Made by a program: the position numbers and the translations under genes
Notes under the pieces: generated by a model
Seen by the model: only the letters and a program-made list of their open reading frames with translations
Told to the model about the DNA's origin: nothing
The model's database searches: none
Part shown: positions 1 to 42,820 of the stretch, piece by piece
Layout: every line of letters begins with the position of its first letter
Position numbering within the stretch: position 1 is the first letter of the stretch
Assembly: GCA_016870365.1 (NCBI GenBank)
Contig: VGBW01000010.1
Span: 1 to 42,820 of the forward strand
DNA length: 42,820 nt
From: Actinomycetota bacterium
GTDB taxonomy: Bacteria > Actinomycetota > Actinomycetes > Nanopelagicales > Nanopelagicaceae
Reading direction: 5' to 3'

Positions 1-36
1 ATGGAACCAAGATCTCGAGGCTTGATTAAACCCCCT

Positions 37-1272
37 CTATTGACGAGGGTCTTGCATCAATCTTGCATGACGTGGTTCCAATTCATCTAGAGAAGTCACT
101 CCTAGAAGTTTCATATTCCGGATGATTTGACCCTGAAGGATTGTTAGAGCTCTCTCGACTCCTGCTTGACCCCCAGCCATCAAGCCATATAAATATGCAC
201 GGCCGATATATGCGAAACGAGCCCCATGGGCTATGGCTGCGAGAATATCTAAGCCATGCGTGATTCCGGTATCGATATGAATCTCATAATCTTTGTGGAA
301 CTCTCGCTTTATCTTGGCGAGAAGATGAAGAGGTACGGGGGCGCGATCAAGTTGCCGACCTCCATGATTGGATAGTAGGACGGCATCGGCTCCAAGCTCT
401 GCAGCAATCTCTGCATCTTCAAGATTTTGCACGCCCTTGATTATGAGATTTCCATCCCAGGTTTTTCTAATCCACTTGAAATCCTCAAAAGTCATGGTGG
501 GGTCGAACATGGTGTCTAAGAGTTGTGCGACTGTGCCGTTCCAAGAACTCATTGATGCAAAGATGACCGGCGGAGTTGACACGAAATTGAACCACCAGGC
601 CGGCCTAGGAATCGCATTCAAGATGGTCTTCATTGAGAGCGTGGGTGGAATTGTCAATCCATTGTAAGAATCGCGCAATCTATGACCAGCAACTGGAGCA
701 TCTACCGTTAAGTGCAAGGTCTTAACTCCGGCCCGCTTTGCGCGCTCAATAAGTTCGATGCTGCGATCGCGGTCCTTCCACATATAGAGCTGGAACCAGT
801 TGGAGCCATTTGGCGCAGCCGCACAGACGTCCTCTATTGAGGTGGTCCCCAGCGTTGAGAGTGAGAAAGGTATTCCAAACCTTTCAGCAGCCCGCGCGCC
901 CGCAATCTCCCCCTCGGTCTGCATCAATCTGGTGAAGCCGGTGGGCGATATTCCAAATGGAAGCTGAAAAACTTGATCAAAAACTCTGCGAGAGGTATCC
1001 ACCGACGAGACATCGCGCAGAATTGCAGGGACAAATTCAATCTCTTGATAGGCGATTCGCGCGCGGTTCAAAGAACTCTCTGAGTCGGCGGCTCCATCTG
1101 TGTAGTCAAACGGTCCTATGGGGGTTCTGCGTTTGGCAATTTCGCGCAGATCCCAAATCGTAAAAGCTCGCTCGAGTCGAGCGGCTGTTCTATTGAGGCG
1201 AATCCTTCGAAACTTCATCAGTTCTCGGAGGGATCTGATGCTAGGAAATTGACGCTTCACATTCTTGGCCAC
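37..1272 (-). CDS. lldD: FMN-dependent alpha-hydroxy-acid dehydrogenase (L-lactate dehydrogenase LldD-like)
   Basis: 411 aa, the usual length of the LldD/glycolate-oxidase family, which oxidises L-2-hydroxy acids such as lactate to 2-keto acids using FMN. The TIM-barrel is complete: TLHLTVDAPVAGHR around residue 191, the FMN-contacting Lys in LIIKGVQ (about 279), and the active-site block SNHGGRQLD with His303 and Arg306. The C-terminal FMN-phosphate loop reads DTGITHGLDI instead of the family's usual DGGxRRGxD, a real deviation. The start is a GTG placed 6 nt after a TAGACT -10 box. It lies 44 bp downstream of the alpha/beta hydrolase on the same strand, so the two could be co-transcribed, but it appears to have its own promoter. 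Lactate is the likeliest substrate; glycolate, mandelate or another hydroxy acid cannot be excluded from sequence alone. Confidence 0.88.
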   Translation of the reverse strand: MAKNVKRQFPSIRSLRELMKFRRIRLNRTAARLERAFTIWDLREIAKRRTPIGPFDYTDGAADSESSLNRARIAYQEIEFVPAILRDVSSVDTSRRVFDQVFQLPFGISPTGFTRLMQTEGEIAGARAAERFGIPFSLSTLGTTSIEDVCAAAPNGSNWFQLYMWKDRDRSIELIERAKRAGVKTLHLTVDAPVAGHRLRDSYNGLTIPPTLSMKTILNAIPRPAWWFNFVSTPPVIFASMSSWNGTVAQLLDTMFDPTMTFEDFKWIRKTWDGNLIIKGVQNLEDAEIAAELGADAVLLSNHGGRQLDRAPVPLHLLAKIKREFHKDYEIHIDTGITHGLDILAAIAHGARFAYIGRAYLYGLMAGGQAGVERALTILQGQIIRNMKLLGVTSLDELEPRHARLMQDPRQ

Positions 1273-1278
1273 CGCTTC

Positions 1279-1284
1279 AGTCTA
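1279..1284 (-). promoter_or_regulatory. -10 box TAGACT, leaderless promoter of the lldD-like gene
   Basis: TAGACT ends 6 nt before the GTG start on the minus strand. No Shine-Dalgarno sequence is present, so transcription would begin at or next to the start codon. No convincing -35 is seen. Confidence 0.55.
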
Positions 1285-1316
1285 GTGCCTGAGCAGGTTT
1301 TCGAGATCAATCTAAT

Positions 1317-2045
1317 TCAATACACCGTTGGAAGCGGAAGTCGGCCGAGATTAACAATTCGGACAATCTCACTTAAAACTCTATGCACAAACGGTTCTCC
1401 CACCCAGAGATGTTTTGCATCTGCCACAGCAATTAGTTCCAGTTGTTTCAAAGCCGAGAACCGCAGGCGCGCTTCATCTGGCTTGAGGTAATCATCAAGT
1501 TCTGGAATGAGCGCAATCACAGGTCGACCATCTTCGCTCCAGAATCGCAACTGTTCTTCTGTCGTGGTTCTTAGCGGCGGCGATAGGAGAATCAATCCCT
1601 TTACTCTTGCATCGGTCGCATGTTGAAAAGCAAGATCTGTCCCGAAGGACCAACCAACGACCCATAGTTCTTTGATTTGTAATTGGTTGAAACAGTATTC
1701 GATTGCCGCGACTACATCGGCTCGTTCTGTAACGCCACCGCCGAATTCACCCTCGCTCTTACCTTGATCACTTGCAGTCCCCCGAGTGTTAAATCGGACA
1801 ACGGTAATCTCAGCTAGTGCGGGTAGACGATTCGCTGCCTTCTTGTAGATATGGCTATCCATCATCCCGCCATATGTTGGAAGGGGGTGGAGGCAGAGAA
1901 TTCCGTGACTTCTATCGCCGCTTATTGGCGTTGCTACTTCGCCGATGAGTCTTAGTCCATCAGATGTGATTATCGTTATGGGTTCCCGCTGCGCTGGAAG
2001 CACCGTACTCGGTCTAATCAGCGCAGGTTGACTCCTCGCTGGCAT
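1317..2045 (-). CDS. alpha/beta hydrolase of unknown substrate
   Basis: 242 aa with an alpha/beta-hydrolase core. The nucleophile elbow GWSFGTD puts the catalytic Ser at about residue 133, the likely Asp is in PELDDY (about 185), and the catalytic His is in ADAKHLWVG (212). The N-terminal part carries the HPLPTYGG turn (oxyanion-hole region) and VVRFNTRGT typical of YbbA/serine-aminopeptidase-like small hydrolases. Longer in-frame starts exist upstream, but they would run into the divergent aldehyde dehydrogenase gene. ATG 2045 sits 7 nt after a TAAACT box and gives a normal N-terminus, so it is preferred. No signal peptide is seen, so it should be cytoplasmic. The next gene downstream is the lldD-like gene. 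The substrate cannot be deduced. Confidence 0.8.
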   Translation of the reverse strand: MPARSQPALIRPSTVLPAQREPITIITSDGLRLIGEVATPISGDRSHGILCLHPLPTYGGMMDSHIYKKAANRLPALAEITVVRFNTRGTASDQGKSEGEFGGGVTERADVVAAIEYCFNQLQIKELWVVGWSFGTDLAFQHATDARVKGLILLSPPLRTTTEEQLRFWSEDGRPVIALIPELDDYLKPDEARLRFSALKQLELIAVADAKHLWVGEPFVHRVLSEIVRIVNLGRLPLPTVY

Positions 2046-2052
2046 GAAGGAG

Positions 2053-2062
2053 AGTTTACTCT
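2053..2062. promoter_or_regulatory. overlapping divergent -10 boxes
   Basis: The minus-strand hexamer TAAACT (2053-2058) lies 7 nt before the hydrolase ATG, and the plus-strand hexamer TACTCT (2057-2062) lies 6 nt before the aldehyde dehydrogenase ATG. The two start codons are only 23 bp apart, so both promoters share the same few bases, within the partly palindromic GAGTTTACTC. Confidence 0.5.
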
Positions 2063-2068
2063 TAGCCC

Positions 2069-3574
2069 ATGGCCGCCAAACCCAGATCAGCACGAGCGAT
2101 GAAACCCGCCACTTTTGAATCGATAAATCCAGCAACTGGAGAAGTTATTGGGGTGTTTGCCCAAACTTCCGCACAGGAAGTTGATGAAGCTGTTGCTAAA
2201 GCAAGTGTTGCAAGTGAGCATTGGGCCTCGTTAAGTTTTCGAAAGCGCGGAATCATCTTGCGTGATTGGGCCTCGCTATTAACCCGCGAGATTGAAGGCA
2301 GCGCAGAGCTAATTCACCGCGAAACTGGAAAGCCCTTGAGTGACGCACGCCTTGAAGTAAGTATCGCAATTGAACATATTGGCTGGGCAGCAAAATATGC
2401 TACGAAAGTATTGGGTGATCAATCTCGCCCCTCAGGTCTACTAATGTTTAATATGGCTGCAAGAGTTCAGAGATGTCCCTTCGGAGTGATTGGAATCATC
2501 GGTCCCTGGAATTACCCCTTCTTTACCCCTGTTGGCTCAATTGCTTATGCCCTGGCTGCCGGAAATACGGTAGTTTTTAAGCCCAGTGAATTTACTCCAG
2601 CCGTTGGCGCATGGCTTGGAGAGAGTTGGAAGCCTGTTGCCCCCTTTGCAGATATCTTCACAGTAATTACTGGAGGGGCAGAAACTGGAGCAGCTCTTAC
2701 AAAAGCTAATGTGGGAAAGATTTCATTTACTGGTTCAACAAAGACTGGAAAACTAGTGGCAGCAGCGTGCGCTGTGAATATGACCCCTTTGCTGCTCGAG
2801 TGCGGCGGGAAAGATGCGGTATTAATTGATCGAGATGCTGATCTAAGAAAGGCCGCTGAAGTGACGCTCTGGCATGCTATGGCTAATGCTGGTCAATCTT
2901 GCATTGCAGCAGAACGCGTTTATGTACACAAAGATGTGGCTGAGAGGTTCTCTAACTTGATCGTTGAACAAGCAGCAAAGCTGAAACCGGGTTATGAAGA
3001 TGGCGCGAATTACGGCCCGGCTACTATGCCCTCTCAGCTAGGGATAGTTAAAGCTCATATCGAAGATGCTCAAAGACGTGGCGGGCGCTTCTTATTTGGT
3101 GATAAATCTGCAATTAAGGGAAGCTTTGTTAGCCCTGTTATTTTGGCTGATGTGCCTGAGGACTCAAAGGCGATCACCGATGAGACCTTTGGCCCAACTC
3201 TAGTTATCAATACTGTAAGAAATATGGATCAGGCGGTAGATCTAGCAAATAACAGCAACTATGGACTTGGTGCCGCAGTCTGGTCAAAGAAGAATGGCAA
3301 GAGGATTGCATCCCTGCTTAAGTGCGGAATGGTCTCGATTAACTCAGCTTTTTCCAATACCGCAGTTAGTTCTCTACCATTTGGTGGCATCAAAGATAGC
3401 GGTTACGGCAGGACTCACGGAGCCGAGGGCCTACTTGAGTTTACTTACCCAAGATCCATAATTAGAACCAGGTTTCCAATCCCCATAAACTTCACTACTT
3501 TCAACAGGAGCCAAAGAGCTGATCGAATCGTCATGTCTCTAACAAGAGTTCTGCATAAGCGCCGCAGGCGCTAA
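2069..3574 (+). CDS. NAD(P)-dependent aldehyde dehydrogenase
   Basis: 501 aa, full ALDH superfamily protein that oxidises an aldehyde to the carboxylate. Visible landmarks in order are IIGPWNYP with the oxyanion Asn148, the NAD(P)-contacting Lys in VVFKPSE (171), the Rossmann element FTGSTKTGK (about 220), the general base Glu244 in LLLECGGKD (most relatives have LELGGK), and catalytic Cys278 in NAGQSCI. The C-terminus has an unusual basic tail ending KRRRR. A second Met lies 10 residues in (2099), but the TACTCT box 6 nt before ATG 2069 favours the longer form. It is divergent from the hydrolase and its stop overlaps that of the convergent zinc-ribbon gene by 4 nt. Substrate unknown; succinate-semialdehyde or aromatic/long-chain aldehydes are possible. 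Confidence 0.88.
   Translation: MAAKPRSARAMKPATFESINPATGEVIGVFAQTSAQEVDEAVAKASVASEHWASLSFRKRGIILRDWASLLTREIEGSAELIHRETGKPLSDARLEVSIAIEHIGWAAKYATKVLGDQSRPSGLLMFNMAARVQRCPFGVIGIIGPWNYPFFTPVGSIAYALAAGNTVVFKPSEFTPAVGAWLGESWKPVAPFADIFTVITGGAETGAALTKANVGKISFTGSTKTGKLVAAACAVNMTPLLLECGGKDAVLIDRDADLRKAAEVTLWHAMANAGQSCIAAERVYVHKDVAERFSNLIVEQAAKLKPGYEDGANYGPATMPSQLGIVKAHIEDAQRRGGRFLFGDKSAIKGSFVSPVILADVPEDSKAITDETFGPTLVINTVRNMDQAVDLANNSNYGLGAAVWSKKNGKRIASLLKCGMVSINSAFSNTAVSSLPFGGIKDSGYGRTHGAEGLLEFTYPRSIIRTRFPIPINFTTFNRSQRADRIVMSLTRVLHKRRRR
3558..3572. terminator. GC-rich hairpin over the convergent stop codons
   Basis: AGCGCC-GCA-GGCGCT is a perfect 6-bp stem with a 3-nt loop and reaches into the overlapping stops of two convergent genes. 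It has no clear U-tract on either strand, so a bidirectional terminator role is only possible, not shown. Confidence 0.3.
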
Positions 3575-3888
3575 TATCTAGGAGCGTTTCTACTCCTCTC
3601 AATATTTGGTCTTCTTTTATCCTTCTTTGCCCAACATGCGCTATGCCAATGGCGACGATATTCCACATCATGTTCAATCCAAGCAACTATATGTGGCGTT
3701 GCCATTGGAATCAATTGATCACATCCTGGGCAGCGATAGGGCTTACTTGAAGATGATCCTGTGATCTTTCGGACCGTATAGATCCCCTCGCTATGCTCCT
3801 CAATGCCCTGATGGGAGGCGGCATCACTTTCATCATCAATTTTTGCTCTTCTACCACGCTGCTTTGGTCTATTCCTCCGCGGACTCAC
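3571..3888 (-). CDS. small actinobacterial zinc-ribbon protein ('ATP/GTP-binding protein' family)
   Basis: 105 aa. The N-terminus SPRRNRPK, the core KPYRCPGCDQLI and the C-terminal SRNAPRY match my memory of a small protein conserved in Streptomyces and other Actinobacteria, often labelled ATP/GTP-binding protein although no P-loop is present. CPGC plus HWHSACW look like one metal-binding knuckle. A Ser/Arg/Asp-rich linker separates the two ends. The start is set at GTG 3888 because the family begins at exactly this SPRRNRP motif; a longer ATG start at 3969 would overlap the divergent secreted-protein gene. Function unknown, nucleic-acid binding plausible from the basic zinc ribbon. Confidence 0.72.
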   Translation of the reverse strand: MSPRRNRPKQRGRRAKIDDESDAASHQGIEEHSEGIYTVRKITGSSSSKPYRCPGCDQLIPMATPHIVAWIEHDVEYRRHWHSACWAKKDKRRPNIERSRNAPRY

Positions 3889-3925
3889 AGGGATATTCTC
3901 TCGCAGTTGAGGCAAGATTGCCTCC

Positions 3926-4495
3926 GTGTCTGAAAGGCTAATAAAGATATCAATCACTTGCCTTGCCATTGCTTTGTCTTCAAGTGCATATGGCCAAGCG
4001 GATCAGGTCAAGGTCGTCGCAAAAAAAACTGCTAAGCCCATCCCCTCACCTGCCGCAAAATGGCCCCCTGAGGGTTTTAAAGGACGAGAGGGCGTTTATG
4101 CCAAGGTTCCGAGTAGCAAAGATGTAGTCGGGCTACTTTCTGCAAAGAAGACTCTTCAATCAGTAGTTAAAGCCTGCGAAGAGTTCGCATGCGGAGCAGT
4201 CTTTGTTGCCTCAGAGACGGGATGTAAATGGTGGGAAGTCAACTCCTCAGTTTTTAGGTTCGAGGCTGAGGATTTGACGAAAGAGAAAATTGGAACTCTA
4301 ACTACCTATCACCGAAGCAGTGAGAAGAAAGCCCAGGCTACTATCTTCCTCATAAGTGGGGCCGAAGTAACCCCAGGAACATCAATTGGATCAATTAAGG
4401 TGACCTGTCATAGAGATGCTGGAAATAAGCCAAAGCCTGGCAATATCTACAGCCCCATAGTTGCCCCGACTCCAGCTGCTAGCCCAAGTAACTAG
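3926..4495 (+). CDS. secreted protein of unknown function with four cysteines
   Basis: 189 aa, GTG start. The first 25 residues form a Sec-type signal peptide: basic SERLIK, hydrophobic core to about residue 19, and SAYGQA as the likely cleavage region. The mature part has four cysteines (84, 89, 100, 161), enough for two disulphides, and a C-terminus rich in Pro/Thr/Ser (PTPAASPSN). I do not recognise the fold. The start is weakly supported: there is no SD, and a CAAGAT hexamer sits 7 nt upstream. The gene begins 37 bp from the divergent zinc-ribbon gene and ends just before a small membrane-protein gene on the same strand. Confidence 0.6.
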   Translation: MSERLIKISITCLAIALSSSAYGQADQVKVVAKKTAKPIPSPAAKWPPEGFKGREGVYAKVPSSKDVVGLLSAKKTLQSVVKACEEFACGAVFVASETGCKWWEVNSSVFRFEAEDLTKEKIGTLTTYHRSSEKKAQATIFLISGAEVTPGTSIGSIKVTCHRDAGNKPKPGNIYSPIVAPTPAASPSN

Positions 4496-4501
4496 TAGGA
4501 T
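4496..4501 (+). promoter_or_regulatory. -10 box TAGGAT, leaderless promoter
   Basis: TAGGAT directly follows the upstream TAG stop and ends 6 nt before ATG 4508. It decides this start over the TTG at 4502, which would fall inside the spacer. Confidence 0.5.
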
Positions 4502-4507
4502 TTGGTA

Positions 4508-4828
4508 ATGCTAGGCGGAATTGATAACGCGCTATTTATCTCTTCTTTTGCCGGCTTTGCAGTGATGGGCTTGTTTATCGTCTTGCTTAAGTGGGCGTTC
4601 TCCCGTGGATCCTCGCTTGTTGAAAAGCCAAGAACGATTGGTGATGAGAGCGAATACGGATTGCTAAAAGTCGTGGCCTCGCCCACTAACTTTGTAGAAG
4701 GCGAGATGTTGCGCCTGAGATTAGTTGAGCATGGCATTAAAGCAACTCTGGCTCAAACTAAAAGCGGTCCTAGAGTATTGGCCTTCCCAGAAGAAATTAG
4801 CCTGGCTCAGGTAATACTAAAGAACTAG
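4508..4828 (+). CDS. small membrane protein with a DUF2007-like cytoplasmic tail
   Basis: About 106 aa. One transmembrane helix spans residues about 8-28 (FISSFAGFAVMGLFIVLLKW). It is followed by a soluble tail in which VVASPTNFVEGEMLRLRL and GPRVLAFPEEISLAQVIL resemble the DUF2007 'putative signal-transducing' fold, in which two short halves flank a variable loop. This similarity is from pattern memory and needs a profile search. The start is chosen by the TAGGAT box 6 nt upstream. Its stop (TAG in CTAG) overlaps the stop of the convergent adenosyltransferase gene. Confidence 0.6.
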   Translation: MLGGIDNALFISSFAGFAVMGLFIVLLKWAFSRGSSLVEKPRTIGDESEYGLLKVVASPTNFVEGEMLRLRLVEHGIKATLAQTKSGPRVLAFPEEISLAQVILKN

Positions 4829-5397
4829 CGATTCTTTCCAGGAACCCAGAGCTGATCCCCGCTATCTCTGTTCTCGTATCTAGCTAGAACGAAGAGTAGG
4901 TCTGATAAACGATTTAAGTACTTGGCAGTTAACTTATTGACTCCTTCGCCAAATGAGTTTATGGCTTGCCAAGTTCTTCGCTCAGCTCGTCTTACTACTG
5001 TTCTTGCCACATGCAGATGAGCAGATGCTGGAGTTCCTGAAGGCAAAACAAAAGATTTCAAGTCAGCAAGACTTGAGTTGTAATGATCAATTTGAGCCTC
5101 AATGTAATCTACCTGCGATTCCAGAACTCTAAGTGGTTCATGTGTTGGGCTATCAACTACTGGGGTGCAAAGATCTGCGCCAACGTCAAACAAGTCATTC
5201 TGAATTCGCACCAGTAGCCTGGAAATCTGCGGATCCAATTTGGCGCTGGCTAGAACTACTCCGATGTAGGAGTTGGCCTCATCGACGGTGGCATATGCCT
5301 CAAGACGTGGGTCATTTTTAGAGGTTCGACTCATATCCCCGAGAGATGTCGTGCCATCATCGCCAGTTCTTGTATAAACACGAGTCAGATTTACCAT
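4825..5397 (-). CDS. PduO-type cob(I)alamin adenosyltransferase
   Basis: 190 aa. It transfers the adenosyl group of ATP to cob(I)alamin to make coenzyme B12. The N-terminal ATP-binding stretch VYTRTGDDGTTSLGD and the helix-bundle signature ARTVVRRAERRTW (the conserved Arg-rich patch) are intact, and length is normal for the MMAB/PduO family. In Mycobacterium and Streptomyces the same gene lies between atpC and murA, and here it is divergent from murA, so the synteny agrees. The start is supported by TAGGGT 6 nt upstream. No B12-synthesis genes are seen in the window, which fits salvage of exogenous corrinoid, though that cannot be settled here. Confidence 0.9.
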   Translation of the reverse strand: MVNLTRVYTRTGDDGTTSLGDMSRTSKNDPRLEAYATVDEANSYIGVVLASAKLDPQISRLLVRIQNDLFDVGADLCTPVVDSPTHEPLRVLESQVDYIEAQIDHYNSSLADLKSFVLPSGTPASAHLHVARTVVRRAERRTWQAINSFGEGVNKLTAKYLNRLSDLLFVLARYENRDSGDQLWVPGKNR

Positions 5398-5403
5398 GGG
5401 CTC

Positions 5404-5409
5404 ACCCTA
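5404..5409 (-). promoter_or_regulatory. -10 box TAGGGT, leaderless promoter of the adenosyltransferase gene
   Basis: TAGGGT on the minus strand ends 6 nt before the ATG. It sits in the 82-bp divergent region shared with murA. Confidence 0.55.
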
Positions 5410-5479
5410 ATAGAGTCGTTACGATGTAGCCACTTAAGTAAGCAGATAAGCGCAATCAAGAAGGGATAAAAGGGAGTTT

Positions 5480-6775
5480 ATGGCCAAGCTCTATCCCATA
5501 GCCGGACAGATAAACCCCGATCGCTTCCGTGTAGTAGGTGGCGCACGATTGGTTGGTGATGTCCATATATCTGGTGCTAAGAACTCGGTTCTAAAGTTAA
5601 TGGCAGTCTCACTACTTGCCCCAGGAAGCTCAACAATTAGGAATGTTCCAGACATTGCAGATGTTGCCATGATGGCAGAACTACTAGATCAATTAGGTTG
5701 CAAGGTTTCCCGAGACTTGGAAGCAAAGAGCATCACGATTGAAGTTCCCGAGGTCCCAGGTTATCGCGCAGAATATGAATCGGTAAGAAAGCTTCGAGCA
5801 TCAATAAATGTTTTAGGTCCATTAGTTGCAAGACTTGGAAAAGCCGAAGTCGCACTTCCTGGCGGTGATGCCATCGGCTCTAGAGGACTTGATTTTCATA
5901 CTAAAGGCTTAGTTTCACTTGGCGCTAAGGCTCACAACGAGCATGGATACATCATCGCAAGCGCTCCTGATGGCCTCGTTGGAACAGAGATTGAACTTGA
6001 GTTCCCAAGCGTTGGTGCCACTGAAAACATTATGAGCGCAGCAGTGCTGGCCTCAGGGGTTACTAAACTTGAAAATGCCGCTAGAGAGCCAGATATTGTT
6101 GATGTCGGAAACTTCTTAATCGCTTTGGGAGCTAATATCCAAGGCCTTGGCACTTCCACGATAACAATTACTGGAGTCAAATCACTTAAAGGTGCTAGCC
6201 ATTCTGCAATTGCCGATCGCATAGTGACTGGAACATGGGCATTTGCAGCGGTCATGACCCAAGGTGATATCAAAATCCACGGGGCAAAGCCTGAACATCT
6301 TGAGCTTGTCCTTGAGAAGCTAGTTTCAGCAGGTGCGGTGATCACCAGTATTGCCGATGGAATGAGAGTGAAAATGGATAGAAGGCCAAGTGCCATTGAT
6401 GTGGCAACTCTTCCTTTCCCCGGATTTCCTACAGATCTTCAGCCTTTTGTTATTACCTTAAATGCCATCGCAGAGGGTGATTCCTTGGTAACCGAAAACG
6501 TCTTTGAAGGCCGCTTTATGTTTGTTAATGAGCTGCTTCGCTTAGGTGCCAAGATCCGAGTTGATGGCCACTACGCCTCAATTACTGGAATAGAACACCT
6601 CTCATCAGCCCCAGTAGTTGCTCCCGATATCAGGGCAGGTGCTGGATTAGTGCTGGCAGGGCTAGTAAGTGATGGGGTTACTTTCGTCGAAGGCGGCCAT
6701 CACATAGATCGTGGCTATCCTAATTTTGCCGAGCAACTAACGGCACTTGGGGCCGACGTGACCAGGGTTGATTAA
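5480..6775 (+). CDS. murA: UDP-N-acetylglucosamine 1-carboxyvinyltransferase (MurA)
   Basis: 431 aa. Adds enolpyruvate from PEP to UDP-GlcNAc, the first committed step of peptidoglycan synthesis, in the cytoplasm. The substrate-binding [10 protein letters not shown] is at residues 32-41, and the catalytic loop reads [10 protein letters not shown]. The residue that is Cys115 in E. coli is Asp130 here, as in M. tuberculosis MurA, and this substitution is known to abolish fosfomycin alkylation. The C-terminus is a complete inside-out barrel. The start follows GGGAG by only 3 nt, so the site is atypical; a TAAAAG hexamer 7 nt upstream is a weaker alternative signal. The gene is convergent with the unknown secreted protein behind atpC, with only 3 bp between them. 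Confidence 0.95.
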
Positions 6776-6778
6776 GGC

Positions 6779-7531
6779 TTAACCCACATCAACCTTAGTA
6801 ATCGTTCCCGATCTAATCGAGACAGTGACTCTGGTATTTGAATAATCTTGTGTGAGCATGAAGTCCTCACCGTCTCGCGCAGCGACTCGATAGGCCCAAG
6901 AATTCGCTGCTGCGCAAACCTCTGCTGCCAGCTCACTCATGGAGACCAGTTGATTCGCCCTACTATTTGTGATCATTTCTTCATTCTCTATAGAAACTGG
7001 GCATTGACCAACGTCACTTCCCGCCTCCAGAAAATCGCCTCTGGTTTCATTTTGGCCGATAGCTATAACTACTGCTGATTTCATCTTCGCCCTGGCAGTG
7101 ATGGAGTAAATACCTGCCTCAGCGCTTTGAGAAACTCTTGAAAGAAAGAAGTAATTCTTCTTGCCATAAGGTTCATAGAAAGATGTTCTCTCGTTGATCT
7201 TCATAGCAATCCTCTTGCCAGAGGGGCTAGTGATTGTGATAACTGGAAGAGATGAACTCCTTAATCTACTTGTAGGGGTTCTATCTAGTATCAGATACTC
7301 AGCCTTGAGCCTCTGACCCCCTTTGAGGGCAAAACGAACGCTGCGCTTGTCATTTGCCTTGGCGAAGTCAGCATAGACCGCAAACGAGATGGTGCCATCA
7401 AGCAGAATCGGGCTCTTGGCAACTGTGTTATGCGAGGTCTTGAGATTGACTGGGTAATGCCCAAAGGCAGGCCGGGCGCCAAGTAATAGCACAAGGGCTG
7501 CAAGAATTACACTACTGCGTCGCACTCTCAC
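6779..7531 (-). CDS. secreted protein of unknown function, C-terminal proteinase-inhibitor-I78-like domain
   Basis: 250 aa starting at GTG and overlapping the end of atpC by 20 nt, so it is translated as the last gene of the ATP synthase operon. Residues 1-24 are a signal peptide (MRVRRSS, then AALVLLLGARPAFG). The middle (about 95-160) is beta-rich with ITSPSGK and AGIYSITA, like small extracellular beta-sandwich domains. The last 55 residues (SELAAEV...SWAYRVAARDGEDF, then TQDYSNTRVTVSIRSGTI) resemble the I78/potato-inhibitor-I type module, with its Trp, RDGE, DY and RV signatures. Two cysteines (177, 206) may pair. Mycobacteria carry a DUF2550 membrane protein at this position; this protein does not look like that family. 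Inhibitor activity is not demonstrated. Confidence 0.7.
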   Translation of the reverse strand: MRVRRSSVILAALVLLLGARPAFGHYPVNLKTSHNTVAKSPILLDGTISFAVYADFAKANDKRSVRFALKGGQRLKAEYLILDRTPTSRLRSSSLPVITITSPSGKRIAMKINERTSFYEPYGKKNYFFLSRVSQSAEAGIYSITARAKMKSAVVIAIGQNETRGDFLEAGSDVGQCPVSIENEEMITNSRANQLVSMSELAAEVCAAANSWAYRVAARDGEDFMLTQDYSNTRVTVSIRSGTITKVDVG

Positions 7532-7775
7532 CTAAAACTGAAATACGATTATAGGCAACTGAGATAAAGCCGCCACTAACTTCAAACTCCTGCAAGCTTG
7601 CATCAAGGCCTTTGATTCTTACCTTGCCATCTACTAAGACCCCAAAAAGTGGTGCGTGATCAACTAGGATCCCGAGATCACCCTCTAGGGTTCGAGCAAA
7701 GAGTGAGATCGCTTTGCCAGAGAAGACTCGCTTCTCTGGCGTTACGAACTCAACGGTTAGAGTTTTCTCTGACAT
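7512..7775 (-). CDS. atpC: F1Fo ATP synthase epsilon subunit, short form
   Basis: 87 aa. The protein contains the N-terminal beta-sandwich that attaches to gamma and the c-ring (LTVEFVTPEKRVFSG, EGDLGILVDHAPLFGVL, VSGGFISV) and then ends at GESATQ. Most bacterial epsilon subunits are 120-140 aa and finish with two helices that can rise and inhibit ATP hydrolysis; that domain is missing. The stop is clean and the following gene overlaps it in another frame, so this is the natural end rather than an obvious frameshift. Last of the eight core atp genes, 3 nt after atpD. Confidence 0.93.
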   Translation of the reverse strand: MSEKTLTVEFVTPEKRVFSGKAISLFARTLEGDLGILVDHAPLFGVLVDGKVRIKGLDASLQEFEVSGGFISVAYNRISVLGESATQ

Positions 7776-7778
7776 CTT

Positions 7779-10114
<2,336 letters not shown>

Positions 10115-10118
10115 TTAG

Positions 10119-11744
10119 CTACTTCTTATATTTCGTAATCTGCTCGGTGCCATCGCTACCTTCAGCTTGAGCAGGGGCTTCATTGACGGCAGCATCTGAT
10201 GATGCAGCAAATTGCTCTTTGAAGGAATTGATTGCTGCGCTCATTTTGGCAACTGTGTCATCGCTCAGTTCTTTGCTCTCAGCGATTACATCAAATATGC
10301 CCTTATGTTTGCGTCCCACGTAATCAAGAAACTCTGATTCAAAGCGGCGAATATCAGCAACGGCAACTGAATCTAATTGTCCAGTCGTTCCTGCCCAGAT
10401 GGAAACGACCATTCTCTCTAGCGAGAACGGGGTGTATTGCTGTTGCTTTAGTAGCTCTACCAAACGACCACCGCGCCCTAGTTGTGCCTTTGATGCCGCA
10501 TCAAGGTCTGAACCAAAGGCCGCGAATGCCTCTAACTCACGAAACTGGGCAAGATCAAGACGTAGACGACCGGCAATCTTCTTCATTGCTTTAGTCTGAG
10601 CAGAACCACCAACGCGAGAGACTGAGATACCAACGTTGATGGCAGGGCGAACGCCTGAGTTAAAGAGATCGGTTTCAAGGAAGCACTGTCCATCGGTAAT
10701 TGAAATAACGTTTGTTGGAATGAAGGCCGAGATGTCATTACCTTTTGTCTCGATGATTGGAAGACCGGTCATTGAGCCGCCACCCATCTCATCAGATAAC
10801 TTTGCACAGCGCTCTAGCAGACGTGAGTGTAAGTAGAAGACATCGCCAGGATATGCCTCGCGCCCTGGTGGACGACGAAGCAATAGCGAAACTGAGCGAT
10901 AAGCCTCTGCTTGCTTGGAGAGATCATCGAAAACAATTAGTACATGTCCCCCGCCATACATCCAGTGCTGACCAATAGCAGAGCCGGTGTATGGAGCTAG
11001 ATACTTAAAGCCTGCTGGATCTGATGCTGGTGCTGCAACGATTGTGGTGTACTCCATCGCTCCGGCTTCTTCCAGCGCACCTTTAACAGATGCGATAGTT
11101 GAACCCTTCTGACCAATTGCTACATAAATACATTTAACTTGTTTCTTCTTATCGCCACTCTTCCAGTTATCACGCTGATTAATGATGGTATCGACTGCAA
11201 CCGCAGTCTTACCGGTCTGGCGATCACCGATGATTAGCTGGCGCTGTCCGCGGCCGATAGCGGTCATAGCGTCGATAGCTTTGATTCCGGTAGCAAGCGG
11301 TTCCTTGACTGGTTGACGTTGCACAACAGAAGGCGCCTGAAGTTCAAGTGCACGAGTCGCCTCTGCCTTAATCTCGCCTTTGCCATCGATTGGACGTCCC
11401 AGTGGGTCGACAACGCGACCGAGGAAGCCATCTCCAACTGGGACAGAGAGAATCTCGCCGGTGCGACGGACAGTCTGTCCTTCTTCAATGCCACTGAAAT
11501 CTCCAAGTACAACAACGCCAATCTCGCGCACATCGAGGTTGAGTGCGATACCGAGGGTGCCATCATCGAACTTGAGCAACTCATTGGTCATAGTTGAAGG
11601 AAGTCCTTCAACGCGAGCGATGCCATCGGCTGCTTCAACAACAGTTCCGATTTCATCACGGGACGCAGCGCCTGGTTCGTACGACTTAACGAAGTTCGCT
11701 AAGGCATCACGAATCTCTTCAGGTCGAATCGTAAGTTCCGCCAT
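10119..11744 (-). CDS. atpA: F1Fo ATP synthase alpha subunit
   Basis: 541 aa, the non-catalytic nucleotide-binding subunit. Walker A GDRQTGKT, the DEL-containing N-terminal crown and the [18 protein letters not shown] signature are present. The C-terminus extends some 25-30 residues beyond the E. coli protein, in an Ala/Glu-rich stretch ending KYKK; mycobacterial alpha also has a C-terminal extension that suppresses ATP hydrolysis, so the tail may have a similar role (inference). The SD GGGAG lies upstream of ATG. Confidence 0.98.
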
Positions 11745-11755
11745 GATTTATCTCC

Positions 11756-12586
11756 CTATCCCGCGAGCGCTCTGCCCACGTCTGCTATACGACTTGCAAT
11801 AGTTGCATCAATCAATTCATCTCCAAAACGAATAGAAACTCCACCAAGTACTGCCTTATCTATCTCTAAATTGACTCGAACTGGTTGGCCAATCTTCTCT
11901 GCTAATACGGATTCAAGCTTTTTCCGTTGAGTAACCGAGATAGGGACTGCTATCCGTACAAAAGCTACGAGGCGCTCACGACGCGCCGCAATAGCAGCTT
12001 GGTAGTAGGACATCGTGCTCTCTATATTGCGACCACGAAGACCAGAAGCAATATGATTTAGTAAACGCGATGTAGATGCCGAAACTTTTCCTCTTATGAG
12101 TGATGTAATCAAGGATTGTTTTGCCGCAGGTGAAAATATTGGAGAACTCAAGCTCTGTCTCAATTCACTATTACTTGCGATAATTCGAGAAAGAACAAAT
12201 ATTTCCTCTTCGAGCCGATCAAGCTCCTCGACCATGTTTGCTGCACTAGTCTCAGTCTCTATCGCGAGCTGTTCCAAAACATTTGAAAAATCAGCTGGAC
12301 TAGACCAACGCATCTTTGTTAGCTCTTGAAGTAATTCTATGGCTGCACCAGAAAACTTATTCTTAAGAAGAGTTTGCACCAGCGCTGACTTGTCTTCTTT
12401 ATCTCGGGCTGGGTCAGTAAGCCCCCTGCGAAGTGCGGCAGAACTGTCTAGTACTTGAACTATCGCGAAAATATCGTTGGAAAATGCAACGACATCGATT
12501 GGAGTTTTGAGAATATTATCCAGCAGAACTCTAGCCTGTGCTCTAGACTCGCGACTGGCACCAACTAATTCTCTTGCAACTTTCAT
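11756..12586 (-). CDS. atpH: F1Fo ATP synthase delta subunit
   Basis: 276 aa, the stator cap linking b to F1. It is longer than the E. coli form (177 aa) but typical of actinobacterial delta. The N-terminal part has additional helices (ARELVGASRESRAQARVLL) and the C-terminal signature KAVLGGVSIRFGDELIDATI is intact. A TTG lies just before, but ATG 12586, overlapping the atpF stop as TGATG, is the better start. It is not the fused b-delta protein found in mycobacteria. Confidence 0.93.
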   Translation of the reverse strand: MKVARELVGASRESRAQARVLLDNILKTPIDVVAFSNDIFAIVQVLDSSAALRRGLTDPARDKEDKSALVQTLLKNKFSGAAIELLQELTKMRWSSPADFSNVLEQLAIETETSAANMVEELDRLEEEIFVLSRIIASNSELRQSLSSPIFSPAAKQSLITSLIRGKVSASTSRLLNHIASGLRGRNIESTMSYYQAAIAARRERLVAFVRIAVPISVTQRKKLESVLAEKIGQPVRVNLEIDKAVLGGVSIRFGDELIDATIASRIADVGRALAG

Positions 12587-13131
12587 CAATTACTCTTCTC
12601 GAAATCAGAGAGGAATCGATCGATAATTCTGGTCTGCCGGACTTGATCATCAAGTGCTTCACCCACAATTTTGGATGCCAGTTCAGTCGCTAGCTTTCCC
12701 ACTTCGTTACGCAATTGAATTATTGCCTGTTGGCGCTCTGTTTCAATAGAAGCTTGTGCAGCAGCTGTAATTCGGGACGTTTCCTCCAAGGCTCGAGCTC
12801 GCATATCTTCAATAATTGCAATTCCTTGAACTCGTGCTTCCTCACGGATAGTTTGTGCTTCACTCCTAGCATTAGCTAATTGAGCTTGATATTGTGCCAG
12901 TGCTTTGGCTGCGTCTTCTTGAGCACGCTCGGCCTTAGCAATCCCGCCCTCGATTGCAGCAGTTCTTTCGGAGAAGATCAATTCAAAACGAGGCACCACT
13001 TTTCTTGAAATAAGAAAAAGTAAGATTCCGAAAGCTATAACACCAACAAAGATTTCGGAGGGATGCGGTACTACGGGGCTTGGTCCCTCTTCAGCTGCGA
13101 AACTGACTAGGTTCCCTGCAAATAAGTTCAT
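12586..13131 (-). CDS. atpF: F1Fo ATP synthase b subunit
   Basis: 181 aa peripheral stalk subunit. One transmembrane helix near residues 25-45 (EIFVGVIAFGILLFLIS) is followed by a long amphipathic coiled coil rich in Ala, Glu, Arg and Gln (ERAQEDAAKALAQYQAQLA onward). AAGGGA lies about 8 nt before ATG. Only one b gene is present. Confidence 0.95.
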   Translation of the reverse strand: MNLFAGNLVSFAAEEGPSPVVPHPSEIFVGVIAFGILLFLISRKVVPRFELIFSERTAAIEGGIAKAERAQEDAAKALAQYQAQLANARSEAQTIREEARVQGIAIIEDMRARALEETSRITAAAQASIETERQQAIIQLRNEVGKLATELASKIVGEALDDQVRQTRIIDRFLSDFEKSN

Positions 13132-13188
13132 CTTAAGTATCCCTTCCCATATATCCCCTGCCGTTGTCTTTATCCTTTGTCATTGGAT

Positions 13189-13395
13189 TTACTTAAGCAC
13201 AAATGCAAGAACTAGCCCGAAGAGTGCGAGCGCCTCAGCGAGAGCGAAACCTAGGAACGCAATTGGCTGCAACAAGCCACGTGCTTCTGGCTGTCTTGCC
13301 AAGCCGTTGATGTAAGCCGCGAAGATTAACCCCGTTGCTATACCTGGCCCAATGGTTGATAGACCGAATCCGACGATCGCTAGTGTGCCTGTCAT
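13189..13395 (-). CDS. atpE: F1Fo ATP synthase c subunit
   Basis: 68 aa from the ATG at 13395. This start is preferred over the one at 13401 because AGAAAGGA directly abuts the first ATG and lies 6 nt before the second. Two transmembrane helices joined by the polar loop ARQPEARG form the proteolipid hairpin. The proton carrier is Glu54 in [11 protein letters not shown]. The Gln/Ser-Thr set used by sodium-type c subunits is not seen, so a proton ring is expected. Confidence 0.96.
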
Positions 13396-13492
13396 TTTCA
13401 TTCCTTTCTAAATTGTGTTTCCTTTTCCTCCCCATAGCTGGAGAGAATCCTGTCCTCTTTGGCGAGTTATCCAACTCGCAGCTTTTTCCCCA

Positions 13493-14278
13493 TCAATGCC
13501 CCTCCGCCAATGCCCCAGCAATATATAAGGCGGAGAGTAGAGTAAATATGTAGGCTTGAAGGCATTGGATACCAAGCTCAAAAAATGAAAGGCCCACGGC
13601 CATTCCAAATGAGAAGACACCCAAAACTTTCATGATTAATCCAGAACTAATTAGGTACTCGCCCCCAAAAGCAAATACCAAGAGCAATAAGTGACCCGCA
13701 AACATATTTGCAAAAAGACGAAGCGATAGCGTAAGAGGGCGAGTCACAAAATACGTTAGTATTTCAACTGGTGTAAGAATCAAATACACGGGTTTTGGAA
13801 TCCCAGGCATAAAGCAAATGTCTTTCAAATATTTAACTAAACCGTGCTTTTCAACTCCTATGTAGTGATAAGTGACATATGAGAAGATCATTACGGCAAC
13901 TGGGAAACCAATATGCGACATGGTCGGGAACTGAATCAATGGAACTATCCCAAAAATATTGTTCACCAATATAAAGCAAAAAATAGAAAATAGGAGAGGA
14001 ACAAATTTCAGATATTCGGGCCCTATAACATCTCGACCCAGAGTGTTTCTTACAAGAGTATAAACTCCTTCACCAGCAAACTGAAGGCGACCAGGAACGA
14101 CTGCTTTATTACGAGTAGCCGCTAGTAGAAAACTAGAAATAATGACGACTGATAGACCTATCAAGATTACTGGCTTTGTTAGGTAAATTGAATCACCCCA
14201 TATTGGAGGAAATTGAAAATCCTTTGCACCTGGCGGGACGAACCCCGGATTCGTCGGAGTCGCGCTTTGCGAAATCAT
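13493..14278 (-). CDS. atpB: F1Fo ATP synthase a subunit
   Basis: 261 aa polytopic membrane stator protein that forms the proton half-channels. The essential Arg sits in LSLRLFANMFAGHLLLL, and the C-terminal helix carries FELGIQCLQAYIFTLL. It starts with an SD (TGGAG, 7 nt). A strong hairpin separates it from the preceding AtpZ-like gene. Confidence 0.97.
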   Translation of the reverse strand: MISQSATPTNPGFVPPGAKDFQFPPIWGDSIYLTKPVILIGLSVVIISSFLLAATRNKAVVPGRLQFAGEGVYTLVRNTLGRDVIGPEYLKFVPLLFSIFCFILVNNIFGIVPLIQFPTMSHIGFPVAVMIFSYVTYHYIGVEKHGLVKYLKDICFMPGIPKPVYLILTPVEILTYFVTRPLTLSLRLFANMFAGHLLLLVFAFGGEYLISSGLIMKVLGVFSFGMAVGLSFFELGIQCLQAYIFTLLSALYIAGALAEGH

Positions 14279-14328
14279 TTCAAACTCCAGGAAACCATTC
14301 TCACATTCCTTTAAAGGGTCACAAACTA

Positions 14329-14364
14329 TTGCGAGAACCTATCTGATATTCAGATTTCTCGCAA
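14329..14364 (-). other. 15-bp intercistronic hairpin ahead of atpB
   Basis: Plus-strand TTGCGAGAA pairs with TTCTCGCAA and the inner ATCTGA pairs with TCAGAT around a TAT loop, with a single 3-nt bulge (CCT). It lies 21 nt after the AtpZ-like stop and about 50 nt before the atpB ATG. The downstream minus-strand sequence TAGTTTGTG is a poor U-tract, so an RNA processing/stability element or attenuator is as likely as a terminator. A 10-bp palindrome CCTTTAAAGG follows at 14308-14317. Confidence 0.6.
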
Positions 14365-14385
14365 AGGAAAATTTTGGGGATATAT

Positions 14386-14598
14386 CTAATCCCGTATGAA
14401 TCGCAGCCAAATCAAATATATGGCTGAGGTCACACCAAGGAGCAATCCGCCAATCCCCAAAAACGAAGTACCCAGCCACTTGTCGAGAAGTAAGCCTCCT
14501 CCGCCCCAAATTAAGAGTCCCGAGACTAGATAACCGATTATTGACCAAAATGCGCCCTCTTCGTTTGGGCTACCTGGCTTCTTTCCTGTGTCGCTCAT
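14386..14598 (-). CDS. AtpZ/AtpI-family small membrane protein
   Basis: 70 aa with two transmembrane helices (IIGYLVSGLLIWGGGGLLLD and GIGGLLLGVTSAIYLIWLRF), the hallmark of the small AtpZ/AtpI-like proteins encoded upstream of atpB. These are thought to assist c-ring assembly or Mg/Ca uptake. A TAGGAT box 6 nt before the ATG gives it a separate promoter inside the operon, and that box starts with the stop codon of the preceding gene. Confidence 0.78.
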   Translation of the reverse strand: MSDTGKKPGSPNEEGAFWSIIGYLVSGLLIWGGGGLLLDKWLGTSFLGIGGLLLGVTSAIYLIWLRFIRD

Positions 14599-14604
14599 GA
14601 TGCG

Positions 14605-14610
14605 ATCCTA
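14605..14610 (-). promoter_or_regulatory. -10 box TAGGAT overlapping the upstream stop codon
   Basis: TAGGAT ends 6 nt before the AtpZ-like ATG on the minus strand, and its first three bases are the TAG stop of the preceding membrane-protein gene. This is a candidate internal leaderless promoter for the atp operon. Confidence 0.5.
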
Positions 14611-15024
14611 TCTGCCTTCAGTTTCAATGATGTAGCGGATTCGAAGAAAACCGCGAATTTCTCCAGCTAGCCAAGCGGCGGATAAGAGAATCGTGGATAT
14701 ACCAAACCAAAATCTATCAAGACTCTCCCCAAAGAATCTAAACACAAGAATCAGTGCCAGAGCAACCAAAGATAATTTCAAGAAGTACGTCACCTGAACT
14801 AGAAGCAAGAACACGATCGCAGATTTACCACTATATCGAAAGAGCAAAAGTGAGCCAAGAAAATAAATTGTGACAGTTGCGAGCGAAATAAATACACTGA
14901 ACATCTTCCCTGGTCCCGGATATACAAGCGTCACAAGAATCATGATTGCCCAAACTGTAACCGAGTACCTAATTGCGGTACTTAGCATTCTACGTAGTGC
15001 GATTGGTACTTCAATTGACGACAT
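14608..15024 (-). CDS. AtpI-like four-helix membrane protein
   Basis: 138 aa from ATG 15024, which has AAAGGG about 5 nt ahead. Upstream in-frame starts would extend further into wecA. Four hydrophobic helices are visible (TVWAIMILVTLVYPG, FISLATVTIYFLGSLLLF, VTYFLKLSLVALALILVF, WFGISTILLSAAWLAG), with a basic C-terminus. Position and topology match the protein encoded between wecA and atpB in Actinobacteria (Rv1303 in M. tuberculosis), an ATP synthase I relative. It overlaps the end of wecA by 14 nt. Confidence 0.7.
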   Translation of the reverse strand: MSSIEVPIALRRMLSTAIRYSVTVWAIMILVTLVYPGPGKMFSVFISLATVTIYFLGSLLLFRYSGKSAIVFLLLVQVTYFLKLSLVALALILVFRFFGESLDRFWFGISTILLSAAWLAGEIRGFLRIRYIIETEGR

Positions 15025-16105
15025 GGAATCCCTTTGGTGTGCGATTTGTACTTGCAAGTCCTATGGTAATAAAGGTAAGAAAAATGAATAAGGCGAGTGC
15101 GAGGTATAGTGGCGCAAATGCTGAGATCATTGTTGGAAGCGCGAGGGTTGCAGTTAAGAAATAGAGAATTACTACCGTACGTTGTTGCGAGTTACCTAGT
15201 TTCATCAACTTGTGATGTAAGTGCTCTTTGTCTGGAGCAAATGGTGATTTTCCTTGACGGAGTCGGCGCAAGATTGCCATGCCGAAGTCAAAAAGCGGTA
15301 CGGCGAGAACTGCAAACGGAAGAAGTAATGGAAGGGCTGCCGGTCCGATATCTTCCGCAAAGACTGCGTTCGCATCAATCTGTCCCATCAATGTAATTGC
15401 CGAGGCAGCTAGCAATAACCCAAGGAACATCGAACCCGAATCCCCCATGAAAATCCGCGCTGGATAGATGTTATGCGGCAAAAATCCAATGCAGCATCCA
15501 ATAACAATTGCAGTTACTAGCGATGGAGCACCTGCTCGACTAAAGCCATTTTCAACAGCCAAAAGATAAGAGAATCCAAAAAATGCTGCTGCTGAAATTC
15601 CAACTATTCCCGTGGCTAGTCCATCTAAACCGTCGATGAAGTTAACCGCGTTTATTATCGTTACCACTACTACCACCGTTAGCAGCTGGCCAATGTTTGT
15701 AGGAAGAACGATGATTCCATCTATTGGCAGCCAGAGAACCTGGATTCCAAAAAATAATAGGATTGCCGCAGCCAGGCCTTGTCCAGCTAATTTGGTGATG
15801 GCATCTAGCTCATAGCGATCATCAAGTGTACCGATCAGGAGCACAAAGCTTGCAGCAAGAAATATCCCAAGCAACTCTCTGGAATAAGCCTTTCCCACTA
15901 GATTAAGGCTACTTACCATTATTAGGGTGGCCCCCATTGCCAGCCACATCGCAAGGCCGCCCCAAAGTGGAGTAACTTGCGTGTGGATATCGCGTTCTCT
16001 AACTGAGGCCACCGCCTTTGAGCGCAGCGCAATAACTTGAATCAGTGGGGTGAGCATGTAAGTTAGGGCAGCAGCAACTAAAAGAGTTAAGAAGTATTCG
16101 CGCAT
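15011..16105 (-). CDS. wecA: undecaprenyl-phosphate GlcNAc-1-phosphate transferase (WecA/TagO/Rfe family)
   Basis: 364 aa polytopic protein with about ten or eleven transmembrane helices. Members transfer a HexNAc-1-phosphate from UDP-sugar to undecaprenyl (or decaprenyl) phosphate and so start synthesis of a cell-wall glycan linker. The catalytic Asp-rich loops are visible: AVNFIDGLDGLATG and IFMGDSGSMFLGLLL, plus a C-terminal HLHHKLMKLG motif typical of WecA rather than MraY. Same place as rfe (Rv1302) in mycobacteria. The ATG overlaps the glyA stop as TAATG. Confidence 0.9.
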   Translation of the reverse strand: MREYFLTLLVAAALTYMLTPLIQVIALRSKAVASVRERDIHTQVTPLWGGLAMWLAMGATLIMVSSLNLVGKAYSRELLGIFLAASFVLLIGTLDDRYELDAITKLAGQGLAAAILLFFGIQVLWLPIDGIIVLPTNIGQLLTVVVVVTIINAVNFIDGLDGLATGIVGISAAAFFGFSYLLAVENGFSRAGAPSLVTAIVIGCCIGFLPHNIYPARIFMGDSGSMFLGLLLAASAITLMGQIDANAVFAEDIGPAALPLLLPFAVLAVPLFDFGMAILRRLRQGKSPFAPDKEHLHHKLMKLGNSQQRTVVILYFLTATLALPTMISAFAPLYLALALFIFLTFITIGLASTNRTPKGFHVVN

Positions 16106-17370
16106 TAGCCTGGATAAACAGGGAACTTCGCAGTTAAGGCATGCACTTCACTTCGAATTTGAGCGCATTTGCCCTCATCTTCTCCATCTCTGATTGCCCG
16201 CGCTATCAAATTACCGATGATTGGCATCTGCTCAACACCCATCCCTTGAGTAGTTACCGCTGGAGTTCCCACTCTGATTCCACTTGCTACCGCAGGACTT
16301 TCGGGGTCAAATGGGATCGCATTCTTGTTTAAAGTGATTCCGGATCTGCCACAGCGCTCATCTGCGACCTTGCCATTCATTCCAGTCCCCCGAATATCAA
16401 TTAACGCAAGGTGGGTATCGGTCCCACCGGATACCGCTCTCATTCCTTCACTCTCTAGCGCGCTTGCGAGAGCTTTTGCATTCTCAATTACCTGCTTGGC
16501 GTAGGCCTGGTAGGAGCTCTGTTGACACTCCTTTAGCGCAACCGCCTTAGCTGCAACTGCGCTCATGATCGGTCCACCCTGCATCCCCGGGAAGATCGCC
16601 TTATCAATCGCAGCAGCATGCGCAGCTTTTGAAAGGATCATGCCACCGCGTGGACCACGTAAGACTTTATGAGTGGTAAATGAGACTACATCGGCATACG
16701 GAACTGGTGATGGAATCGCTTTACCAGCGACCAATCCGATGAAATGAGCGGCATCAACCCACATAATTGCGCCGACTTCATCGCAGATCTCGCGAATTCT
16801 CTTGAAATCAATCAGCCGAGGATATGCAGTAGCACCCGAGCAGATCATCTTGGGGCGGACTCGCTTTGCCGTCTCAAGCAATTCGCCATAATCGATTAAT
16901 TCATCTGCTTGGCGCACGCCATATGACTCGACGTTAAACCATTTGCCAGAGAAGTTAACTTTCGATCCATGGGTCAAATGCCCACCATGGGGTAGCGACA
17001 TCGCAAGAACAGTATCGCCTGGTTTAGCAAATGCTTGATAGACAGCCACATTTGCACTTGCACCAGAATGCGGTTGGAGATTTGCATGTTCTGCGCCGAA
17101 TAATTCCTTAGCCCTGGCAACGCCAATCACCTCAGCTTTATCTACCTCTTCGCATCCTCCGTAATAACGCTTTCCGGGATAGCCTTCAGCATATTTATTT
17201 GAAAGAGTTGACCCAAGGGCTGCCAGCACCGCAGAGGAAGTGAAATTCTCGCTGGCTATCAACTGCAGATTCTGCCGCTGTCTATCAAGCTCAGAGATTA
17301 ATATTGCAGCTATCTCTGGATCCTGGCCCTGCAGAGCTTGGAAATCAGGGCCAAAGAAATTCGATGACAT
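16105..17370 (-). CDS. glyA: serine hydroxymethyltransferase
   Basis: 421 aa PLP enzyme that interconverts serine and glycine while charging tetrahydrofolate. Seen are QLIASENFTSSAVL near the N-terminus, YAEGYPGKRYYGGCE, and the PLP-lysine block TTHKVLRGPRGG. Mycobacteria lack glyA at this position; Streptomyces-like lineages carry it here. A TAGGAT box 7 nt ahead of the ATG suggests its own leaderless promoter within the operon. Confidence 0.97.
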   Translation of the reverse strand: MSSNFFGPDFQALQGQDPEIAAILISELDRQRQNLQLIASENFTSSAVLAALGSTLSNKYAEGYPGKRYYGGCEEVDKAEVIGVARAKELFGAEHANLQPHSGASANVAVYQAFAKPGDTVLAMSLPHGGHLTHGSKVNFSGKWFNVESYGVRQADELIDYGELLETAKRVRPKMICSGATAYPRLIDFKRIREICDEVGAIMWVDAAHFIGLVAGKAIPSPVPYADVVSFTTHKVLRGPRGGMILSKAAHAAAIDKAIFPGMQGGPIMSAVAAKAVALKECQQSSYQAYAKQVIENAKALASALESEGMRAVSGGTDTHLALIDIRGTGMNGKVADERCGRSGITLNKNAIPFDPESPAVASGIRVGTPAVTTQGMGVEQMPIIGNLIARAIRDGEDEGKCAQIRSEVHALTAKFPVYPG

Positions 17371-17377
17371 GGACTAA

Positions 17378-17383
17378 ATCCTA
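17378..17383 (-). promoter_or_regulatory. -10 box TAGGAT overlapping the tsaC-like stop codon
   Basis: Minus-strand TAGGAT ends 7 nt before the glyA ATG and opens with the TAG stop of the upstream gene. No SD precedes glyA, which favours a leaderless start. Confidence 0.5.
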
Positions 17384-18034
17384 GGCGGGAACTGAGATAT
17401 TGGCAGTTACAGAGCGCAATTCGGCTAGTGATATGGCTCCCGCACGCACCAGCCTTGCCCCCTCTTGCTCGATACCAATAACAGTGGAACTTGGCCCCTC
17501 GGGTAATTCACCTTGGTCAAAGAGCGCTGCATAATCACCATCTAGGGCTGGAAAGAACGTTGTTTTTCGTGGCGCTGGTCTCCCAGATAGAGCGGCCGCT
17601 CCTACTGCAAGTGGACCTGAGGCAAGTGCGACACTGCGAACAAATTCTGCTTCTGGCACTCGAACTGAAATCTCATTCAAAGCTCTCGCATCCCCTAAAT
17701 CCCATACTAAACCTTGAGCCGGGGTGAGATTGATAGTTAATAAGCCAGGCCAAAATTTTTCTGCCAAAGCGCTTAATGTTTGACCAAATTGCAGAGCAAT
17801 TCCCTTAACGGTTGCAGTATCTCCAACTATCACTTGCGCCGCCGTTGCTGGTGGGACTCGGCGTAGCTTATGAATCTTCCTAACTGCTCCATGATTGAAA
17901 GCATCGGCTAGATAGACATAGCCATGTTCGAGAGGGGCGATGATTAATTTGCCATCACGAAGAGATGCCACTGCTCTTTCAATTAGCTCTTGGCTATCGA
18001 TTAGGCCATCTGTGAGCGAGAATCTCTCTGCCAT
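17381..18034 (-). CDS. tsaC: threonylcarbamoyl-AMP synthase (Sua5/YrdC/TsaC)
   Basis: 217 aa YrdC-domain protein that makes threonylcarbamoyl-adenylate for the t6A37 modification of ANN-decoding tRNAs. Recognisable parts are LRDGKLIIAPLEHGYVYLAD, the KLRRVPPATAAQVIV segment replacing the usual KxR-containing loop, FWPGLLTINL, and PEGPSSTVIGIE near the C-terminus. Sequence is more divergent than most family members, in particular the EHGYVY stretch where typical TsaC proteins read PTETVYGL. It keeps the prfA-prmC-sua5 gene order and starts in the prmC stop (TAATG). Confidence 0.82.
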   Translation of the reverse strand: MAERFSLTDGLIDSQELIERAVASLRDGKLIIAPLEHGYVYLADAFNHGAVRKIHKLRRVPPATAAQVIVGDTATVKGIALQFGQTLSALAEKFWPGLLTINLTPAQGLVWDLGDARALNEISVRVPEAEFVRSVALASGPLAVGAAALSGRPAPRKTTFFPALDGDYAALFDQGELPEGPSSTVIGIEQEGARLVRAGAISLAELRSVTANISVPA

Positions 18035-18903
18035 TAGTTTGCCTCTCCCCTAGCGCTGATCCATCTTGGACGATTATTTAGATCTCGGTTGTGGCTAATC
18101 TGAGAGTAGCCCTTTGATAACTCAGCCTCAAGGAGCAGAGATTGGCTCTCATGATGCTCCATGATTAGTAAGCCTCCAGGCTTTAACAATCTCGATGCAG
18201 CCTGGATAAATCTTCTTGGAATATCAAGGCCATCAACTCCGCCACCAAAGAGGGCCACTCTAGGTTCATTTGCCATGACTAGTTCTGGCAAGTTATCTCC
18301 ATCTGGAACATATGGAGGATTTGCTATCACTATGTCGCATTTAACCCCATCTAAGACCTGTGAAACATCGCCGGAGACAACGCGAACTGGCACATCACAA
18401 GCTGCAATGTTGCGCTTGAGCCATTCGATGGCAGCTTCTGACTTTTCAACTGCCACCACAGTTACCGGCCAATTCTTCTTGCCTGCTTCATAGGCGATGG
18501 AAATGGCAAGGGCCCCGCTTCCTGAACCGAGATCTACAACGCTTACTGGAGCGCTACTAGAGTGCTTTTGGCTCAAGCAAATCCTCTCGATTTCCGAAAG
18601 AGCCGCCTCAACTAAGGCCTCGCTTTCAGGCCTTGGAATTAGAACACCATCGCCAACTTGGAAGGTCAGATATCTAAATGGAGCCTGCCCAATTAAGTAC
18701 TGGGTTGGTCTTCCTGAAATCCTTTTGGCAACTAATTCCTCAAATAGTTCTATCTGCTCAGCACTCAACTCGAAGCCTCTGGCGTGAAGCTCCATTCGCT
18801 CAACTCCAAGAACAAATGCCAGCATTAATTCGCCATCTACTTTCGAGATTCCTGCAGATGCCAACTGCGCTTTCTTATCCTTTAGAAGTTGCTTGATGCT
18901 CAT
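18034..18903 (-). CDS. prmC: release-factor glutamine methyltransferase (PrmC/HemK)
   Basis: 289 aa. Methylates the Gln of the GGQ motif in release factors, using SAM. The SAM-binding loop VVDLGSGSGALAIS and the catalytic NPPY (VIANPPYVPDG) are intact, with the helical N-terminal substrate-binding domain in front. It lies 4 nt after prfA, its substrate, and they are presumably co-translated. Confidence 0.96.
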   Translation of the reverse strand: MSIKQLLKDKKAQLASAGISKVDGELMLAFVLGVERMELHARGFELSAEQIELFEELVAKRISGRPTQYLIGQAPFRYLTFQVGDGVLIPRPESEALVEAALSEIERICLSQKHSSSAPVSVVDLGSGSGALAISIAYEAGKKNWPVTVVAVEKSEAAIEWLKRNIAACDVPVRVVSGDVSQVLDGVKCDIVIANPPYVPDGDNLPELVMANEPRVALFGGGVDGLDIPRRFIQAASRLLKPGGLLIMEHHESQSLLLEAELSKGYSQISHNRDLNNRPRWISARGEAN

Positions 18904-18907
18904 TGCT

Positions 18908-20002
18908 TCAGGCTTGCGCAGCTAAGAGTTTCTCTGCCTTGTCAGCTTCAAGCAGGGCTCCAATAACCTCATCTAGCTCTCCATTCAATACTGCATCAAG
19001 ATTATTTGCCTTGAAATTCACGCGATGATCACTAATCCGATTCTCTGGAAAGTTATAGGTGCGGATTCGCTCAGATCTATCAACGGTGCGCACTTGGCTC
19101 TTCCTAGTGGCAGCTGCCGCGGCATCTGCTGCTTCTTGGGCCGCTGCCAACAATCTGGCTCTGAGTATTCGAAGTGCTGATTCCTTATTCTGTAATTGGC
19201 TCTTCTCATTCTGGCAAGAAACTACGATGCCCGATGGAATGTGAGTAATGCGAACAGCGGAGTCCGTGGTGTTGACGCTCTGTCCGCCGGGACCAGATGA
19301 GCGATAGACATCAATGCGGAGTTCGCTCATGTTAATCTGCACATCAATTTCCTCAGCTTCTGGCAGGACTAGAACTCCTGCAGCCGAGGTGTGGATACGA
19401 CCCTGTGATTCAGTCTCTGGGACTCTTTGAACTCGATGGACCCCGCCCTCAAATTTTAGCTTTGAAAACGGGGCAGACCCGGCAGCTGCTCCGCCACGGG
19501 CCTTGACCGCTACCGAGATATCTTTATATCCGCCAAGATCGCTTTCGGTGGCATCAATGATCTCAGTCTTCCAACCTTGTTTCTCGGCATAACGTAGATA
19601 CATCCTCAAGAGATCTCCGGCAAAGAGAGCTGACTCATCACCACCGGCCCCCGCTTTTATCTCCAAGATGACATCGCGATCATCATTGGGATCTCTTGGG
19701 AGTAGCAGCTCTTCCATAGCACTGGCATATTCTTCATAAGCCCTTTCAAGGGCTGGAATCTCTGAGGCAAAGTCAGCATCGCCCTTGGCTAATTCACGAG
19801 CGGCAATTAGATCCTCCTCAGACTTTTTAAAGGCGCGATAGCCAGCGATGACTGGCCCTAATTGGGCATATCTTTTCCCCAGTTGGCGAACTTTGCCCTG
19901 GTCAGCATGAATTGACGGATCTGCCATGTCTTTTTCTAACTGCTCATACTCTGCAAGGATTTCAGGCATGGTGGAGAAACGGTTGGCGCTTTTCTCGGCC
20001 AT
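18908..20002 (-). CDS. prfA: peptide chain release factor 1
   Basis: 364 aa. Recognises UAA and UAG and triggers peptide release. The GGQ loop is [11 protein letters not shown] (Gln241). The stop-codon tripeptide reads PET (195-197) where most RF1 have PxT with Ala or Val, so the P and T are conserved and class 1 identity is clear. The SD is strong (GGGAGGTGAG) and a well-formed terminator separates it from rpmE. Confidence 0.97.
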
Positions 20003-20040
20003 ATTTGCTCACCTCCCTGCCTAATCAAACCTGAGTTCTA

Positions 20041-20085
20041 AATAAGAAAAGACCGCACCCCATACCTTGCAGGGGCGACGGCCTT
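20041..20085 (-). terminator. intrinsic terminator behind rpmE
   Basis: On the minus strand a 13-bp stem (AAGGCCG, one bulged T, CGCCCC pairing with GGGGTGCGGTCTT) closes a 10-nt loop and is followed by TTCTTATTT. It lies 12 nt after the rpmE stop and before prfA, so prfA must be read through or have its own promoter. Confidence 0.88.
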
Positions 20086-20097
20086 TGCTCTAGGAAG

Positions 20098-20355
20098 CTA
20101 CTTCTTGGTCTGCTGCTTCTTGACTCTCTCCTCGAACTTAGCTACTCGTCCCCCGGTATCCAGGATGCGCTGCTTGCCGGTATAGAAAGGATGGCTAGCT
20201 GAGGAAATCTCCACAGTTACTAGGGGATACTCCTTGCCATCGCTCCAAGTCATCTTCTTACCACTTTTAATCGTGGAGCGAGTTAGTATTGCAAAATCTG
20301 CAGAGGTGTCCCGAAATATCACATATCCATATTCAGGATGAATATCTTTACGCAT
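20098..20355 (-). CDS. rpmE2: 50S ribosomal protein L31, zinc-free (type B)
   Basis: 85 aa. [19 protein letters not shown] and the [21 protein letters not shown] block identify L31. It has no cysteine at all, so it is the C-minus (type B) form that does not bind zinc. In M. tuberculosis the rho-rpmE-prfA position holds the zinc-binding form. SD GGAG is 9 nt before ATG. The leader to rho contains a GGCTGG/CCAGCC stem-loop at about 20381-20410. Confidence 0.95.
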
Positions 20356-20457
20356 CTTTGCTGCTCCTTACTTCTTCTGGCTGGGTCCAATCCCTCGGTG
20401 AGCCAGCCCTATAGGCGCAAAGGCTACCTAAAGCCCCCGCTATTGAGCCAATTGGCC

Positions 20458-22068
20458 TTACTCCCCCCTTGGGGCTTGATCAGGACCAACGGTGGTCTTT
20501 TGAACTTGCATCAAGAATTCAGCGTTGGACTTAGTTCCCTTCATCTTCTCTAAGAGAAGTTCGAGTGCTTGCTGCGAATCAAGGGCGTGGAGTACTCGAC
20601 GAAGCTTCCAGACAATATTTAGCTCCTCAGGTCCCATCAGAATCTCTTCCTTACGGGTTCCAGAGGCATCAATATCAACAGCGGGGAATATGCGCTTATC
20701 GGCAAATCTGCGATCCAGCTTAAGCTCCATGTTTCCAGTCCCCTTGAACTCTTCAAAGATAACTTCATCCATCTTTGAGCCAGTTTCAACTAGGGCTGTT
20801 GCCAGGATAGTCAGTGATCCGCCATCTTCAATGTTTCTTGCTGCTCCAAAGAATCTCTTGGGTGGATATAGCGCTGCTGAATCAACGCCGCCTGAGAGGA
20901 TTCGACCAGATGCCGGGGCTGCGATGTTGTATGCACGGCCAAGGCGAGTGATTGAATCCAGTAAGACCACCACATCATGGCCGAGCTCGACCAAGCGCTT
21001 AGCGCGCTCGATTGCAAGTTCTGCGACTGTGGTGTGATCATCTGCTGGGCGATCAAAGGTCGAGGCAATTACTTCACCCTTTACTGATCTTTGCATATCA
21101 GTAACTTCCTCAGGGCGCTCATCAACCAGAACAACCATCAAATGACACTCGGGGTTGTTGGTGGTGATGGCGTTGGCAATTGCCTGCAGCACCATGGTTT
21201 TTCCAGCCTTAGGAGGAGAGACGATTAATCCACGCTGGCCTTTACCAATTGGGGCAATCAAATCAATAACTCGGGTGGTAAGAACACTTGGCGCCGTCTC
21301 CAAGCGGAGACGATCTTGTGGATAGAGCGGCACGAGTTTTGTAAAATCCACGCGCTCTTTAGCGCCCTCAGGATCCATACCGTTGATGGTGTCTAGACGG
21401 ACTAGGGCATTGAACTTCTCCTTCTTTTCACCTTCACGAGGTTGGCGAACCTGACCTGTGATCACATCACCTTTTCTAAGCCCGTATCTGCGCACCTGTT
21501 GGAGTGAGACATAGACATCATTTGGACCAGGCAGATACCCGGCAGTGCGCAAGAATGCGTAGTTATCGAGAATATCTAGCAAGCCACCAACTGGAAGCAG
21601 CACATCATCCGCACTTAAAACAATCTCTCGCTCACCACTGCTTGAGCGATCTCTATCTCTATGACGGTCACGGCCTCTATCGCGGTAACGGTCTCTGCGC
21701 CACTGTCTATCTCTTCGAGCGTTCTCTCGAGAGTTACTGGGCTCTGAGTTATTGGAGGAGTTGTTGCTAGAGTTATCTGGATCCATATCATCCCCATCTT
21801 GATCATCATCGCTACCTGATGACGAGGCTTCATTTGAGTTGTTGCCGCGCCTCTTCTGATGTCTAGCAGTTCTGCGAGCTTCGCGTTCGGCTTTGGCAGC
21901 TTCGCGGTTAGCCGCCTGCAGGTCGGTGATCGCGGTTACTAGTTCAGGCTTCTTTAGATCCCCTGCGCCTTGGATGCCAAGGTTGGTTGCGATTTTTCTA
22001 AGCTCCGCGAGTAGCAATGCAGATAGATCGCCAGATTCTCTCCGAGCACGTGTGCTTGTTTCTGCCAT
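20458..22068 (-). CDS. rho: transcription termination factor Rho with Asn/Arg/Asp-rich N-terminal insert
   Basis: 536 aa hexameric RNA helicase. A Rho-N helical domain ([18 protein letters not shown]) is followed at about 58-147 by a low-complexity insert: basic, then Asp-rich, then repeated Asn/Ser, then Arg-Asp dipeptides. The RNA-binding OB fold starts near 150 ([19 protein letters not shown]), the P-loop is SPPKAGKT (284-291), and the Q- and R-loop regions are conserved. Such inserts are common in actinobacterial Rho and increase RNA affinity. The start follows a leader carrying a small stem-loop. Confidence 0.97.
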
Positions 22069-22083
22069 CTATGGTTCTTTTCT

Positions 22084-22101
22084 AGACCTTAGGTGAGGTC
22101 T
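22084..22101 (-). promoter_or_regulatory. stem-loop in the rho leader
   Basis: AGACCT pairs with AGGTCT (6 bp, 6-nt loop), centred about 25 nt before the rho ATG on the minus strand. Rho genes are often autoregulated through their leaders, so this may be part of that, but no further signal is seen. Confidence 0.35.
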
Positions 22102-22209
22102 TTTAGTTAGATTGTTTTACGATTTTTCTAAATCTGGTCTTACGGGAAGTAACAGATTGTGGGCTCAAGATGTCTGCCCGACGAGGCCATAATCTACACC
22201 CAAGCCAAT

Positions 22210-22229
22210 GGCCGGGACAAATCCGGGCC
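22210..22229 (-). terminator. terminator-like hairpin after thrB
   Basis: GGCCGGGA and TCCGGGCC pair with one mismatch around a CAAA loop, 24 nt after the thrB stop. There is no U-tract, so this could be Rho-dependent or merely structural. The remaining 22102-22253 interval shows nothing else I can name apart from the rho promoter that must lie here. Confidence 0.35.
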
Positions 22230-22253
22230 TTCGCCCGCCTTTTGGAGGGCTAT

Positions 22254-23204
22254 CTACACTGCCGCAAGCCTTACTCCACTTGGAGAGATCTCGAGATCTA
22301 TCGCAGTGAAGTGATTGCCTGCGCTGCGAACCAAATCCTCATGCTCGGCCCTAGTTGCGGCGTGAAGCACCAAGACTGAGGGCCCAGCTCCAGAGATCAT
22401 CGCCGCAACCCCAGCGCCTCGAAGCCTATTTACTAGATCAACAGATCTTGGCATACCTTCTCTTCGATAACTTTGATGAAGGCGATCCTCAGTTGCTATA
22501 AACAATAACTCGGGACGAAAAGATAGAGCATGAACCAATAAGGCAGATCTTCCAGAGTTGATGCTGGCATCTTTATGAGAGATCTGCCCGGGAAGCATTC
22601 TGCGTGCTCTGCCAGTTGAGAGCCGGGAATCTGGGATAAATAAGAGGGCTCGGATACTTGGATCTACGCCAAAACCTGAAGCACATCCGGTTGCAACCTT
22701 TGCCCTATCTTCCATCCAAGAAATAATTGCACCTCCCAGGGTTGCAGCTGCCACATTATCCGGATGTCCTTCGATATCTGTAGCCAGTGCGATTAGGTCA
22801 TCATCGCTCATCAAACTATTCCCAGAAAGAACTAAAGACCTGGCAAGACTTAAGCCTCCGACAATTGCAGCAGCCGATGATCCAAGACCTTTTCCATGTG
22901 GAATCTCATTAAGGCATCTCAGTGCGATCCCTCTAGGTCTTCCTCCCATGAACTCAAAACCTGCCATCATCGCTTTGATAACTAGGTGCTTACCATCTCT
23001 TTTCACGTCATCGGCGCCTTGACCGGTGACATCAACATCAAATACTTCTTCATCTAGAATTTGGGCCACATAAGTATCGCGAAGCTCTAAGGCAAGTGCT
23101 AAACAATCAAAACCAGGGCCCAAATTGGCTGAGCTTGCCGGAACACTGGCTTGCATGGGAGTTGCCTTATAGGTGAGACGATCCTTAAATCCTCTAGACA
23201 TCAT
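22254..23204 (-). CDS. thrB: homoserine kinase
   Basis: About 316 aa GHMP kinase that phosphorylates homoserine. VPASSANLGPGFDCLALAL at the start of the domain and the ATP loop PHGKGLGSSAAAIVGG are diagnostic. A longer upstream start would add residues encoded within thrC and is not credible; ATG 23204 overlaps the thrC stop (TAATG), with a second ATG at 23201. End of the Asp-family operon. Confidence 0.95.
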   Translation of the reverse strand: MMSRGFKDRLTYKATPMQASVPASSANLGPGFDCLALALELRDTYVAQILDEEVFDVDVTGQGADDVKRDGKHLVIKAMMAGFEFMGGRPRGIALRCLNEIPHGKGLGSSAAAIVGGLSLARSLVLSGNSLMSDDDLIALATDIEGHPDNVAAATLGGAIISWMEDRAKVATGCASGFGVDPSIRALLFIPDSRLSTGRARRMLPGQISHKDASINSGRSALLVHALSFRPELLFIATEDRLHQSYRREGMPRSVDLVNRLRGAGVAAMISGAGPSVLVLHAATRAEHEDLVRSAGNHFTAIDLEISPSGVRLAAV

Positions 23205-24283
23205 TAGCTCAGTCCAATCACTTTGGCAGCTTTTTCTACATCTGTAGGCACGGTAATTGGTTTTTCTGCCCCATCCAAGGTCCATTGGATATCTTTGAGG
23301 CCATTGCCAGTTACAGTAATTACAATCTTCTTATCCTTGGGTAGCTTCTTAGCTGCTTTGTATTTAATCAAGCCTGCAAGTCCTGCCGCGCTAGATGGTT
23401 CAACAAAAACTCCCTCCTTTGATGCTACTAAGCGATAGGCGCTTAATATCTCAGCATCACTAACCATATCTATCAAACCTTTCGATTCATCACGAGCTTG
23501 TTCTGCTTGCTTCCATGATGCCGGATTTCCAATGCGAATTGCGGTGGCCAGTGTCTCCGGGTTTCTTACGATTCTGCCACGTACAATTGGAGCTGCTCCC
23601 CTTGCTTGAAAGCCCCACATTTGGGGAAGTGATTTGGAATTTCCATCGGCGTAATACTCCCTATATCCTTTCCAGTATGCCGTAATGTTTCCAGCATTAC
23701 CAACTGGCATTACATGAATATCTGGCGCATAGCCGAGTGCGTCAATTACTTCAAAGGATGCAGTTTTCTGTCCTTCGATACGATAAGGATTTACTGAATT
23801 AACAAGTGAAACTGGATATTGCTCAGATAGTTGCTTTGCCAAAGTTAGACAATCATCAAAGTTGCCTCTTACCTGAAGCAGCTTGGCTCCATGAGCAATT
23901 GCTTGTGCCAACTTACCCATAGCAATCTTCCCTTGGGGAACTAAAACCACAGGAATCATCCCGGCTTTTGTGGCATATGCCGCAGCACTAGCGCTGGTAT
24001 TGCCAGTAGAGGCGCAGATGACAGCCTTTGCACCATCTTCAGCAGCCTTTGAAATAGCCATGGTCATGCCACGATCTTTAAAAGATCCGGTGGGATTTAC
24101 TCCTTCAAGTTTGAGCCAGATATCACTACCGAGCATGGCAGAGAGCGTGCCTGCATAAACAAGTGGTGTGCCACCCTCATTCAAAGTGACGATTGGAGTC
24201 TTAGCGCTAACAGACAGATGCTCTTTATATTCTGTTATCACTCCACGCCACTGGTGAGCTCCAGGTTTCTTGAACAACCTCAC
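23204..24283 (-). CDS. thrC: threonine synthase
   Basis: 359 aa PLP enzyme converting phosphohomoserine to threonine. The PLP Lys is in PTGSFKDRGMTMA and the phosphate-binding Gly-rich loop is MPVGNAGNITAYWKGY. N-terminal LSVSAKTPIVTLNEGGTPLV is typical of the short actinobacterial ThrC. ATGA overlap with hom at the start, TAATG overlap with thrB at the end. Confidence 0.97.
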   Translation of the reverse strand: MRLFKKPGAHQWRGVITEYKEHLSVSAKTPIVTLNEGGTPLVYAGTLSAMLGSDIWLKLEGVNPTGSFKDRGMTMAISKAAEDGAKAVICASTGNTSASAAAYATKAGMIPVVLVPQGKIAMGKLAQAIAHGAKLLQVRGNFDDCLTLAKQLSEQYPVSLVNSVNPYRIEGQKTASFEVIDALGYAPDIHVMPVGNAGNITAYWKGYREYYADGNSKSLPQMWGFQARGAAPIVRGRIVRNPETLATAIRIGNPASWKQAEQARDESKGLIDMVSDAEILSAYRLVASKEGVFVEPSSAAGLAGLIKYKAAKKLPKDKKIVITVTGNGLKDIQWTLDGAEKPITVPTDVEKAAKVIGLS

Positions 24284-25578
24284 TGTTTGCTTCCTTCAAT
24301 ACGTAGTACGCTCTCCACGCTCTTTACTACATCGCTATCTGCCAGAGACTTGACTGTTTCCTTTAACGAGGATTCTGGGGCGTAGTGAGTTGCCACAATC
24401 AATTCTGCGCTGTCACCACGTCCTGTTTGTCTGACCGTCTCAATAGAGACGCCATTGGCAGCAAATAGCTGGGCCACACTTGCCAGTACTCCAGGCCTAT
24501 CGACCACATCAAGTCTAATTAGATACTGTGATTTGACCTTGCCTATCGGTGCAATTGCTAGGTCTGCGTAATCACTCTCGCCATGACCTTGACCGCCTCT
24601 TATCTTATTGCGAGCGATGGCAATTAGATCCCCCAAAATAGCACTCGCTGTTGGCTCTCCCCCAGCACCTCTGCCATAGAACATCAACTCACCAGCAGAT
24701 TGCGCTTCGATAAAGACTGCATTAAAGGCAAGGCGAACTGCAGCCAATGGATGCTTACGAGATATCAATGTGGGATGAACGCGCACTGAAATCTGGTTAT
24801 CTTTAGTTAGCTCTGCAATTGCTAATAACTTGATAACACAACCCATATCTCTTGCCACTGCCACATCCCTGCCGCTGATTTGGCTAATTCCTTCGCAAAA
24901 AACATCACTTGAAGCAATTCTTGAGTGGAAGGCAAGGCCTGCCAAGATTGCCGCTTTGGCTGCAGCATCATGGCCGGCAACATCGGCTGTGGGATCTGCT
25001 TCAGCAAAACCTAGATACTGCGCCTCCTTCAAAGCCTCATCAAATGATGAACCGTCTTCATCCATCTTGGTGAGAATGTAATTGGTGGTGCCATTGACAA
25101 TTCCTATGACTCTATTTACATGATCTCCAACAATAGATTCACGCATCGGGCGAAGTATTGGGATTGCTCCACCAACTGATGCTTCATAGTAGAGATCCAC
25201 TCCAGCCTTATCAGCTGCGCTAAATAACTCTGCTCCATGTTGGGCTAAGAGGGCTTTATTGGCGGTGATGATTGACTTGCCATTACTAATTGCCTTTAAT
25301 ATCAAGCTGCGGGCAGGCTCTATCCCGCCCATAACCTCGATGACAATATCCACTAGAGGATCGCTGACAACAGATTCAGCATCTTGGGTAAGAATCGTTG
25401 CTGGAATCTGGCCCCGGCTAGCTTTGCTATCTCTAACTGCAATGCGGATCAGATCCAATCTAGCTCCAGAGCGAGCAGCAAAGTCTCCATCATCTGCTAA
25501 AAGCAGGCGTGCTACTTCTGAGCCAACGACGCCGCAGCCAAGCATGGCGACATTGAAACTCTGCTGCGCGCTACTCAT
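24280..25578 (-). CDS. hom: homoserine dehydrogenase
   Basis: 432 aa monofunctional enzyme reducing aspartate semialdehyde to homoserine. Rossmann motif MLGCGVVGSEVARLL, substrate-binding IVNGTTNYILTKM and GRGAGGEPTASAILGD, then a C-terminal ACT domain (VVDRPGVLASVAQLFAANG) that gives threonine feedback control in relatives. Starts in the lysA stop (ATGA). Confidence 0.97.
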   Translation of the reverse strand: MSSAQQSFNVAMLGCGVVGSEVARLLLADDGDFAARSGARLDLIRIAVRDSKASRGQIPATILTQDAESVVSDPLVDIVIEVMGGIEPARSLILKAISNGKSIITANKALLAQHGAELFSAADKAGVDLYYEASVGGAIPILRPMRESIVGDHVNRVIGIVNGTTNYILTKMDEDGSSFDEALKEAQYLGFAEADPTADVAGHDAAAKAAILAGLAFHSRIASSDVFCEGISQISGRDVAVARDMGCVIKLLAIAELTKDNQISVRVHPTLISRKHPLAAVRLAFNAVFIEAQSAGELMFYGRGAGGEPTASAILGDLIAIARNKIRGGQGHGESDYADLAIAPIGKVKSQYLIRLDVVDRPGVLASVAQLFAANGVSIETVRQTGRGDSAELIVATHYAPESSLKETVKSLADSDVVKSVESVLRIEGSKQ

Positions 25579-26948
25579 CTGCTACCACCTTTGCCGATAT
25601 TTCTTGGCTCTTCCTCAATCTCCAAGGCTAGAAGGTCGCGGTGAGTTTCGCGGCGAATTATGCTGCGCGCCTTGCCATTAAGGACGCAAATCACTGGCGG
25701 CCTTACCATATGGTTGTAATTGCTGGCCATACTGCGGCCATATGCGCCGGTTGCGGGAACAACTAGGAGATCACCTGGGACGATGTCGCTAGGTAGCTGA
25801 ACTTCTCTAATGATGATATCTCCAGTTTCACAGTGCTTGCCAACTACTCGAGAATTTCTAACAGGAGCGCTGCTACTGCGATTTGCAAGGGCTATTGAAT
25901 ACTCTGCCCCATATAAAGCCGGGCGGATGTTATCGCTCATGCCGCCATCAACTGATACATACCAACGATCTGAACCATCAGCAAGGCTAACTTCTTTGGT
26001 TGTTCCAACTTCATAAATAGTGACCATAGAAGGACCAACGATTACTCGACCGGGTTCAATTGAGACTCTTGGAAGTCTTAGTAGTGCCTTTTCACACTCT
26101 GCCTTGACCCTTTTTGCAACAACGCTCAATACTTCCTCAGCCGAACTCGGTCTGTCGCTATCAAGATAGGCAATGGCATATCCACCACCAAGATCGAGTT
26201 CTGCAAGTTCTACGCCAAACTCGTCTCGATACTTTGCAAGTATGGAGATAAGTCTTGAGGCACTTAACTCAAAGGCAGCGGGGGTGAAAATCTGTGAACC
26301 AATGTGAGCATGCAGCCCTTTCAGTTCAAGTGATTCATGTTTCTTAACCGACAAAACTGCATCCCATGCAGCCCCAGAGGCAATTGAGAATCCAAACTTC
26401 ACATCCTCATGGCCCGTTGAAATGGCTTCATGGGTATCAGCATCAACTCCAGGATTTAGACGAAGTAGAACCCCTTGGATAATGGACTTTTCATGGGCAA
26501 TCCTGGCAACACGATCTATCTCTTGCAGTGAGTCGATCACAATTACTCCAACCCTATAATCAATAGCAGAGGCAATCTCTGACTCTGACTTGTTATTGCC
26601 GTGTAGCTCAATCTTTTTGGCTGGGAAATTAACCGCTATCGCTACTGCTAGCTCACCATCGGTGCAGACATCAAGACCCAGGCCGGCCTCATCAATCCAG
26701 CGCGCAATCTGAGTCGAGATAAAAGATTTGGCAGCGTAATAAGCAGTTCCAGCATTGGGCCCAAATGCTTCTTGCAATGCCTTAGCCCAGCTACCTGCTC
26801 GAGCTTGAAAATCTGCTTCATCGAGAACAAAGGAGGGAGTCCCAAACTCATCTGCCAAATCACTAACTCTGATATTCCCTATTGACATTTCGCCATTTAC
26901 GCGTCTGGCAGTCACTGGCCAGATCATGGGATTTAGATCTTGGCTCAT
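25575..26948 (-). CDS. lysA: diaminopimelate decarboxylase
   Basis: 457 aa PLP enzyme producing lysine from meso-DAP. The PLP Lys lies in YYAAKSFIS, followed by GLHAHIGSQI, DLGGGYAIAYL and the EPGRVIVGP block, with the active-site CETGD and ATGAYGRSMASNYN near the C-terminus. It sits 2 nt after argS and overlaps hom. Confidence 0.97.
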   Translation of the reverse strand: MSQDLNPMIWPVTARRVNGEMSIGNIRVSDLADEFGTPSFVLDEADFQARAGSWAKALQEAFGPNAGTAYYAAKSFISTQIARWIDEAGLGLDVCTDGELAVAIAVNFPAKKIELHGNNKSESEIASAIDYRVGVIVIDSLQEIDRVARIAHEKSIIQGVLLRLNPGVDADTHEAISTGHEDVKFGFSIASGAAWDAVLSVKKHESLELKGLHAHIGSQIFTPAAFELSASRLISILAKYRDEFGVELAELDLGGGYAIAYLDSDRPSSAEEVLSVVAKRVKAECEKALLRLPRVSIEPGRVIVGPSMVTIYEVGTTKEVSLADGSDRWYVSVDGGMSDNIRPALYGAEYSIALANRSSSAPVRNSRVVGKHCETGDIIIREVQLPSDIVPGDLLVVPATGAYGRSMASNYNHMVRPPVICVLNGKARSIIRRETHRDLLALEIEEEPRNIGKGGSR

Positions 26949-26950
26949 AG

Positions 26951-28660
26951 CTACATCTTCTCCGGCGCACTTACGCCAAGTAGATCTAAAGCATTGCTTA
27001 TTACCTGACGGGTTGCATCACAAAGCGATGCTCGAGAAGAGTGTATGGCCCCTGCTGCTTCATCTCCTAAGGGGAGAACGCGACAATCGTTATAAAACCC
27101 GTGATACAAAGTTGCTAATTGCTCTATATATCTTGCAATGCGATGTGGTTGTCGAAGTTCGGCAGCACTTGCAACTACTCGAGGGAATTCTGCCAAACCG
27201 CCGAGTAGTTCTCTCTCTCGCTCATGAGTTAATAGTTCTGCCTGATAAGAGCTGCTTCCATACTTAACAGACAAGTCTTTGGCATTGCGCAGAACTGCAC
27301 AGATTCTGGCATGGGCATATTGCACATAAAAGACTGGATTATCGTTGGTTCTCTTCTTGAGTAAATCGATATCTAACACCATGGAAGTATCCACCGGATG
27401 GCGAATCAGGCTATAGCGAGTTGCATCAACTCCCACTTTTTCCACTAGCTCCTCTAGGGTGATTATCGTTCCAGCTCTTTTAGAGAGCTTGATCTCCTGT
27501 CCACCTTCAACAATCTTGACCAATTGTCCAATTAGTACCTCGATGTTGTATTCCGGGTCATCTCCGGCGCAAGCAGCGGTTGCTTTAAGTCTGCCTACAT
27601 ATCCATGGTGATCTGCCCCTAGCATGTAGATGCAGACATCAAAGCCGCGCCTTCTCTTATCAAGGTAATAAGCAGTATCCGATGAGAAGTAAGTTAACTC
27701 TCCTGCAGATTTGACTAATACCCGATCCTTATCATCGCCAAAGTCAGTAGTTCTTAGCCATAAGGCTCCATCTTCTCGATAGGTATGACCCTGGGATTTA
27801 AGAGTTTCCAAGGCTCTATCAATGCCATCACCACTATGAAGAGAGCGCTCCGAAAACCAGATGTCAAAGTGTGTTCCAAAATTATCTAGAACTCTCTGCT
27901 GTTGAGCTAATTGCAGGCCATAACCTGCTTCACGAAAACTCTCAATCGCGCTCTGGCCACTTAGTCTTTCATATTCTGGGTGCATGATAAGAATTTCTTG
28001 AGCCAGATCATCTATGTATTGCCCTTGATAACCATCTTCAGGCCTGTCCTGCCCCAGGGCTGAGGCTACAAGGGATGCTCCGAAGAGATCCATCTGATTT
28101 CCACGATCGTTAATATAAAACTCACGAGTGACTTGCGCTCCACCAGCGATTAGAACTCGGGCCAGGGCGTCGCCGACTGCGGCCCAACGGGTGTGACCCA
28201 AATGAAGAGGCCCAGTGGGATTGGCGCTAATGAACTCCAAATTTATTCTCACTCCTGAAAGAACATTAACCTGCCCATATTTTTCACCTTGAGCCAAGAT
28301 TGATTTAACAACAGCGCCTTGAGATGCTTTAGCTAGAGTTATATTTATGAATCCAGGGCCAGCAATATCAATTCTTTGGATAATTTCATTTGACTTGAGT
28401 GCGCTACTAATTATCTCTGCAATTTGTCTTGGAGCTTTTCCAGCGCCCTTTGCAAGCGCAAGAGCAATCGAGGTTGCATAGTCCCCGTGCTCGCGATTCT
28501 TTGGCCGCTCCAGGGTTATCTCATCAAGAGCCGGATTAGAACTTAACTCACCTGGCAGGTCGCCCTTTGTAATAGCGACTCTAACTGATTCCAAAATGGC
28601 AGAGGCCAGCAGCTGACGAGGGGAAAGCTCTGGCAAGATTGGTGAATTAGAGGCTGACAC
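26951..28660 (-). CDS. argS: arginyl-tRNA synthetase
   Basis: 569 aa class I synthetase. The HIGH motif is PLHLGHTRWA and the KMSK-like loop is IKLSKRAGT. N-terminal Add-1 domain and C-terminal DALR anticodon-binding domain (YAHARICAVLRNA onward) are complete. GTG start, with a TAGCCT box 7 nt upstream and no SD. First gene of argS-lysA-hom-thrC-thrB, an order shared with mycobacteria. Confidence 0.97.
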   Translation of the reverse strand: MSASNSPILPELSPRQLLASAILESVRVAITKGDLPGELSSNPALDEITLERPKNREHGDYATSIALALAKGAGKAPRQIAEIISSALKSNEIIQRIDIAGPGFINITLAKASQGAVVKSILAQGEKYGQVNVLSGVRINLEFISANPTGPLHLGHTRWAAVGDALARVLIAGGAQVTREFYINDRGNQMDLFGASLVASALGQDRPEDGYQGQYIDDLAQEILIMHPEYERLSGQSAIESFREAGYGLQLAQQQRVLDNFGTHFDIWFSERSLHSGDGIDRALETLKSQGHTYREDGALWLRTTDFGDDKDRVLVKSAGELTYFSSDTAYYLDKRRRGFDVCIYMLGADHHGYVGRLKATAACAGDDPEYNIEVLIGQLVKIVEGGQEIKLSKRAGTIITLEELVEKVGVDATRYSLIRHPVDTSMVLDIDLLKKRTNDNPVFYVQYAHARICAVLRNAKDLSVKYGSSSYQAELLTHERERELLGGLAEFPRVVASAAELRQPHRIARYIEQLATLYHGFYNDCRVLPLGDEAAGAIHSSRASLCDATRQVISNALDLLGVSAPEKM

Positions 28661-28667
28661 CTAGACA

Positions 28668-28673
28668 AGGCTA
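28668..28673 (-). promoter_or_regulatory. -10 box TAGCCT, leaderless promoter of argS-lysA-hom-thrCB
   Basis: Minus-strand TAGCCT ends 7 nt before the argS GTG. Because the genes below overlap, this is the likely promoter of the whole five-gene unit. Confidence 0.45.
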
Positions 28674-28720
28674 CCGACCCAGCCTTGCTTCTTGCGGCAA
28701 TGGGGATGGCAATAACTGGG

Positions 28721-28726
28721 TATCCT
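28721..28726 (+). promoter_or_regulatory. -10 box TATCCT for tRNA-Leu
   Basis: TATCCT lies 16 nt before the mature tRNA 5' end, a normal distance for a short leader. A TTGCGG at about 28692 is 23 nt upstream of it, too far for a standard -35, so no -35 is assigned. Confidence 0.4.
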
Positions 28727-28742
28727 TACGCCCGCATCTCTT

Positions 28743-28824
28743 GCGGGAGTGGTGAAATGGCAGACACGCAGGTCTTAGGAACCTGTGCTTCGGCGTGTGG
28801 GTTCAAGTCCCACCTCCCGCACCA
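28743..28824 (+). tRNA. tRNA-Leu (anticodon UAG)
   Basis: GCGGGAG and CTCCCGC form the 7-bp acceptor stem, followed by an encoded ACCA. The anticodon stem CAGGT/ACCTG encloses CTTAGGA, giving UAG for CUA codons. A class II long variable arm (TGCTTCGGCG) and the T-arm TGGGTTCAAGTCCCA are visible. Confidence 0.96.
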
Positions 28825-28910
28825 GTTCAATTTCTGATTTGCTTAATATCGCTACCGTGTAGATCATGATCTGCTTACTTATGGAAGTGGTCTTTTCCCA
28901 TAGTTAGGCA

Positions 28911-28916
28911 TAGATT
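28911..28916 (+). promoter_or_regulatory. -10 box TAGATT, leaderless promoter of the glutamate dehydrogenase gene
   Basis: TAGATT ends 6 nt before ATG 28923; there is no SD. It selects the first of two close ATGs. Confidence 0.5.
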
Positions 28917-28922
28917 CTTGCT

Positions 28923-30188
28923 ATGACAATGGCGTTTAAGGAAAGAAGTTCTACCGAATCACCACTTGATACCGCTCTATCTCAATTGAGAAGAGCGATT
29001 GAACAATTAAGGCTCTCTGAAAGTGATTGGAATACCCTTTCAACTCCCCGTCGCATATTAGAAGTGGCGGTCCCCCTGCGCCGAGATGATGGCCGTGTTG
29101 AGATGTATAAGGGCTATCGCGTTCAATATTCAACAACTCGTGGCCCTTCTAAAGGCGGCGTTCGATTCCATCAGAATATTGATCTAGATGAAACCGTTGC
29201 ACTTGCAATGCTCATGACTTGGAAGTGTGCACTTGCCAATCTTCCTTATGGTGGTGCAAAGGGCGGTGTGGCAGTAGATCCTGCAAAGTTGTCTCTGGCA
29301 GAAAATGAGAGATTGACTCGGCGCTACACCTCAGAGATTCTTCCCATAATTGGTCCAGAGCGAGATATCCCAGCACCCGATGTGGGAACTGATGAACGCA
29401 ACATGGCCTGGATGATGGATACCTATTCTGTAAATGCGGGATTCTCAGTTCCTGGAGTGGTCACTGGAAAACCAATAGTTCTTGGGGGATCTCTCGGTAG
29501 AACTTCTGCGACCGGAGATGGTGTAGCAATCTTGGTTCGTGAAGCCTTAAAACTTAAAGGAATTGATCCAAAGGGTGCCACAGTTGCTATTCAAGGATTT
29601 GGGAAAGTTGGATATTGGGCAGCAATTGCCTTAGAGCAGATGGGATTAAAGGTGGTTGCGGTAAGCGATGCCTCTGGTGGAGCAACAGGGTTTGATAGCG
29701 TTGCGGATCTAAAAAAGCACGTGCAAGAAAGTGGCAACCTATCTAGTGTGCCTGGAACAGATAGCCTGACCAATACCGAACTACTCCATCTAGGCGTTGA
29801 TGTATTGGTACCGGCAGCGCTCTCTGATGCCATCACCGAAGCAACTGCCCCTGGCATTAAAGCCAAGATTGTGGTTGAAGGAGCCAACGCTCCAACTACT
29901 CCTGCAGGAGATGCGATCATGAATGATAAAGGGCTATTCGTTATTCCAGATATTCTAGCTAACTGCGGTGGAGTAATCGTCTCGTACTTCGAATGGGTTC
30001 AAGATAAACAGAATTATTTCTGGAGCGCGAAGGAAGTTAAAGACAATCTCAATTCCATCTTGATGCGAGCCATTGCTGAGGTATCCGATAAGGCCAAGGG
30101 CGAGCATCTGACTTGGCGAGAAGCGGCCAATATGGTCGGAGTGGCACGCGTAGCCCAGGCCCATCACCTCCGCGGTCTTTATCCATGA
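28923..30188 (+). CDS. gdhA: glutamate dehydrogenase (Glu/Leu/Phe/Val dehydrogenase family)
   Basis: 421 aa, the short hexameric type. It interconverts glutamate with 2-oxoglutarate and ammonia. The substrate site is NLPYGGAKGGVAVDP with catalytic Lys113, then PAPDVGTDERNMAW, and the dinucleotide fold TVAIQGFGKVGYWAA. The C-terminus VEGANAPTTPAGDAI, ILANCGGVIVSYFEW is normal. Cofactor preference cannot be called from the sequence by eye. Monocistronic, reading away from tRNA-Leu. Confidence 0.94.
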   Translation: MTMAFKERSSTESPLDTALSQLRRAIEQLRLSESDWNTLSTPRRILEVAVPLRRDDGRVEMYKGYRVQYSTTRGPSKGGVRFHQNIDLDETVALAMLMTWKCALANLPYGGAKGGVAVDPAKLSLAENERLTRRYTSEILPIIGPERDIPAPDVGTDERNMAWMMDTYSVNAGFSVPGVVTGKPIVLGGSLGRTSATGDGVAILVREALKLKGIDPKGATVAIQGFGKVGYWAAIALEQMGLKVVAVSDASGGATGFDSVADLKKHVQESGNLSSVPGTDSLTNTELLHLGVDVLVPAALSDAITEATAPGIKAKIVVEGANAPTTPAGDAIMNDKGLFVIPDILANCGGVIVSYFEWVQDKQNYFWSAKEVKDNLNSILMRAIAEVSDKAKGEHLTWREAANMVGVARVAQAHHLRGLYP

Positions 30189-30247
30189 GAGCTCCCATCA
30201 GCCCACTTTCAAGGTAGCGCCAATCGTGGGAGGATTCATGCCCCGAG

Positions 30248-30263
30248 GTGCTTAAAGAAGCAC
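30248..30263 (+). other. short hairpin between gdhA and the coiled-coil gene
   Basis: GTGCTT and AAGCAC form a perfect 6-bp stem with an AAAG loop, 59 nt after the gdhA stop and 25 nt before the next gene. No U-tract follows. It could be part of a terminator or of the next gene's leader. Confidence 0.3.
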
Positions 30264-30288
30264 GAATCTGATGAGGAGCTGAATAAAG

Positions 30289-31116
30289 TTGGCCGATAGG
30301 AATTTTTTATCATGGATCGGATTTAAAGGCGAGGAAAGTGAAGCCAGTAAGAAGAATCCATCAGCAGGATCAGCTTCGCTAGATCGCATCCGTGAACTTG
30401 AATCACAATTGAATGATCTTCGCTCGCGCCGTGACATCACCGGATTAAGCAAGGAAGAATTTGAAATTCTAGCCACCGAGACTGCGATGTCCCTCATTCG
30501 CGCCGCTCAACAGAGGGAGGTCAAAGCGAATGAGAGGGAGGTCAAAGCGAATGCAAGTGCCGAGAAGTTACTAAGTGAGAGCAAAAAGGTAGCTAGCTCC
30601 ACGTTAGAACAAGCAGAGGCAAGAGCTGAGTCACTTCTCTCCCATGCTGAGTCGCGTGGGCGTGAATATATAAAAGCAGCAGAAAGTGATGCCTCAGATA
30701 TCTTGGCAGAGGCGAATTCAAGAGCTGAAGAGTTGTTAGGTAGCAAGAAGCGCGAAGGTGAGGCAATTACAACTAGCGCTCGGAGAGAGGCAGATCACCT
30801 AATCCTTGAAGCCAGCACCGAGGTCTCAGAATACAGAAACTGGCTAGAGGGATTCATTTCAGAGGCAGAGCGCATTTATCAAATTCAAAGCCAATCACTT
30901 GATTCTGCTGAGAGTGCCATCTCCCAATCACGCCGGAGGTTAGAGAGGGCTTTCAATCGACTAGCAGAGCTACAAGAGCAAGTTGTCTCGGCTATCTCTT
31001 CAGATAGCACTCCCAGTGCTGATGCCAAGGAGGCCTCAAGAATTAATGCGGCAGGAGATGATAAGGCAGCTAAGAAGAGTTCAGGTAAGAAGAGCGCAAC
31101 TAAGAAACGTCGGTGA
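30289..31116 (+). CDS. coiled-coil protein with Lys-rich C-terminal tail (DivIVA-like appearance)
   Basis: 275 aa from a TTG with GAGGAG 10 nt upstream; the start is moderately supported. After a variable 30-residue head, residues about 30-235 are almost continuous coiled coil (EAEARAESLLSHAESRG, ARREADHLILEASTEVSEY), including a perfect seven-residue duplication REVKANE. The Trp-containing RNWLEGFISEAERIYQ near residue 187 resembles the late DivIVA/Wag31-type segments. The final 25 residues are Lys/Ser-rich (AKKSSGKKSATKKRR), like nucleoid-protein tails. No membrane segment. Its stop overlaps the start of the acyltransferase gene (TGATG), so the two are co-translated. A role in polar growth or envelope organisation is inference. 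Confidence 0.65.
   Translation: MADRNFLSWIGFKGEESEASKKNPSAGSASLDRIRELESQLNDLRSRRDITGLSKEEFEILATETAMSLIRAAQQREVKANEREVKANASAEKLLSESKKVASSTLEQAEARAESLLSHAESRGREYIKAAESDASDILAEANSRAEELLGSKKREGEAITTSARREADHLILEASTEVSEYRNWLEGFISEAERIYQIQSQSLDSAESAISQSRRRLERAFNRLAELQEQVVSAISSDSTPSADAKEASRINAAGDDKAAKKSSGKKSATKKRR
30513..30554 (+). repeat. 21-bp tandem duplication
   Basis: Two copies of a 21-bp unit (gagggaggtcaaagcgaat plus 2) encode the repeated REVKANE heptad, so the coiled-coil phase is kept. Near identity suggests a recent duplication. Confidence 0.85.
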
Positions 31117-32864
31117 TGCCTTCTAGCAGTCGCTATATCCACTCAGTTGATGGCCTTAGGGCCGTCGCAGTTCTGGCCGTTCTGCTTTATCACTTAGGTA
31201 TTGATTGGATTCCAGGGGGTTTTCTGGGAGTTGATCTCTTCTTTGTTATCTCAGGATATGTAATAACTGGACTTATTCTTGACTCGATTGATAGATCTGG
31301 CACTCTTGATTTAAGGGCTTTCTACTTAAGTCGCATCAGGCGACTAGTTCCTGCGCTAGTTGCCATGATCGTCTTCACCCTTTTGTTTATCGGAGTCTAC
31401 GCCCCAGAGACTGTCAAGAGATTCATCGCCGATATTGGCTATGTCTTATCAGGTTCTATGAATTGGGCTCTGGTTTCAAGGCACCAGGATTACTTTGAAA
31501 GTATTGGCAGGCCACCCCTTCTACAACACACCTGGTCGCTAGCTGTTGAAGCCCAGTTCTATTTGATTTGGCCCTTAGTGCTGCTTCTCATCTTGAAGTA
31601 CTTCGGCAAGAAGCGCATTTCAATCATTTCTCTGGCTATCGCTATGGCATCAGGAATAGCTCTCCTTGCCTACTCAGTGCAGATTGACACTAAGGCATCA
31701 GCAATTAGCCATGTTTACTTTGGAACTGATACGCATTCCATTGGATTCTTTCTGAGCTCGGCTCTTGCTGTTAGCTGGAAACCAGCGAACCTGACTCGAG
31801 AGATCAGCAAAAGAGCCCAAAACTTTGTTGATCTGATTGGAGTCTTTGGCCTGCTGGGACTACTTGGCACTTTTCTATTCATTAACGAAAGTGATCCAAC
31901 GCTATATCGCATTGCCTTTCCACTATCTGCCATATTTGGTTGTGCCACTTTAATCTCCGTGGTCCATCCAGCATCAAGATTTGCGCCCATATTAAGCACC
32001 AAGGCTCTAATCTGGATAGGCGAGCGATCTTATGGAATCTATCTCTGGCATTGGATCGTCTTTCAACTAACCAGACCCTCTCTTGATCTAGTGGGCGATG
32101 ATTGGGCTCTCTATGCCCTAAGAACCTTGATCGTATTTGCCCTTGCCGATATCTCTCTGCGTTATGTCGAAATTCCAGTAAGACGTGGATACTTCGAACT
32201 CTGGTTCCGAGGAATGAAATATCGAACCAAGGCAGCGCGGATCAGACAGAAACTCTCAACCCTTGTAGCGGTAGTGGCCCTGCTTGGAGCAACAATTCTG
32301 GTGGCAAATGATGGGATAAGAAAAGCAGATGAAATTGCCGCTCAAGAAGAATTAGCGACTACCCCGCAAGAGCCAGTTGATCAAGTAATCACCAACCCTG
32401 GTAGCCCAGGGCTCTGGGTCACCGGAGACTCAGTCATTCTTGGAATTAGAAATGTCCTAGCTCAATTTGAGCGTATCGAGTTAATCAATGCCAGAGTCGG
32501 CAGACAAATCAATGAGTTAATTGAGGTGGCCAGAACCGATCGACAATTCGTTGGCTCATCCCCTGTGGTGCTAAACCTGGGCAACAACAATCGATTGGTA
32601 GAAAGAGATGTCTTGGCCCTTATGGAAGTTGTTAGGAACCAGCCAAAGATTATTGTGGTTAATACCGCTGTTCAAAAATCTTGGAAGAATGAGAATAATA
32701 CTCTGATTAGGAGTGTAATCTCTCGCTATCCCAATTCCACTTTGGTTGATTGGGATGCCATCTCAGCAAATCATCCTGAGTTCTTTGCCTCCGATGGGGT
32801 TCATCTAAATCCTCCCGGCGTAAACGCCTATGTCTCTGCAATCCTCGAAGTTCTACAGAAATAA
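31116..32864 (+). CDS. membrane acyltransferase-3 with C-terminal SGNH domain
   Basis: 582 aa from ATG 31116, overlapping the previous stop. The N-terminal two thirds is an OafA/YrhL-type acyltransferase-3 domain with about ten membrane helices, starting SVDGLRAVAVLAVLLYHLG (the His-containing first helix) and GGFLGVDLFFVISGYVI. The C-terminal third is a periplasm-facing SGNH hydrolase-like domain: GDSV near residue 436, NLGNNNR with the Asn/Gly block near 485, and DGVHLNPPG near 560 supplying Asp and His. Proteins of this fused type O-acetylate cell-surface glycans. The polymer modified here is unknown. A strong terminator follows. Confidence 0.88.
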   Translation: MPSSSRYIHSVDGLRAVAVLAVLLYHLGIDWIPGGFLGVDLFFVISGYVITGLILDSIDRSGTLDLRAFYLSRIRRLVPALVAMIVFTLLFIGVYAPETVKRFIADIGYVLSGSMNWALVSRHQDYFESIGRPPLLQHTWSLAVEAQFYLIWPLVLLLILKYFGKKRISIISLAIAMASGIALLAYSVQIDTKASAISHVYFGTDTHSIGFFLSSALAVSWKPANLTREISKRAQNFVDLIGVFGLLGLLGTFLFINESDPTLYRIAFPLSAIFGCATLISVVHPASRFAPILSTKALIWIGERSYGIYLWHWIVFQLTRPSLDLVGDDWALYALRTLIVFALADISLRYVEIPVRRGYFELWFRGMKYRTKAARIRQKLSTLVAVVALLGATILVANDGIRKADEIAAQEELATTPQEPVDQVITNPGSPGLWVTGDSVILGIRNVLAQFERIELINARVGRQINELIEVARTDRQFVGSSPVVLNLGNNNRLVERDVLALMEVVRNQPKIIVVNTAVQKSWKNENNTLIRSVISRYPNSTLVDWDAISANHPEFFASDGVHLNPPGVNAYVSAILEVLQK

Positions 32865-32866
32865 GA

Positions 32867-32894
32867 AACCGCTCCTAGAGTCTTAGGAGCGGTT
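32867..32894. terminator. bidirectional terminator hairpin
   Basis: AACCGCTCCTA and TAGGAGCGGTT form an 11-bp perfect stem with a 6-nt loop between two convergent genes. The minus strand continues TTTCTTATTTC, a good U-tract for the H1-like gene; the plus strand continues CTTCAATG, weaker. Confidence 0.85.
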
Positions 32895-32910
32895 CTTCAA
32901 TGTAATTCAC

Positions 32911-33771
32911 TTAGTTCTGATACTTGCCCTTTAGTGAGAACTTGGTGGCATCAACCTTGGTGCCATCTGAATAGACAGATTGCAGCAAGAACTGGGTTCC
33001 ACCCTCATCGCCTGCCAGTGCGATATCAAATGAGAGTTGATCTGCGCCTACTGTTGAAACATCAACAAAATCAATGGCGTCATAGGAAACAGAAATGGCA
33101 TAGCCAGTCAAACCATCAGTTGTCACGGGCGCTTTCCAGCGCAGCGTTACTCCACCTGAGGCATTGCGAATCGCTACAAAGCTCGTCGGAGCTTCATAAG
33201 CTGTAATTGCCGGTTCTTCGCTCTCACTCTCTGTTGGTTCAGCAGTTGGCTCCTCGGAAACTGTCTCAGTTGGAGTTGGCTTCGCCTCTTCATCACTTGA
33301 GGAGTTAGTGAGCGCAAAAATTGCTAGCAGCACAACACCTGCGATGACTAGAAAGGGAAGATTGTTTGACTTCTTCACCGGAGCGACAGGAGTTCCAGCC
33401 ATTGCGCTCCTTGCTGGAGCAGGAGTTGATGTAATTGGAACTGCACCCTTTAAAGGAACCGGCGGAATTGCGATCTTTGAAAGATCGCTTCTTCTTAAAG
33501 GAACCGGCGGAATTGCGATCTTTGAAAGATCGCTTCTTCCACTAGCCTTCTTGGCGCTTCGCCTAGTAGAGCGCCTAGCTGCAGCTTTCTTTGCCGGGCG
33601 CTTTGCAGGGGACTTCCTACCGCGCCGCTTTGCTTTCTTAACGACTCTCTTCGTAGCTTTCTTTGCCGGGCGCTTTGCAGGGGACTTCCTACCGCGCCGC
33701 TTTGCTTTCTTTGCGACTCTCTTCGTAGCTTTCTTTGCCGGGCGCTTTGCAGAAGCTTTCTTCCTTGCCAC
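32911..33771 (-). CDS. histone-H1-like basic domain + transmembrane helix + extracellular Fn3-like domain
   Basis: 286 aa from GTG 33771, which has AAGGAG 8 nt upstream. Residues 2-78 are Lys/Arg/Ala/Pro-rich with nearly perfect 24-residue repeats (KRPAKKATKRV, KKAKRRGRKSP), like histone H1 or HupB/Lsr2-type tails. A 15-residue duplication of SDLSKIAIPPVPL follows (80-107). One membrane helix (PFLVIAGVVLLAIFAL, about 138-155) then leads to a Glu/Thr/Pro-rich acidic linker and an Fn3-like beta domain (APTSFVAIRNASGGVTLRWK, GLTGYAISVSYD). The positive-inside rule puts the basic part in the cytoplasm, where it could bind DNA, with the Fn3 domain outside. I know no named family with this order. 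Confidence 0.75.
   Translation of the reverse strand: MARKKASAKRPAKKATKRVAKKAKRRGRKSPAKRPAKKATKRVVKKAKRRGRKSPAKRPAKKAAARRSTRRSAKKASGRSDLSKIAIPPVPLRRSDLSKIAIPPVPLKGAVPITSTPAPARSAMAGTPVAPVKKSNNLPFLVIAGVVLLAIFALTNSSSDEEAKPTPTETVSEEPTAEPTESESEEPAITAYEAPTSFVAIRNASGGVTLRWKAPVTTDGLTGYAISVSYDAIDFVDVSTVGADQLSFDIALAGDEGGTQFLLQSVYSDGTKVDATKFSLKGKYQN
33452..33541 (-). repeat. 45-bp tandem repeat, two copies
   Basis: Two near-identical 45-bp units encode the duplicated RSDLSKIAIPPVPL segment (15 aa each). In frame, within the H1-like gene. Confidence 0.9.
33584..33757 (-). repeat. 72-bp tandem repeat, about 2.4 copies
   Basis: Units starting at 33591, 33663 and 33735 share long identical stretches (ttgccgggcgctttgca). 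They encode 24-residue Lys/Arg-rich repeats. A length multiple of three means copy-number changes keep the frame. Confidence 0.9.
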
Positions 33772-33885
33772 CACTATCACTCCTTCGCTCTAAAGCTTGG
33801 CGCACCTGCCCTTACGCAATCTAACTAACTAGAAGCGCGCCTTGCTGTTCCAAGCCTACCTGCGAGTGCGCACTTTTCACCACTA

Positions 33886-34494
33886 TCACAGGGAGAGAAA
33901 GGGAGAGATTCTTGGGGCTATTTGCGCCAGAGCTTTACCTCTATGGCTAATCGAATCCTTGATCTCTGGGCTCATCTGCGCAGTTGTGATACTAAAACCC
34001 TCTGGTTGAAAAATGGGGTCATAGCCAAAACCCTGATCACCGATGGGGCTTCGCCTTATCTGACCTACCAGCTCACCCCTGGCGATAAGGCTCTGGCCAT
34101 CTGGCCTGGTCAGTGCCAGCACTGCGACAAATGATGCTGTCCTGTTTTCTATCTGCTCCATCATCTTTAATACCTTGGCATTGTTTGCCGCATCATCGCC
34201 ATGAACTCCGCCATAACGGGCAGAGAAAACTCCAGGTTCGCCATCAAGAGCCTCTATGGATAACCCACTGTCATCGGCCAGAGTAGCAAGGCCCGTGAGC
34301 TGCGTGACCGTGCGCGCCTTTAAGAGGGCATTTTCTTCGAAGCTACTTCCTATCTCCTCAATATCTGCAATATCTAGATCAGTCATCGAGATAGGTGATA
34401 TCTCTGGAGCATGAATCTTCAACATCCGCTTCACTTCAACAAGTTTTCCTTGGTTTCTAGTAGCTAAGACCAGGGTTTTCTTATCTACCGACAT
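33886..34494 (-). CDS. rdgB: dITP/XTP pyrophosphatase (RdgB/HAM1)
   Basis: 202 aa. Hydrolyses non-canonical purine nucleotides to monophosphates, keeping them out of DNA and RNA. LATRNQGKLVEVKRML, TLADDSGLSIEALDGEPG and FGYDPIFQPEG are the family signatures, ending SHRGKALAQI. Lies 6 nt after rph; rph-rdgB is the usual order. Confidence 0.95.
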   Translation of the reverse strand: MSVDKKTLVLATRNQGKLVEVKRMLKIHAPEISPISMTDLDIADIEEIGSSFEENALLKARTVTQLTGLATLADDSGLSIEALDGEPGVFSARYGGVHGDDAANNAKVLKMMEQIENRTASFVAVLALTRPDGQSLIARGELVGQIRRSPIGDQGFGYDPIFQPEGFSITTAQMSPEIKDSISHRGKALAQIAPRISPFLSL

Positions 34495-34500
34495 TACGCT

Positions 34501-35232
34501 CTATCTTGCTAGCACTTGAGCTTGGAGCATCGCTATCTGCTTACAACCCTTTGCCCCAAGATCTAATAGTTGATCAAGAAGGGCTCTATCAAGGGGCTCG
34601 CCTTCTGCAGTTCCTTGAACTTCAATGTATTTGCCCTCGCCAGTGCAGACAATATTCATATCAGTCTGCGCTCGAACATCTTCTTCATAGCAAAGATCAA
34701 CAAGTGGAGCGCCATCAATAATTCCCACGCTCACTGCTGCCACAGAGCCAATCAGTGGAGATTTGCCAGTGATATGTCCCTGCTTCATCGCCCAGGAGAG
34801 CGCATCACTTAAGGCAACATATGCCCCAGTAATAGCTACCGTCCTAGTTCCCCCATCTGCTTGGAGCACATCACAATCTAGAACGATGGTGTTCTCACCC
34901 AGTGCTTGAAAATCGACAATTGCTCGCAATGACCTGCCAATTAGTCTTGATATCTCTTGAGTTCTGCCACCCAATTTTCCCTTAACGCTCTCTCGATCTG
35001 CTCGGCTATGGGTAGCCCGAGGCAACATGGCATATTCACTAGTCACCCAGCCCTTGCCACTTCCAGCTAACCAGCGGGGAACTCCGGGAGCGAAGGAGGC
35101 AACGCAGAGAACTCGGGTATTGCCGAAGGAAACCAAGACTGATCCTTCGGCGTTATTGAGCCAATTCCTCTCAAAAGTAATCGGCCGAAGTTGCTCCGCC
35201 CCCCTTGAATCACTACGTTTGACCTCTGTCAC
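34501..35232 (-). CDS. rph: ribonuclease PH
   Basis: 243 aa phosphorolytic 3'-5' exonuclease that trims tRNA 3' ends. [50 protein letters not shown] and [17 protein letters not shown] are characteristic. GTG start with GGAG 10 nt upstream. Middle gene of murI-rph-rdgB. Confidence 0.96.
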
Positions 35233-35255
35233 CTTAACAATCTCCGCTCATGTAT

Positions 35256-36059
35256 CTAGATCTGACCCTTAACAAAGTTAACTTCAGGGCCTAGGAAGCG
35301 TCTGGCTAAGTGGGTAAAGGTATCGGTGTCACCACTTGCAATGAATTGGTGACTTGGCGCCTTCTTATCACTTCTCAAGAGATTGTTTTCAACTAATACT
35401 CTATAGAGCTCTTTAGCTGTCTCTTCCGCACTTGAGACTAAGTTAACTTCACTGCCCATCACGTAGGAAATCACCCCAGTAAGGAGCGGGTAGTGGGTGC
35501 AACCTAAGACCAAAGTGTCAACTCCAGCGGCCTTTAGCGGAGCCAGGTACCGCGTTGCAACCTCTGTTACCTCATCTCCAGAGGTCATGCCGCTTTCAAC
35601 AAAGGAGACAAACTTTGGACAGGCAAGTGCGATTAGCTCAAAGTGAGGAGCTGCAGCAAAGGCGTCGTTATAGGCCCCAGAGTCAATGGTCGTTTGAGTA
35701 CCAATAACTCCTACCTTGCCATTCTTGCTGGCAGATACAGCCCGTCGAACAGCCGGTTGAATGACCTCTATTACCGGTATGGAGTAACGCTCTCTGGCAT
35801 CTCTTAGCATCGCAGCACTTGCGGTGTTGCAGGCAATAACAATGGCCTTAACCCCGGCATCCACTAAAGAGTCCATGATCTCAAGGGCGAAGGAGCGTAC
35901 TTGGGCTAGTGGCCGAGGGCCATAGGGACCTCGGGCGGTATCACCGAAGTAGATCAAGGTCTCGTTGGGCAATTGATCGATTATTGCTCTAGCCACAGTA
36001 AGGCCCCCAAGGCCAGAATCAAATAGGCCAATTGGCGCAGATCCATACTTATTGGCCAT
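35256..36059 (-). CDS. murI: glutamate racemase
   Basis: 267 aa from ATG 36059. Provides D-glutamate for peptidoglycan. [31 protein letters not shown], the first catalytic Cys in [12 protein letters not shown], and the second in [11 protein letters not shown] are all present. A 36-residue longer in-frame reading exists upstream but lacks any support; the TAGACT box 7 nt before 36059 decides the start. Confidence 0.96.
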
Positions 36060-36066
36060 AGCCGCA

Positions 36067-36072
36067 AGTCTA
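36067..36072 (-). promoter_or_regulatory. -10 box TAGACT, leaderless promoter of murI-rph-rdgB
   Basis: Minus-strand TAGACT ends 7 nt before the murI ATG. It also marks one edge of the 271-bp gene-free interval to actinorhodopsin. Confidence 0.5.
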
Positions 36073-36267
36073 AAGGTGCTCAACCAATAGGCCTTCTCCG
36101 AGCAGGCTATAGCGAAATCTGCCGAGAGCCATACCAAAGATGTCCGATTTGCCCTGAAAAAGAGCAAAGTCCTTAAGAATTACCGAATTACTGGGTTGAA
36201 ATTCTAGTGAGTACCCGGCACCCTTTCGCCTGATTGCGCCTGCCGAGGCTTCATATGGGTCTACGGG

Positions 36268-36277
36268 GGAGGTGATC
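36268..36277 (+). promoter_or_regulatory. extended anti-SD match in the actinorhodopsin leader
   Basis: GGAGGTGATC is a 10-base complement of the canonical 16S rRNA 3' end. It lies 54 nt before the preferred ATG (36331) and 14 nt before an in-frame GTG at 36292. A stem GCTCG/CGAGC (36278-36300) starts immediately after it. The rest of 36073-36267 holds no gene; no promoter is clear by eye, although one must lie here. Confidence 0.55.
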
Positions 36278-36330
36278 GCTCGGCTCTACCTGTGTCGAGC
36301 AATCCTAACTGCCCACGGAGGCTTATTGAA

Positions 36331-37104
36331 ATGCAACTAGACGCATCTCAGTGGAGCACGGTCTACAACATCCTCTCTTTTGGACTTGTATCCATGCTCG
36401 CAACAACCGTCTATACCCTTGTTTCACAGAACCGCGTTCTTCCTAAGTATCGCAACGCCCTGGTTCTTTCATCCATGGTTACCTTCATCGCTGCTTATCA
36501 CTACGTGAGAATCTTTGATTCTTTCAAGGATGCAACGAAAGAGGGGACATTTGAAGTAGTAACTGATAGCAACGCAAGTTCAGCGGCGTTTAATGAGGCA
36601 TACCGCTACGTTGACTGGATCCTTACAGTGCCGCTACTTCTTGTTGAACTAATCGCAGTATTGGCTCTTGCCAAAGAAGCAACTCGCTCGCTGCTAACAC
36701 GCCTCGTTCCTGCATCAGCAGCAATGATCGCACTAGGTTATCCAGGAGAAGTTTCTGCAGACCAGGGTGAGAAGATTATGTGGGGCGTTCTCTCCACCAT
36801 TCCATTCCTCTACATCCTCTATATTCTATTCATAGAGCTAGGTAAGTCCCTAGATCGTCAGCCTGAGGGAGTTGCAGCCACAGTTGGCCGCATCCGTCTC
36901 CTCCTCATCGCTACCTGGGGCGTTTACCCAATCTCCTACCTCCTTCCAATCATCGATGCAGATGGAGCAGCAAGCTCTGGTGCCTTCGTTGGGCGTCAAG
37001 TTGGTTACACCATCGCTGACATAGCATCTAAGTGCGTGTTCGGTCTAACAATCCTCAAGATCGCACGCATGAAGTCAATTGCCGAAGGAATGAAGGACGA
37101 TTAA
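36331..37104 (+). CDS. actR: actinorhodopsin (light-driven proton pump)
   Basis: 257 aa with seven transmembrane helices, a type-1 rhodopsin of the xanthorhodopsin-like/actinorhodopsin group. Helix C reads RYVDWILTVPLLLVEL: proton acceptor Asp95, Thr99 and donor Glu106 identify an outward proton pump, and Leu at 103, the proteorhodopsin-105 position, predicts green absorption. His57 in AAYHYVRIF matches the His that pairs with the acceptor in xanthorhodopsin. The retinal Schiff-base Lys is Lys234 in DIASKCVFG. Gly152 in IMWGVLS is a candidate for the gap that lets a carotenoid antenna bind (inference). CGGAGG lies 10 nt before ATG; a 13-residue longer GTG form is possible. A terminator follows. 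Confidence 0.96.
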   Translation: MQLDASQWSTVYNILSFGLVSMLATTVYTLVSQNRVLPKYRNALVLSSMVTFIAAYHYVRIFDSFKDATKEGTFEVVTDSNASSAAFNEAYRYVDWILTVPLLLVELIAVLALAKEATRSLLTRLVPASAAMIALGYPGEVSADQGEKIMWGVLSTIPFLYILYILFIELGKSLDRQPEGVAATVGRIRLLLIATWGVYPISYLLPIIDADGAASSGAFVGRQVGYTIADIASKCVFGLTILKIARMKSIAEGMKDD

Positions 37105-37126
37105 TAAGGAGTAAAAGAAATTAAGG

Positions 37127-37161
37127 ATCAGGGCGCGGGAGACCGGGCCCTGATTCTTTTT
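37127..37161 (+). terminator. intrinsic terminator of actinorhodopsin
   Basis: ATCAGGGC and GCCCTGAT form an 8-bp stem with a 12-nt loop, followed by TCTTTTT. It lies 22 nt after the stop, and its U-tract runs into the stop of the convergent DUF2017 gene. Confidence 0.9.
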
Positions 37162-37786
37162 AGCTTGGAGAAATCTCCTCCAATAAAGATTGCTGCAGCC
37201 AGCCAATCCAGGAATAGACTGCATACACGGCCTTCATGGGATCACTTTCTAGCATCAACTCATATTTCTTATGAATAGCTTCGGTATCAATGCTCTCTCT
37301 TTCTGACTTATCCCCGCCGATTCCCAAGCGAACTGCTAGAGCTAGCCTTAAATCATTAAGCCCTGAGAGCCAATCCAATATTTGCGAGCTCTCTATGATG
37401 AGCTTGAAAGAGCCTTTATCTATTGGAGTATGAGAACTTGAAATCTCCTCTGGTTCCTCTTGGCTAGTTAGAGCTTCATAGATGATGCGGGCATGGGCTT
37501 TCTTCTTCTCACGTAAACCATATTCGGTATAACGACGGAATTCACCAGCAGAGGCCGAATCCTCATAGGCATCAGGAAATAACCTTCGTAGCACAGGATC
37601 TTCAGGGAGTGCATCAGAATCCGAAATTCCCACTAAATGAAGTAGTGGGTCTTGATGCTCAGCTAGAGATTCTCCCTGGGAAAGCAGTTCTAGAAGTTGT
37701 TCTGTAAGATTGATTAGTACCTGTGATTCCTGAGTTGAGATAACTATTGAGATCTCGCCATTTTCATCTCTTCCAAATGATGACAT
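37160..37786 (-). CDS. DUF2017 family protein
   Basis: 208 aa, soluble and mostly helical, no signal peptide. FGRDENGEISIVISTQESQVLI at the start, the DPVLRRLFPDAYEDSASAGEF block and the C-terminal DLRLALAVRLGIGG with YAVYSWIGWLQQSLLE fit DUF2017, an actinobacterial family nearly always encoded next to clpS (Rv1332 next to Rv1331). Its function is not known; the pairing suggests a role in ClpS/Clp proteolysis (inference). Confidence 0.85.
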   Translation of the reverse strand: MSSFGRDENGEISIVISTQESQVLINLTEQLLELLSQGESLAEHQDPLLHLVGISDSDALPEDPVLRRLFPDAYEDSASAGEFRRYTEYGLREKKKAHARIIYEALTSQEEPEEISSSHTPIDKGSFKLIIESSQILDWLSGLNDLRLALAVRLGIGGDKSERESIDTEAIHKKYELMLESDPMKAVYAVYSWIGWLQQSLLEEISPS

Positions 37787-37790
37787 TTAC

Positions 37791-38081
37791 CTAGTACTCA
37801 TCATCTCTTTGCAGCGTTGCCCAGAGCCCATATTCATGGAGGCGCTGGACATCTCGCTCCATCTCCTCACGAGTGCCACTTGAAACTTGCGCTCTTCCCT
37901 CAACATGAACTCTTAGCATCAACTCTGTGGCTTTCTCTTTGGAGTAACCAAAGAGCACCATGAATACATGAGTAACATAGGTCATCAAATTAACTGGATC
38001 ATCCCAAACTACACAGACCCATGGGCGATCTGCTTTTAAATCAGTATCGCTATCTGATTTGGTAGCCGTGCCAAGCGCCAT
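37791..38081 (-). CDS. clpS: ClpS adaptor for Clp protease
   Basis: 96 aa. Delivers N-degron substrates to the Clp unfoldase. [20 protein letters not shown] contains the DDxxN stretch, and the pocket-forming VHVEGRA keeps the conserved His. Short N-terminal tail of about 20 residues. Sits 9 nt after DUF3039 and 4 nt before DUF2017. Confidence 0.95.
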
Positions 38082-38088
38082 CTCTTAC

Positions 38089-38403
38089 CTAGAGTTCATT
38101 ATTAGATTGATCATCTGGGCCTTTACGAAGGCCGGCATGAATCTCTTTACAGGTTGGGCAGATGGGAAATTTATTGGGATCACGAGATGGAATCCATCTC
38201 TTGCCACAGAGGGCAGTCACTGGTTTCCCAGAGACTGCTGATTCCACAATCTTTTCTTTGCGCACATAATGAGAGAACCTTTCGTGATCTCCTGAATCTA
38301 GCTGCTCCTGCGTGCGAGTATCAATCAAAGTATCACCATCGCTACTTGCTTTGCCTCCAGAAAATAGCCCCATAACCTGGGTTCGGTGATTTGCTCGCTT
38401 CAT
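38089..38403 (-). CDS. DUF3039 family zinc-binding-like protein
   Basis: 104 aa from ATG 38403, set by a TATTAT box 7 nt upstream; a longer in-frame reading would run into the divergent carbamoyltransferase gene. HERFSHYVRKEKIVESAVSG, ALCGKRW and FPICPTCKEI give three or four metal-ligand Cys plus His, as in the actinobacterial DUF3039 family. Function unknown. First gene of DUF3039-clpS-DUF2017. Confidence 0.8.
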   Translation of the reverse strand: MKRANHRTQVMGLFSGGKASSDGDTLIDTRTQEQLDSGDHERFSHYVRKEKIVESAVSGKPVTALCGKRWIPSRDPNKFPICPTCKEIHAGLRKGPDDQSNNEL

Positions 38404-38410
38404 AGCGCTA

Positions 38411-38416
38411 ATAATA
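38411..38416 (-). promoter_or_regulatory. -10 box TATTAT, leaderless promoter of DUF3039-clpS-DUF2017
   Basis: Minus-strand TATTAT ends 7 nt before the DUF3039 ATG. It is divergent from the carbamoyltransferase promoter 40 bp away. Confidence 0.5.
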
Positions 38417-38455
38417 GGGCGAGTAGGAAAGTGCGCCTGCGCTAACTGGGGGCCA

Positions 38456-38461
38456 TAAGAT
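38456..38461 (+). promoter_or_regulatory. -10 box TAAGAT, leaderless promoter of argF
   Basis: TAAGAT ends 6 nt before ATG 38468. The spacer AGGCAG has no SD. Confidence 0.5.
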
Positions 38462-38467
38462 AGGCAG

Positions 38468-39409
38468 ATGAAAGATCTCTTGCGTAGCCAAGATCTGCTC
38501 AGATCTGATGTGGAGATGCTCCTTGCCACCGCTTCAGAGTTTGCAAGCGCGCCCCTGAAGGCGCCAGATCTACTAGCCAATAAAGCTGTTGCTATCTACA
38601 TGTCCAAGCCCTCTACTCGGACTCGACTCGCATCTGAGAGCGCAGTGGCTCATCTTGGCGGTACTCCAATATTTCTAAGAGGTGATGAGCTCCAAATCGG
38701 TAGAGGGGAGACTATCGCCGACACCGCCAAAGTGATCAGCCAGTTTGCCCAAGCCTTGATTATTCGCACCTTTGCCCAAAGCGATGTCGATGAGTTGGGG
38801 GCAAATGCCAGCATTCCAGTGATCAATGGCCTCACCGATTATGACCATCCCACTCAAGCACTTGCCGATTGGCTAACAATCCGTGAGGTATTTGGAAGAG
38901 ACATCTCAGGAAGAAAGTTCACTTATCTCGGTGATGGAAATAATGTCGCCACAGCTTGGTTAATGATGGGCGCAATTATGGGTGCACATGTGGTTGCAGC
39001 GACCCCGGATGGAAAGTTCGCCCCTAAGAAAGAAGTTCTAGATCTTGCCAGTGAATTAGCTCTGGAAAGTGGCGGAAGAGTTGAAGTAACTACTGATGCC
39101 AGATCAGCTGTTAGTGGAGCCAGTGTCTTATATACCGATGTCTGGATGTCCATGGGAGATATTGAAGCAGATCGCATTGAAAAAGAGCGGGCACTTTCAA
39201 GTTATCAGGTCAATGATGAGTTAATGTCACTTGCTAGCAACGATGCGATATTTATGCATTGCCTTCCAGCTCATCGCGGAGAAGAAGTGAGCGCATCAGT
39301 AATTGATGGCCCTGCCTCAAAGATCTGGCGTCAGGCATTTCATCGTCGAAGTACTATTCAAGCCATCCTCTATCACAGCCTACGCGGTGAATTGAAGGGA
39401 AGGCTTTGA
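38468..39409 (+). CDS. argF: ornithine carbamoyltransferase
   Basis: 313 aa. Makes citrulline from ornithine and carbamoyl phosphate in arginine synthesis. The carbamoyl-phosphate loop is SKPSTRTR (residues 46-53), the ornithine-binding SMG loop is DVWMSMGD, and the active-site Cys is in FMHCLPAHRG. The second phosphate-site motif is HPTQ where many OTCs have HPCQ; both occur in the family. No other arg gene is nearby, so either it stands alone or the other arginine genes are elsewhere. An acetylornithine or oxamate relative is less likely. Confidence 0.9.
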   Translation: MKDLLRSQDLLRSDVEMLLATASEFASAPLKAPDLLANKAVAIYMSKPSTRTRLASESAVAHLGGTPIFLRGDELQIGRGETIADTAKVISQFAQALIIRTFAQSDVDELGANASIPVINGLTDYDHPTQALADWLTIREVFGRDISGRKFTYLGDGNNVATAWLMMGAIMGAHVVAATPDGKFAPKKEVLDLASELALESGGRVEVTTDARSAVSGASVLYTDVWMSMGDIEADRIEKERALSSYQVNDELMSLASNDAIFMHCLPAHRGEEVSASVIDGPASKIWRQAFHRRSTIQAILYHSLRGELKGRL

Positions 39410-39466
39410 ATATCATTTCATTCAAGATTCACCTCTTTGAATTTGTTGGTATCTTGATCAACTAGA

Positions 39467-39472
39467 TAGGGT
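39467..39472 (+). promoter_or_regulatory. -10 box TAGGGT, leaderless promoter of the pnt operon
   Basis: TAGGGT ends 6 nt before ATG 39479. A TTGTTG at 39443-39448 could be the -35 (18-nt spacer). Confidence 0.55.
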
Positions 39473-39478
39473 TTTCAT

Positions 39479-40594
39479 ATGCGCGTAGCGGTTCCAGCCG
39501 AGAGTCAGGATGGCGAGAAACGAGTAGCACTCCTTCCAGACATCATCTCCAAATTAACTAGGGTCGGCCTAAGTGTTGCTATTGAAACAAATGCTGGGCT
39601 CCATGCCGGAGCTAGTGATGAAAGCTATATAGAGCAAGGCGCTACGGTATTTAGTCCAAGTGAACAAGGAAAAGAATTAGCCAGCGCTGATGTAATTCTC
39701 TCAGTCCAGCCACTTACTCCATCTCAGGTGAGTAATCTAAAAAGTGGAGCTATTACTATTTCATTTCTTTCAACGGTGAACGCTAACGAGAGTATTGATG
39801 CTCTTGCCAAGGCTGGGGCAACCGCACTTTCCTTAGAAGCGCTACCTAGAATTTCAAGGGCTCAATCTATGGATGCCCTAACTTCTCAAGCGCTCTGTGC
39901 TGGATATAGAGCAGCACTTGTTGCAGCAGAGCTCTCGCCACGCTTTTTTCCTCTACTTATGACAGCTGCAGGAACCGTTACTCCAGCAAATGTCCTAGTG
40001 CTTGGGGCAGGAGTTGCAGGACTCCAGGCAATTGCTACCTCTAGGAGATTGGGAGCAGTGGTCTCTGCCTACGATGTTCGCCCCTCATCTGCTGAAGAAG
40101 TTAGATCAATGGGCGCTACTTTTATTGAGCTAGAACTTGAAGCACTCGAGGGATCTGGCGGGTATGCCAGAGAGATGAGTGAGGAGCGTGCAGCAAAACA
40201 AAGGGAACTTCTAGCTCCTTACATAACTAAGTCTCATGTCTTAATTACTACCGCCGCAGTTCCAGAAAGAGCCGCGCCAAGGCTAGTAACAAAAGAGATG
40301 TATCAAGCAATGGCTCCAGGTTCGGTGATTGTTGATCTGGCCGCTGAAAGCGGGGGAAATGTTGAGGGTTCAAAGCCGGGAGAGATAATTACCGTAGGCA
40401 ATTCAGTTCTGCTCTGGGGCGGCAAGGATGTTCCAAGTCAATTGCCATTTCACTCCTCCTATTTGCTCTCTCGAAACATTGTGAACTTACTTCTTCTGAT
40501 GGTTAAAGATGGTGCTATTACTCCCGATTTCTCAGATGAAATAATTGATGCCGCAGCCCTTACCCACGGTGGAAATCTAAGGAAAGGGTCTTAG
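39479..40594 (+). CDS. pntAa: proton-translocating NAD(P) transhydrogenase, alpha-1 (NAD-binding)
   Basis: 371 aa soluble domain I, which binds NAD(H) in the cytoplasm. MRVAVPAESQDGEKRVALLP and the Rossmann core NVLVLGAGVAGLQAIATSRRLGA are typical. The split into alpha-1, alpha-2 and beta polypeptides matches Actinobacteria (Rv0155-0157). Starts 6 nt after TAGGGT. Confidence 0.95.
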   Translation: MRVAVPAESQDGEKRVALLPDIISKLTRVGLSVAIETNAGLHAGASDESYIEQGATVFSPSEQGKELASADVILSVQPLTPSQVSNLKSGAITISFLSTVNANESIDALAKAGATALSLEALPRISRAQSMDALTSQALCAGYRAALVAAELSPRFFPLLMTAAGTVTPANVLVLGAGVAGLQAIATSRRLGAVVSAYDVRPSSAEEVRSMGATFIELELEALEGSGGYAREMSEERAAKQRELLAPYITKSHVLITTAAVPERAAPRLVTKEMYQAMAPGSVIVDLAAESGGNVEGSKPGEIITVGNSVLLWGGKDVPSQLPFHSSYLLSRNIVNLLLLMVKDGAITPDFSDEIIDAAALTHGGNLRKGS

Positions 40595-40598
40595 AGCT

Positions 40599-40904
40599 AT
40601 GGAAGTCATGGCGATAATCTCCATCTTTACCCTCTCCATATTTGTCGGCTTTGAGGTAGTTTCCAAAGTCTCATCAACTCTTCATACCCCGCTAATGAGT
40701 GGTGCTAATGCAATTCATGGAGTTATCTTGGTCGGCGCAATTATCGTGGCAGACCATAGTGATAGTGAACTAGAGCTTGGATTATCACTTGCTGCCATAG
40801 TCCTTGCCACAATAAATATGGTCGGCGGCTTTGTAGTGACAGATCGCATGCTTGAGATGTTTAAAGGCAAAGGTGCCAAAGGTAAGAGCTCAGGTGATAA
40901 ATAA
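40599..40904 (+). CDS. pntAb: NAD(P) transhydrogenase, alpha-2 (membrane)
   Basis: 101 aa with three transmembrane helices (SIFTLSIFVGFEVV, ANAIHGVILVGAIIV, LSLAAIVLATINMVGGFVV), followed by the conserved TDRMLEMFK tail. Forms part of the proton channel. Begins 4 nt after pntAa; a second ATG lies at 40608. Confidence 0.95.
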   Translation: MEVMAIISIFTLSIFVGFEVVSKVSSTLHTPLMSGANAIHGVILVGAIIVADHSDSELELGLSLAAIVLATINMVGGFVVTDRMLEMFKGKGAKGKSSGDK

Positions 40905-42293
40905 ATGAGCCGCTTTCTCTATGAATTGATTGGCCTTAGCACTGGCGTGATGTTTATTCTGGCACTTAAAGGCTTATCACATCCAAGAACTGCAAGGCGA
41001 GGAAATCTGCTAGGGGCAACGGGAGCCACAATTGCAACCATCGCGGTATTCTTCTATAGCAGTGATGGCCGATTGCCACTTAATAATCTTGGCTGGATCT
41101 TAGGAGCCATTGCTTTTGGCTTGATTGTTGGCGTTCCAGCAGCGAGAAAAGTCCAGATGACAGCGATGCCACAGCTAGTTGCGCTTTTTAATGGAGTGGG
41201 TGGCGCGGCTGCAGCACTTGTGGCAATTGTGGAATATTTGAAGCTGGGCCAAATCGCACCCACTGCAGTAGTTATTGCTACGGTATTTACCGTGGTTGTC
41301 GGCTCAACCTCTTTCTCTGGATCGGTTGTTACCTTCCTTAAGCTCCAAGAGTTGATGACTACTCGTCCAGTTGTTCTTGCTGGAGGAAGATTTGTTGTCG
41401 CAGGAACTCTTGTTGCAACCCTCGTTTGCGCGGGCTGGGTCGTGACCTCCCTTGGCACTACTCCACTTTTGTTTCTTGCCGGCTTATCGCTTGCCTTTGG
41501 AATCTTATTTGTCCTTCCAGTTGGTGGAGCAGATGTGCCAATTGTTATCTCATTGTTAAATGCCTTTACCGGCCTAACAGTTGCCGCCGGTGGATATCTC
41601 CTTGATTCGACGCTATTGATTATTGCTGGAACTCTAGTGGGAGCCTCAGGAACAATTCTGACCCGATTGATGGCGGAGGCAATGGGGCGTTCACTATTTG
41701 GCACCTTGTTTGGGGCATTTACTGCCAAGCCTCAAGATAGCTCAGCAACAGGAGAGGATAGGACAGTTAAATCTGGATCACCTGATGATGTGGCCATTTT
41801 GCTCAACTATGCTCGAAGAGTTGTCATCGTTCCAGGCTTTGGCCTAGCTGTTGCTCAGGCACAGCACACAGTTAGAGAATTAGCAGATCTCTTATCTGCT
41901 AAGGGAATTGATGTGGTCTACGGCATTCATCCGGTAGCAGGGCGTATGCCAGGGCATATGAATGTTCTACTTGCTGAGGCCAATGTGCCGTATGAGCAGT
42001 TATCTGAGATGGATGAAGTAAATCCAACATTTCCACAAACTGATGTAGCGCTAATTATTGGAGCAAATGACGTGGTCAATCCCGCTGCCAAAACAACGCC
42101 AGGATGTCCCATCTATGGAATGCCAATTCTTGATGTTGCTCAAGCTGGGAATGTGATTTTCCTTAAGAGATCCATGAGACCAGGTTTTGCTGGTATCGAA
42201 AATGAACTTCTCTTTGATGCTAAGACCACGCTTCTCTTTGGTGATGCCAAAGCCTCGTTAACAAGGGTTGTGAGCGCGCTTAAAGCTCTCTGA
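40905..42293 (+). CDS. pntB: NAD(P) transhydrogenase, beta subunit
   Basis: 462 aa: eight or nine membrane helices, then domain III, which binds NADP(H) (VVIVPGFGLAVAQAQH, YGIHPVAGRMPGHMNVLL, GANDVVNPAA). Proton entry drives hydride transfer from NADH to NADP. ATG directly abuts the pntAb stop (TAAATG). Confidence 0.97.
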   Translation: MSRFLYELIGLSTGVMFILALKGLSHPRTARRGNLLGATGATIATIAVFFYSSDGRLPLNNLGWILGAIAFGLIVGVPAARKVQMTAMPQLVALFNGVGGAAAALVAIVEYLKLGQIAPTAVVIATVFTVVVGSTSFSGSVVTFLKLQELMTTRPVVLAGGRFVVAGTLVATLVCAGWVVTSLGTTPLLFLAGLSLAFGILFVLPVGGADVPIVISLLNAFTGLTVAAGGYLLDSTLLIIAGTLVGASGTILTRLMAEAMGRSLFGTLFGAFTAKPQDSSATGEDRTVKSGSPDDVAILLNYARRVVIVPGFGLAVAQAQHTVRELADLLSAKGIDVVYGIHPVAGRMPGHMNVLLAEANVPYEQLSEMDEVNPTFPQTDVALIIGANDVVNPAAKTTPGCPIYGMPILDVAQAGNVIFLKRSMRPGFAGIENELLFDAKTTLLFGDAKASLTRVVSALKAL

Positions 42294-42314
42294 CTAATCA
42301 ATATCCTCCAGGTC

Positions 42315-42320
42315 TAGTAT
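42315..42320 (+). promoter_or_regulatory. -10 box TAGTAT, leaderless promoter
   Basis: TAGTAT ends 6 nt before ATG 42327; no SD. Confidence 0.5.
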
Positions 42321-42326
42321 TCAGAC

Positions 42327-42599
42327 ATGGAATCACTTGCGCTTATGGTGGCAATAATCGTGGCACCTGCTTTCTATGGTGGCCCAATCGCCTTTCTGCT
42401 TTCCTTATTTCGACCAAAGAAGATGTCACGATTCCGTCGCTGGTCTATTCTCGTTTTGGCAATCCTTTCTATTATTAGTGGGGCCTATTTGCTCGTTAGA
42501 TTTGTAAGTTCCGGCGCAAATGTCATTGGCGCCCTTGGTTTAAGCACGGGACTGGGTGCTATATGGCAGTTGAAAAGAAATGGAAAACTAATTCCTTAG
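42327..42599 (+). CDS. small membrane protein of unknown function
   Basis: 90 aa with three predicted transmembrane helices (LALMVAIIVAPAFYGGPIAF, WSILVLAILSIISGAYLLV, VIGALGLSTGLGAIW) and a basic loop RPKKMSRFRR that should be cytoplasmic. No family recognised. The start is supported by TAGTAT 6 nt upstream. It lies 33 nt after pntB and could still be part of that unit. Confidence 0.55.
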   Translation: MESLALMVAIIVAPAFYGGPIAFLLSLFRPKKMSRFRRWSILVLAILSIISGAYLLVRFVSSGANVIGALGLSTGLGAIWQLKRNGKLIP

Positions 42600-42673
42600 A
42601 ACCTCTTTAAGGGGTATCTTCGGTGGGGTTATACAACTCTGCTCGAACCTTTCTTGAAAGGAAAGTCTGATTT

Positions 42674-42820
42674 TGGTGGAGGTGCCGGGAATTGAACCCG
42701 GGTCCTTCGACACTGAAACAGGGCTTCTACGGGCGTAGCGCGCTATTCGTTTTCTCTGTCCCGGTTCTCTCGCACGCTAGTAACCGACAGACTCAGTTGT
42801 GAAAGATTTCCTTACCGATA
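42674..42820 (-). ncRNA. ssrA: tmRNA (ssrA), 3' part only
   Basis: The minus strand ends GGCACCTCCACCA after a T-arm CCGGGTTCAATTCCCGG, the classical tmRNA 3' tRNA-like end with encoded CCA. Upstream sequence is rich in pseudoknot-like segments. The remainder, including the 5' half and the tag reading frame, lies beyond the window edge. The interval 42600-42673 contains a small CCTTTC/GAAAGG inverted repeat that may belong to the tmRNA terminator. Confidence 0.88.

Follow-up and report, generated by a model that had tools for sequence, protein, structure and literature searches.

A membrane-anchored H1-like/Fn3 protein of the Nanopelagicaceae as a candidate nucleoid-to-envelope tether

Gene and parts of the H1-like/Fn3 protein

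The window, which is the whole 42,820-nucleotide stretch of contig VGBW01000010.1 that was analysed, carries a gene for a membrane-anchored H1-like/Fn3 protein of 286 amino acids at 32911..33771. The gene lies on the minus strand, which the original prediction for this locus had not given, and runs from a GTG start codon at 33771 to a stop at 32911, with an AAGGAG ribosome-binding site 8 nt upstream. The domain order put forward in that prediction was confirmed in the sequence: a K/R/A/P tail, a duplicated SDLSK linker, one membrane helix, an acidic stalk and an Fn3-like domain. The H1-like tail, residues 1-78 (33538..33771, minus strand, as are all parts of this gene), is predicted to be cytoplasmic and is composed nearly exclusively of K, R, A, P, S, T, G and V. 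The PPVP-type SDLSKIAIPPVPL (SDLSK) linker occurs twice, at residues 80-110. The in-frame repeats of 72 and 45 bp that had been proposed were also found. The 72-bp unit is repeated in tandem within the tail (33583..33752; 2.4 copies, 97% matches), and the 45-bp tandem duplication, with the SDLSKIAIPPVPLRR/KG linker, has 2.0 copies at 100% (33450..33539), where the nearest relatives have a single copy. Both unit lengths are divisible by three. The single transmembrane helix, NLPFLVIAGVVLLAIFALT, spans residues 137-155 (33307..33363) with a mean hydropathy of 2.39, compared with 1.0 for the next best 19-residue window of the 286-residue protein, and a helix is also present in the structural model. 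The helix is followed by 131 residues, which comprise an acidic Ser/Thr/Glu/Pro stalk (residues 156-191, 33199..33306) and the Fn3 domain (residues 192-286, 32914..33198), both predicted to be outside. A terminator-like stem-loop of 12 pairs (32866..32895, minus strand) lies between this gene and a convergent acyltransferase gene, and is one of three such sites found in the region against 1.8 expected by chance.

An antisense reading frame, 33308-33793 on the plus strand, runs through the basic tail without a stop in the window, as it does in several relatives. It was ruled out as a real gene, since the conserved GTG, the ribosome-binding motif and the low dN/dS described below all belong to the minus frame. 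The open frame is probably an effect of codon composition.

The C-terminal domain is a member of the Fn3 superfamily by fold, as predicted with high confidence. AlphaFold2 modelled the domain with a pLDDT of ~97, and the best solved structural match was the Fn3 domain of Clostridium perfringens GH84C (PDB 2w1n; VIA-align Z 13.0), which superposed with an rmsd of 2.0 over 87 residues at 24% identity. A profile search of the PDB likewise returned Fn3 for this domain. Structure prediction and the PDB search support the Fn3-like fold that had been suggested from the letters, although the score with PF00041 (fn3) alone, scanned from the helix onward, was 14.1 bits and below the cut-off of 25. A weak fn3 match of this kind was seen in 24 of 39 family members. 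When the full-length window protein was searched, Pfam gave only a spurious sub-threshold match and NCBIfam nothing of use, and the H1-like family HC2 (PF07382) did not match it at E ≤ 1.

Distribution and conserved neighbours

A relative covering the helix to the end of the protein was found in 263 of the 296 genomes of the family, nearly always as a single copy, with a few of the weakest of these matches being other proteins. Among good-quality genomes the count was 103 of 108. The gene is a conserved core gene of the family, and this family-wide distribution rules out a recent or strain-specific origin. Genera g5 and g6, and g14 in the genomes checked, are without it, and several of these have other genes after rdgB. 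One of the weakest matches comes from G035, a 1.9-Mb genome of the same family, where a Fn3-type match at ~109508-109780 of contig C57 sits in an open frame of 16,932 amino acids (about 50 kb). It is a different protein and was rejected as an orthologue.

When 346 genomes of the class were searched with a profile of helix, stalk and Fn3 domain, no full-length relative appeared outside the family, and E < 1e-50 was reached solely within it. Partial matches in other genomes of the class were of two types, Fn3 domains belonging to large proteins and a helix with a Ser/Thr-rich stretch, and 20 of the best matches of the second type all lacked a K/A tail. A scan with the single window protein gave 25 loci, of which one was a short clostridial match and 24 were close relatives, labelled mostly as Nanopelagicaceae, Nanopelagicales, acI or plain actinobacterium. 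Two of the 24 are on contigs labelled Clavibacter sp. BS5, which is probably a mislabelling.

The order of tail, linker, helix, stalk and Fn3 domain was kept in all 90 locus copies inspected, which represent about 70 distinct genes because some genes were fetched twice. Wherever the start codon could be located, it was GTG and never ATG (87 of 87 loci), and a ribosome-binding-like motif preceded it every time. The invariant GTG suggests selection for a weak start. Within the genus, the dN/dS of the Fn3 part had a median of 0.07 over 67 usable pairs, a value that marks strong purifying selection. The conserved order, the GTG start and the low dN/dS together exclude a chance origin.

The gene is part of a conserved block. 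Upstream on the same strand lie rdgB (Ham1), rph and murI (33886..36167, minus strand), the conserved anchor of the block, and two plus-strand genes face it from the other side. One encodes a coiled-coil protein (30289..31116) with the N-terminal motif MADRNFLSWIGFKGE and a K/A-rich basic C-terminal tail, and is a candidate partner; the other encodes a membrane O-acyltransferase (31113..32864; Acyl_transf_3, 3.5e-31) whose best NCBIfam match is SucT. In the window, the first four bases of the acyltransferase gene are also the last four of the coiled-coil gene. The order murI-rph-rdgB, the H1-like/Fn3 gene and the facing acyltransferase and coiled-coil genes was found at 39 of 39 loci, so the two neighbours that the original prediction had only mentioned as possible associates do form a conserved block with it. 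Elsewhere in the window, a bacteriorhodopsin-like gene (36292-37104, plus strand; PF01036, 2.3e-40) lies between murI and DUF2017-clpS, a place that it occupies in some genera, while in others it is found elsewhere nearby.

The coiled-coil protein is highly conserved, with a MAEKxFLSWVGFKGE-type motif at its N-terminus and the K/A tail at its C-terminus. Its gene was present in 105 of the 112 genomes with at least 90% completeness. The seven others were five g5/g6 genomes that are also without the H1-like/Fn3 gene; G017, which has no H1-like/Fn3 match either; and G029, where the basic tail is cut by a contig end. The g6 genome G039 has only a fragment of the gene. None of the 148 other genomes of the phylum sample had the coiled-coil gene, and genomes without the block had acyltransferase paralogues of only 30-35% identity or none that was found. 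The three genes thus occur jointly as a lineage-specific block, which probably reflects one evolutionary event, and their co-occurrences cannot be counted as many independent events.

The coiled-coil protein was compared with DivIVA/Wag31, with which it shares a coiled coil. Its match to Wag31 was weak (1.1e-8, 35 bits) and far below the cut-off of 260 bits, the protein also matched other coiled coils, ATP synthase b among them, and neither NF050102 nor PF05103 exceeded its cut-off on it. The match is weak and composition-prone, and a reading of the protein as a DivIVA was not adopted. Canonical DivIVA/Wag31 was not found over the cut-off in any of 41 family genomes, in a search whose control gave a match over the cut-off in one of 14 control genomes. 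A replacement of DivIVA is not supported, as canonical DivIVA was likewise not found in the basal genomes G035 and G036. The Wag31-like match, taken with the lack of a DivIVA over the cut-off, is a lead only. The sole other DivIVA-like match in the window's genome is a coiled-coil gene at L094:1246-1722 (G000 contig C1, about 67 kb). It lies between coaD and the rpmF/rnc region, which we take to be the place of SepIVA in mycobacteria. The coiled-coil neighbour also resembles mycobacterial HbhA in joining a coiled coil to a C-terminal basic tail of the DNA-binding type (PMC10665949).

The basic tail and known proteins with similar tails

The charge of the protein is strongly asymmetric about the helix. 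In all 90 locus copies, the net charge was +24 to +61 on the N-terminal side and 0 to -17 on the C-terminal side. The first 55 residues held 20-29 lysines and arginines per copy, and aspartate and glutamate amounted to three residues in total over the 90 copies. Since the N-terminal side is positive and the C-terminal side neutral to negative, the positive-inside rule strongly predicts that the tail is inside and the Fn3 domain outside. Charge and hydropathy hence predict a cytoplasmic rather than an exported basic region in every copy, as had been anticipated.

The length before the helix ranged from 86 to 169 residues across the locus copies, in a sequence driven by repeats. The nearest relatives have 65-69 residues before PPVP and a single linker copy, compared with 87 residues in the window. 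The duplications in the window are thus recent, and the number of repeats does vary between species. The original prediction had spoken of a strain-variable length; what was observed is a change of in-frame units at the level of species.

The tail was next placed among the proteins of G237, a complete relative, with open reading frames from a simple longest-ORF caller. The N-terminal net charge of the orthologue, +44, was the highest of 245 single-helix open reading frames, the next being +16 (mean 0.09, sd 6.0), and a fixed K/A-tail criterion was passed by 11 of 1420 open reading frames, both denominators being approximate. The 11 include HU, topoisomerase I, sigma-70, a DksA-like zinc-finger protein, a phasin-like protein with an HC2-like tail and a fusion of an MFS transporter with thymidylate kinase. 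Two others were read as ribosomal L15 and L18, one was without an assignment, and the H1-like/Fn3 orthologue and its coiled-coil neighbour were also among them. From this composition, nucleic-acid proteins are the main bearers of this type of tail. The phasin-like protein has 121 amino acids (L172:8872-9234). The fusion (L137:12576-14741) carries its K/A-rich tail at the C-terminus and adjoins the topoisomerase I gene, whose product is likewise tailed.

Long K/P/A repeat tails are also found in the H1-like proteins AlgP, PhaF and HC1/HC2, which are not membrane proteins; PhaF is grouped with AlgP among them. PhaF is a phasin (PMC3574117), and for AlgP a role in linking polyphosphate granules with the chromosome has been suggested (PMC9239181). 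Lysine/alanine repeats are shared with HupB/HupS-type HU and actinobacterial topoisomerase I, both of which G237 possesses, but those proteins are soluble, have a folded domain of DNA-binding or enzymatic type and lack a membrane helix. Lysine repeats are reported to confer processivity on actinobacterial TopA (PMC7398561), and the HupB tail has been termed indispensable (PMC5676037).

The closest analogue is Rv3852 of Mycobacterium tuberculosis (annotated Hns), a membrane-anchored DNA-binding protein with PAKK repeats (PMC8233713, PMC4433263). The window protein resembles it in the N-terminal region of basic K/A/P repeats, predicted to be cytoplasmic, and in the single transmembrane helix. 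The PAKK repeats bind DNA in vitro (PMC4433263), and Rv3852 is reported to be held at the membrane by its helix while on DNA and to place the coiled-coil polar scaffold Wag31, with which it works (PMC8233713, PMC4433263). This precedent is not airtight, because the work on the PAKK repeats itself called the physiological relevance of the DNA binding uncertain, and removing the gene did not mimic the effect of the compound being studied (PMC4433263). In contrast to the window protein, Rv3852 has 134 amino acids and ends just past the helix, with neither a stalk nor an outside domain, and it was published as confined to slow-growing mycobacteria, whereas the H1-like/Fn3 gene is family-wide and syntenic. 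No significant sequence relation was detected; a single BLASTP comparison gave E 0.11 over the low-complexity tail only. Common descent is, therefore, not supported and the analogy is a functional one. The original prediction had called the architecture undescribed. That held insofar as the protein falls outside every Pfam and NCBIfam family and no paper on it was found in the literature searched, but membrane-fixed basic repeats as such had already been published for Rv3852. Judged by sequence, the H1-like/Fn3 proteins are apparently an unrelated family that adds an outside domain to a known principle.

Putative function at the nucleoid-envelope interface

We propose, with a probability of roughly 0.55, that the protein is a single-pass N-in/C-out tether between the nucleoid and the envelope. 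The disordered lysine/arginine/alanine tail would lie at the inner face of the membrane and bind nucleic acid, as its type suggests. Its ligand would most likely be nucleoid DNA bound without sequence preference, as by the tails of HupB, topoisomerase I and Rv3852, the last of which is the precedent for choosing DNA. The stalk would take the Fn3 domain into the wall, where its ligand may be a polymer of the wall or a protein of the envelope. In this way the chromosome would be kept close to a site on the envelope, possibly with the participation of the co-conserved, basic-tailed coiled-coil protein. The charge asymmetry and single helix in all 90 copies, the kinds of protein with such tails in G237, the Rv3852 precedent, the family-wide distribution, the synteny at 39 of 39 loci, the purifying selection and the distribution of the coiled-coil gene favour this reading. 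Against it, K/R/A-rich tails can also bind RNA, polyphosphate or acidic lipids, and the co-distribution with the coiled-coil gene probably reflects one shared evolutionary event.

In an unlikely alternative, the ligand of the tail at the membrane would be RNA, ribosomes or polyphosphate instead of chromosomal DNA, and the protein would anchor translation or storage granules. K/A-rich stretches in G237 are also present on proteins read as ribosomal, and AlgP, another H1-like protein, is associated with polyphosphate granules, whose positioning requires the AlgP tail (PMC9239181), but several of the best-matched tails in G237 are on the DNA proteins HU, TopA and sigma-70. It is rather unlikely, too, that the protein is an envelope or division scaffold whose tail does no more than set the topology and attach to acidic lipids or to the coiled-coil neighbour, with the Fn3 domain acting alongside the acyltransferase in the assembly of wall or surface polymers. 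The conserved block with a coiled-coil gene and a SucT-like acyltransferase, the lack of DivIVA/Wag31 over the cut-off in 41 genomes and the action of Rv3852 on Wag31 placement (PMC8233713) agree with a scaffold. However, topology would call for a much shorter and less charged tail, as the gap between +44 and the +16 of the next single-helix protein in G237 illustrates, and the coiled-coil protein is also basic-tailed, which makes a contact from tail to tail unlikely.

The remaining explanations concern what the two sides of the membrane do. An outside domain and an inside tail of nucleic-acid type on one polypeptide could make a transmembrane sensor, in which a ligand on the Fn3 domain alters DNA binding by the tail and so transcription. 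This is very unlikely, as the inside part is without a recognised folded DNA-binding or enzymatic domain and the drift of tail length by gain and loss of repeats suits a tether better than a switch. Highly improbable is an inverted or released protein, with the tail outside on teichoic acids or environmental DNA, or with the helix serving as a cleaved signal peptide. HbhA, whose C-terminal domain binds DNA, was indeed characterised as an adhesin before its nucleoid role (PMC10665949), but the positive-inside rule is obeyed in every copy and no conserved A-x-A site was seen by eye after the helix. We also know of no signal peptide with a basic N-region of 86-169 residues.

The tether, as the preferred reading, could be part of something larger. 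It is conceivable, if doubtful, that these cells have a lineage-specific machine linking chromosome and wall, in which DNA would be held inside and a wall ligand outside by one protein, with a coiled-coil scaffold that is basic-tailed and a surface acyltransferase as its partners, in cells that gave no canonical DivIVA in the searches. The hosts are freshwater bacteria of very high abundance whose streamlined genomes measure about 0.7 to 2.2 Mb and, despite the streamlining, the H1-like/Fn3 gene and its neighbours have been kept in nearly all genomes searched. It is an open question how bacteria hold their chromosomes in relation to the envelope, and hardly any proteins are known that combine a DNA-type tail inside with a folded domain outside. 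With the H1-like/Fn3 protein, the one mycobacterial precedent, Rv3852, would gain a counterpart in a lineage that is apparently independent, and a core gene of such a build in bacteria that can be cultured would open the question of chromosome and envelope to testing.
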